From contig VGZY01000019.1 in the NCBI GenBank assembly GCA_016872355.1, positions 1-43,101 on the forward strand: a stretch of DNA of 43,101 nucleotides, written 5' to 3'. Within the stretch, counting starts at the first letter, position 1, and the number at the start of each line of letters is the position of its first letter. The position numbers and the translations under genes are program-made. This DNA comes from SAR202 cluster bacterium. Its GTDB lineage: Bacteria > Chloroflexota > Dehalococcoidia > Lucifugimonadales > VGZY01. Below, one piece after another: positions 1 through 43,101 of this stretch. The notes below the pieces were generated by a model. It saw only the letters and a program-made list of their open reading frames with translations. It did not search any database and was not told the origin of the DNA.

Positions 1-158
1 CCATCAGCTCAGCGGCCTTACTTGCCTCGCAACGCCCCTCCAGAACAAGGTTCAGTATCTGTGCTCTCTTCGCTTCTCGCTCGGTCAAATGTAGTCCTCT
101 CATGGACTGACATATTCACTGAGCAGTTACCTACTGACAATATCACTGAGCAAAGACA
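1..158 (-). mobile_element. Insertion sequence, left-hand copy (5' end only, runs off the window)
   Basis: Positions 32-158 are an exact reverse complement of 42975-43101 at the other end of the window. Identity stops at 158, where the flanks diverge, so 158 is taken as the outer tip of the element. Read on the minus strand, the tip begins TGTCTTTGCTCAGTGATATT and contains two near-copies of a GCTCAGTGA-AT-GTCAGT motif about 25 bases apart, followed by a transposase start codon at 103. Repeated transposase-binding motifs inside the terminus are typical of IS ends. The family is probably ISNCY-like, judged from the protein start and terminus style; this is inference. Confidence 0.8.
2..103 (-). 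CDS. Transposase, N-terminal fragment (truncated by window edge)
   Basis: Thirty-four codons are visible from the ATG at 103 and the frame stays open to the window edge. The peptide starts MRGLHLTEREAKRAQILNLV and continues into an EASKAAEL segment. This resembles the helix-turn-helix N-terminus of ISNCY-type transposases, in which a short basic helix precedes a segment like 'AAELLGLS'. The first 24 residues are identical to the fragment at the right end of the window. The catalytic domain is not in view, so family assignment rests only on the DNA-binding start and the IS terminus. Confidence 0.65.
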   Translation of the reverse strand, partial: MRGLHLTEREAKRAQILNLVLEGRCEASKAAELM

Positions 159-237
159 CTCATACGCCGTCCCCGTACCCTTTACCCCTTCTTTATGATA
201 AACTTGCGCTCGCATTGAATCCCCCTGTGGAGCGCAT

Positions 238-996
238 ATGGGAGAGGTAGAGCTACACTTCAAGGCCGCCGTTCCAACGTTCGACGCCTGCGTCTTCCTG
301 GGCAGGCGTTACAACCGCTACGTCCGCTCGGACAGCGTCGCAGGCATTATCGAATCCATGGACCGGTGCGGTGTCGGCAAGGCGCTCGTCTCCCACGTCC
401 ATGCTATCGACTTTGACGGCGAGGACGGCAACGAGGTGCTTCTCCAGGAGATGAAGGGGCAACCGCGGCTCGTGCCCCAGTTCGGCGCCAACCCCACTAT
501 GGATGATGCAGGGCAGCTCATCGCGCAGATGCGTGCCCATGGCGTGCGCTCAGTTCGGATAGACCCCAAGCAGCACAACTACCCTTTCACGGACTGGATG
601 GCGAAGGGATGGCTGGACAGGCTTGCTAAAGAGGGGATTTCTGTCTTCGTCGCAGCCCCTCAGATAGAGCCAGACCAACTTCACACCATGCTTCGCGCGC
701 ACCCGGATTTGCGCGTCGTCCTTAGCGAAGTCCACTACGTGCATACCCCATGGATATTCCCGCTTGTCAGGGCCGTGCCCAACGTCTACGTGGAGATTTC
801 TCGGTTCGTCGTGGTTGACGGGCCGAAGCGCCTCGTAGACGCAATGGGGCTGCACCGGGTCCTGTTCGGCTCGCGGTTCCCTGATTCCGCGATGGCGCCC
901 CACCTGTACGGACTGCACCAGATGGGCTTCACAAAGGCGGAGCTTTCTGCAATCTGCGCCGGCAACCTTGAAAAGCTTCTTGGAAGGGCTGCGTAA
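238..996 (+). CDS. Amidohydrolase-family protein lacking the metal site (pseudoenzyme-like partner 1)
   Basis: A 252-residue protein of the amidohydrolase-related TIM-barrel family. GGAG five bases before the ATG supports the start. The first strand, where active members carry Asp-x-His-x-His, reads FDACVFLG (about residues 15-22) with no histidine. The usual C-terminal FGSD metal Asp is replaced by Arg (FGSRFP, residues 210-215). The fold is kept but the metal centre appears lost. The gene ends directly against the next gene, an intact family member (TAA then ATG). The pattern repeats at 1787-3314, so the two probably form a heteromeric enzyme in which this chain is structural or substrate-binding; that role is inference. 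Substrate unknown. Confidence 0.75.
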   Translation: MGEVELHFKAAVPTFDACVFLGRRYNRYVRSDSVAGIIESMDRCGVGKALVSHVHAIDFDGEDGNEVLLQEMKGQPRLVPQFGANPTMDDAGQLIAQMRAHGVRSVRIDPKQHNYPFTDWMAKGWLDRLAKEGISVFVAAPQIEPDQLHTMLRAHPDLRVVLSEVHYVHTPWIFPLVRAVPNVYVEISRFVVVDGPKRLVDAMGLHRVLFGSRFPDSAMAPHLYGLHQMGFTKAELSAICAGNLEKLLGRAA

Positions 997-1764
997 ATGG
1001 CAAAGATCGTCGACACCCCGGTAATCGATGTACATGCCCACGTTGGCCAGTGGGGCGCAAAGTTCAGGCCGGCCTCGCCAAAGATGTACGTTGATATCAT
1101 GGACGCGGCCGGGGTGGACAGAATGGGGTTCAACTGCATCTATTTCGACGACGAGCGGAAGTCGCACAACGTGGTCGCGGACTGGGTGAGCAAGTACCCG
1201 GACAGGTTCATCGGCGTCGCGTTCGGCACGCCGCGCCACCCGGACGAGACGATCCCGGAGCTCGAGCGCGCTTTCGACCAACTCGGCTTCAAGTACATGA
1301 AGATCTACCCCACTTACTACACCAAGCCGGTAGACGACCCCTCGTACGATCTTATCTTCGAGTGGGCCAACAGCCGTGGCATAGTGATTATGTGCCACTC
1401 TTCCAACGTGGCTGACTGGGACACACTGACCCTCCCGACGAAGTTCATCGGCCTGGCCAAGCGGTTCACGAAGGTCAAGTGGCTTCTGGCGCACTCCGGC
1501 AACGCCATGCGCGGCCAGGTGCTCGCCGTTGAGGCTGCAAAGCAGTGCCCGAATATCTACCTGGAGATATGCACATCCTTTGCGGAGGCCGGGACCATCG
1601 AGTTCCTCGTAAACGGCGCCGGGGAGGACAGGGTCCTTTTCGGCTCTGACATCCCGCTCATGGACCCGCGATACCATGTGGGCCGAGTAGTGACGGCAGA
1701 CATTTCAGAGGCAGCGAAGCAGAAAGTGCTGGGACTCAACGCAAAGAAGCTGCTAGGGCTATAG
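997..1764 (+). CDS. Amidohydrolase (metal-dependent hydrolase/decarboxylase type), intact
   Basis: A 255-residue amidohydrolase-2 family protein. Metal ligands are visible: DVHAHVG at residues 11-17 (His13, His15), His134 in MCHSS, His166 in AHSG and Asp218 in FGSDIP. The family includes decarboxylases and hydrolases such as ACMSD and 4-oxalomesaconate hydratase relatives; the substrate cannot be read from sequence. The ATG follows the upstream stop codon with no gap, indicating translational coupling to the metal-less partner at 238-996. The C-terminal 60 residues are very close to those of the paralogue at 2547-3314. It is likely part of a five-gene catabolic operon ending in the aminotransferase at 3335. 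Confidence 0.85.
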   Translation: MAKIVDTPVIDVHAHVGQWGAKFRPASPKMYVDIMDAAGVDRMGFNCIYFDDERKSHNVVADWVSKYPDRFIGVAFGTPRHPDETIPELERAFDQLGFKYMKIYPTYYTKPVDDPSYDLIFEWANSRGIVIMCHSSNVADWDTLTLPTKFIGLAKRFTKVKWLLAHSGNAMRGQVLAVEAAKQCPNIYLEICTSFAEAGTIEFLVNGAGEDRVLFGSDIPLMDPRYHVGRVVTADISEAAKQKVLGLNAKKLLGL

Positions 1765-1786
1765 ACACCTCGACAGGCAGGGACTA

Positions 1787-2542
1787 ATGGGCAAGGTAGA
1801 CCTGGATTTCAAGCCGTCCGTTCCGGTGTTCGACGCCTGCATCACTGTTGGGCGCCGGTACGATCGGTATATTCGAGTGGATAACGTGGCCGACACGCTC
1901 GCGACGATGGACAGGGCTGGCGTGCAGAGGGCGCTCGCCTACACCCCGCACGCGCTCGATTTCGATAGCGTGGAAGGCAACTCCTACCTGATGGAGATGA
2001 TCAAGGGGCAGCCTCGGCTTGTGCCGCAGTTTGCGGTCAATCCCTCGTTCGACGACTTGCCTCTCATGGCCAAGAGTATGAAGCAGCACGGCGTGCGCTC
2101 GCTGCGCATCGCTCCCAAGTTCCAGCGATACCCGTTCCGCGAGTGGGTGCTCGGGCCGTTCTTCGATTGGCTTGAGGCCAACAGGACGCCGGTATGGGTG
2201 GCCGCTGAGGAGATAGACCCTTCGGAGTTCCACGCGACCGTCTCCGGGCGGCCGGGCCTCAGGTTCGTGATGAGCCAGGTCCACTTCATGCATGAGACAT
2301 GGGCGGTGCCGCTGCTTATGAGCCTCCCGAATGTCTCGATCGAAGTATCGAGGATGCTCCAGCCCAACTCCTTCAACAAGCTCATAGATGCCATTGGCGC
2401 TGAGCGCGTCATGTTCGGCAGCAGGTTCCCGGACTCTGCAATGGCGCCGCAGTTATACTATCTGCACCGCTCGGGGTTGTCGCAATCGCAGCTACAGGCC
2501 GTCTGCGCGGGCAACCTGGGCCGGCTCCTGGGGAAGGGATAA
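1787..2542 (+). CDS. Amidohydrolase-family protein lacking the metal site (pseudoenzyme-like partner 2)
   Basis: A 251-residue paralogue of the protein at 238-996, alignable from end to end (VDLDFKPSVPVFDAC against VELHFKAAVPTFDAC near the start). It again lacks the N-terminal HxH motif (FDACITVG) and has FGSRFPDSAM where active enzymes have FGSD. The shared R-for-D change in both copies suggests the loss happened before the pair duplicated and has been kept by selection. The start at 1787 follows GGGA. It lies 22 bases after the previous gene and 4 bases before the next, in the same operon. Confidence 0.75.
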   Translation: MGKVDLDFKPSVPVFDACITVGRRYDRYIRVDNVADTLATMDRAGVQRALAYTPHALDFDSVEGNSYLMEMIKGQPRLVPQFAVNPSFDDLPLMAKSMKQHGVRSLRIAPKFQRYPFREWVLGPFFDWLEANRTPVWVAAEEIDPSEFHATVSGRPGLRFVMSQVHFMHETWAVPLLMSLPNVSIEVSRMLQPNSFNKLIDAIGAERVMFGSRFPDSAMAPQLYYLHRSGLSQSQLQAVCAGNLGRLLGKG

Positions 2543-2546
2543 ACGC

Positions 2547-3314
2547 ATGAAGACGCCCGTTGTAGACTTCCACGCCCACGTCGGCAGGTGGGGCTCTTTC
2601 GGAATGGCAGATGACCTAGAGACGTATCTCAGGGTGATGGATGCCGCCGGGGTGGATATTAGCTGCATCAACTGCATTTTCTATGGCGAGGCCCATCGAA
2701 ACCTGGACTCCGTGATGCCCTTCGTCAAGAAGCACCCGGACAGGTTCGTGCCCGTGGCCTACGTGACGCCGCGGTACCTGCAGGACGCCATACCTGAGCT
2801 CGAGCGCGCGTTCGGTAAGCTTGGCGCCAGGTTCCTCAAGCTGTACCCCACATATCTCGGCAAGCCGATTGACGACCCGTCTTACTTCCCCATTTTTGAA
2901 TGGGCCAACGATCACGGCATTGTTATCATGAGCCATTCGTCCTTCTTTTTCGAAGGGGATACCCTGACTATGCCGCGCCTCTTTCCGGCGCTGGCCAAGA
3001 GGTTTAACAAGGTCCGGTGGGTGCTCGGCCACTCTGGGAACAACATGAATGGGCAGGCCCAGGCCGTGGCCGCGGCAAGAGAGTGTGACAACATCTACCT
3101 GGAGACGTGCACGTCGATGGCGGAGGCGGGCACCATTGAATTTCTTGTGAACGGGGCGGGGGAGGACCGGGTGCTGTACGGGTCCGACATGCCTCTCCTG
3201 GACGCGCGCAACCAGGTTGGCCGCATAGTGACCGCCGACATTTCAGACGAGGCCAAGAAGAAGGTACTGGGCCTCAACGCAATAAAGCTACTGGGTCTCA
3301 AGAACAAGTCTTAG
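2547..3314 (+). CDS. Amidohydrolase (metal-dependent hydrolase/decarboxylase type), intact paralogue
   Basis: A 255-residue amidohydrolase with the N-terminal DFHAHVG metal motif, MSHSS, GHSG and YGSDMP, matching the ligand set of the enzyme at 997-1764. The open frame extends upstream to 2388, but the ATG at 2547 gives a protein of the same length and start as its paralogue and lies 4 bases after the previous stop, so it is preferred. With its metal-less neighbour it forms the second half of a tandem duplication of a two-gene unit. The exact reaction is unknown. Confidence 0.85.
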   Translation: MKTPVVDFHAHVGRWGSFGMADDLETYLRVMDAAGVDISCINCIFYGEAHRNLDSVMPFVKKHPDRFVPVAYVTPRYLQDAIPELERAFGKLGARFLKLYPTYLGKPIDDPSYFPIFEWANDHGIVIMSHSSFFFEGDTLTMPRLFPALAKRFNKVRWVLGHSGNNMNGQAQAVAAARECDNIYLETCTSMAEAGTIEFLVNGAGEDRVLYGSDMPLLDARNQVGRIVTADISDEAKKKVLGLNAIKLLGLKNKS

Positions 3315-3334
3315 CAATTACCGCTGGAGGAGCC

Positions 3335-4663
3335 ATGGTCAGGTCTAAAGCGTCCCTTGACGCTGAGCTGCTGAAGATGACGCCGAAGTCGAGGGCGCTG
3401 TGGGAGCGCGGCAAGGATAGCATGCCCGGGGGCATCATCAAAGGCGCTTACTGGCGGCCCCCGCATCCCATCTATGTGCAGAAGGCGGAAGGCTGCCACA
3501 TCTGGGACATCGATGGAAACCGGTACGTGGACTTTGAAAACCACCATTCGACCACTGTGCTGGGACACAACCCGCCGGGGGTGATGGCGGAGCTAAAGAA
3601 CGCGATGGAGATGGGTATCGGCCTGGGCCACCCGACCGAATACGAGGCGGAGATCTCCGAGGAGATCACCCGGCGCTTCCCTTCGATTGAGCGGGTGCGC
3701 TTCGCCAACTCCGGTACTGAGGCGTCGCTTCATGCGACTCGCCTCATCCGGGCCAAGACCGGCAAGCCCAAGATCGCCAAGTTTGAGGGGGCCTATCACG
3801 GCAGTCACGACGCGCTCGAAGTGAGCGTGGCGCCGCCGCTCGACAAGGCGGGCGAGGCTACCTCGCCCAAGGCCGTTCCCACCCACAAGGGCATGTCGCG
3901 CGCGGCTAACGATGAGGTGATCATTCTCCCCTACAACGACCGGGAGTCTGTTGAGCTCATCCTGAGGGAGCACAAGGACGAGGTTGCGGGCGTGTTCTAC
4001 GACGGCAAGCCGGGCATGCTGGACATCCCTGACGACTTTACTAAATTCGTCCGGAAGATCACCCAGGAACTTGGGATGTACATGGTGATGGACGAGGTGG
4101 TCAGCTTCCGGGCTGGGCCAGGCGGCTACCAGGGAGAAGCCGGGGTGAAGCCGGACCTGAGCATATTCGGAAAGGCCTTCGGAGGGGGACTGCCGGTTGG
4201 GGCCATCGGGGGTCGCAGGGAGCTTATGGACGTGCTGGACAACACCGGCGCGCCAACCGGACTTTTCCAGAGCGGCACATTCTCCGGCAACCACTTCACG
4301 CTGGCCGCCGGGCTGGCTACTCTCCGTGGGTTGACGCCGGAGGTTTACGAGCAGCTCGAAGGCCTCCGCGCGCGGCTGCACAAAGGGCTGGAGGCCGCCT
4401 TCAAGAAGGCGGGAGTTCCTTGCCAAGTGCTGAGCCGAGGCTCTATGATTAATGCATATATAGCTGAGAAGCCTGTCAAGGACTACAGGAGCGCCAGGCA
4501 GGCGGATGGCGCCATGCTCGAGCGCATCATAGTGGGACTGCTTATCAAGGGCTACAGTATTGGCCCCACGCCGATGAGCATGACACTGTCGACGCCCATG
4601 AGCGATGCGACAATAGACGGTTTTCTGAAGGCACTCAGCGAAGTTCTGGCGGATAAGGACTAG
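3335..4663 (+). CDS. Class III aminotransferase, glutamate-1-semialdehyde aminomutase-like
   Basis: A 442-residue PLP enzyme with a strong GGAGG ribosome site before the ATG. Fold-type I class III features are visible: FANSGTEA (residues 123-130) binding PLP phosphate, YHGSHDA near 154-160, the Asp-Glu pair of MDEVVSFR at 252-259 and the Schiff-base Lys280 in IFGKAFGGGLPVG. The closest family is HemL/GSA aminomutase-like aminotransferases. I do not call it hemL: no tetrapyrrole genes are nearby and it closes an amidohydrolase operon. A role in nitrogen or amino-acid catabolism is more likely (inference). Confidence 0.85.
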   Translation: MVRSKASLDAELLKMTPKSRALWERGKDSMPGGIIKGAYWRPPHPIYVQKAEGCHIWDIDGNRYVDFENHHSTTVLGHNPPGVMAELKNAMEMGIGLGHPTEYEAEISEEITRRFPSIERVRFANSGTEASLHATRLIRAKTGKPKIAKFEGAYHGSHDALEVSVAPPLDKAGEATSPKAVPTHKGMSRAANDEVIILPYNDRESVELILREHKDEVAGVFYDGKPGMLDIPDDFTKFVRKITQELGMYMVMDEVVSFRAGPGGYQGEAGVKPDLSIFGKAFGGGLPVGAIGGRRELMDVLDNTGAPTGLFQSGTFSGNHFTLAAGLATLRGLTPEVYEQLEGLRARLHKGLEAAFKKAGVPCQVLSRGSMINAYIAEKPVKDYRSARQADGAMLERIIVGLLIKGYSIGPTPMSMTLSTPMSDATIDGFLKALSEVLADKD

Positions 4664-4725
4664 GGATTAGTCGGCGTGGCGTACAGCCCCGGCGGCGGAG
4701 TGAAAGGCTGTTGTGAGGTTAGAGT

Positions 4726-4911
4726 ATGACGATCGTTCGGACAATTGCCCGCAATACCTATAACGTTATTGAAATTGAGGGGATCATCCTCATTGGAATG
4801 CTGGCGACCATTGCAGTCGTTCTGGGCTCGCTGTACGTGTTCACAGACTTCTTCGGCAACCAGGAGACCGACCTCCGGGGTTTCGTCTCCTCCAGCAGGG
4901 ACGACGACTAA
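4726..4911 (+). CDS. Small single-pass membrane protein, function unknown
   Basis: A 61-residue protein with one hydrophobic segment at about residues 19-41 (IILIGMLATIAVVLGSLYVF) and an acidic C-terminus (SSRDDD). GAGG lies seven bases before the ATG. It sits 62 bases after the aminotransferase and before another small membrane protein on the same strand. It is not recognised as a named family. Short length lowers confidence, but the clean transmembrane pattern and ribosome site support a real gene. Confidence 0.55.
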   Translation: MTIVRTIARNTYNVIEIEGIILIGMLATIAVVLGSLYVFTDFFGNQETDLRGFVSSSRDDD

Positions 4912-5076
4912 TCCCCGGGGAATTTGTCATGCTCGGGTGGTTGCCTAGTGCGGCATTTGCAGGTAGTATAGTCGCTGCGTGACTTGGCTCCGGGTCGCTG
5001 GCCTGGGGCGTCTGAAACGTGCATCTGGTTGTGATGTGTAGCGCATAATCCGTTTGCGATAGAGGTATGGCAAGAG

Positions 5077-5361
5077 ATGTTTCAGTATAAGCCCCTGCCG
5101 GATGAGTCGAAGCGCGACAAACCTAAAGATACGTTTGTGGAGAAGGTAACCAAGCCATTCAGGCCGATCACCGACCCCATTATTAAGGTGTACAACAAGG
5201 GGTCAGCGCTTCCCGGCATAGGGTGGCTGATCAAGATCCTGGGCAAGGTATTCGTCGTGGTACTCGGCGCGGCGGTAATCATCGGAGCGATCGCCTTCAT
5301 GCTGGTCTCCTCCATCTTCGTGGGGACCTTCCTGTCCGATATCTCCGGCGGCCCGGAGTAG
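5077..5361 (+). CDS. Small membrane protein, function unknown
   Basis: A 94-residue protein with a charged N-terminal half (about residues 1-45, rich in Lys, Asp and Pro) and a hydrophobic segment at about residues 52-84 ending in SDISGGPE. It is possibly one long or two short transmembrane helices. AAGAG lies near the ATG. A strong hairpin terminator follows at 5437-5477. The 165 bases before it contain no other gene. No family recognised. Confidence 0.6.
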   Translation: MFQYKPLPDESKRDKPKDTFVEKVTKPFRPITDPIIKVYNKGSALPGIGWLIKILGKVFVVVLGAAVIIGAIAFMLVSSIFVGTFLSDISGGPE

Positions 5362-5436
5362 CAGCGGCGAAGTCACCTATCCTGCATGGGGTTTCCCGCG
5401 GTTAATCGTAGACCGCGGCAGAGCAGTATAGGCGCG

Positions 5437-5477
5437 AAAAGACCAGTGGGCGGAGTACTCCGGCCCACTGGTCTTTT
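5437..5477. terminator. Bidirectional intrinsic terminator between convergent genes
   Basis: AAAAGACCAGTGGGC at 5437-5451 pairs perfectly with GCCCACTGGTCTTTT at 5463-5477. An inner palindrome, GGAGTACTCC, lies between the arms. The A-run on one side and T-run on the other let it end transcription from the small membrane gene (+) and from the FmdB gene (-). Confidence 0.85.
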
Positions 5478-5500
5478 CCTTTCCTAAATGCCTATTGTCT

Positions 5501-5731
5501 CTAGGCGCTGCAGGCGCCTCCACCGCAGCCGCCGCCACAGCACCCGCCGCCGCCACCTGACACCGGTTCGGACCGGCCACCGACTGTCGTCATTGAAATG
5601 AACACCGACAGCCTGCGCCGGGACTCCGATCCGCAGTCAGGGCATGGCGCTTTCGCGTCCATGTCGCTCACAGGGCGCAGCTTCTCGAACCCGCACCCAC
5701 ATGTCTTGCACACATATTCATATACTGGCAT
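5501..5731 (-). CDS. FmdB-family zinc-ribbon protein
   Basis: A 76-residue protein starting [18 protein letters not shown], the hallmark of the FmdB putative regulatory family. Zinc ligands are Cys8/Cys11 and Cys30/Cys33. The C-terminus is a Gly/Cys-rich tail (residues about 59-76, with CCGGGCGGG), more Cys-rich than most members and possibly a second metal site. FmdB proteins are linked to regulation of amidase/formamidase genes and are otherwise poorly characterised. It is divergent from trpB and convergent with the small membrane gene. Confidence 0.85.
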
Positions 5732-5800
5732 AGCGCTACTCCATAGACCTCGTGCATCCCAATTTTATTTTCGGCGGCTCTCATGGTCAAGCTGTGAAGG

Positions 5801-5806
5801 TATAAT
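5801..5806 (+). promoter_or_regulatory. Candidate -10 element for trpB
   Basis: A perfect TATAAT lies at 5801-5806. A start point near 5813 would leave a roughly 22-base leader containing GAAGGA, then the trpB ATG at 5835. I see no convincing -35, so this is a candidate only. Confidence 0.35.
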
Positions 5807-5834
5807 GGATGGACAAATTCCGAAGGACCCGAAA

Positions 5835-7043
5835 ATGACGCACACCCGCACGCAACCTGATTCCATAGGCCATTTTGGGCAGTTTGGAGGGCGCTTCGTC
5901 CCAGAGACCCTCATGCACGCCCTGGAGGAGTTGGAATCGGCCTATGGTGAGATCAAGGAGGACCACGACTTCCAGGCCGAATTGAAGAAGCTGCTGAACC
6001 TCTACGTCGGGCGGCCGACGCCGCTCTATTACGCTGAGAACCTGACCAGGCATCTCGGCGGCGCGAAGATCTATATCAAGCGCGAAGACCTGGCCCATAC
6101 CGGCGCGCACAAGATCAACAACGCCCTTGGACAGGGCCTCCTGGCGGCGCGCATGGGCAAAAAGCGGATCATCGCTGAGACGGGCGCGGGGCAGCATGGC
6201 GTGGCCACAGCTACGGTCTGCGCCATGCTCAAGCAGGAGTGTGTCGTATATATGGGCGAGGAGGACATCCGGAGGCAGTCTCTGAACGTCTTCAGGATGC
6301 GCCTGCTTGGAGCGGAGGTGCGGCCGGTCACTTCCGGCAGCAAAACACTCAAGGACGCGATCAACGAGTGCATTCGCGATTGGGTAACGAACGTGGAGAC
6401 GACGCACTACCTCATCGGCAGCGCTGTGGGGCCGCACCCGTATCCCATGATGGTGCGCGACTTCCAGTCGGTCATCGGCACCGAGGCGCGCTCGCAGATG
6501 CTAGCGGCGGCCGGCAGGCTGCCGGACTACGCCGTTGCGTGTGTCGGCGGCGGCAGTAACGCGATCGGGCTCTTCTACCCGTTCGTTCAGGACGAGGACG
6601 TTGAGCTGATCGGTGTTGAGGCAGGCGGGGATGGTGTGGACACGCCGCGCCACTCATCCACGCTCGTAGCAGGCAGGGTAGGGGTGCTTCACGGCAGCAT
6701 GTCCTACCTTCTACAGGACGAGAACGGCCAGGTGATGGAGACGCACAGCATTTCGGCGGGGCTGGACTATCCGGGTGTTGGGCCGGAGCACAGCTATCTT
6801 AAGGACACGGAGCGGGCGCGGTACGAAAGCATAACGGACAAGGAGGCCATGGAGGGCTTCCAGCTGCTCTGCCGGACCGAGGGAATCATCCCAGCGCTTG
6901 AGCCGTCTCATGCAATCGCCTACGTGGCTAAGTTGGCCCCCACGCTGCCCAAGGACAGGATAATTCTGCTCGGCCTGAGCGGACGCGGGGATAAGGACAT
7001 CAACACGGTCGCAGGAGCGCTGGGAGTGAAACTGTGGGGTTAG
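5835..7043 (+). CDS. trpB: Tryptophan synthase beta chain
   Basis: A 402-residue protein that condenses indole with serine to give tryptophan, normally in an alpha2beta2 complex with TrpA. Visible features are [16 protein letters not shown] near the start, the PLP lysine Lys93 in [13 protein letters not shown], and the glycine-rich GGGSNA phosphate loop. The frame is open upstream to 5598. ATG 5835 has GAAGGA seven bases ahead and gives the family's usual length; ATG 5805 (412 residues) also has a ribosome site and is the alternative. No trpA or other trp gene is in view, so it stands alone here. Confidence 0.93.
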
Positions 7044-7273
7044 GGCTTGTAGGTTAGGACCTTGCCCACCTCTTTCAAAGCCAGCTTGCCTGCCTTTAGC
7101 TCCCTGGTGATTTTCTCCAGCAAGTGAACGGTACGGCGGTCATAGTATCTCTCGCCGCACGTCCTGCAAACGGGCGTCTTGATCTGCACCCATACGACAT
7201 TGTTGTCGAGCCGGACTTCTTCATTGACCTCGGTCACCTGGATGTCGTCACCGTGGCACACGATGCATTTCAT
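7040..7273 (-). CDS. YgiT-type zinc-finger protein (probable antitoxin)
   Basis: A 77-residue protein with two CxxC pairs (Cys3/Cys6 and Cys36/Cys39), the zinc-binding half of MqsA/YgiT-like antitoxins. It lacks the C-terminal helix-turn-helix of full MqsA, as usual for this short family. The start at 7273 is chosen because its ATG overlaps the toxin stop as ATGA. The longer frame to 7303 would run further into the toxin gene. Its 3' end overlaps the trpB stop by four bases on the opposite strand. It likely neutralises the DUF4258 protein encoded just before it. Confidence 0.8.
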
Positions 7274-7608
7274 TTCTTTACTCTCTTGGTGTGACGAGCC
7301 CACCGTCGCGGGTCCGGCTCATATACGGTCACAATAATGACTCTGCTATCATGGGGATCCAAAGCACACACGGTGTGAATCGGTCGGCCAATTCTGGTGG
7401 TTCCATAGACCAGGACGCTCGGGTACGGCCTGTCATCGGGATAATGCTCAATGACTTGTCCTGATTCTATTGCCTCAACAATCTCCCTGTCTTCTATTAT
7501 CCCAAATTCCTCCAGACGCATCTCTCTGAGGCAATGGCCGGTGTAGAGCACTCGATCTGCCTGGAAAAGCTTCCTGATATCATTTATCCAGTCAGCATCT
7601 TGACTCAT
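7270..7608 (-). CDS. DUF4258-family protein (probable toxin of a type II TA pair)
   Basis: A 112-residue protein. The central segment, with HCLREMRLEEFGI, EIVEAIESGQVIEHYPDDRPYP and HTVCALD, is characteristic of DUF4258, a RelE/BrnT-like fold often paired with YgiT zinc-finger proteins. The frame opens at 7644, but the Met at 7608 avoids running into the 7631-7676 hairpin. It is first in a two-gene operon with an ATGA overlap to the antitoxin. The toxic activity (probably RNA cleavage) is inferred from family context only. Confidence 0.75.
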   Translation of the reverse strand: MSQDADWINDIRKLFQADRVLYTGHCLREMRLEEFGIIEDREIVEAIESGQVIEHYPDDRPYPSVLVYGTTRIGRPIHTVCALDPHDSRVIIVTVYEPDPRRWARHTKRVKK

Positions 7609-7630
7609 CGAAGAATCATACCACCTGGCT

Positions 7631-7676
7631 GTGAAAGCAAACACGCCCGCGTGAACGCGGGCGTGTTTGCTTTCAC
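7631..7676. terminator. Strong hairpin, probable terminator of the pdh operon
   Basis: A perfect 21-base-pair stem (7631-7651 with 7656-7676) closed by a TGAA loop. It lies 17 bases beyond the pdhC stop and upstream of the toxin-antitoxin pair. The GC core is flanked by A- and T-rich ends (CAAACA and TGTTTG), giving terminator character on both strands. No separate T-tract follows. Confidence 0.7.
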
Positions 7677-7692
7677 GGAAGACTTTCGCGCT

Positions 7693-9042
7693 CTACACCA
7701 GCAAGCTGAGCGGGTTCTCCAAATCCTTTTTGACTTCTACGATGAACTTTGCGCCCTCCGCGCCGTCGGAGACGCGGTGGTCCACGGAGAGCGTGGCGTT
7801 CATCGTCTCGGCGATGACCACCTGGTCGTTGCGGACGACCGGCTTTTTCATCACCGTGCCCACGGCCAGCACGCCAGCCTGCGGGGGCTGGATGATCGCT
7901 GCGAAGTTGGTCACCTCGAACATGCCCATGTTGCTGATGCTGAAGGTGCCGCCGGTGTACTCCTGGGCGTGGAGCGTCCCCTTCTGGGCCCGGGTGATGA
8001 GGTCCTTGCTCGCCTGGGATATCTGGGCGAGCGTCTTGCCGGCGCAGTCCATTATCGCGGGCATGATCAGTCCGTCTTCCATAGCAATGGCGATGCCGAT
8101 GTTGATGGACGGATGGTTCTGTATGGCGTCCCCTGTGTAGGAGGAGTTCAGGTTCGGTATCTTCCTGAGAGCGCCAACGCAGGCCTTGATGATGAGGTCG
8201 TTGACGCTGATCTTGATGCCTTCCGACTCCAGGCTGGCGTTGATCTGCTTGCGCAGCTTCATCGCCTCGGTCATGTCGATCTCCGCGGTAACGTAGAAGT
8301 GAGGGATCTCCTGCTTGCTCTTCGTGGTCACGCGGGCGATCTGCTGGCGCATCTTGCTCAGTGGGACCTTCTCGCCGGGCTTTGCCGCCGGGGCAGGGGC
8401 GTGCTCGGCCGCGGGAGCTTCCTTCTTCGGGGCGGCCGGGGCCGGCGCCGCCAGCCTCGCGGTTGCCTCGGCAGGCTTCTGCGGCTCCGCCTTCGTCTCG
8501 GTCTTCGCGGCCTTCGACTTGTCCGCGGCCATCACGTCGTCACGGGTGATGCGGCCGCCGGGGCCGGTGCCCTTGATCTTCGAGAGGTCGATGCCCATCT
8601 CGTCCGCCAGCTTCCGGGCAACAGGCGATGCGCGGACCTCGCCGGGGGCGGCCGCGTGGTCATCTGCGGGAGCGGGAGCGGTTACTGGCTCCTGCCGGGC
8701 CTCCACGGCCTCCGGCGGCCGCTTGGGGCTCGACGCCGGTGCGCCCTTGCCGTTGGCAGCGGGCGCTGGGGCCGGAGCGGCCGCGGGGGCGGTCACCTTC
8801 TCTCCAGGCGCGCCGATGATCGCTATCGGCTTGCCGACGGGAACGGAAGTGCCTTCGGCAACAAGGAGCTTGTTCAGAACGCCCGCTTCGGACGCCTCGA
8901 ACTCCACCACTGCCTTGTCAGTCTCTATCTCGGCTATCGCGTCGCCGACCTTCACCTCGGCCCCTTCGCGCTTAAGCCAGCGCACAAGGGTGCCTTCCTG
9001 CATGTCATAGCCCATCTGGGGCATCGTCAATTCGGTAGCCAA
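7693..9042 (-). CDS. pdhC: Pyruvate dehydrogenase E2, dihydrolipoamide acetyltransferase
   Basis: A 449-residue protein that passes acetyl groups from E1 to CoA. Domains in order: lipoyl domain (residues about 1-80, lipoyl-lysine Lys43 in EIETDKAVVEF), a long Ala/Pro-rich linker, an E3/E1-binding domain (SPVARKLADEMGIDL to GGRITRDDV), a second Ala/Pro linker, and the catalytic domain ending with DHRVSDGAEGAKF, the HxxxD active site. The start is a TTG at 9042 with GGGGG seven bases ahead. It gives the standard MATELTMPQMG N-terminus and lies 22 bases after pdhB. The longer ATG frame to 9174 would overlap pdhB and is rejected. Confidence 0.93.
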   Translation of the reverse strand: MATELTMPQMGYDMQEGTLVRWLKREGAEVKVGDAIAEIETDKAVVEFEASEAGVLNKLLVAEGTSVPVGKPIAIIGAPGEKVTAPAAAPAPAPAANGKGAPASSPKRPPEAVEARQEPVTAPAPADDHAAAPGEVRASPVARKLADEMGIDLSKIKGTGPGGRITRDDVMAADKSKAAKTETKAEPQKPAEATARLAAPAPAAPKKEAPAAEHAPAPAAKPGEKVPLSKMRQQIARVTTKSKQEIPHFYVTAEIDMTEAMKLRKQINASLESEGIKISVNDLIIKACVGALRKIPNLNSSYTGDAIQNHPSINIGIAIAMEDGLIMPAIMDCAGKTLAQISQASKDLITRAQKGTLHAQEYTGGTFSISNMGMFEVTNFAAIIQPPQAGVLAVGTVMKKPVVRNDQVVIAETMNATLSVDHRVSDGAEGAKFIVEVKKDLENPLSLLV

Positions 9043-9064
9043 AGCTAACCCCCAATCGTTGTTT

Positions 9065-10042
9065 CTACATTCCGAAGAGCTCTTTGGCCTTCTGGAGGAC
9101 GCGCTTGGCGTCTGGGATTGCAGCTGCCTCAAGGACCCCGTTGTAAGGGGCCGGTACATCCAGTCCGCCGACATGGCCTACCGGGCCGTCCAGGTCGTCG
9201 AACGCGGCCTCCTGGACCGACTGGGCGATCCATGAGCCGAAGCCGCCGGTCTCCCAGACCTCTTCCACGACGATGCACCGGTTGGTCTTCTTGACGGACT
9301 TGACGATGGTGTCCAGGTCCAGCGGCCGTAGCGTGCGGACATCGATGACTTCCGCCTGCTTGCCCATTTCGGCAAAGAGCTTCGCGGCGTTCTGTGCCAC
9401 GTGCACCATCCGGCCGTAGGCGACCAGTGTGATGTCCTTGCCTTCGCGCTTGACGGCGGCCTGGCCGAAGGGCACCTTGTAGGGGGCGTCCGGCACTTCT
9501 CCCTTGAAACCGTAGAGGAGGGCGTGCTCGGCAAAGATCACCGGGTCGCGCTCGTCCAGCGCGGACCTGAATAGGCCGAGAGCGTCGTAGGGATCGGAAG
9601 GGATCGCGACCTTTATGCCGGGTACGGAGGCGAACCAGCCCTCGAAGCTCTGCGAGTGCGTGGCAGCAAGCTGCGCGCCGCCGCCGGTGACAGTGCGGAT
9701 TATCAGAGGCACTTCGAGCTGGCCGTTGGACATGTACCGCAGCTTCGCCGCGTGGTTCACCACCTGGTCGATGCCCAGCAGAAGGAAGTTGATCGTCATT
9801 ATCTCGACGATTGGCCTCTGGCCGGCCATTGCCGCGCCGACGCCCGCGCCAACCATCACACCCTCTGCAATGGGCGTGTCCCGGACGCGCTCCGGGCCGT
9901 ACTTTTCGAAGAAGCCCTTCGTCACCGCGTAGGCGCCCTGGTATGCGCCCACGTCCTCGCCCATGATAAACGCCCTCTCGTCTTTATCGAGGGCTTCGCG
10001 GAGGCCCCGGGCTATCGCCTCTCTCATTATGATCTCAGCCAT
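9065..10042 (-). CDS. pdhB: Pyruvate dehydrogenase E1 component, beta subunit
   Basis: A 325-residue transketolase-like E1-beta subunit, with EDVGAYQGAY, the RVRDTPIAEG segment and the C-terminal transketolase domain (VIDVRTLRPLDLDTI). It forms the alpha2beta2 ThDP-dependent E1 with the protein at 10124-11101. It could equally serve an acetoin or branched-chain 2-oxoacid complex; the conserved set with lpdA and E2 favours pyruvate dehydrogenase without excluding these. It lies between pdhA and pdhC in one operon. Confidence 0.9.
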   Translation of the reverse strand: MAEIIMREAIARGLREALDKDERAFIMGEDVGAYQGAYAVTKGFFEKYGPERVRDTPIAEGVMVGAGVGAAMAGQRPIVEIMTINFLLLGIDQVVNHAAKLRYMSNGQLEVPLIIRTVTGGGAQLAATHSQSFEGWFASVPGIKVAIPSDPYDALGLFRSALDERDPVIFAEHALLYGFKGEVPDAPYKVPFGQAAVKREGKDITLVAYGRMVHVAQNAAKLFAEMGKQAEVIDVRTLRPLDLDTIVKSVKKTNRCIVVEEVWETGGFGSWIAQSVQEAAFDDLDGPVGHVGGLDVPAPYNGVLEAAAIPDAKRVLQKAKELFGM

Positions 10043-10087
10043 GCTACTTTCCGACTTTCAGATCCTCTCCCGCAAAGCCGGGAAAGG

Positions 10088-10110
10088 CCATCCCGATGGA
10101 ATCGGGATGG
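10088..10110 (-). promoter_or_regulatory. Intercistronic hairpin between pdhA and pdhB
   Basis: CCATCCCGAT at 10088-10097 pairs with ATCGGGATGG at 10101-10110 around a three-base loop, a perfect 10-base-pair stem. It sits in the 81-base gap between pdhA and pdhB. It could be an mRNA stability or processing element, or a partial attenuator; no T-tract follows. Confidence 0.5.
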
Positions 10111-10123
10111 GTGAGGGCCTGCC

Positions 10124-11101
10124 TTAAGACGCGATAATATGCTCGAACAGCGCCTCCATCGGCGGGTTCGGACTCTCGTTGGCGAACTTGATGGACTCCG
10201 TCACCGCCGCTTCGACTTCCTTGTCTATCTGCGCGAGCTCTTTCTCGGAAATCAACCCTTCCGTGACTGCGAGCTTTTTGAACGCGGGGATCGGGTCTCT
10301 GACCTGCTCCCGCTCCACCTCGGATGACTCCCGGTAGTACGAGGCGTCCGACATGGAGTGGCCGCGGAAGCGGTACGTCATGGCCTCAATGAAAACGGGT
10401 CCGTCACCTGTACGGACCCGTTTGAGAGCCTCCGCTGTCGCCTCGCGTACGGCTGCTACGTCCATGCCGTCGATCTGGGCGGCGGGGATGTTGTAGGCGT
10501 CGGCGGCCAGGTAAATGTCCTTACCGGCGGCGCGAGCGCGGCTGACGAGGGTGCCCATGCCGTACATGTTGTTTTCGAGGAAGAAGATGACCGGCAGCTT
10601 CCAGAGGGAAGCGAGGTTGAGCGATTCGTGGAAGTAGCCCTCGTTCACGGCGCCGTCGCCGAAGAAGCAGAGGACCGCGCTGTCCTCTTTCTTGCGCTTG
10701 ATGGCCAGCCCCAGGCCGCATGCCAGCGGCATCTGGCCGGCAACAATGGCGTGGCCGCCCATGAAGCGCTTCTCAATATCGAAAAGGTGCATGGAGCCGC
10801 CCTTACCGCCGCTGCAACCCGTAACCTTGCCGAACAGCTCCGCCATGACGGCGTTGGGGTGGATACCCTTCGCGATTGCGTGGCCATGGTCACGGTAGCT
10901 GGTAATCACGTAGTCGTCCTTGCGTGTGACGGACATGGCGCCCACCGCGACGGCCTCCTGGCCGATGTAAAGGTGCAGGAAGCCGCGTATCTTGCCCTGC
11001 TGGTACTGGCGCGCGCACTGCTCCTCGAACAGGCGGATCAGCGCCATCTGCCTGTACATCTCCGCTACCTGGGCCTTGTCCAGATTGATCGCCACCTTCA
11101 T
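10124..11101 (-). CDS. pdhA: Pyruvate dehydrogenase E1 component, alpha subunit
   Basis: A 325-residue ThDP-binding subunit. The ThDP motif begins GDG at residues 148-150 and ends at ENN (about 176-178). The preceding GGKGGSMH loop and the RYRGHSMSD-type phosphorylation-loop segment (YRFRGHSMSD) are typical of E1-alpha. GAGGT precedes the ATG at 11101. A terminator at 11156-11183 separates it from lpdA, so it may have its own promoter in the short gap; none is obvious to me. Confidence 0.92.
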   Translation of the reverse strand: MKVAINLDKAQVAEMYRQMALIRLFEEQCARQYQQGKIRGFLHLYIGQEAVAVGAMSVTRKDDYVITSYRDHGHAIAKGIHPNAVMAELFGKVTGCSGGKGGSMHLFDIEKRFMGGHAIVAGQMPLACGLGLAIKRKKEDSAVLCFFGDGAVNEGYFHESLNLASLWKLPVIFFLENNMYGMGTLVSRARAAGKDIYLAADAYNIPAAQIDGMDVAAVREATAEALKRVRTGDGPVFIEAMTYRFRGHSMSDASYYRESSEVEREQVRDPIPAFKKLAVTEGLISEKELAQIDKEVEAAVTESIKFANESPNPPMEALFEHIIAS

Positions 11102-11155
11102 CTATGACCTCACACACCCGGAAAAGTTGCCATAAGCCGGTATAAACATTCTAGA

Positions 11156-11183
11156 AAAATAGGAGCAGCAACGCTCCTATTTT
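11156..11183 (-). terminator. Intrinsic terminator after lpdA
   Basis: AAAATAGGAGC at 11156-11166 pairs with GCTCCTATTTT at 11173-11183 around a six-base loop. Read on the minus strand, the stem is followed by a run of T residues. It lies between lpdA and pdhA, so lpdA may be transcribed separately or only partly read through. Confidence 0.8.
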
Positions 11184-11235
11184 ACCATCCCATATTCGTA
11201 ATTTTACCTAGACGATGGGAGGCGCCCTGCGGTCC

Positions 11236-12618
11236 TTATATGTGGATCGCTTCGCCGTCCGCTTGAAGCGCCGCTTCCTTGACCGCCTCAGAGATGGTCG
11301 GGTGCGGGTGCACCAGCCACCCAAGCTCCTTCGTTGTGCTCTCCAGCAGGCGGGCCATTCCCAGCTCGCCCAGCAGCTCGGTGACCTCAGGGCCGATCAT
11401 GTGCGCCCCCAGGATATCGCCGATCTCAGCGTCCACCACCACCTTGACGAAGCCGTCGGTCTCGCCCATTGCGAGCGCCTTGCCGCTGGCGACGAACGGG
11501 AACTTGCCGATCTTGACGTTGAAGCCCTTCTCCTTCGCCTGTGCCTCGGTAAGTCCGAAGCTGGCGATCTGGGGCTTGCAATATGTAGCCTTGGGCATAT
11601 TCACGTAGTCGAGCTTGGGCGGGTTGAGGCCGGCGATGTGCTCCACTGCGGTGACGCCCTGTGCGGACGCCACGTGCGCCAGCAACATCTTGCCGTTGAC
11701 GTCGCCAATGGCGTAGATGCCCGGGACGTTTGTCTGCATCTTGTCGTCCACGGTCACGTACCCGCGGTCTGTCTTAACGCCGACGCCCTCAAGGCCGATG
11801 CCGTCGATATTGCCCTGCATGCCCACGGCGACGAGCACCTTGTCGCACTCGACTACGGTCGTGCCGGCGGAGTTCGTAATCGTCACCTTGGCCTTGTTGC
11901 CGGTGACCTCAACCTTGTCTACCTTGGCGCCGAGCATGGCGTTGATGCCCTGCTTCTTGAAGGCGCGCTCAGCCTGGGTGCTGATCTCCTCGTCCTCGAG
12001 TGGCACCAGGCGGGGCTGGAGCTCAACGATTGTGACGTCCGCTCCGTACTTGCTCCAGACATATCCGAACTCCATGCCCGTCGCGCCCGCACCCACGATG
12101 ATCGCCTTCTTGGGGACCTCGCGGGTCTCAAGAGCCTCGCGGCTGGTGATGACGACCTTTTTGTCGACGGGCAGGGTGGGCAGCTGCCGGAAGCGCGCGC
12201 CGGTGGCGATGATGATGTTCTTCGTCGTGAGTGTTCGCTTGGCGCTCTCGACTACGACGGTGTTCTTGTCCTTGATTACGCCCAGCCCTTCGACGTACTC
12301 AACCTTGTGCTTCTTGAGGAGGGAGGCGACGCCCCTGGTGAGGCGCTTCACGACGTCGCGGCTGCGGTCTACGGCCTTGCCGAAGTCGTACTGCACATTG
12401 TCGACGGAGACGCCCCAGTCGGCGGCGTTCTTGAAGTAGCTCAGGACCTCGGCGTTCTTGAGGAGGGCCTTGCTGGGTATGCACCCCCAGTTCAGGCATA
12501 TGCCGCCCACCTCGGCCCGTTCGATAATGGCTGTCTTGAGGCCAAGTTGGCCCGCGCGAATAGCGGCCACGTATCCGCCCGGACCGCTGCCGATGACAAC
12601 TACATCATAATCTGGCAC
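11236..12618 (-). CDS. lpdA: Dihydrolipoamide dehydrogenase (E3)
   Basis: A 460-residue FAD flavoprotein that reoxidises the E2 lipoyl group with NAD+. Features: N-terminal GSGPGG dinucleotide fold (residues 10-15), the redox disulfide Cys41/Cys46 in GGICLNWGCIPSK, a second GAGATGMEFG nucleotide fold mid-protein, and the C-terminal HPHPTISE active-site His segment. The start is GTG at 12618, with GAGGTG five bases ahead. Its position upstream of pdhABC indicates service to that complex; it could also serve glycine cleavage or other 2-oxoacid complexes. Confidence 0.95.
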   Translation of the reverse strand: MPDYDVVVIGSGPGGYVAAIRAGQLGLKTAIIERAEVGGICLNWGCIPSKALLKNAEVLSYFKNAADWGVSVDNVQYDFGKAVDRSRDVVKRLTRGVASLLKKHKVEYVEGLGVIKDKNTVVVESAKRTLTTKNIIIATGARFRQLPTLPVDKKVVITSREALETREVPKKAIIVGAGATGMEFGYVWSKYGADVTIVELQPRLVPLEDEEISTQAERAFKKQGINAMLGAKVDKVEVTGNKAKVTITNSAGTTVVECDKVLVAVGMQGNIDGIGLEGVGVKTDRGYVTVDDKMQTNVPGIYAIGDVNGKMLLAHVASAQGVTAVEHIAGLNPPKLDYVNMPKATYCKPQIASFGLTEAQAKEKGFNVKIGKFPFVASGKALAMGETDGFVKVVVDAEIGDILGAHMIGPEVTELLGELGMARLLESTTKELGWLVHPHPTISEAVKEAALQADGEAIHI

Positions 12619-12664
12619 TCGAACACCTCAAATGAGCAAATCCGTAAGCCTGGAGACGGGCACC

Positions 12665-12693
12665 ATTCTACATCAATGCATATGCAGCCACAA
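12665..12693 (-). promoter_or_regulatory. Candidate promoter for lpdA
   Basis: On the minus strand TTGTGG (12688-12693) and TAGAAT (12665-12670) are separated by 17 bases. The start point would be near 12658, about 40 bases before the lpdA GTG. The -10 matches 5 of 6 consensus bases and the -35 is weak. Confidence 0.4.
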
Positions 12694-12786
12694 AGAAACT
12701 GCGTCGATTTAAGCGTTTATGAAACTCGGAATCGTGAAACGCAAGGCCTATTTTTGGGCCGAAGGCGACGAAGATCGTAAGGGCCT

Positions 12787-13200
12787 CTAGGCGGGCCGGA
12801 AGCTGAAAGGCGCTACGTCCGAAGAGACCTCCGGCGCGTCGAAATCTACGATAACCGGCAATCCAACGTAGACGTCCCTTGGGGCGATGCCGGTCAGTCC
12901 AGCCATGAATCGCGGCCCCTCAATTAACTCAATGACCGCAATAACTGCTTTCGGCAGCCCCGTTCCCTGTTTCCCGCCTGGGTAAGTGAGCACGAAGCTG
13001 AAGACTTTGCCCTCGCCCTGCGCCTTCACCCATTTGAACGTGGTTGCGCGGCAGTCCGGGCAAATGGTGGGCCGGTAGAACAGGCCGCCGCACCGGGTAC
13101 ACTCGGAAAGCATGAGCTTCCCGTCCGTCACAGCATTCAGGAACTCTGTGTCGGCCTTGCTGGGCTTCGATTCGGGCTTGATCTGATCGGGTCTTTGCAT
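12787..13200 (-). CDS. Zn-ribbon/OB-fold protein (DUF35 type)
   Basis: A 137-residue protein with a rubredoxin-like zinc ribbon (Cys34/Cys37 and Cys47/Cys50) followed by an OB-fold (VFSFVLTYP to FMAGLTGI). DUF35 proteins partner thiolases and acyl-CoA dehydratases or hydratases as CoA-ester binding subunits. No thiolase lies beside it here. The start at 13200 is preferred over the open frame to 13365, whose N-terminal extension is low-complexity basic sequence. It is divergent from the pan operon, sharing a roughly 290-base upstream region. Confidence 0.8.
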   Translation of the reverse strand: MQRPDQIKPESKPSKADTEFLNAVTDGKLMLSECTRCGGLFYRPTICPDCRATTFKWVKAQGEGKVFSFVLTYPGGKQGTGLPKAVIAVIELIEGPRFMAGLTGIAPRDVYVGLPVIVDFDAPEVSSDVAPFSFRPA

Positions 13201-13299
13201 CTGGCTAAATGTCCGCAGGTGTCGTCCCAAAAATATTTCACGCAGTCTAATAAAGCGCCGCCGCCGCGTCAAGCTAAAGCGAGAATGACTTGAACGCCC

Positions 13300-13328
13300 T
13301 TCACGCTTTTCTGACTCCCTGTTATTAT
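13300..13328 (+). promoter_or_regulatory. Promoter for the pantothenate operon leader
   Basis: TTCACG at 13300-13305 and TATTAT at 13323-13328, with a 17-base spacer. Transcription would begin near 13335, immediately before the structured leader RNA at 13338-13456. Confidence 0.55.
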
Positions 13329-13337
13329 AGGTTATGC

Positions 13338-13456
13338 AGCCAATCCCCATGGGAACGGTGAGCACAATCAGAATACGTCTTTACGCCATGGCCGTAAGGT
13401 CATGGCCACTACGATTGTGTGAGCCTTCCCATCTCCGGGGAGGCTTATTCTTTTTC
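13338..13456 (+). ncRNA. Structured leader RNA with terminator, candidate pan-type motif
   Basis: Two mutually exclusive folds are visible. In the terminator fold, AGCCTTCCC (13422-13430) pairs with GGGGAGGCT (13437-13445), followed by TATTCTTTTTC. In the alternative fold, AGCC-AA-TCCCC (13338-13348) pairs with the same GGGGA-GGCT arm leaving two bulged A residues, and ATGGGA (13349-13354) pairs with TCCCAT (13427-13432). Both folds can contain CACAATC/GATTGTG (13363-13369/13413-13419) and a nine-pair hairpin (13385-13393/13398-13406, loop GTAA). The Rfam 'pan' motif, known upstream of panB/C/D operons including in Chloroflexota, is described as stem-loops with two bulged adenosines. The match is by position and style, not by covariance search. 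Confidence 0.6.
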
Positions 13457-13489
13457 TAATGCCGCCCGGGCGCACAGGTTATCTACCGG

Positions 13490-14374
13490 ATGCTGGACCG
13501 TAACTCTCGAATCGGATTCATCGGCGCGGGACAGGTGGGGAAGTCGATGGCTGCCGCGCTTTCGCGCAAGGGGTACAAAGTCGTCGCCTCTGCCAGCCGC
13601 ACTTTCGCTTCCGCGGAGTCCCTGGCCCATCTTGTGCCGGGCTGCGTTGCCTACCGGTCCATCTACGAGGCCGCTTCAAAGTGCGACATGGTCTTTATTA
13701 CCGGCACGGACGCGTCCATAGCGCCGATAGCCGCGAGCATCAAGTGGCGCAAGGGGCAGGGCGTGGCGCACTGCTCCGGCGCAACGTCCACGGATGTTTT
13801 CGCCCTGGCGAAGGCGATGGGCGCCGTCCCGGGAGCGTTTCACCCTCTGCAGACGTTCTCGGACGTAGAGAAGGCGGTTGCGAGCCTGCCGGGAACGACG
13901 TTCGCCATTGAGGGCGAAGAGGAGATGCGGGCGTACCTGAAGGAGATGGCGCTGGCGCTAGGTGGCGTGCCGATCTTCCTGCGGGCGGAAGACAAGGCGC
14001 TGTACCACTGCACCGTGGTAATGATGGGCGGCATACTAAACGGCCTGTGCGGAGCAATCGCCGGGCTGTGGCAGGAGAACTTCGGAATAGACCGCAACCA
14101 GGCGCTGAAGTCGCTCGCGCCCATCATGCAGGGCACAGCCGCAACGCTCGCCTCGCTGGGGCTGCCCGCTGCCGCGGCGGGGCCTTATGTGCGCGGAGAT
14201 GCGGGAACGGTAAGGAAGCACATGAACGCGCTCCGGGAGTTCTCTCCGGAGATGGTGCCGGTCTACTGCAACATGGCGCTTGCGGCGTTCCCGGTGGCGC
14301 TGGAGAAGGGCAACGTATCGGCCGAGAAGGCGGAAGAGATAAGGCAGCTGCTCCAGGAAGGCACTAAGGGTTGA
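13490..14374 (+). CDS. Rossmann-fold DUF2520 protein, probable ketopantoate-reductase-like enzyme
   Basis: A 294-residue protein. The N-terminal dinucleotide-binding fold is IGFIGAGQVGKSMA (about residues 8-21), the central segment has HCSGATSTDV and GAFHPLQTF, and the C-terminal helical half is DUF2520. The architecture parallels NADP-dependent 6-phosphogluconate or ketopantoate reductase-type enzymes. It directly precedes panB and panC behind a dedicated leader RNA, and no panE is present. Supplying the ketopantoate-to-pantoate reduction is therefore the likely role (inference from context). The stop overlaps a TTG that opens the longer panB frame. Confidence 0.8.
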   Translation: MLDRNSRIGFIGAGQVGKSMAAALSRKGYKVVASASRTFASAESLAHLVPGCVAYRSIYEAASKCDMVFITGTDASIAPIAASIKWRKGQGVAHCSGATSTDVFALAKAMGAVPGAFHPLQTFSDVEKAVASLPGTTFAIEGEEEMRAYLKEMALALGGVPIFLRAEDKALYHCTVVMMGGILNGLCGAIAGLWQENFGIDRNQALKSLAPIMQGTAATLASLGLPAAAAGPYVRGDAGTVRKHMNALREFSPEMVPVYCNMALAAFPVALEKGNVSAEKAEEIRQLLQEGTKG

Positions 14375-14397
14375 AGCGGAGTCTCAAGGAGGCTTCC

Positions 14398-15294
14398 ATG
14401 CGCGTGACCATTACTGACCTCAAGGAAATGAAGAGGAAGGCCGAGAAAATCCCCATGATCACCGCGTACGACTATACGTCGGCGCGGCTGGTGGAGTCGA
14501 CGGGGATACCGCTGATACTCGTCGGGGACAGCCTGGGGCAGGTGGTGCAGGGGCACGACTCCACCTTGCCCGTGACGATGGACGATATCATCTATCACGT
14601 GAAGTCGGTGGTGCGCGGGACGCAGAAGGCGCACGTCATCGCGGACATGCCGTTCATGAGCTACCAGGCGGACGTCGCCGACGCGATCCGCAACGCCGGG
14701 AGGCTCCTCAAGGAGGGCGGAGCGTCGTCGGTGAAGCTGGAGGGCGGGCGCGTGATGGCGGAGACGGTGCGGCGGATCGTAGAGGTGGGCATACCTGTCA
14801 TGGGCCACATCGGGCTCACGCCGCAGTCTTTCAACCAGCTCGGTGGCTACAAGGTGCAGGGGAAGACGGCAAAAGCCGCGCTGGATCTCATGGATGACGC
14901 CCTCGCCCTCGAGCAGGCCGGAGTATACGCAATCGTCCTGGAGATGGTCCCTCTGAACCTCGCCCAGTCGATAACCCGGAAACTGAGCATCCCCACCATC
15001 GGCATCGGCGCGGGCGTCCACTGCGACGGGCAGGTGCAGGTCTTCCACGATATCCTCGGGCTTATCACTGACGAAATGCACAAGCATGCCCGCCGGTACG
15101 CAGAGGTCGGCAACCTCATCAAGGCCGTCATGGAGCAGTACATCCAGGACGTCCGCAACGGCGCATTCCCGACTGACCGAGAGAGCTTTCACATGGCCCA
15201 CCATGCGATTGAGGAGATGAACGCGCTCGGTTCCCCTGTTGACGGGCTCGTTGAGGGCGCGGGATACCGGAATAGAATCGAAGGTCGGAAATAA
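14398..15294 (+). CDS. panB: 3-methyl-2-oxobutanoate hydroxymethyltransferase
   Basis: A 298-residue enzyme adding a hydroxymethyl group from methylene-THF to 2-ketoisovalerate to make ketopantoate, the first step of pantothenate synthesis. Features: ITAYDYTSARL near residue 21, the Mg-binding Asp44 in LVGDSLGQVVQGH, VKLEGG, and IPTIGIGAG. ATG 14398 is chosen because a full AAGGAGG lies five bases ahead; the upstream TTG at 14371 overlaps the previous gene and has no site. The panB stop abuts the panC start (TAA then ATG). Confidence 0.95.
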   Translation: MRVTITDLKEMKRKAEKIPMITAYDYTSARLVESTGIPLILVGDSLGQVVQGHDSTLPVTMDDIIYHVKSVVRGTQKAHVIADMPFMSYQADVADAIRNAGRLLKEGGASSVKLEGGRVMAETVRRIVEVGIPVMGHIGLTPQSFNQLGGYKVQGKTAKAALDLMDDALALEQAGVYAIVLEMVPLNLAQSITRKLSIPTIGIGAGVHCDGQVQVFHDILGLITDEMHKHARRYAEVGNLIKAVMEQYIQDVRNGAFPTDRESFHMAHHAIEEMNALGSPVDGLVEGAGYRNRIEGRK

Positions 15295-16125
15295 ATGAAG
15301 GTCATATCCACGGTCGCCGGCGTGCGGGAGGAGCTCCTCTCGGTTGCTCACCCCGTCGGTCTCGTCCCCACCATGGGCGCCCTGCACAGAGGGCACGCCT
15401 CACTCGTGGAGCGCGCAAGGAGCGAGAACCCGACCGTCGTCTCAACGATCTTCGTCAATCCCAGGCAGTTCGGACCGAGCGAGGACTTTACTGCCTACCC
15501 ACGACCGGTCGAGGATGACCTTGCCATGCTGGAGAAGGCTGGCGCGGACATCGTTTTCACTCCCGGGACCGATGAAATTTACCCTCCTGGGTTCGACACC
15601 TACGTTGATTGCGGCAAGCTGACAGAAAGGCTTGAAGGGAAGTCCCGGCCAGGCCACTTCCGCGGCGTCGCGACCGTCGTCACGAAGCTCCTCTCTATAG
15701 TGCGGCCGGACCGCGCGTATTTCGGACAGAAGGACGCGCAGCAGTGCATGGTCATCAAGAAGCTGAACGCGGACCTGAACCTTGGCGTAGATATCGTTAT
15801 CTGCCCCACGGTGCGGGAGCCGGACGGCCTGGCGATGAGCAGCCGTAACCGCTACCTCAACCCGCAAGAGCGTGCCGCTGCGCCGGTGCTGTTCCGGTCT
15901 CTGCGATTCGCAAGCGAGCTGGGTATCTCCGATGCCGAGGAAGTGCGCCGCCGCATGCGCGCGCTCATCGAGCAGGAGCCCCTCGCGAAGATCGACTACG
16001 TCAGCATCGCCGACCCGGACACCCTTGAAGAACTGGACCGGCTGGACGGCAGGCCTGCCCTAGTGTCGCTGGCCGTGCGGATTGGCAAGACACGGCTGAT
16101 CGATAACGTGACAATAGGGCAGTGA
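15295..16125 (+). CDS. panC: Pantothenate synthetase (pantoate-beta-alanine ligase)
   Basis: A 276-residue ATP-dependent ligase joining pantoate and beta-alanine. Features: PTMGALHRGH at residues 25-34 (the HIGH-type nucleotide motif), FVNPRQFGPSEDF, FGQKDAQQ, and DGLAMSSRNRYL (the KMSKS-equivalent region). It begins immediately after the panB stop, so translation is coupled. It is last in the operon; panD is not in view. The DUF971 gene follows convergently after ten bases. Confidence 0.96.
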   Translation: MKVISTVAGVREELLSVAHPVGLVPTMGALHRGHASLVERARSENPTVVSTIFVNPRQFGPSEDFTAYPRPVEDDLAMLEKAGADIVFTPGTDEIYPPGFDTYVDCGKLTERLEGKSRPGHFRGVATVVTKLLSIVRPDRAYFGQKDAQQCMVIKKLNADLNLGVDIVICPTVREPDGLAMSSRNRYLNPQERAAAPVLFRSLRFASELGISDAEEVRRRMRALIEQEPLAKIDYVSIADPDTLEELDRLDGRPALVSLAVRIGKTRLIDNVTIGQ

Positions 16126-16135
16126 GCTGCCGGGT

Positions 16136-16489
16136 CTACTTTTTGGCCTCTGCCCCCGCCGCCGTGCCCGCGTTCTGTGCTTTGCATTCGTCGCACGGGC
16201 ATAGCTTGCGCAGCACGTCGAACGGGTAAATACCAGTGAAGTGCGCGTCGCTCCAGAGGAACTGCACCGCGTATCGCCCCACCATCATGTAGTCCTCAGC
16301 TTTTATTTCCGCGGGGACCGTCGCCGGGTTCAGCAGCTTCCGGTTCGTCCACTCTTCCACGCACTCCGCGCAGCCGCAGTTGATACGCAGGTACTTCGGC
16401 GGGTAGATGCTCTGGTGTCCATCCGTCCACTCGACGGATATGGCGGCCGGCGAGAGCGAGATAGTTCTAACGGATGCGCTGGTGCTCAT
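16136..16489 (-). CDS. DUF971 (GBBH-like N-terminal domain) protein
   Basis: A 117-residue stand-alone DUF971 domain, related to the N-terminal domain of gamma-butyrobetaine hydroxylase. The fold is recognisable from WTDGH, PPKYLRINC and YAVQFLWSDAHFTGIYPFDVLR. Two Cys clusters (Cys38/40/43 and Cys97/99/102) could bind zinc or an iron-sulfur cluster; they are more Cys-rich than many members. In other bacteria such proteins occur near Fe-S or Mrp-type genes, but no such neighbour exists here. It is convergent with panC and divergent from comEA. Confidence 0.85.
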   Translation of the reverse strand: MSTSASVRTISLSPAAISVEWTDGHQSIYPPKYLRINCGCAECVEEWTNRKLLNPATVPAEIKAEDYMMVGRYAVQFLWSDAHFTGIYPFDVLRKLCPCDECKAQNAGTAAGAEAKK

Positions 16490-16617
16490 GGACCCTCATT
16501 TATCCCGATTGGATGAGTACCAGTTTACAGGCACGGGCGGGCAGGATTCCACTAGCGATTGACACCCCGGCGGCGGGCGCATATAGTGCCGCTATCCCGG
16601 GTCCACGGTCTCCGCGA

Positions 16618-17247
16618 ATGAGGAACGCAGCCAACACCGCCATCCTTGCAGTACTCAGCGCCGTCGCCATAGCCGGTGTGGTTTTGCTTGCCAACCGCCT
16701 TTCCACCGCGGGCGCCATTGAAATCGCCACCCCTGAGCCGGCGCGCACGGCCGTCCCTCGGACGTGGGCCGCCTACATCACCGGCGCCGTCGCCACGCCG
16801 GGCGTATACGAAATCACGCCCGGAGACCGGTTAACCTCGCTGGTGCAGGCCGCCGGAGGCGCGACGGCGGACGCGGCGCTCGAGAGTGTGAACCTTGCGG
16901 TGATACTGAGCGACCAAGACCACTGGCACATACCCAGGGTGGGGGAGACTCCCGTCCCGAAGGTCTCCCAGTCAACAGGAAGTCCTCAGGCGGCGGCCGG
17001 CGTGGCTGCCAGGATAAACATCAATACGGCAACGGTCATTGACCTCATGGCGCTTCCCGGCATCGGCGAGGTAAAAGCACATGCGATCGTCGTGTACCGC
17101 GAAGCTAACGGGCCGTTCAAGACCGTTGACGATCTGCTCAAAGTGAGCGGCATCGGCCGCGCGACGCTGGACGCCATAAGGGAGCTTGTTGAAGCCTGTT
17201 GCGCGGGCCGCCTGTCGCCCCCGGAGAGTGCATGGTACGCAACGTGA
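16618..17247 (+). CDS. comEA: ComEA-like competence protein (SLBB + helix-hairpin-helix DNA binding)
   Basis: A 209-residue protein. An N-terminal signal anchor (about residues 7-28) is followed by an SLBB domain (VYEITPGDRLTSLVQAAGG) and a C-terminal tandem HhH domain (ININTATVIDLMALPGIGEVK to DLLKVSGIGRATLDAI). ComEA binds incoming double-stranded DNA at the membrane during transformation. The start at 16618 gives a protein beginning with the membrane anchor. comEC follows after one small gene, supporting a competence operon. The C-terminal tail (about 20 residues) overlaps the next gene's start. Confidence 0.9.
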   Translation: MRNAANTAILAVLSAVAIAGVVLLANRLSTAGAIEIATPEPARTAVPRTWAAYITGAVATPGVYEITPGDRLTSLVQAAGGATADAALESVNLAVILSDQDHWHIPRVGETPVPKVSQSTGSPQAAAGVAARININTATVIDLMALPGIGEVKAHAIVVYREANGPFKTVDDLLKVSGIGRATLDAIRELVEACCAGRLSPPESAWYAT

Positions 17248-17534
17248 TGAAAGAGGCCCGGTTCTACCTCCTGGCTGGGGCGATCGTCGTTCTCCTCCTC
17301 CAGGTCTACTTCCGTTACCGCGAAAGCCCGCCCACACAGTGGCTTTGGGTCGTCCTGATCGGTACGTTCCTGGTCTCCATCTGGCTTGCCAGCCGCAAGG
17401 TCAGGCGCGGCGCGTGGCCCCACACGCGCAGGCTCGCCATCCTCCTCCTGGTGATCTCCCTCGTCGGCGGGACCGCCATCCTCTGCACCGTGCCGGACAG
17501 CCCTCCCGTTGCCGAATCGTCAGTAGTGCCCTAG
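17232..17534 (+). CDS. Small polytopic membrane protein between comEA and comEC
   Basis: A 100-residue protein with three hydrophobic segments (about residues 9-24, 33-52 and 66-86). GGAG lies five bases before the ATG at 17232. An alternative start at 17247 overlaps the comEA stop as TGATG. No family recognised. Its place inside the competence operon, overlapping comEA by 16 bases and 21 bases ahead of comEC, suggests a role in DNA uptake or in stabilising the channel, but that is inference. Confidence 0.6.
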   Translation: MVRNVMKEARFYLLAGAIVVLLLQVYFRYRESPPTQWLWVVLIGTFLVSIWLASRKVRRGAWPHTRRLAILLLVISLVGGTAILCTVPDSPPVAESSVVP

Positions 17535-17555
17535 CCGGAACGGAGCGGCGCAGCC

Positions 17556-19994
17556 ATGGTACTCCTCACCATAGCCGCGGCCTTCCTCACCGGTATCTTT
17601 GCCGGCGCACAGTCTGGCGTCCACCCGGTCGCGATAGCCGCCCTCATCACCGCATCGATTCCCCTGGGCTTCATGCTCCGGCGCCTCCGCCGAGGGCTCT
17701 TGCGCGCAGCGCTGGTAGTCGCTATCGCGCTCGGCTCGGGCAGGGTAGAGGCATTCGGGGACGGCCGCGCGCCGTCCCTGCTGCGCCACGAATGCGCCCC
17801 CAGGGCGGCCGAAGGGGTGATCGTCAGCGACCCAGAGCCCGCGGGCTCGGCTACGCGGTTCCGTGTGGCGGTTGACTCGGTCCACGTATGCGGCGAATGG
17901 CGGCAGGCCGGTGGGGACGCGCTCGTGACAGCGAGGCCATCGGCGGAGCTTGTGCTGCACCGGGACGCACCCTACTTCAGGTATGGAGACCGTGTCCTGC
18001 TGGACGGCGAGCTTGAAGCTCCTCCCACCCTCGGAGGGTTTGATTACGCGACGTTCCTGGACCGCCAGGGGATCACCGCGGTGGTGTCGTTCCCGAGGGT
18101 AGACCTCCTTGGCGAGGGGCGAGGCCAGCCCGTCTACCAGGCGCTGTTCCCGCTCCGGAGAAGTCTGGCAGAGTCTCTGGAGCGCCTCATGCCCGAGCCG
18201 GAGGCGTCACTCGCCGTCGCTCTGCTGCTCGGCATCCGAAGCTCGATGCCGGCTGACACGGTCCAGGAGTTCCGCGATACCGGCACGGCGCACATTATTG
18301 CCATATCGGGCATGCACATTGCGCTCATTCTGGTACTGAGCCTCGCCGTGAGCCGGTGGGCGCTTGGCCGGCGTGGACACTACTACCTGCTGCCGCCGCT
18401 CTTGCTGGTGTGGTCGTACTCGATGCTGGCAGGCCTCTCGCCATCCGTCGCGCGGGCTGCCATCATGGGCACTGTCTACCTTGCCGCGTACGCACTTGGG
18501 CGGCCCAGGACAATACTGCCTGCCCTGGGCGGGGCGGCGGCGATCATGGCCGCGCTTGACCCGATGGTCCTGTGGAGCGTCTCTTTCCAGCTTAGCTTCG
18601 CTGCAATGGCGGGCATTGCCGTAATTGCCACTCCGCTTGCCGGAGCCCTGAAGGCCTCCCTCATTGGTGAGCAGGCGGAGGGCGAACCCCCGACCAACCT
18701 CGCATCACTCTCGATAGACGCCGTCGCCGCCACGGTCGCCGCGACAATTACGACAGTGCCGCTGTCCATCTTCTACTTCGAGAAATTCTCTGTTGTGGGA
18801 GTGCTGGCTAACATCGCGATCCTCCCGGCCTTGACTATCCAGCTACTTGCGCAGGCCGTCGCCGCCGTGATCGGCATCATCGCCCCAGCCCTCGCCGCGC
18901 CTTTCGGGTGGCTGGCGTGGGTAACGACTGCGTACCTCACCGGAGTAGCCGCGCTCTTCTCGCGCCTGCCGTTTGCAGCGCTCGATACCATCGGGATTCC
19001 GGGCTGGGCCGTCGCGCTGTACTACGCGGCTTTGTCCGTGGGCTACGTAGCGTTCCGACTGCGCCTGATTCGATTCGCAAGGTGGACGGCGCCTGCGTTG
19101 CCGAGGCTGAGGCTACGGGTCGCGTTGCCCGGGGGCGTTCACGCCGGCGTAATGGTCCCCCTCGCGGCCGTGTGCTCGCTCCTGTTCGTCGCCGTCCTCT
19201 CCGACCGCGACGGCCGGCTTCACGTGGCCTTCTTCGACGTGGGCCAGGGCGATGAGGCGCTGATCACAACGCCGTCAGGACTGCACATCCTTGTCGACGG
19301 CGGCCCGAGCCCGTCGGCCGCGGTGCAGCACATCGGCAGGCGGATGCCGTTCTGGAAACGTCATATCGACATGGTAATCTTGACTCACGCCCATGCCGAC
19401 CACGTCGCTGGACTGGTCGAGGTACTGGAGAGGTATCAGGTCCGGCACGTCCTCCAGCGCGAGGTCTTCTACGAGAGCCCCGACTACCTGGCCTGGCGCA
19501 AGGCCGCGGACCTTGAAGGGGCGCAGCTGACAAGGGCGGTCGCGGGGCAGGTCGTCCACCTGGGCGACGGAGTGAGTCTGGAGGTAGTTAGCCCGGGTGA
19601 AGAGCTATTCCTGAAGTCCGACTCGGACATCGATAACGCCTCGGTCGTCTTCAGGCTGGTCTACGGCGAATCGAGCTTCCTGTTCACCGGCGACATGTTC
19701 CACGAAGCGGAACGGGACGTGCTCTCGGCCGGCTTGAACGTTGACTCGGACATTATCAAGGTCGCCCACCACGGCAGTCGCACCTCCTCTACGGAGGCGT
19801 TCCTGGAGGCGGTGTCCCCACAGGCGGCCGTCATATCCGCCGGCGCCAGCAACCGCTACGGCCACCCAAACCCCGGCACGCTGGAGAAGCTCGCGCGGCT
19901 CATGCCGCCCGGCAGCATATACCAGACGGCCGAGCGAGGGACGATAGAATTCACTACGGACGGCAAACGCATGTGGGTGAGGACGGAGCGGTAG
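17556..19994 (+). CDS. comEC: ComEC/Rec2 DNA-uptake channel protein
   Basis: An 812-residue inner-membrane channel for single-stranded DNA uptake. Order: N-terminal membrane helices (about 1-60), the DUF4131/OB-like external domain (to about 190), the competence domain of many transmembrane helices ([13 protein letters not shown], then about 10 helices to 555), and a C-terminal metallo-beta-lactamase domain ([37 protein letters not shown]) that may be the strand-degrading nuclease. All three classical blocks are present at the usual length, so the gene looks intact. Natural transformation is plausible, but pilus genes are not in view. Confidence 0.95.
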
Positions 19995-20047
19995 TCCGCC
20001 GCGGGTGTGCTATACTCGCCCTCGCCATTCCCATCCGGAGACTAGCC

Positions 20048-20773
20048 ATGCCGAGAATCGACGGACGCCTTCCCCACCAGCTTCGCAAGACGGTCATTAC
20101 CCCCGGCGCGCAGGAGTTCGCGGAGGGGTCCGTGCTTGTGGAGACCGGCAAGACGAAGGTGATTTGCGCGGTGAGCGTAGAAGAGACGGTGCCACCGTTC
20201 CTGAAGGGCTCCGGCAAGGGCTGGATCACGGCTGAGTACGCCATGCTCCCGCGCTCCACGCAGACGCGCAACCAGCGCGAGGGCCGCTCCGGCGGTGGGC
20301 CGAAGGGACGCACACACGAAATCCAGAGGCTCATCGGCCGCTCGCTCCGCGCGGCCGTGGATCTCAACGCCATCGGCGAACGAACGCTTATGGTCGATTG
20401 CGACGTCATACAGGCGGACGGCGGCACCCGCACTGCCTCCATCACCGGGTCGTACGTGGCCCTCTATCAGGCGCTTGGGACGCTTGTCAGGGCAGGGAAG
20501 CTCACCGCAATGCCGCTCAAGGCCGCCGTCGCCGCCACCAGCGTCGGCATTCTGAGTGGAGAAATCACCCTGGACCTTTGCTACGAAGAGGACGCAAAGG
20601 CCGAGGTCGATTTCAACGTGGTGATGACGGATAAGGGCGAGTTCGTGGAAGTGCAGGGCACGGCTGAGAACAAGACGTTCACGAGGGCCGGCCTCGATGA
20701 GATCCTCCGAATCGCCGACGGCGGCATTGCCGAGATCTTCAGGCTCCAGCGCGAGGTGACAAAGTACCTGTAG
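20048..20773 (+). CDS. rph: Ribonuclease PH
   Basis: A 241-residue phosphorolytic 3'-5' exonuclease that trims tRNA 3' ends. Features: the [13 protein letters not shown] start, [13 protein letters not shown], the RxxR-type [23 protein letters not shown]-binding segment (written in part), [16 protein letters not shown] and the C-terminal EVQGTAE. ATG 20048 is preferred over the open frame at 19973, which overlaps comEC. GGAG lies eight bases ahead. It follows comEC by 53 bases. Usual partners such as the RdgB-type pyrophosphatase are absent. Confidence 0.95.
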
Positions 20774-20795
20774 AAGGCCGAATCAAATGAATGGT

Positions 20796-20880
20796 GTAGG
20801 AGCGCACAGCAGCGCCCGTTGCGTTGTGGCCGCTGTGGCAATCGAGGACCAGGGACGGGCGCACTGCTGTGCGCCCCTAC
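20796..20880. repeat. REP-like palindromic repeat between convergent genes
   Basis: GTAGGAGCGCACAGCAG at 20796-20812 faces CTGCTGTGCGCCCCTAC at 20864-20880, with GCCCGT/ACGGGC continuing the pairing inward. Arms are about 24 bases with few mismatches and a loop of about 35 bases. The right arm has its own small palindrome (GGGCGCACTGCTGTGCGCCC). Such GTAGGGGCGCAC...GTGCGCCCCTAC units resemble dispersed REP-type elements. It probably also ends transcription of rph and of the D-aminoacylase gene. Confidence 0.65.
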
Positions 20881-20917
20881 AAAGACGGACCCATCCGTCA
20901 GCAACTCCCCCAGCACC

Positions 20918-22531
20918 CTAGTCCTTCCCCCTCCTGAGAACCTTGCCGGCGCGGATTGCGGTGTGCTTGCCGTTGGCGATGACCGGGGTCCCGTTAACCA
21001 GCAGGTGCTGCACGCCCACCGCGTACTTTTGAGGATCGTCGAACGTCGCCATGTCGGTGATAGTGCTCGGGTTGAACACAACCACGTCCGCCACCTTGCC
21101 CCTGGCGATCACGCCCCGGTCCTTGAGGGTCAGACGCTTGGCCGGGAAGCCGGTCATCTTGTAGATGGCCTTCTCCAGCGTCATCACCTTCTCGCCTCGC
21201 ACGTACTTGCCCAGGATGCGCGGGTAGGTGCCGTAGAAGCGCGGGTGAGGCTTCGATATGGCCATGAGGCCGCTCGGGTCCACGGCGTTGCCGTCCGAGC
21301 CGATCATCGACTGCTCGTAGGTCAGGAAATAAGTTACGTCGGTCTCAATGCGGTTGTGCGTGACGACGCGGACGTTGTTCTCCTCTTCCTCGATCAGGGC
21401 CACCACGGCCTCGGCAGGCTCGACGTTGCGCTCCTTGGCTATCTGGGCGATTGTCATGCCGACGTACTTCAGGTTCTTGCCCGTCCCTATCTCCGCAATG
21501 AAGATGCGCGGCCATAGCCAGTCGCGCGCCTCGGTGTCCGGTGTGCCGTGCTCCGTCTCCTCCGCGGCCCTGCGGCGCTGCTGCGGGTCGCGCAGGCGCT
21601 TGACCATCGCGGGTACGCCGCCTTCCTGGACCCAGTCCGGAAGTATCTGGCTCAGCCCGTGCCCTGCCGCGGTATACGGGTACATATCGCATGTGATGTC
21701 GAGCCCTTCGTCCCTCGCCTTGTCGATTACCACCGTCATCTCATCGCCCCTGCCGTACATGCGCCGGTCGATGATCGCGATGTGGGAGTACTGCACCGGC
21801 ACGGCCGCGCGCTTGCCGACCTCCACCGCCTCGCGGACGGCGTTCACGTGCCCGCCCGGCCACAGGCGAGCGTGGGTGGCGTAGTACGCGCCGTAGTGGG
21901 AGCGCATCACCTTCGCCAGCTCCACGATCTCGTCCGTGGAAGCGTACATGGACGGCGCAACGGTCAGGCCGGTGGTCATGCCGAACGCGCCCTGCTCCAG
22001 CGCCTCGGAAAGGAGGTATTTCATCTCCTTCATCTCGTCAGGTGTGGGGTCGCGGCGCTCCTTCAAGTTCACTGCCGCGCGTATGCCGCCCTGGCCTACC
22101 TGCGGCGCAACGTTAAGGCTGATGCCGTTGGTCTCCATGCGGCTCGCCCACGCGTCCAGAGTGCTCCAGTCCCATTCGACCTTCGAACGCAACGTCGAGC
22201 CCAGCGATGCCCGTAGCTCCTTCGGCCCAAGCTTGCCCGCCGGGAACGGCGTCCAGCTGCAGTTGCCGGTGACCTCCGTCGTCACGCCCTGGTACGCCTT
22301 GCTCTCCCCTCCGGGATGGTCCAGCAGGCTGAGGTCTGAGTGGGTGTGCATGTCGATGAAGCCGGGGCTGACGATCATCCCTTCGGCGTCGATCCGCGTC
22401 CTGGCGCTCGCCAGGTACATGTTGCCTATCTCGACTATGCGGTCGCCCGCTATGCCGATGTCGCCCCGGAAGGCTGGCTTCCCGGTCCCGTCCACAACCG
22501 TCCCGTTTGCTATAAGTATGTCGAAAATCAT
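20918..22531 (-). CDS. N-acyl-D-amino-acid deacylase (D-aminoacylase family)
   Basis: A 537-residue amidohydrolase-superfamily enzyme that hydrolyses N-acyl-D-amino acids to D-amino acids. Features: small beta-sandwich start (MIFDILIANGTVVDG), the MHTHSD metal motif (His62/His64), the conserved metal-bridging Cys91 in VTGNCS, YATHARLWPGG, and a GSDGNAVDPSG segment with the catalytic Asp. A dihydroorotase or hydantoinase role is less likely because the GNC motif is D-aminoacylase-specific. It could act on peptidoglycan-derived or environmental D-amino acids. It lies downstream of the ABC operon but separated by 51 bases. Confidence 0.85.
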   Translation of the reverse strand: MIFDILIANGTVVDGTGKPAFRGDIGIAGDRIVEIGNMYLASARTRIDAEGMIVSPGFIDMHTHSDLSLLDHPGGESKAYQGVTTEVTGNCSWTPFPAGKLGPKELRASLGSTLRSKVEWDWSTLDAWASRMETNGISLNVAPQVGQGGIRAAVNLKERRDPTPDEMKEMKYLLSEALEQGAFGMTTGLTVAPSMYASTDEIVELAKVMRSHYGAYYATHARLWPGGHVNAVREAVEVGKRAAVPVQYSHIAIIDRRMYGRGDEMTVVIDKARDEGLDITCDMYPYTAAGHGLSQILPDWVQEGGVPAMVKRLRDPQQRRRAAEETEHGTPDTEARDWLWPRIFIAEIGTGKNLKYVGMTIAQIAKERNVEPAEAVVALIEEEENNVRVVTHNRIETDVTYFLTYEQSMIGSDGNAVDPSGLMAISKPHPRFYGTYPRILGKYVRGEKVMTLEKAIYKMTGFPAKRLTLKDRGVIARGKVADVVVFNPSTITDMATFDDPQKYAVGVQHLLVNGTPVIANGKHTAIRAGKVLRRGKD

Positions 22532-22558
22532 CTTCTTTTCCCTGTCTTGCTAGCTGCT

Positions 22559-22579
22559 AACTTCCAACTTCCAACTGCC
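22559..22579. repeat. Short heptamer repeat (AACTTCC units)
   Basis: AACTTCC is repeated twice and followed by AACTGCC, in the short gap between the ABC permease and the D-aminoacylase gene. It resembles one arm of the longer inverted arrays at 30239-30334 and 31117-31223, but I see no second arm here. Confidence 0.4.
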
Positions 22580-22582
22580 ATC

Positions 22583-23305
22583 CTACTGAACGTCCATTCG
22601 CCTCAGGCGCAGGACAGTTAACCAGAAAAAGACTACAATGACCGCCGCTGCGCCGACGACCGCCGCCGGCCACTCTATGACGCCGTCGCTGAGGGGCGCG
22701 AACGAGTCCTTGTCGAGCTCGTGCATGATCGATAGGACGTAGGCCCTGACGCTCACGTACCGGGCGCCGCCGAGGAAGGAGCTGATGGCGCCCTCCCACA
22801 GCAGAACGTACACGATGGCGAAGCCGATTGCCCGGCTGGTCAGCAGCCCCGCCCAGGTCAGGATTGTGGAGTAGGCGATGACGCCGATGGCGACGCCGGC
22901 CGCCACCGCAATCGCCGCCTGGACGCTGCCCCCGCCGATAAAGGTCGACGCGACTGCGCTGGCGACTATGAACGAGCCGCCGATGACGACCGCGGCCAGA
23001 ACCTTGGGCAGGACGATCCTGTACCTGGGGACGGGCTTAGTGATCAGGAAGCCGAGTGTGCGGTTCTCCACCTCGTTGCCCAGGGACGCCGTGGACAGCG
23101 TTATCAGGACGATCGGCAGCACTGCGCCGATCACCATGCCGCTGAGGGTTACGTTTATGAAGTCGGCGTTGAACTCGATCTCCTCACCTGCGACGAGCTT
23201 TATGAAGAGCATAAGCGCCACGGGCAGAGCTGCAAGCACCGCGATGAGCGTGACGCGCCATTTTCCCGAGAGCTGGCGAATTGATAGCTGTAGTATGGGG
23301 TCCAT
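22583..23305 (-). CDS. ABC-2 type permease, small
   Basis: A 240-residue membrane protein with about six hydrophobic helices (first at about 18-38). It carries the ENRTLGFLITKPVPR segment typical of ABC-2 permeases next to the second helix. Its ATG begins directly after the ATPase stop, so the two are coupled and likely form one transporter. It is last in a four-gene operon. The exported substrate is unknown. Confidence 0.8.
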   Translation of the reverse strand: MDPILQLSIRQLSGKWRVTLIAVLAALPVALMLFIKLVAGEEIEFNADFINVTLSGMVIGAVLPIVLITLSTASLGNEVENRTLGFLITKPVPRYRIVLPKVLAAVVIGGSFIVASAVASTFIGGGSVQAAIAVAAGVAIGVIAYSTILTWAGLLTSRAIGFAIVYVLLWEGAISSFLGGARYVSVRAYVLSIMHELDKDSFAPLSDGVIEWPAAVVGAAAVIVVFFWLTVLRLRRMDVQ

Positions 23306-24256
23306 CTATCTCTCCACCACGTAGCTGAAGACGCTCTCGAGCGACTCGTCGATAGGCTCCACGCGCTTGAGGCGGATGCCGCGCTCCTTCGCCAGCTTCG
23401 CAACCGAGCGCTGCAGGACGGCGATGTTGCGGCTGAGGACGGTAATCTCGCCGTCCTTTTCGATGCTCACCGAGTCCACGGCGTCCAGCCCCACCAGGGC
23501 GGCGGCCATCGAGCGCGGCGAGTCGGTGACGACACGGACCTTGTACGGCTGCTCGTCCAGCATCTCGCGGATGGCGCGGAAGTCTCCCGAGGCCGCCAGC
23601 TTGCCGCTGACCATGAGCAGGATGCGGTCCGCGAGGGTCTCCACCTCCTCAAGGATGTGGGAGGAGACCAGGATCGTCTTGCCCTCGTCCGCCATGCGGC
23701 GCATGAGCTCGTGGTACTCCAGCCGCTGCCGCGGGTCGGTGCCGTTCAACGGCTCGTCCAGGATGAGTACGTCAGGGTCATGGACGAGCGTGGCGGCCAG
23801 GCGCATCCGCTGGCGCATGCCGCGCGAGTATGTGCCGAGCTTGCGGAACTGCGCGTCCGTGAGGTTTACAGCCTTCACCGCCTTATCTACGGCCTGCTCC
23901 ACGTTGGGCACGCCGTACAGCCTGGCCGCGAGCGTGACCAGTTCCCTCCCCGTGAGGAACTGGTAGACGGACTCGTGCTCCGCCATGACGCCGATGCGCC
24001 TGTACAGGGACGGGTTGTCCCGGACGTGCTCGCCGAGGACGGTAACGTCGCCCTCGGACGGCTGCACCAGGCCGGTCATCATATGCAGGAGCGTCGTCTT
24101 GCCCGCGCCGTTGGGGCCGAGGAGGCCGGTGATGCCGGGGTAGACGTTGAGCGTGACGTCGTTGACGGCGACGACGTTGCCGTACCACTTCGAGAGCTTG
24201 TTCACCTCGATCGTCGGCCGCGTCCCCTGAGTCGCCGGAGCGGTGTTCTGGGTCAT
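23306..24256 (-). CDS. ABC transporter ATP-binding protein (export type, second)
   Basis: A 316-residue ATPase. Walker A is GPNGAGKTT, the signature is YSRGMRQRMRLA, Walker B is VLILDEPLNG followed by the D-loop, and the H-loop is in VSSHILEEVE. A C-terminal domain of about 80 residues (from about 235) is typical of CcmA/NatA-like exporters. The start at 24256 is chosen because it overlaps the upstream permease stop as ATGA; the longer frame to 24322 has no support. It pairs with the permeases on either side. Confidence 0.88.
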   Translation of the reverse strand: MTQNTAPATQGTRPTIEVNKLSKWYGNVVAVNDVTLNVYPGITGLLGPNGAGKTTLLHMMTGLVQPSEGDVTVLGEHVRDNPSLYRRIGVMAEHESVYQFLTGRELVTLAARLYGVPNVEQAVDKAVKAVNLTDAQFRKLGTYSRGMRQRMRLAATLVHDPDVLILDEPLNGTDPRQRLEYHELMRRMADEGKTILVSSHILEEVETLADRILLMVSGKLAASGDFRAIREMLDEQPYKVRVVTDSPRSMAAALVGLDAVDSVSIEKDGEITVLSRNIAVLQRSVAKLAKERGIRLKRVEPIDESLESVFSYVVER

Positions 24257-25191
24257 AGGCTTATCCTCTGGTAGCGCCGGACAAGGATGAAGCCGGGCAC
24301 AACCACCATCAGCAGGTACCATCCGATGGGAGCGGCCGACGGGAGGTCTTGCACGTAGATGCCGGTGAGCGACTCATCTTCGTAGTCGAAGACCATGTTG
24401 CTGATATGTGTGGGCGCGCGGGCCACATCCAGCAGCGCGAACCACTTGCCGTTCTCGCCGGTGATGGGGACGCAGTTGACCGGAGTGCCTTCGGGAACGT
24501 CAAAGCTCGATTCGTCGCACCCCGTGAGGATGCCGGAGGAGGCGGCGCCCATGATGAACACCCCGACGATGAAGGCCGACGCATACGCGCGGCGCACGGT
24601 GAACGAGGATATCGCGAGCGACAGAGTTGTATAGAACGCAGCGATGGCCAGGCCTGCGACCATGAATTTGGGGACGTCCAGCCAGTAGTCCTTGATGTAT
24701 TGCCACTGGTCTCCGGAAGCGAGGAGCGTGCCGGCGAACATGATTATCTGGCCGATGTAGACGAAGAAGAGCATGACGGCAAAGAAAGCCGCCCAGCGGG
24801 ACAAGATGTAGTCCAGAGGCCTGATTGGGCGGACCAGGTAGAGGTGGAGCACCCTGTCCCGGCGGTCCGGGCAGATGAGCTCCGGTGCGACAATCGCCGC
24901 GAATATCATCACGAACGTCGAGACGAGGTGGTAGTAGGTCGGAGGGCTGAGGGCGTCCCTGGCCGCCTCCGGGCTCTGTGAGGCGATGATGACCGTGATG
25001 ACCGCAGGACCCACCACGCCGATGAGAAGCAGGAGCGGCAGTATCTTCGCGCGCATTCCCCGGCCGATGCCGAGGGCGGTGCGGATTCCGTTGGTCCACA
25101 GCGTCTGCCGGGCGCGCCACAGTCCCTCCCGGGGGCCGTCGTAGCGCCGGTAACCGATATCGAACAGCTCGCCTCTCGATTCGGTGGTCAT
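24253..25191 (-). CDS. ABC-2 type permease, large
   Basis: A 312-residue membrane protein. A soluble N-terminal segment with a DIGYRRYDGPREG motif (about residues 10-22), seen in a subfamily of bacterial ABC-2 permeases, is followed by about six hydrophobic segments and an extracytoplasmic loop containing two Cys (TGCDESSF and VNCVPIT) that may form a disulfide. It overlaps both neighbours by ATGA junctions. The start at 25191 is taken for that overlap. Confidence 0.8.
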   Translation of the reverse strand: MTTESRGELFDIGYRRYDGPREGLWRARQTLWTNGIRTALGIGRGMRAKILPLLLLIGVVGPAVITVIIASQSPEAARDALSPPTYYHLVSTFVMIFAAIVAPELICPDRRDRVLHLYLVRPIRPLDYILSRWAAFFAVMLFFVYIGQIIMFAGTLLASGDQWQYIKDYWLDVPKFMVAGLAIAAFYTTLSLAISSFTVRRAYASAFIVGVFIMGAASSGILTGCDESSFDVPEGTPVNCVPITGENGKWFALLDVARAPTHISNMVFDYEDESLTGIYVQDLPSAAPIGWYLLMVVVPGFILVRRYQRISL

Positions 25192-26090
25192 TTCGGTGCG
25201 CTCCGGAACATGTCGGTAAGCCTGCCGCACCCCGGCGCCAGCCTCCGTAGCCTCGCGTCCACCTCGACGATGGCGTCGCGGATAGCGTCGTAGTCGACGT
25301 CAGTCGCCTGTTCGATGAGGATGATGCCGCCGTCCGCCGTCGCCTGCACCTTGCGCTTTGCGAGCGCCGCCAGGAGGTCGTCGAGCTTGCCGTCGATCTC
25401 AATGTAAAGCGTCTGTGTCTCCTGGGTGTAAGAGGAGACCTCGCCCTGCTGAGTGACCTTCCCGCCCTCGAGCAGGATGACCCTGTCGCAGATGCGCTCC
25501 ACGTCGCCGATGAGGTGCGTGGATATGACGACGCTTATGCCGAACTCCTTGCCGATCTTCTGGATGAGCTCAAGCATCTCGTCGCGGCCCGCGGGGTCCA
25601 GGCCGGCCGTTGGCTCGTCCAGGAGCACGATAACCGGGTCGTGAACGATGGATTGCGCCAGCTTGACGCGCTGTTTCATGCCCGTGGAGTACTCGCCGAT
25701 GGAGCGGTAGCGCTCCTCGTGCAGGCCCACGTGGCGGAGTGTGTCGGCGGCGCGCGTGCGGGCCTGCGCGGCAGGCAGGCCGCTGACCTGCGCCATGTGG
25801 GTGAGGAACTCGGTGGCGGTGGTGGAGGTCGGCAGGCAGTCGTGCTCAGGCATGTAGCCCATACGCGCCCGGGCGGAAATCGACTCGTACGGCCGCACGC
25901 CGGACAGCTCTGCGGAGCCGGACGTGGGCCTGAGGAGGCCGAGGAACAGCTTTATCGAAGTGCTTTTACCCGCGCCGTTCGGCCCCAGCAGGCCGGTGAC
26001 GCCCTCGTGCACTTCAAAGTCCACGGCATCCAGCGCGAGCGTATCGCCGTATCGCTTAGTAAGCTGCTTGGCTTCCAGTAGTGGGGGCAT
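25188..26090 (-). CDS. ABC transporter ATP-binding protein (export type, first)
   Basis: A 300-residue ATPase with Walker A GPNGAGKST, signature YSTGMKQRVKLA, Walker B VIVLLDEPTAGLDP and H-loop ISTHLIGDVE. It is the first gene of the operon. Downstream come a permease, a second ATPase and a second permease, all tightly coupled. Two dissimilar ATPases and two dissimilar permeases suggest a heteromeric exporter or two linked exporters. The open frame extends to 26210, but ATG 26090 gives the family's standard start (LLEAKQLTKRYG). Confidence 0.9.
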   Translation of the reverse strand: MPPLLEAKQLTKRYGDTLALDAVDFEVHEGVTGLLGPNGAGKSTSIKLFLGLLRPTSGSAELSGVRPYESISARARMGYMPEHDCLPTSTTATEFLTHMAQVSGLPAAQARTRAADTLRHVGLHEERYRSIGEYSTGMKQRVKLAQSIVHDPVIVLLDEPTAGLDPAGRDEMLELIQKIGKEFGISVVISTHLIGDVERICDRVILLEGGKVTQQGEVSSYTQETQTLYIEIDGKLDDLLAALAKRKVQATADGGIILIEQATDVDYDAIRDAIVEVDARLRRLAPGCGRLTDMFRSAPK

Positions 26091-26210
26091 GACCGCCAGT
26101 GTACTACAGGAAAAACGGCGATTGGTAGGCGTTTGAAGCGCCCGATTCCTCCCTGAACTCCACTCCCGGGCCGGGCGCACCTGCTCAAAAGGGCCGGAGC
26201 ACTGTATCAT

Positions 26211-27767
26211 GTGCGCGCCGGCAATCCGCTGGTTTCCTGGAGAACTCTCTTGCCCGTTAGCATTCGAAATATCGTCGGCAGTTTGCGCCGGCCGGCGCTC
26301 GCTCGCGAGCGGCCGATAGCCGTGTCCATCGTCGCCGTCGCAGCCGTGCTTTCTGTCGCCTCATTCGCCTTCTTTCTGGCCAACCGCATGTATCTGGTCG
26401 GCAGCGATACTTTCTACTACATCGCGATTGCCGACAGCATCCACGAGACCGGGCAGACGCTGGACATCACATCCGACCCGCCGTTGCTCTTGAAGACGCC
26501 ACAAAATGGGGTGGTAGCGCTCTACTTTGCCATGTCTGCCATTGGCATAAGGGGCGAGGCCGCGCTGATAGCCCTCACAGTCTTGAACTACTTGATCTTC
26601 GCCGCTTCCGCACTGGCGCTGGTGTTGCTTGCTCGCAGGATGGGCATTCGCTGGGGCGCCCCGATGGCAGTGATCGTTGCCGGATATTTCGGCGCATACC
26701 ATATCTACCGCGTGCAGCTCCTGCCGATAAATGACGGGATCTTCAACCCTCTCGTTTTGATGCTCGTGCTGCTGCTGGCGTTCGAGCTGGACAACGCGAG
26801 GCGAGGGCGGGACGAATTAACTTCCAGAGGCACCATCCTGCGATGGGTGGCGATTTTGGCGCTCTCATCTGTGCTCGTTCACTTCAAAATCAATGCGCTG
26901 CTAGTCGCCGGGTCAGCCGCAATCGCAGCGGGACTGGCGCTGGACCGGAAGACCACGGCGGTGGCGTTCGTTGCCTGCCTCGCTGCCGTTGCGTCTCTGG
27001 GAACCGTCTACCTGGCGGTTGACACGAGCCGGATGGCGTCAGTGGCGGACGACGTGGCGGGAGGGTTGGGCACTTTGGGTGACAACGCGCGCGTCCTCGC
27101 CACTGAAACGGTGCCCGACCTGTTCCTCTTGTCGCTTGGACGATGGGGGAAGCTCCTCTGGCCAGTCATTTCGCTGTCCGTTGCGGCCGCGATAGTCTTG
27201 ACTGCCGTTCTTGGCCGGCGGAAGAAGGAGCACCTGGCCGTTTTCCTGGCCATGGTATGCGCAACCGGCATCCTGGCCACGGGCGCCCTGAGCTTCCAGA
27301 GCTACCGTTACGTCGTCTACCTGCTCCCCGTCCTTCTGGTGCTGCTTGTGCGCTCCGGTCCCCTCAGGTACGTGGCCTACGGCATTGTGGCCCTGATGAT
27401 GCTATCTACCGCCGTCTCACTCTATCGCGGTTACGAGCGGTCGCCGCAGAGCGAGTACTGGCTTTACCTGGTCGATAACCCAGTCGCACTGCCGTCACAT
27501 GCGCCCGTGCTCTCGGACGAGAGCCGCCACGTCTACTTCTTCCTGGGAGCGCCGACACACACGGCGCCGCTGACATGGGAGACCATTGTGGAAAGGGGAG
27601 GGGTGGTCATCGTCGGCAACGCTGAATTCCGGTCGCAACGGCTCGCGGAGATAACCGCTCTGGTAGATCGAGCCGGCGGTGGGGCGCTGACAGTCGATAA
27701 CCTCACGCCGGGGTACAGTGACGGCGAAGGCAACGGTACCGTCCTTGTCAGGCGGGCTGTCCCGTAG
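26211..27767 (+). CDS. Polytopic membrane protein, GT-C glycosyltransferase-like
   Basis: A 518-residue protein with roughly 10-12 hydrophobic helices. After the first helix (about residues 37-58) the loop reads LVGSDTFYYIAIADSIHETG, which resembles the first lumenal loop with an acidic residue of GT-C/PMT-type glycosyltransferases. A soluble C-terminal domain of about 90 residues follows the last helix. The start is GTG 26211; TTG 26250, with GGAGA ahead, is an alternative 13 codons in. It is divergent from the ABC operon. Family is suggested, not certain. Confidence 0.6.
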   Translation: MRAGNPLVSWRTLLPVSIRNIVGSLRRPALARERPIAVSIVAVAAVLSVASFAFFLANRMYLVGSDTFYYIAIADSIHETGQTLDITSDPPLLLKTPQNGVVALYFAMSAIGIRGEAALIALTVLNYLIFAASALALVLLARRMGIRWGAPMAVIVAGYFGAYHIYRVQLLPINDGIFNPLVLMLVLLLAFELDNARRGRDELTSRGTILRWVAILALSSVLVHFKINALLVAGSAAIAAGLALDRKTTAVAFVACLAAVASLGTVYLAVDTSRMASVADDVAGGLGTLGDNARVLATETVPDLFLLSLGRWGKLLWPVISLSVAAAIVLTAVLGRRKKEHLAVFLAMVCATGILATGALSFQSYRYVVYLLPVLLVLLVRSGPLRYVAYGIVALMMLSTAVSLYRGYERSPQSEYWLYLVDNPVALPSHAPVLSDESRHVYFFLGAPTHTAPLTWETIVERGGVVIVGNAEFRSQRLAEITALVDRAGGGALTVDNLTPGYSDGEGNGTVLVRRAVP

Positions 27768-27771
27768 TTCC

Positions 27772-28194
27772 CTACACCCGCGCCGTGGCGGCGCCCACGG
27801 CCACCTTCTCGCCGCGCTGGTTGTCGCACCAGACTTCGAGCTCGCACTTGCCGTCGGCCTTCGAGAGCACCGTGGCCTTTGTAGTGACCTTGTCGTAGGC
27901 GTCGACGATGGCGATGAACTTCAGCGTGAAAGCGCCGTTCGAGAGCCACTCCTCGCCGAAAGTGTCCACCATGAGCTCTGCCAGGTAACCCTCCAGCATT
28001 GCGCCGCTTGCGCCGCGCGTGGGGAAGCCCGCGGTCTTCGCGAACTCCAGGTCGGTGTGCACGTTCTTCGCCGGCCAGCCCTCACGGTGCGGCCACCCGC
28101 CTGAGAACTGCCAGGTGCGGTAAGAGGTAACGAACTTCGTCTTGCCGTTGATGGTCTGGCCGACGGCGAGGTCGGTTACTGTTGTGTTGGTCAT
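27772..28194 (-). CDS. MaoC-like hot-dog protein (acyl-CoA dehydratase family), C-terminal-type
   Basis: A 140-residue hot-dog domain. The segment EFAKTAGFPTRGASGAMLEGYLAELM resembles the MaoC dehydratase helix region, but the usual D-x(4)-H catalytic pair is not clear. It ends four bases from the end of the convergent membrane-protein gene. GGAG precedes the ATG. With the other hot-dog protein at 28244 it probably makes a two-subunit enoyl-CoA hydratase, as split MaoC pairs do (inference). Confidence 0.75.
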   Translation of the reverse strand: MTNTTVTDLAVGQTINGKTKFVTSYRTWQFSGGWPHREGWPAKNVHTDLEFAKTAGFPTRGASGAMLEGYLAELMVDTFGEEWLSNGAFTLKFIAIVDAYDKVTTKATVLSKADGKCELEVWCDNQRGEKVAVGAATARV

Positions 28195-28243
28195 GTGGGT
28201 GCTCCGATGCTTTGTTCCCTTCCCTCTCAGGGAAGGGCTAGGG

Positions 28244-28690
28244 TTAGGTGCTCTTCGGCTGGCCGAAGAATGTGTTGGTGGACTTGCGTCGCAGGATCAG
28301 GTCGCCCTGCTCGTCGCGGATGGGGCAGTCCAGCACCTGGTACCACTTGCCGCGCTTCTCATAGACCTCCACGACCGTCCAAGAGACCTTGATCTTCGTT
28401 CCAACACGTACGGGCTTGCCGTACGTGACTTCCTCGTGCGTGTGGATGGCGGCCATGCCTGCTGGCAGGCTGAACGACGGGCTCCGGGTGAGGTTGCTGA
28501 AGTTGATCAGCAGGCCCGTGTGCACAATCGGCGGCTTCCCGTCCGGGCCAAACTCCATGTAGCGCGGATGGAAGTCTTCCAGCGACTGGCAGAAGTTCTC
28601 GTTGAACTCCCGCGTCACCGTAAACTCAAAGTCGGCGTAGGTATCGCCCACCGCAAACTGATCAGATCTCTTCTTCGCGCCCGTTGTCAC
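28244..28690 (-). CDS. MaoC-like hot-dog protein (FAS1-type N-terminal domain)
   Basis: A 148-residue hot-dog domain (FAVGDTYADFEFTVTREFNENFCQSL, then the long hot-dog strand THEEVTYGKPVRVGTKI). It matches MaoC N-terminal half-domain proteins. The start is a GTG at 28690 with AGGTG five bases ahead. It is encoded 49 bases upstream of the second hot-dog gene and likely forms a heterodimeric hydratase acting on CoA thioesters made by the ligase at 28777-30177. Confidence 0.75.
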   Translation of the reverse strand: MTTGAKKRSDQFAVGDTYADFEFTVTREFNENFCQSLEDFHPRYMEFGPDGKPPIVHTGLLINFSNLTRSPSFSLPAGMAAIHTHEEVTYGKPVRVGTKIKVSWTVVEVYEKRGKWYQVLDCPIRDEQGDLILRRKSTNTFFGQPKST

Positions 28691-28740
28691 GTTAGCACCT
28701 GTCCCTTAGTCTTTCACTCACTGTCGTGGACCCCGTATGG

Positions 28741-28782
28741 AGCCGATGCTTCATCGGCTGAATCGGGGCTCACTGCTCACTG
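28741..28782. repeat. Hairpin plus CACTGCT repeat between ligase and MaoC genes
   Basis: AGCCGATG (28741-28748) pairs with CATCGGCT (28752-28759). It is followed by CTCACTGCTCACTGC, a heptamer repeat identical in unit to the arrays at 30239-30334, and a T-run, next to the ligase stop. On the minus strand it lies just after the ligase gene. Confidence 0.45.
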
Positions 28783-30177
28783 CTTTTTTCTCTCGTCCAC
28801 GAACCGCTTGAACTTGTAGCCCCGCGCAATCTCCGAGAAGGCGTCCTCCGGGAGGAACTCTACCTTCGGGGTGATCTCCACCGCGCTGCTTACGAGCGAC
28901 TTCGCCGCGCGCTCCAGACGCTCGCGCTCGCGCTCGTTGCATGCGAGTCGCACCATGAGCGCGTCCGTGGAGTATGGGTCATCGGCGACTTCCTTTGTGA
29001 TGACAACCTGGTACTCCGTCACGCCGTCCGTCAGGATCTGTGCGAGCTTGTCGTGTATGGACGCCGGATTGATAAGCGTTCCCTTGACCTTGAACAGGCC
29101 GTCGGCGCGGTAGGGAGTCATCGTGAAGCGCGGACCCGTGAGGCCGCATCTCGCGCAAGTCTCGTGCGTCATCACTACCATGTCGCCCACGACGTACCTG
29201 AGCAGCACTGTCCCCCTCCTGTTGAGGTGGCTGATGCTGAGCATTCCCTTTTCGCCGTCCGGGACGGGCTGCTCCGTTTTGGGGTCGATAACGTCCAGGA
29301 AGTACTGCTCGGGCGCGCCGAAGTGCATGTCGACGGCATCGCAGCACTGCACGGCGGGGGCCTGGCCCTCGGTGAAGCCGTAGCCGTTGTTCACCTTCGG
29401 GTCCGCGCTGCCGAGAGACTTCAGACGGGCTATGATATCGGCGCGCATGCCGTCCGGGCAGGGCTCACCCATGACCATCGCCAGCCGCACGGAGGAAAAG
29501 TCCTTGCCGAGCTCCTGGGCGCGCATGACCAGCCTGCGGACGTACGTGGCGATGCCCCAGATCACGGTGGCGCGGTCGCGCTCGATCATCATGATGGAAT
29601 GGTCCATGCGGTTGTGGATGGGGAAGTCCGGGTACTCGCGGCCGGTCATGCCGCTGACGAGCCTTGCGCCGACGGACTGGCTGCCCCACATGGCGCTCAG
29701 GAAGCCCTGGTGGGGGATCGAGCTGAGCGGGAAGAGGTTCATCACAACGTCGCCCGGGCCGATGCCGGCGATTTGAGTCACGCGCTTCATGTGGAGGATG
29801 CGCGCGAAGCGGTCGTGCATCGTGTCGTAGAAGGGCGTCGGCTTGCCGGTGGAGCCGGTAGTGTAGATGATGTCGGCGATGGTCGTCTCTTCGAGAGAGA
29901 GGCCGGGGATGCCATCGAGCCGCATTCGGAAGCGGTCGGGGTCGGCCATCCAGTCCGTTTTCCGTGTCAGCGGCAGCTTGCGCAGGTCTTCCGCGGTGCG
30001 GAAGTCGGAAGGGGAGAGGCCGTGCTGCCGGAATATCTGCTGATAGTGGGGGTGGCCCTGCGCCACCAGGTCCATCATGCGCCCCAGCGACCTGTTTTGC
30101 TGTGCCCTCAGCTTCGCGACGTTTTCATCGCGCGAGGGCCTCACACCCGCCGCACCGCCGGACTTGTTGACCGACAT
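28777..30177 (-). CDS. AMP-forming CoA ligase, phenylacetate-CoA ligase-like
   Basis: A 466-residue ANL-superfamily enzyme that activates a carboxylic acid with ATP and CoA. The phosphate-binding motif is YTTGSTGKPTPF, and the later NNGYGFTEGQAPAVQC and RYVVGDMV segments match phenylacetate-CoA ligase/PaaK-type proteins. A C-terminal lid follows. CARCG at about residue 353 is a Cys-rich insertion seen in PaaK relatives. ATG 30177 has AGGA ahead; the frame to 30315 covers repeat sequence. The substrate is probably an aromatic or short-chain acid. Confidence 0.85.
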   Translation of the reverse strand: MSVNKSGGAAGVRPSRDENVAKLRAQQNRSLGRMMDLVAQGHPHYQQIFRQHGLSPSDFRTAEDLRKLPLTRKTDWMADPDRFRMRLDGIPGLSLEETTIADIIYTTGSTGKPTPFYDTMHDRFARILHMKRVTQIAGIGPGDVVMNLFPLSSIPHQGFLSAMWGSQSVGARLVSGMTGREYPDFPIHNRMDHSIMMIERDRATVIWGIATYVRRLVMRAQELGKDFSSVRLAMVMGEPCPDGMRADIIARLKSLGSADPKVNNGYGFTEGQAPAVQCCDAVDMHFGAPEQYFLDVIDPKTEQPVPDGEKGMLSISHLNRRGTVLLRYVVGDMVVMTHETCARCGLTGPRFTMTPYRADGLFKVKGTLINPASIHDKLAQILTDGVTEYQVVITKEVADDPYSTDALMVRLACNERERERLERAAKSLVSSAVEITPKVEFLPEDAFSEIARGYKFKRFVDERKKQ

Positions 30178-30238
30178 GGATATCCTGCTCAACGAGAATG
30201 GGAATAATGATATGCGTTTGCGCGGGGAGGCGCAAACG

Positions 30239-30334
30239 GCAGTGAGCAGTGAGCAGTGGGCTAGCAGCCGGGAACCGGCAGCAGCTTTGGCTGATGGATC
30301 GGACTCACTGCTCACTGCGCACTGCCCACTGCTG
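30239..30334. repeat. Inverted array of GCAGTGA heptamers
   Basis: The left arm has GCAGTGA units (GCAGTGAGCAGTGAGCAGTG, 30239-30258). The right arm has the complement, ACTCACTGCTCACTGCGCACTGCCCACTGCTG at 30303-30334 in units, so the two arms pair around about 43 bases. It fills the gap between the enoyl-CoA hydratase and the CoA ligase. Confidence 0.6.
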
Positions 30335-30336
30335 CC

Positions 30337-31101
30337 CTATCGCCCCTGCCACGTCGGCGGGCGCTTCTCCTGGAAGGCCTTGAGGCCCTCTTTGGCGTCC
30401 TCGGTCTTGGCGACGCGCTCGAATACCATGGTGGCGATGTTGAGGCGGTCATGGAGGGACATGTGGAGGGCGCGCATCGACGCCTCCTTCATGCCGCGGA
30501 CGGCGAGGGGAGCGTTCTGGAGGATCTTCAGAGCGATCTCCTCGGCTTTGGGCATGAGCTGATCGGCCGGGACGACGTAGTTGATGAGGTCCAGCGACTT
30601 GGCCTCGGCGGCGGAGATGAACTCGCCGGTGAAGAGGACCTCCAGCGCCCGGTTCAGGGGGACTTTGTGGCTGAGAATGACGGGGCCGCTGATGGAGGAT
30701 AGTCCGCGCTTCGTTTGAGGCCACCCGAACTGCGCCTGCTCCGACGCGACGATGATGTCCGCGCCCATTGCGATGCCGGCGCCCTGGGCAAGGCAGAGGC
30801 CGTTGACGGCGGCGATGATCGGCTTCCAGATGTGCTGCTGGTAGAAGTACAGCTCGTCCGTTGAGCCGGAGCTGCGCTCGGTCGCGCTCTTCTTGCTCAT
30901 CTCCACCAGGTCGTGGCCGACCGAGAACGCGCGTCCGGTGCCGGTGACGATCGCCAGCCATGCGTCCGGGTTGTTTTTGACATCGGTGTACGCCTTCCAG
31001 AGGCCGTCCAGCATCTCGTGCGTGAGTGCGTTCAGCTTCTCCGGCCTGTTGAGAGTGATGTACGCGATGCGGTCCTTTACGACGTACTCGATGAGCGGCA
31101 C
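30337..31101 (-). CDS. Enoyl-CoA hydratase/isomerase family protein
   Basis: A 254-residue crotonase-fold protein. Features: ITLNRPEKLNAL at about residues 16-27, the oxyanion-hole region AFSVGHDLVEM, NGLCLAQGAGIAMGADIIVAS and the second active-site area FGWPQTKRGLSS. It lacks a clear pair of catalytic Glu residues as in classical hydratase, so it may be an isomerase or a dehalogenase/decarboxylase-like member. The start is GTG at 31101 with AGGAG ahead. It is first in the acyl-CoA cluster read leftward. Confidence 0.85.
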   Translation of the reverse strand: MPLIEYVVKDRIAYITLNRPEKLNALTHEMLDGLWKAYTDVKNNPDAWLAIVTGTGRAFSVGHDLVEMSKKSATERSSGSTDELYFYQQHIWKPIIAAVNGLCLAQGAGIAMGADIIVASEQAQFGWPQTKRGLSSISGPVILSHKVPLNRALEVLFTGEFISAAEAKSLDLINYVVPADQLMPKAEEIALKILQNAPLAVRGMKEASMRALHMSLHDRLNIATMVFERVAKTEDAKEGLKAFQEKRPPTWQGR

Positions 31102-31116
31102 GTTAAAGCTCCTATA

Positions 31117-31223
31117 GGGGTGCTGGGTGCTGGGTTCTGGGTGTTGGGGTAAAGGCCGAGGGCAGTTGCTGAGAGTCGGGCATTAGTTCTTACCCAGCAC
31201 CCAGCACCTAGCACCCATCACCC
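31117..31223. repeat. Inverted array of GGGTGCT octamer-like units
   Basis: GGGGTGCTGGGTGCTGGG begins at 31117 and continues in units to 31147. It faces ACCCAGCACCCAGCACC beginning at 31192 and continuing to 31223. The intervening spacer is about 44 bases. It lies upstream of the enoyl-CoA hydratase start. Same architecture as the array at 30239-30334 with a different unit. Confidence 0.6.
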
Positions 31224-31301
31224 TTCCTGCTGTTGTAGATTGTATGCCCAATGGCTATAATCCCGCCACTTGAGGAGACCGAAAAGGGAGAGAGGGCCGC
31301 C

Positions 31302-32042
31302 ATGAAAGTTGTGATGGATACCCAGAGCTATCAGGTGCAGGCGCACCTTGAGCGCGAAGAGGTGAAGGGGAAGAGGCTCAAGACTTTCCTTGAGCTGGTG
31401 GGCGGTCTTGCGCCGAAGGTGGAGATCGCGTACCCGGCGAAGCCGCTCACGAAGGAGGCTTTCTCCGGCGCGACGCTGCTTGTATCCACGACGCGGACTG
31501 CGCCGACGAGCGCCGCGGAGGCGGACGCGGTGTATGACTTCGTCGCCGCCGGCGGGCGGCTGCTGATGATGTCCAACCACCAGCCGAACGAGGTCAGCGA
31601 CAACGCCGCAGTGTCTCGGCTGGGCTTCGTGTTCGAGCCGACGAGCTTCAAGACGCCGGACAAGATGACACTGACATACATTGCCAACAACCTGCTTTCG
31701 GACCACGAAATCATCACCGGGTGGGACCGGAAAGAGCCTGCGGTGAAGGTGATCGTCGCCAACTCCACCGGCAGCGTGTGGCACAAGACGGGCCGTCCCC
31801 TGGCATACCTCTCTCCGACGGTGCTGGACCGCTACAAGGGGCAGTCCGTGGACGGCCGCGTCTACGCGGTGGCGTTCAACGGCGCGAGGGGAGACCTGGG
31901 CGCGTGCAAGGGTAAGGTGATAGCTCACGCGGACTCAGACATCCTCGGCGAGCCGGGCACCACCTGGCCCGGCAGGGGCATCCTTGGCGAGGGCGACAAC
32001 CTCCTGTTCACAAAGCGCATGCTGCAGTGGCTGGTGCGGTGA
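31302..32042 (+). CDS. DUF4350-like protein (GATase-1-like fold)
   Basis: A 246-residue protein. The segment LLVSTTRTAPTSAAEADAVYDFVAAGGRLLMMSNH resembles DUF4350/GATase-like domains, where a Rossmann-type strand is followed by 'DFVxxGGxLL'. No catalytic Cys is evident, so enzymatic amidotransferase activity is unlikely. A C-terminal block (GKVIAHADSDILGE to TKRMLQWLV) is typical of the fold. GGGAGAGAGGG precedes the ATG at 31302; the frame opens at 31251 but that extension is unsupported. Function unknown. Confidence 0.6.
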   Translation: MKVVMDTQSYQVQAHLEREEVKGKRLKTFLELVGGLAPKVEIAYPAKPLTKEAFSGATLLVSTTRTAPTSAAEADAVYDFVAAGGRLLMMSNHQPNEVSDNAAVSRLGFVFEPTSFKTPDKMTLTYIANNLLSDHEIITGWDRKEPAVKVIVANSTGSVWHKTGRPLAYLSPTVLDRYKGQSVDGRVYAVAFNGARGDLGACKGKVIAHADSDILGEPGTTWPGRGILGEGDNLLFTKRMLQWLVR

Positions 32043-32414
32043 GGGGGAGGGTGGGGGGTCCAAGTTAACGCTGGCCTCCTACCTTGCTCGTGTGTTTGAG
32101 TTATTCAGGCTGCTCCGATTCCCCACGATATCGTGTAATTGCCGCTTGATGGCAAGTTGTGTTATCTCGAAGGCTGTTCAAAGAGCGACTGAGTCGATGC
32201 CTGTCCATTGTGGCATTGCCTGGTTAGCCCTTCATTCCGCGGACTGGCAGCCTGCTGCAGGCACAACGGATTCCCATCGACTTGTACGACTTGTCAGTGC
32301 TAAACGCGATTCGACAGTATGAAGTGCGTTAGACCTCACCCGCTAGAATAACAGTTCTTAAACGACTATACTTGGGTATACTATTGTCTAGCGCCATAGT
32401 GACAAGGCCTTCAC
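32043..32414. other. Gene-free stretch before the Argonaute operon
   Basis: 372 bases without a convincing gene. Composition drops from GC-rich at 32043-32070 to AT-richer sequence. The right end carries a candidate promoter and short palindromes. I found no tRNA, integrase or attachment repeat. It is probably part of the transferred segment. Confidence 0.6.
32355..32382 (+). promoter_or_regulatory. Candidate promoter and operator for the short-Argonaute operon
   Basis: TATACT at 32377-32382 is a good -10; TTCTTA at 32355-32360 is a weak -35 with a 16-base spacer. The -10 overlaps a perfect palindrome, TATAC-TTGG-GTATA (32367-32380). An outer inverted repeat, CGCTAG (32341-32346) with CTAGCG (32388-32393), brackets it. 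A start near 32389 leaves about 26 bases before the ATG. These palindromes could bind a repressor; no regulator gene is adjacent. Confidence 0.45.
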
Positions 32415-33764
32415 ATGCAACCAAAGAAGATTACCCAATCTACTCTTGTTGGCGAGCTAGGAGTGAACCTCATCGCACGCATCACCATGGAAATGGGCTT
32501 TGCCTGGCACTCCCGGGGAACAGTGGATGCGGGCATTGACGGGGAGATCGAACTCCGAGACAACAAGACAGGGGAGGCTTTCAACTCGGTAATCGGAGTT
32601 CAAAGCAAGGCCACGGATCGACCACTGGCTAATGAAACCGATTTTGGTTTTGACTTCTATTGCGACCCGCGCGACATCGACTACTGGACGAAAGGCAATC
32701 TCCCGGTCTTGCTCATCGTGTCACGGCCGTTCAAGGGGGAGGCATATTGGGTATCGGTAAAAGACTACTTCGCGAATCCACTCCGCAGAAGTGATCGGAA
32801 AATACACTTTGACAAGAAGCGAGACCGATTCGATGTCAAATGCCGAGAGTCGGTTTTTGAACTCGCAATGCCGAAGAGTGCCGGCGTCTATCTGTCGCCC
32901 CCAAATAAGACTGAACGCCTGATTTCTAATCTCCTGCCGGTAACTCAGTTGGCTGACACGATCTATGTCGGCCATACGGATTTTGTGAGGCCTGCCGAGG
33001 TTTGGCAACGCGGTCGTGCGACAGGGCAGATAGGTTCTGAGTGGGTCTTTCGCAATAAGGCTATTACCAGTTTTCACGACTTACCTAGCCTGGCATGGAC
33101 GGGGATTTGCGAACAGGGTTCCGTAGATGAATTTGGGACGGATGAATGGGCATTCACTGACGACGCCGACCGTCTGAGGGACTTCGTAGAACTTCTATCC
33201 CGAACCCTCAGAGCGAAGCTGGCTGTGGATCTAGACTACAGTGCGCCTTTGGACATGTTCTACTTCCGGGCTTCGTCTGATCTGTCTGAACGGCAAGTGG
33301 CTTACCAGTCGTTACTCTCCGCGACCGACAGAACAGTTTTCAAAGCTTATGCCGCTGAAGACGGGACGGTGAAGTACTACAGACATTCCGCTTTCGAACA
33401 CAGGTTTCGCCGGTTCGACAACAGATGGTTCCTTCAGGTCTCTCCCACTTACTATTTTACTAGCGACGGCTATCACCTACGGCCCAATCACGGAGTATTT
33501 CTGAAACGGATTAAGGAATTTGAAGGTCACGAAGCGGTGCGAGGCCAACTAATCATGTGGGCGGCATTACTCAGTAGACGTGCAGACATGTTTGCTGATC
33601 CGTACCCTTTTATGGGCTTTGGGACTCCTTTAGAATTCCAAGTTGAACAGGGCATCGACGATGCAAAATGGAAAATGAGGCGTGAACTGGCCGACGCCGT
33701 TGCCGAAGAAATCGACGACGACAGCGAATTGCTGCAAATGCAATTTCGGTTTGAGGAATCATGA
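32415..33764 (+). CDS. DUF4365 nuclease fused to APAZ domain (SPARDA-type effector)
   Basis: A 449-residue protein. Residues about 8-150 form a DUF4365 PD-(D/E)XK-like nuclease: GELGVNLIARITMEMGF helix (Glu14), Asp42/Glu44 in DAGIDGEIE, and Gln63-x-Lys65 in GVQSKAT. Residues about 165-449 match APAZ, the domain that docks short Argonautes, most clearly in HSAFEHRFRRFDNRWFLQVS and VSPTYYFTSDGY followed by RGQLIMWAALLSRR. DUF4365-APAZ fused proteins (DREN-APAZ) are the effectors of SPARDA defence, which degrade DNA and RNA collaterally when the Argonaute partner binds guide and target. It overlaps the Argonaute gene by ATGA. Weak ribosome site (AGG). GC is visibly lower than in flanking genes. 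Confidence 0.85.
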   Translation: MQPKKITQSTLVGELGVNLIARITMEMGFAWHSRGTVDAGIDGEIELRDNKTGEAFNSVIGVQSKATDRPLANETDFGFDFYCDPRDIDYWTKGNLPVLLIVSRPFKGEAYWVSVKDYFANPLRRSDRKIHFDKKRDRFDVKCRESVFELAMPKSAGVYLSPPNKTERLISNLLPVTQLADTIYVGHTDFVRPAEVWQRGRATGQIGSEWVFRNKAITSFHDLPSLAWTGICEQGSVDEFGTDEWAFTDDADRLRDFVELLSRTLRAKLAVDLDYSAPLDMFYFRASSDLSERQVAYQSLLSATDRTVFKAYAAEDGTVKYYRHSAFEHRFRRFDNRWFLQVSPTYYFTSDGYHLRPNHGVFLKRIKEFEGHEAVRGQLIMWAALLSRRADMFADPYPFMGFGTPLEFQVEQGIDDAKWKMRRELADAVAEEIDDDSELLQMQFRFEES

Positions 33765-35176
33765 ACATCCAAATTATGGATGAGCCGGAACTCGAGTTTG
33801 CCGGCGGTGGCCGCCACATAGATATGCGCTTCGGGTTGAACCATTTCGGCCCGCTCGACATCGAAGTCCCCCGGATGCGTTCCATCCCTATTGGCATAGT
33901 GGGCACTAACGAAAGCATTGAAGGTTTGAGACTGTGGCTGGACCGGTGTCGGGGCGAGATCGCTGCCAAACAAAGCCCATATGCCAATTTCTATGTTCCG
34001 TTTCCAGGATTCAGACCAGACGCTGGCCTCAGGTCCACGCTCCTGATCGAAAGCCGTACGCAAGTTGTTGTTTCCGCCAAAGAGGTTTCCCGACTGACTG
34101 CCGCGCCTTCGAATGACGCCGTTTCTGATCTCGTCGAACTTTTCTTGGATGGCGTCCGCCACGTAGTTGGTAAGGCCAGGCTTGGCGTGGTGCTATGCGC
34201 CCCACCAGTGGCAGTTCTCGAGGCGGTACAACGAACACCGACGTTAGCGCAATCGTTCACGTATGACTTCCATGACCTGTTGAAAGCAAGGGCAATGCAG
34301 ATAGGCGTGCCCATTCAGCTTATTTGGCCTTATACCTACGACTCATCAAAGAAGCGAAAACAAAAGCGGCGGCCAGATCGGGTGAGGGGACAGCAGGATG
34401 AGGCCACCCGCGCCTGGAATCTACATAGCGCCCTTTACTACAAGGCAGGCGGCATTCTGTGGCGAATGACTAGGGATGCATCGCAACTTATGTCGTGTTG
34501 CGTGGGGGTTAGTTTCTATAAGAGTCTTGACGGTGAGAAAATCTTCACAAGTATGGCCCAAGTCTTCAACGAGAGGGGAGACGGGTTAATAGTACGAGGA
34601 AATCAGGCAACGATCTCAAAGGATGATCGCCAGCCACACCTTGACTCACAAGGAGCCAAGGACCTGCTTAAAACCGCCCTCGCAACTTACAAACTGGAAC
34701 ATCGTACGATGCCCGCCCGCATTGTTATACATAAGACATCGTCTTATAGTTCGGACGAATTCTCTGGATTCAGGGCGGCTGCCAACGACCATGGCATCGA
34801 TTCAGTGGATTTCTTAAGTCTTGGCGACTCGTATATGCGTTTGTTTCGGGAAGGTAGCCACCCTCCTCTGCGAGGGACCTTCTTAAACTTGGACGAGAAA
34901 ACACACATCTTGTACACGAAGGGCAGTGTAGACTTCTTCGGGATGTCTCCGGGCCTCTATGTTCCCCTCCCACTTCTCGTTAGATGTGAATCTATGGAGC
35001 AAACACCGCTCTTCCTCGCCCAAGAGGTTCTCGGTCTGACGAAGATGAATTGGAACAACACGCAATTTGACGGCCGCGACCCTATTACAGTCCGAGGTGC
35101 TCGTCAGGTGGGCGCAATTCTAAAGTACGTTGCAGTTGGCGAGAAGATCGAGCCTGGATACGGGCACTATATGTGA
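33761..35176 (+). CDS. Short prokaryotic Argonaute (MID-PIWI), catalytically inactive
   Basis: A 471-residue protein with no PAZ or N domain, the size of short pAgos. The MID part (about 140-235) has a Rossmann-like strand (GVVLCAPP), then GQQDEATRAWNLHSALYYKAGG (in part), providing Gln and Lys residues that fit 5'-phosphate guide binding. The PIWI part runs from about 240: CCVGVSFYKS (residues 246-255), RIVIHKTSSY (320-329) and ALTKLNWN-like GLTKMNWNNTQFDGRDPITV. The catalytic DEDX positions are replaced: Val/Ser at the GVSF site, Lys325 at the IHxD site and Asn at the third site, so it should bind but not slice. Coupled to the nuclease-APAZ gene by ATGA. It probably uses an RNA guide to detect invading DNA (family knowledge). 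Confidence 0.85.
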   Translation: MNIQIMDEPELEFAGGGRHIDMRFGLNHFGPLDIEVPRMRSIPIGIVGTNESIEGLRLWLDRCRGEIAAKQSPYANFYVPFPGFRPDAGLRSTLLIESRTQVVVSAKEVSRLTAAPSNDAVSDLVELFLDGVRHVVGKARLGVVLCAPPVAVLEAVQRTPTLAQSFTYDFHDLLKARAMQIGVPIQLIWPYTYDSSKKRKQKRRPDRVRGQQDEATRAWNLHSALYYKAGGILWRMTRDASQLMSCCVGVSFYKSLDGEKIFTSMAQVFNERGDGLIVRGNQATISKDDRQPHLDSQGAKDLLKTALATYKLEHRTMPARIVIHKTSSYSSDEFSGFRAAANDHGIDSVDFLSLGDSYMRLFREGSHPPLRGTFLNLDEKTHILYTKGSVDFFGMSPGLYVPLPLLVRCESMEQTPLFLAQEVLGLTKMNWNNTQFDGRDPITVRGARQVGAILKYVAVGEKIEPGYGHYM

Positions 35177-35184
35177 GTCGGTGG

Positions 35185-35199
35185 CGAAAGTCTCTTTCG
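35185..35199 (+). terminator. Short hairpin after the Argonaute gene
   Basis: CGAAAG (35185-35190) pairs with CTTTCG (35194-35199) nine bases past the stop codon. No T-run follows, so it is a weak terminator candidate. Confidence 0.3.
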
Positions 35200-35296
35200 G
35201 GCAAAACGACATTACTCTGCCCCTGACTCCCGTTACATGCCCTGCGCGTATTAGAGGCCATCGAATGTTCCTTGAGGCCGCAGGATGGCGGTCACC

Positions 35297-36448
35297 TCAC
35301 TTCCCTCTCTCCACCCGCCCCCACTCGTCCAGAGCTTCGAGCAGGCGGTCGATGTCTTCGCGGGTGTTGAAGAGGTGGGGGTCTATGCGGAGGGAGCGGT
35401 TGTAGGTGTGGCCGCCGAAGATGTCTATCTTGCGCTCGCGCATGAACGCCTCTATCTCCGGGCCGTGGTCTGTGACGGCCGCGATTACGCCGCCCCGGCG
35501 CTTGGGGTCGGACGGCGTCAGCAGGTCGAAGCCGCGCGACTTGAGCCCTTCGATGCAGTAGCCGGTTAGGTCCAGGACGCGCGCCTCGACGGCGTCGATG
35601 CCTGCCGACGCGAGGATCTCCAGCCCGGCGCGGGAGGCGGCGAGGCCGAGCAGGTTGGGGATGCCGATGGTGAAGCGCTCTGCCCCCGGCTTCGGGATGA
35701 AGGGCTCGCGGCCCGCATTCATGGGGTCGCTCGCGGAGCTTGGCGCGCCCGCGTGCGGGGGGATGTGCGACATGTGGCGGCGCGCGGCGTAGAAAAACCC
35801 AACGCCCGTCGCGCCCAGGAGCCACTTGCACGCCCCCGTGGAGAGGAAGTCGATGCCGTCCCTCCGCACGTCGATACTTACCGCGCCGGCGGACTGCGCC
35901 GCGTCCACGATGAGCACGGCGCCCTTTGCATGGGCCAGCCGAGACGCCTGCGCGAGGTCGTGCCGGAACCCCTCTCCCTGCGTCACGTGCGAGATGCTCA
36001 CGGCGACGGTGCCGCCGTCGATCGCCTTTTCGAGGTCGTTGTAGTCGATGACGCCGTTGCGCGCCTTCACGAAGCGCCGTTCAATATGGTCGCGGCCGGG
36101 GAGCATCCAGGGGAAGATGCTGGAGGGGTAGCTCCATTCGTCGAAGACGACGTTGCCCTTCTTCGGGATGTCTACCATCGCGACGGCGTAGTTGGAGCCC
36201 GTGCCGGTGCTGTCCGTCACGGCCACCTCGTCCACGTCCGCGCCGATCAGGCCGGCCAACAGCTCGCGCGCCCTGGTGTGGTCGTCGTACAGTCTGCCGT
36301 AGAGCACGGCCATGTCGTGCGTCCAGAGGCTGGCGACGGCCTCCATGGCCTGTAGCGCAGGCGTGGACGCGGGCGCATGACCGCCGCTGAAGAGGTACGT
36401 GCGCTCCTTCAGGATGGGGAAGAGGGGGCGGACGTTTGCCAGGTCCAT
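35297..36448 (-). CDS. Class V aminotransferase (cysteine desulfurase/kynureninase-like fold)
   Basis: A 383-residue PLP enzyme. Features: DSTGTGSNYAVAM near the cofactor phosphate, ISHVTQGEGFRHDL, the cofactor-ring Asp in VLIVDAAQSAGAVSID, the Schiff-base Lys in FLSTGACKWLLGATGVGFFY, and RFTIGIPNLLGLAA. No persulfide Cys loop typical of NifS is clear, so an aminotransferase or lyase role (isopenicillin-N-epimerase-like group) is more likely than sulfur transfer. ATG 36448 gives the usual N-terminus (LFPILKERTYLFSGG); the open frame to 36856 covers repeat sequence only. Confidence 0.8.
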   Translation of the reverse strand: MDLANVRPLFPILKERTYLFSGGHAPASTPALQAMEAVASLWTHDMAVLYGRLYDDHTRARELLAGLIGADVDEVAVTDSTGTGSNYAVAMVDIPKKGNVVFDEWSYPSSIFPWMLPGRDHIERRFVKARNGVIDYNDLEKAIDGGTVAVSISHVTQGEGFRHDLAQASRLAHAKGAVLIVDAAQSAGAVSIDVRRDGIDFLSTGACKWLLGATGVGFFYAARRHMSHIPPHAGAPSSASDPMNAGREPFIPKPGAERFTIGIPNLLGLAASRAGLEILASAGIDAVEARVLDLTGYCIEGLKSRGFDLLTPSDPKRRGGVIAAVTDHGPEIEAFMRERKIDIFGGHTYNRSLRIDPHLFNTREDIDRLLEALDEWGRVERGK

Positions 36449-36994
36449 AGAGCGCTCCGTTGGGTGAGATGGCAAATGGGAACGGGTGAATGATATCGCA
36501 TTTCGGTGAAGGAGTACGGGCGAGGGGAATCGAGGGAAAAGCGCCAGGGGGTAAAGGCCGAATGAGGTAGTGGGCGAAAGGCCGTGGGCGATTTGGGCGG
36601 TGGGCGCCCGGAATGTGGGCGAGGGCCCTGGGCGAATGAGGCGATGTGCGAATGAATTCGCCGCTGCGGGCGTGTGTATTGCTTCGCAATTCACATCGCC
36701 GGATGTCCGCCTATGCGGACAACAAAGCATGCCTGGAGCACTGTGCGCAAGGCCGGATCGGATCGTCCGCGCAGGCGGACGTTCGGCGTCGTTCATCGCA
36801 TCGCGATGGACGCGCCACGCAGCGGCGAATTCATTCGCCCACGGCTCCATTCGCACAGGGCCAATTCGCCCGTGACGCCTCGCCCGTTCTCATTCTCTGG
36901 TGCTCCGGTGCTCAATTCGCTGGCCCGCGAATTCGTTCGCCCAATCTCGTTCGCCGGGCCGCGAGTGTACCAGGGGGCAGGCTGTTTGCTCCGC
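36449..36994. repeat. Gene-free region of GGGCGAA/TTCGCCC arrays
   Basis: 546 bases with no believable gene. The left part (to about 36660) is full of direct GGGCGAA-like units on the plus strand. The right part (from about 36820) holds their complements (ATTCGCCC, TTCGCCC), so the region forms a long imperfect inverted repeat around the compact palindrome element at 36648-36838. All short frames through it are repeat-derived. Confidence 0.65.
36648..36838. repeat. Nested inverted-repeat element (MITE-like or structured RNA)
   Basis: Perfect 21-base terminal inverted repeats: GCGAATGAATTCGCCGCTGCG at 36648-36668 and its reverse complement at 36818-36838, 149 bases apart. Inside are four hairpins: ATTGC-TTC-GCAAT (36678-36690), TGTCCGC-CTAT-GCGGACA (36704-36721), CGTCCGC-GCAG-GCGGACG (36764-36781) and CATCGC-ATC-GCGATG (36794-36808). 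No coding sequence fits. It could be a miniature transposable element or a highly folded RNA. Confidence 0.6.
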
Positions 36995-37534
36995 CTATCC
37001 GCCTTCGGATGGCTTCGAATCGCCGGAGCGGGTACGGCGGGACTTGGATTTGCTGAGGCCGACCTTGCGGGCGAACTTTTTCCACATTGGGCGGTTGTGC
37101 TCGCCGCGCCTGCGGTGGTGGCGGGTGTGGCTGCCGCCGGCGGCGGAGGCGAGCTGCTGCTCCGTCATCTGGAGATGGTTGGCGAGGTTGTTCATCTGCA
37201 GGCGCATCTGTCGCAGCTCTTCGGACTCGCCGGGGGCGGCTTGTGCCGGCGCGGAGGGCCTCGGCTGGTTCATGGCGGCCATGGTCGCCTGGAGGGACTC
37301 TATCTTCGCGTTTAGCGCGGCCACCTCCGGGGACTCGCCGGACGGCCCGCGGGATGGCGTGGCGGATGGACCCGCGCCTGCGCCAGTCTGCCTGCGGAGC
37401 TGCTCCACCCGGGACTCAAGCTGGCCGATGCGGATCATCGCCTCGCCGTACTGCTTCAGGAGGGCGTTGTAGGCCGCCGCACTTGGCGCGGCCTCGTCGC
37501 CGCCGCTTTGCCTTGCCCTGTTGACTTGCGTCAT
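36995..37534 (-). CDS. Coiled-coil protein of unknown function
   Basis: A 179-residue protein with a predicted coiled coil at about residues 24-55 (NALLKQYGEAMIRIGQLESRV in part) and another helix at about 75-135 with heptad-like Leu/Met spacing, separated by an Ala/Pro/Gly-rich linker. The C-terminus (about 136-179) is strongly basic with RHHRRR and KSKSRRTR, suggesting nucleic-acid binding. Its start overlaps the prmC stop (TAATG), so it is co-translated with prmC-prfA. No family recognised. Confidence 0.6.
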   Translation of the reverse strand: MTQVNRARQSGGDEAAPSAAAYNALLKQYGEAMIRIGQLESRVEQLRRQTGAGAGPSATPSRGPSGESPEVAALNAKIESLQATMAAMNQPRPSAPAQAAPGESEELRQMRLQMNNLANHLQMTEQQLASAAGGSHTRHHRRRGEHNRPMWKKFARKVGLSKSKSRRTRSGDSKPSEGG

Positions 37535-38400
37535 TACTGCACCTCGCCCACTTGTGCCGGGGCCAGGCATACTTTGACTGCGCGTTTGAGCCCCGCGAGG
37601 TCGTTCTCAACGGAGACCACTGCGCCCGGAAACGCGCTGCGTCCCATCCCAGCCACGGCGTCCGCCTGGTCGGGGTCGATCTCGCAGATGAGCATACCGC
37701 CGGGCTTCAGTCGCGTCGACGCCTGTTCGAATAGCCGCCTCACGATGTCCAGCCCGTCCGGCCCGCCGTCCAGCGCCTCGCGCGGCTCCCGCCGCACCTC
37801 CGGCGCAAGCCCGTCGATGGCGCCCGTCCGGAGGTATGGCGGATTGGAGACGATCACGTCCACCGGCCCACTGACCGGCGTGAGAAGGTCGCCGTGGTAC
37901 AGGCACACCCTGTCCGCAACGCCGTGCAGCCGCCTGTTCACCTCGGCGACGGCGAGCGCTCGCTCGCTGATGTCCGTTGCGTATAATACACAGCCCGGCA
38001 CGTTCCGTGCAATTGCGACGGCGATGGCGCCGCTGCCTGTGCACGCATCCACGATGGTGGCCGTGGGGGCATCCCTGGCGTGTTTGATGGCGTGCCCGAC
38101 CAGTAGCTCCGTCTCCGGGCGTGGGACGAGGACGGCCGGCGTTACGTATATATCAAGGCCGTAGAACTCGCGGTGACCGGTGATATAGGAGAGGGGCTCC
38201 ATGGAGGCCCTGCGGTCGATGTAGCCCTCAAGCGCGGCGGAGGCCGAGTCGGGCATGGGCTCGGTTAGCAGGGTGAGGAAGATGGTCCGGTCGACTCCCA
38301 GGGCGTGGCGCAGGAGCACCTCGGCCTCCAGGCCGGCGTCCGGCACGCCGGCCGCCTCCAGCCGCCGGGCGGAGCGCACCCACGCCTCTCGGACGGTCAT
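37534..38400 (-). CDS. prmC: Release-factor glutamine methyltransferase
   Basis: A 288-residue SAM-dependent enzyme that methylates the GGQ glutamine of RF1 and RF2. The N-terminal helical domain precedes the Rossmann domain, with VDACTGSGAIAVA (residues 117-129) binding SAM and the NPPY substrate motif at residues 186-189. Its start overlaps the prfA stop by ATGA, the classical prfA-prmC arrangement. Confidence 0.95.
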   Translation of the reverse strand: MTVREAWVRSARRLEAAGVPDAGLEAEVLLRHALGVDRTIFLTLLTEPMPDSASAALEGYIDRRASMEPLSYITGHREFYGLDIYVTPAVLVPRPETELLVGHAIKHARDAPTATIVDACTGSGAIAVAIARNVPGCVLYATDISERALAVAEVNRRLHGVADRVCLYHGDLLTPVSGPVDVIVSNPPYLRTGAIDGLAPEVRREPREALDGGPDGLDIVRRLFEQASTRLKPGGMLICEIDPDQADAVAGMGRSAFPGAVVSVENDLAGLKRAVKVCLAPAQVGEVQ

Positions 38401-39470
38401 GCGAGGCCGGCGGCCTTGAGGCTCTCCGCCTGCTCCTGCTCAATCATCGCCTCTATGAGGTCGTCGATGTCGCCGTCCATCACGTACGGAATGCTGTGGC
38501 GCGTGTAGCCTGCGCGGTGGTCCGTCACGCGGTCCTGGGGGAAGTTGTAGGTGCGGGCCTTCTCAGCGCGCTCGCCGGTGCCCACCTGTGCGCGCCGGTT
38601 CTGCGTTATCTCCGCCTGCTGCTTCTCCGTCTCCATCGCAAGCACACGGGAGCGCAGAACGGCCATCGCCTTCTCTTTGTTCTTGAGCTGCGAGCGCTCG
38701 TCCTGGCAGATGGCGACAATGCCCGAGGGGATGTGGACGATGCGGACGGCTGTGGCGACCTTCTGGACGTTTTGGCCGCCGTGGCCGCCTGCGTGGAAGA
38801 TGTCGATGCGAAGGTCGTCCGGGTCGATGTGAACGTCCACCTCTTCTGCCTCGGGCAGCACGGCGACGGTTGCGGTGGAGGTGTGGATGCGGCCGCTGGA
38901 CTCTGTTACGGGGACGCGCTGGACTCGGTGGACGCCGCTCTCGTGCTTGAGGCGGCTATACGCGCCCTGGCCCTTCACCATAAAGATTACTTCCTTGATG
39001 CTGCCGATGCCGGACTCGCTCATGTCAATCAGCTCGGTCTTCCAGCCGATTCGCTGGGCGTAGCGCTGGTACATGCGGTAGAGCTCCGCGGCGAACAGGC
39101 CCGCCTCGTCGCCGCCGGTGCCCGCGCGTATCTCCACGATGACGTTCTTCTCGTCGTTGGGGTCCTTGGGCAGCAGGGCCGTGCGGATCTCCTTCTCAAG
39201 CTGCTCCTTGCGTTCCTGGAGGCGCGCGGCCTCATCCTTCGCCATCGAGGCCATCTCGCGGTCGGAGTCGTCGCGGGACAGGGCAACGGCCTCCTTCAGG
39301 TCCCTGTCGACCTGTGCGTACTCCCGGTAGAGCGCTGCGGGCGTCTTGAGGGCGCCGTGCTCCTTGACGAGCTCCTGGATGCGCGAGAAGTTGACGGCCA
39401 CCGACGGATCGGCCATCTGCCGCTCGATCTCCTCGTACCGCTGTTCCATTGCCGCGAGTTTCTGCATCAT
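38397..39470 (-). CDS. prfA: Peptide chain release factor 1
   Basis: A 357-residue RF1 that recognises UAA and UAG. The PxT anticodon-like motif is PVT at residues 187-189 (RF2 would show SPF), and the catalytic GGQ is at 231-233 in HAGGHGGQNVQK. The start is ATG 39470, or 39467 just after it (MMQKLAAMEQ); the longer frame to 39530 runs over a hairpin and is not supported. A hairpin at 39506-39534 (AAACATGGA with TCCATGTTT) lies in the leader. Confidence 0.95.
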   Translation of the reverse strand: MMQKLAAMEQRYEEIERQMADPSVAVNFSRIQELVKEHGALKTPAALYREYAQVDRDLKEAVALSRDDSDREMASMAKDEAARLQERKEQLEKEIRTALLPKDPNDEKNVIVEIRAGTGGDEAGLFAAELYRMYQRYAQRIGWKTELIDMSESGIGSIKEVIFMVKGQGAYSRLKHESGVHRVQRVPVTESSGRIHTSTATVAVLPEAEEVDVHIDPDDLRIDIFHAGGHGGQNVQKVATAVRIVHIPSGIVAICQDERSQLKNKEKAMAVLRSRVLAMETEKQQAEITQNRRAQVGTGERAEKARTYNFPQDRVTDHRAGYTRHSIPYVMDGDIDDLIEAMIEQEQAESLKAAGLA

Positions 39471-39642
39471 GTGGGGCGGGTCCAGAAATGGGATTTCGCA
39501 AAAGGAAACATGGAAGCCAGGCGCCTCCATGTTTCAGAAGATAGTATAGCAGGCCTCAGTGGGCCCCGATGAAAACGGGGTTCAGAGCAACAGTCGGCCA
39601 GGCAGGGAGCCGATGGGGCTGCATTGAGAGGTCTCCCAGGGC

Positions 39643-42600
39643 TCAGCGCCCGGCGGCGGGCTCCTCCGATGCGGTGGAGGAGATGGCGGCGAGGAGGGTC
39701 TCCCGGCTGAAGGGCTTGCTGATGGCAGGGTTCCGGGAGGCAGTTATGAAGTCCTTCGTATCCGGGCTAAGCGTATCGCCGGTCATGAACACCACCCTGC
39801 GTGAGAGAGCCTGGTCGTATTCGCGGATGTGGCGGTATACCTGCTGGCCTGTCATGCCGGGCATCTTCATATCAAGGAGAATGCCGTCGTAGCGGCGGCC
39901 GTGCACCTTCATAAGCCCCTGCTCCCCGGAGTCGGCAACATCCACTTCGAACCGCTCCAGCGTGAGCATTCTGTTCACGAGCTCCCGTATGGTCCCTTCG
40001 TCGTCGATAACCAGAATGCGCTTGTGGCCCCGCATCTCCACGACGGCGGAGACTTCTGCGGCCGCCGGCTGGCCCGACTGGTCTATGATGGGCAGGTCTA
40101 TGTTGAAGGTTGCGCCCTGGCCCGGCACGCTCTCTACAGTAAGGTCCCCATTGTGCTGGCGCACTATGCCGTAGCATATGCTCAGGCCCAGGCCGGTGCC
40201 CTTACCCACCTCCTTGGTGGTGAAGAACGGGTCAAATATACGGCCGAGCAACTGCTGGGGAATGCCGGGGCCGTCGTCCTTTATGCTTATTCTTATGCGT
40301 CCGGCGTGAGTGCTTGTAGAAACGAGGATGTTTCCGGTCCCTCTGGACGACAGAATGGCCTGCTCCGCATTGGAGACGATATTCAGGACCACCTGCACAA
40401 GCTGGTGTTGATCGGCCATAGTGGGCGGCAGGCCGTCCGGCATGTCAGTCGTTACCTTCACCTTGCCGCTCTTGAGGTCGTAGGCCTTCAGCTCTAGCAC
40501 CTGGTGGACCACGCCGCGAACGTCTATGTACTTCTTCTCAGGCTCATGGCGGCGCGCGAAGGAAAGCAGGTTCTGTACTATGCGCGCGGCGCGCTGGGCG
40601 CTTGTGTAGATTTTGCGTACGTCCTCCTTCGTCTGCGCGGGCAGGTCCTCGTGCATGAGAAGCTCCGAGAAGCCCATGACGCCGGTAAGGGGGTTGTTAA
40701 GCTCGTGGGCGACGCCGGCGGCGAGCTCGCCGATGGAGACGAGCCGGCTGGTCTCCTGGAGGCGCTTTTCGGTATCCTTGCGCTCGGTAATGTCCTGCTT
40801 GATCGCAATGAAGTGGGTGATCTCCCCTGCAGGGCTCTTCACCGGCGTGATCGTCTGGAATTCCGTGTAAAGAGTCCCATCCTTGCGCCTGTTGATTACC
40901 TCGCCCTCCCAGTTCTGGCCGGACTTGATCGCCTTCCACAGGCGGGCGTAGTAATCGTCGTCTTGTTTGCCGGACTTTAGCAGTCGCAGCGTGTTACCGA
41001 TCACCTCATCACGCGAGTAGCCGGTCATCTTGCTGAACGCTCCGTTAGTCCAGACCACGATGCCTTCCGTGTCAGTAATGACGATGCCGTTCGCGGCGGC
41101 TGCGAGAGCGCTGGACTGCAGGTGAAGCTGGGCCTCGCTCCTGTCCAGTGCGGCCTCTGCCTTTTTTCGCTCTGTAATGTCTTCGAGCAGCGCCACGCAG
41201 CGGAACTCGGGGTCTGAGTGAGGCATGGCGGAAACGTTCATGTGCACCCACACAAGTCCGCCGTCCTTGCGAATGTATCGCTTCTCCATCCCGTAGTGGG
41301 GCAGATTGCCCGCGACGAGCCGCTCGAACAGCCCCAGGTTTCTGGGCACGTCGTCAGGGTGCGTAATCTCCCGGAAGCGTAACGAGCGGAGTTCTTCTTC
41401 CGTGTAGCCGAGCATTCGTGTGAATGAGTCGTTGGCCTGGGTGAAGACACCCTGGGCATCGACGATGCAGATGCCGAGGGGAGAGGACTCATAGATTGTG
41501 CGGAAGCGTCGCTCGCTTGTGCGCAGGGCAACCTGAGCGCGCATCTGGTCTGTAACGTCGCGGAGCATGGAGAGGGTGGCCACCTGGCCGCGGTATGTAA
41601 TGCCGACCGCTGTAGCCTGGACGGTGCGGATGTCTTTGTCCGCCCGCTGTATGCGGAAGTCGAACATGCCGGGAGGCATGTCGCCGCGCCTGCGGGCCAT
41701 TGTGCGGTCCTTCACGTCTTCGCGGTCCTCGGGGACAACAAAGGAATATAGGGGCGCCGCAAGAGCCTGGACCCTGTCGGTGAATCCCATAAGCCTCAGG
41801 AATGCAGCGTTGACGAATATCCTTTCCGTGTCTGTTGTTATGACGATGGCGTCGTGTGCGTTCTCGACGACAGCGCGGTAGAGCGCTTCGCTCTCCTCAA
41901 TAGCCTTCTGTTGCGAGAGCAGGCGTTTCTGGTTGCGCCCGATGGTCCTGTCCGCCCGGAGCACGATCAGGAACAGGAGGGTGAACAGGACGGCCCCCAT
42001 GCTGAAAGAGCCGACGATGGCGAAGACACGGCTGGTCTGGCGGGCGTCCGCGAGCGCTGCAGTGACATCCTGATCGATCTCCAGCCCTCCCAGTGTCGCG
42101 CCTTCCACCGGTGCGTTGAGCGGCACATCCCGGATGGGGTGGTAGGTGCGAACAACGTCCATTCGCTGTCCGCCCACGTCGCCGCTCATCAGGGTCCCTG
42201 TGAGGAGGCGGGAGAGAATAACGTGCTGGTCTATCGCGTCCTGGAGCTCAAATCGGCTGTCTTCGCTCGCAACTGCAACGGACCTGGGGCTGTTCCAGAT
42301 CACGTCGCCCCGTGGATCGCGGAGGCGCATGGACACGACGCCGAGGCCGAAGACGGAGTCGTAGAATTCGGCCATGGCGGAGTCTGTGGCAACCTGCTCA
42401 AGGGTGGGGGGAGGGGTTGGCCTGCTGCGCCGGGCGGTAGACGTCGCGGTAGAAGAGCTGTACGAGGTGCCCGGCTTCGATGGCGCCGCGCTCCGAAGCC
42501 CTTTCCGCAAAGTCTGCTTCCGCGCGCCGGACGAACAGGAATGCGACAAGGACGGTCATGACGGCAATTACCAGCAGGCTCGTGATTAGGTAATAGCGGA

Positions 42601-42679
42601 GCAACGGAAAGCGCGGCTGGCTACGGGCGGTGCGATCCGCCTGCGCAGTGTCCGATCGCTCGAAACCGGTGGATGCCAT
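39643..42679 (-). CDS. Multi-PAS hybrid sensor histidine kinase, frameshifted
   Basis: Reading 42679 to 39643 with one base removed gives a 1011-residue protein; as written it is split into frames 42398-42679 and 39643-about 42410. The N-terminus has a transmembrane helix (about 28-50), an extracytoplasmic region, a second helix ([20 protein letters not shown]), three PAS domains, HisKA ([15 protein letters not shown] with the phosphorylated His), HATPase_c ([25 protein letters not shown]) and a C-terminal receiver domain ([11 protein letters not shown], phospho-Asp; ISKPFS Lys). The break is an extra C in a C6 run (plus-strand G6 at 42406-42411); without it the reading is [10 protein letters not shown]. 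Could be a sequencing error, a mutation or phase variation. AGGAGG precedes the ATG. Confidence 0.85.
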
Positions 42680-42714
42680 CGGCCTCCTTCGGGGCGCTGC
42701 GCCGGATGCCGGCG

Positions 42715-42974
42715 CTATTGCACGGGGATGTTGCCGCAGGCGTTGTAGATGGACATCTCCGCGTAGGACTTGTGAAGATTAATGGCGTGATTGCCGTCAG
42801 TAAACACGTTGAGCGGCTCAGGCACCAGCGTGGTGGACTGTCCCTTGACCACGTCCGACAGCGAGAACCTCACCCTGCCGAGGTTTGGCCCGCAAGTTCC
42901 GAAGTGAATGTGCACCGGCTGCGGCTCGTTCTCCGGAGTGCCTCCGTTTCGGCGCCTGCGCCGGCTGCCGGGAC
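42715..42974 (-). pseudogene. 3' remnant of a small HIH-motif secreted-type protein, cut by the IS
   Basis: The frame reads PQPVHIHFGTCGPNLGRV in its middle and ends IYNACGNIPVQ. It resembles the C-terminal half of small lipoprotein-like proteins with HIHxGxC and INVHKS motifs (here INLHKS), which are related to CHRD or SOD-like copper domains. The coding frame is open straight back into the IS boundary at 42975 and no upstream start or signal peptide exists, so the 5' half was displaced by the insertion. A 66-residue frame from an internal ATG is unlikely to be functional. Confidence 0.6.
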
Positions 42975-43101
42975 TGTCTTTGCTCAGTGATATTGTCAGT
43001 AGGTAACTGCTCAGTGAATATGTCAGTCCATGAGAGGACTACATTTGACCGAGCGAGAAGCGAAGAGAGCACAGATACTGAACCTTGTTCTGGAGGGGCG
43101 T
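42975..43101 (+). mobile_element. Insertion sequence, right-hand copy (5' end only, runs off the window)
   Basis: Identical in reverse complement to 32-158. It starts TGTCTTTGCTCAGTGATATT, carries the same doubled GCTCAGTGA motif and continues into the transposase gene. Together with the left copy it marks both ends of the window. Confidence 0.8.
43030..43101 (+). CDS. Transposase, N-terminal fragment (truncated by window edge)
   Basis: Twenty-four codons from ATG 43030 to the window end, identical to the first 24 codons of the left-hand copy (start MRGLHLTEREAKRAQILNLV). Same ISNCY-like helix-turn-helix start; the remainder lies outside the window. Confidence 0.65.
   Translation, partial: MRGLHLTEREAKRAQILNLVLEGR

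Follow-up and report, generated by a model that had tools for sequence, protein, structure and literature searches.

The 5' leader of a pantothenate operon in a SAR202 cluster bacterium is probably (roughly 80%) a transcription-attenuation switch that senses through one divergent pan-type unit, descended from unit 1 of tandem pan RNAs. It occupies positions 13300-13456 on the forward strand of a 43,101-nt stretch of DNA (the window). The pan motif (RF01749) was described by Weinberg et al. in 2010 (PMC2864571) and has been listed since then without a known effector. The comparison shows that many pan operons of SAR202-like Chloroflexota have pan RNAs in front of them, mostly missed by Rfam, and that one clade operates with a single altered unit. 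Covariation between the loop of this unit and the terminator gives comparative evidence for the switch's mode of action.

Operon context and distribution

The leader lies upstream of DUF2520-panB-panC genes, which is the location expected of the pan motif, in front of operons that contain panB, panC or aspartate decarboxylase. The first gene (13490-14374, forward strand) encodes a Rossmann-like/DUF2520 protein (PF10727, PF10728). It is followed on the same strand by panB (ketopantoate hydroxymethyltransferase, 14371-15294; PF02548, E = 1.9e-114), which probably starts at the ATG at 14398, and by panC (pantoate-beta-alanine ligase, 15295-16125; PF02569, E = 1.9e-104). The related leaders with readable downstream genes precede DUF2520-panB-panC operons, with or without a leading P1 peptidase gene. 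The operon of most relatives opens with a P1/S58 peptidase gene, followed by DUF2520-panB-panC-surE (e.g. L022, L060 and L021); in the window's genome the peptidase gene is away from the pan operon (G000:C13:35953-36885). A search of this genome for PanD (PF02261) found none. The S58 family includes beta-aminopeptidases, and an S58-type peptidase could be the supplier of beta-alanine in this genome. Divergent from the pan operon, the reverse strand of the window (9065-13200) carries 2-oxoacid (pyruvate-type) dehydrogenase genes and a gene for an OB-fold/zinc-ribbon protein. Several relatives (e.g. L006, L007 and L009) also have an E3-like gene adjoining their pan leader, which places a CoA user next to CoA-precursor genes.

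A sigma-70-like promoter with an extended -10 element begins the leader (TTCACG-17-TATTAT with TG before the -10, 13300-13328, forward strand; extended -10 TGTTATTAT). Only 0.3 matches to this pattern are expected by chance in the pattern scan, and transcription is expected to start near 13334-13336. The promoter and the terminator each exceed shuffled expectation. An initial annotation of this DNA had proposed that a pantothenate operon is preceded here by its own promoter, a terminator and two competing helices, and each of these elements is present where it had been placed.

The conserved part of the leader was found by blastn in 10 of 59 genomes of the order. A covariance model of the single-unit family (R1) matches 26 of 250 order genomes at E <= 1e-6, with AT-rich relatives matched more weakly, and more divergent members were added by reading panB-upstream regions of the order. 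The genomes compared are mostly metagenome-assembled. When 84,980 species genomes (257 Gb) were scanned, SAR202/Dehalococcoidia/Chloroflexi MAGs were the only ones in which the core was accompanied by a promoter and a terminator. About 30 further matches to the exact core pattern have no such context, and by a rough estimate about 19 are expected by chance. Exact-pattern matches outside SAR202/Dehalococcoidia were not counted, nor were R1 matches of 21-28 bits in other parts of the class and phylum, since no promoter or pan context was seen with them. A second copy in genome G030 (L103, 29 bits) was likewise set aside, as no promoter, terminator or pan gene was seen with it.

Hairpin, terminator and proposed mechanism

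Comparison of the window's leader with those of its order-mates brought out a core of about 29 nt, GCAGCCAATCC-loop-GGAACGGTGAGC. It corresponds to a local hairpin at 13336-13363 (forward strand), the most conserved part of the leader, which the initial annotation had missed. This predicted core sensor hairpin reads GC-AGCCA-A-UCCCCAUGGGA-A-CGGUG-A-GC, with an inner UCC(C)/(G)GGA helix and closing GC/GC pairs. Across 22 leaders nearly all positions are invariant except for a loop of 4-6 nt. The extended -10 element lies 6-8 nt 5' of the hairpin in essentially all members of the family. Once ~31 nt have been transcribed, this hairpin is the predicted fold, and it would be the first to form as the RNA grows.

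Covariation of the inner helix was examined in 33 sequences, the 22 leaders and 11 divergent ones. The helix occurs as UCC/GGA, UCU/AGA, UCUU/AAGA, UCUC/GGGA, UCCA/UGGA and UUCU/AGAA, and its four pairs covary (permutation p = 0.03 to 1e-4). For the outer pair adjoining GC/GC (U-A, C-G or U.G) no more than a weak trend is seen (p = 0.08). All 33 aligned units have both A positions, in register. Two subtypes can be distinguished. Subtype I, that of the window, has AA opposite AC (GC-AGCCA-A-UCC..GGA-A-CGGUG-A-GC); its 5-nt helix contains A.G and A.C mismatches and an additional A faces the 5' bulge. Subtype II, the AT-rich one, has AA opposite one nucleotide, mostly U (GC-AGCCA-A-UC..GA-UGGUG-A-GC), and keeps four of the five pairs of the 5-nt helix. 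A covariance model of subtype II recovers 26 of 26 subtype-I units, each at its exact position, and the subtype-I model detects several subtype-II leaders. On the basis of this reciprocal detection and the inner-helix covariation, we treat the subtypes as one predicted single-unit family.

The leader ends in an intrinsic terminator (13422-13456, forward strand), AGCCTTCCC-ATCTCC-GGGGAGGCT followed by a U tract, with hairpin AGCCTTCCCATCTCCGGGGAGGCT and tail TATTCTTTTT. A terminator hairpin with a T-rich tail occurs in 22/22 subtype-I leaders tested and precedes the first operon gene wherever the operon was readable. The anti-terminator pairs AUGGGAA (13349-13355), formed from part of the hairpin's loop and its 3' strand, with UUCCCAU (13426-13432), formed from the terminator 5' arm and the first nucleotides of the terminator loop. 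A helix that consumes the 5' arm had been proposed earlier as ATGGGA/TCCCAT; it is one pair longer in the minimum free energy (MFE) fold and covaries in relatives. When each anti-terminator strand is scored against its own terminator arm in 22 leaders, 0 of 20,000 swaps are as good (6 of 20,000 after dereplication), and 0 of 2,000 loop shuffles are. The same swap test gives 0/20,000 in a wider set of leaders with the entire downstream region scanned. A few members (L005, L008, L057 and L060) show weak pairing.

Because the anti-terminator takes up the hairpin's loop and 3' strand, it excludes the local hairpin. The MFE structure of the leader (-55.4 kcal/mol, z = -6.4, with 0/200 shuffles equally stable) combines the AUGGGAA/UUCCCAU helix with an outer AGCC-AA-UCCCC helix. 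The competing state, in which the local hairpin and the terminator form, has a computed energy of -52.5 kcal/mol. The two predicted folds are thus close in energy, 2.9 kcal/mol apart, and mutually exclusive, in agreement with the attenuation layout first suggested for this leader. Between the hairpin and the terminator, the computed fold contains a variable spacer hairpin (13363-13420, forward strand), CACAATC...GATTGTG enclosing CCATGGCC-GTAA-GGTCATGG, whose sequence is not conserved in relatives.

No obvious terminator was seen in the AT-rich members L108-L110 and L151, so control there may be translational. In these leaders the 3' strand of the unit can pair with CCATC(A) shortly 5' of the first gene.

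In the proposed mechanism, the unit at 13336-13363 would fold first, at the 5' end of the transcript. An effector that holds the unit would make AUGGGAA unavailable, the terminator would then form, and DUF2520-panB-panC would be off. If the unit opens instead, AUGGGAA could pair with UUCCCAU and permit read-through. The geometry suggests that effector binding corresponds to the OFF state, as in feedback repression. The effector may be a metabolite of the pantothenate pathway or related to CoA, or an RNA-binding protein. The literature searched, which covered few subscription journals, yielded no experimental work on pan RNA effectors.

The effector is the sole point on which our reading differs from one in which the unit is a protein-binding site, for a dedicated regulator or a pathway enzyme, and not a metabolite aptamer. 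We give the protein-binding alternative a little under an even chance. The unit is very small (28 nt) and its internal-loop adenosines are conserved, as might suit a protein site, and the usual tandem arrangement of pan RNAs led Weinberg et al. to propose that they are a dimeric protein-binding motif (PMC2864571). However, the existence of a single-unit form implies that a dimeric arrangement is dispensable, and no regulator gene is present in the pan operon. A more ambitious version of our reading is possible but doubtful: the leader would be a minimal 28-nt riboswitch for a pantothenate/CoA metabolite, evolved once from tandem pan and using its own loop as anti-terminator, and pan RNAs as a whole would be an unrecognized riboswitch class and not a protein-binding site. 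The very small unit and clear two-state design make what a pan RNA senses directly testable in vitro.

Relationship to tandem pan RNAs

Most pan RNAs are tandem (PMC2864571). Within the same order, at least 30 pan operons from SAR202-like Chloroflexota begin with canonical tandem pan RNAs (among the panB-upstream regions L119-L176; e.g. L119:1267-1345). Their first unit has the form GC-CAUCC-A-CC..GG-GGGUG-A-GC, with helix variants CACCG/CGGUG, CGCCC/GGGCG, AACCG/CGGUU and CAUUA/UAGUG, and the second has the form GCCG-CUGGG-A-UC..GA-CCGAG-A-CGGC. In an alignment of 27 unit-1 sequences, 98.4% of cells are paired and eight of nine pairs vary on both sides. As in the window's family, an extended -10 element is placed directly before unit 1, and most tandem leaders also lead into a terminator. 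The 5' strand of unit 2, a possible anti-terminator strand in the tandem leaders, is complementary to terminator 5' arms beyond the level of shuffled arms; unit 2 varies too little for this complementarity to show covariation. Neither a tandem nor a single unit was found in the pan operons of L121-L123 (f6), L143-L144 (f24), L163-L170 (f29) and L135-L137 (f19).

Rfam detects few of these RNAs. In a whole-genome search RF01749, with a gathering score of 36.2 bits, passed its cut-off in 1 of 98 genomes (G025). When short leader loci are searched, it ranks above all other families in 7 of 20 tandem leaders, in register and with scores of 21-29 bits, below the cut-off. RF01749 looks too narrow for Chloroflexota, and the 1/98 result reflects this narrow model and not absence; pan RNAs are widespread in the order and under-detected. 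A search of the window with this model had been proposed as one check of a pan assignment. It gave no match, even at E <= 10 within 13200-13560. No other Rfam family reached its cut-off in the window, and two that appear at E <= 10 (LLnc147 and ctRNA_p42d) are chance-level matches.

Comparison with the tandem leaders supports kinship to pan. The window's hairpin occupies the site of tandem unit 1, at the same distance from the -10 element, and its elements come in the same order: GC, 5-nt helix, A, inner helix, 5-nt helix, A, GC. The single-unit family and tandem unit 1 share the outer GC, the 3' GGUGAGC and both A positions in register. A model of tandem unit 1 (R3) was built without the window's family. 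Its five best hits in 28 kb are subtype-II units at their exact positions, with individually weak scores (E = 0.03-0.9); it does not pick up the window's own unit, which scores only 2.4 bits. The window's link to pan runs through subtype II.

Neither the window nor any other subtype-I leader scanned has a unit 2, and those subtype-II leaders that belong to the panB-upstream regions have none either. Just 5' of the terminator, the window contains GGCCAC-N9-GUGAGCC (13402-13427), which scores 8.9 bits with the unit-1 model (E = 0.037 in 361 nt). This is possibly a decayed second unit, or a chance match.

In a tree of DUF2520 proteins, the operons with single-unit leaders group in a single clade (SH-aLRT 98) that is embedded among tandem lineages. 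A minimum of one change between single and tandem forms is required, and several lineages have neither unit; some of the latter fall inside the single-unit clade. The single nested clade and the shared site suggest that the window's unit is a single-unit pan variant. These comparisons are most simply read as descent from tandem pan, once, in which one of the two units was lost.

An early reading of the hairpin as a wholly new RNA class was dropped once tandem pan leaders appeared at the same site. A related scenario, in which an unrelated new class took the place of tandem pan behind the same promoter and came to resemble its hairpin by convergence, is improbable. It would account for the failure of RF01749 and the unit-1 model to find the window's subtype, for the missing unit 2, and for two internal loops that do not resemble those of canonical pan (AA/AC in place of a lone A, and an A.G closing mismatch). 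Against it stand the shared placement and sequence elements, the single nested origin, and subtype II, an intermediate that both models detect. Similar departures also occur within tandem units themselves: L145 (GC-AGCCC-A-..-GGGCA-A-GC) and L174 (GU-CGCCA-A-..-UGGUG-A-AC) have similarly degenerate ends, and L176 has a top C.C mismatch with UCC/GGA.

Outer rod helix and comparison with known systems

The initial annotation had assigned the pan identity to a different fold, a longer closed rod in which AGCC-AA-UCCCC (13338-13348, forward strand) pairs with the terminator 3' arm, GGGGAGGCT (13437-13445). This helix does occur in the MFE structure, and its 5' strand is generally more complementary to terminator 3' arms than shuffled sequence is (0/1,000). 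However, it does not covary, with own arms no better than swapped ones (2,123/5,000). Both strands mirror the terminator 5' arm, which by itself would make them complementary, and in relatives each pan unit is a local hairpin. That the rod is the effector-binding, pan-like fold is thus very unlikely. The two bulged A residues had also been taken as a pan feature of the rod; in the local unit these two nucleotides form the AA, opposite another pairing strand, and the rod bulge is not the pan bulge. The assignment to pan holds as kinship, through the tandem leaders at the same site, the model-to-model detection and the tree, and it does not hold for the rod or as an RF01749 match. The absence of covariation in homologous leaders had been named as grounds for abandoning the switch; covariation was found, in the anti-terminator and the inner helix.

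Attenuation by a leader peptide, with ribosome stalling and with GGUGA as the ribosome-binding site of a short upstream ORF, is rejected as hardly credible: GGUGA can serve as a Shine-Dalgarno variant and an ATG lies 8-9 nt downstream in several relatives, but 5 of 22 leaders, including the window's, have no start codon in range, peptide length and sequence vary, conserved regulatory codons are absent, no conserved uORF was found in the 22 leaders, and it is the RNA pairs that are conserved.

Like the pan motif, the window's unit resides in the 5' leader of a panB/panC operon and is a stem whose 5-nt helix is flanked by two bulged A residues, one above it on the 5' side and one below it on the 3' side, and whose inner helix is UCC/GGA. 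Canonical tandem pan RNAs have the same position in relatives of the same order. Unlike the pan motif, the window's leader has one unit instead of two, and the 5-nt helix of the single unit is cut to GCC/GGU with A.G and A.C at its ends (A-U in subtype II). The window's subtype also carries the additional A opposite the 5' bulge and is missed by RF01749, and the loop of its unit forms part of a covarying anti-terminator. The leader resembles transcription-attenuating riboswitches in having a sensor hairpin at its 5' end, mutually exclusive anti-terminator and terminator, its own promoter and a downstream biosynthetic operon. Unlike attenuating riboswitches in general, its putative sensor is only 28 nt long, and the loop and 3' strand of this sensor double as the anti-terminator.
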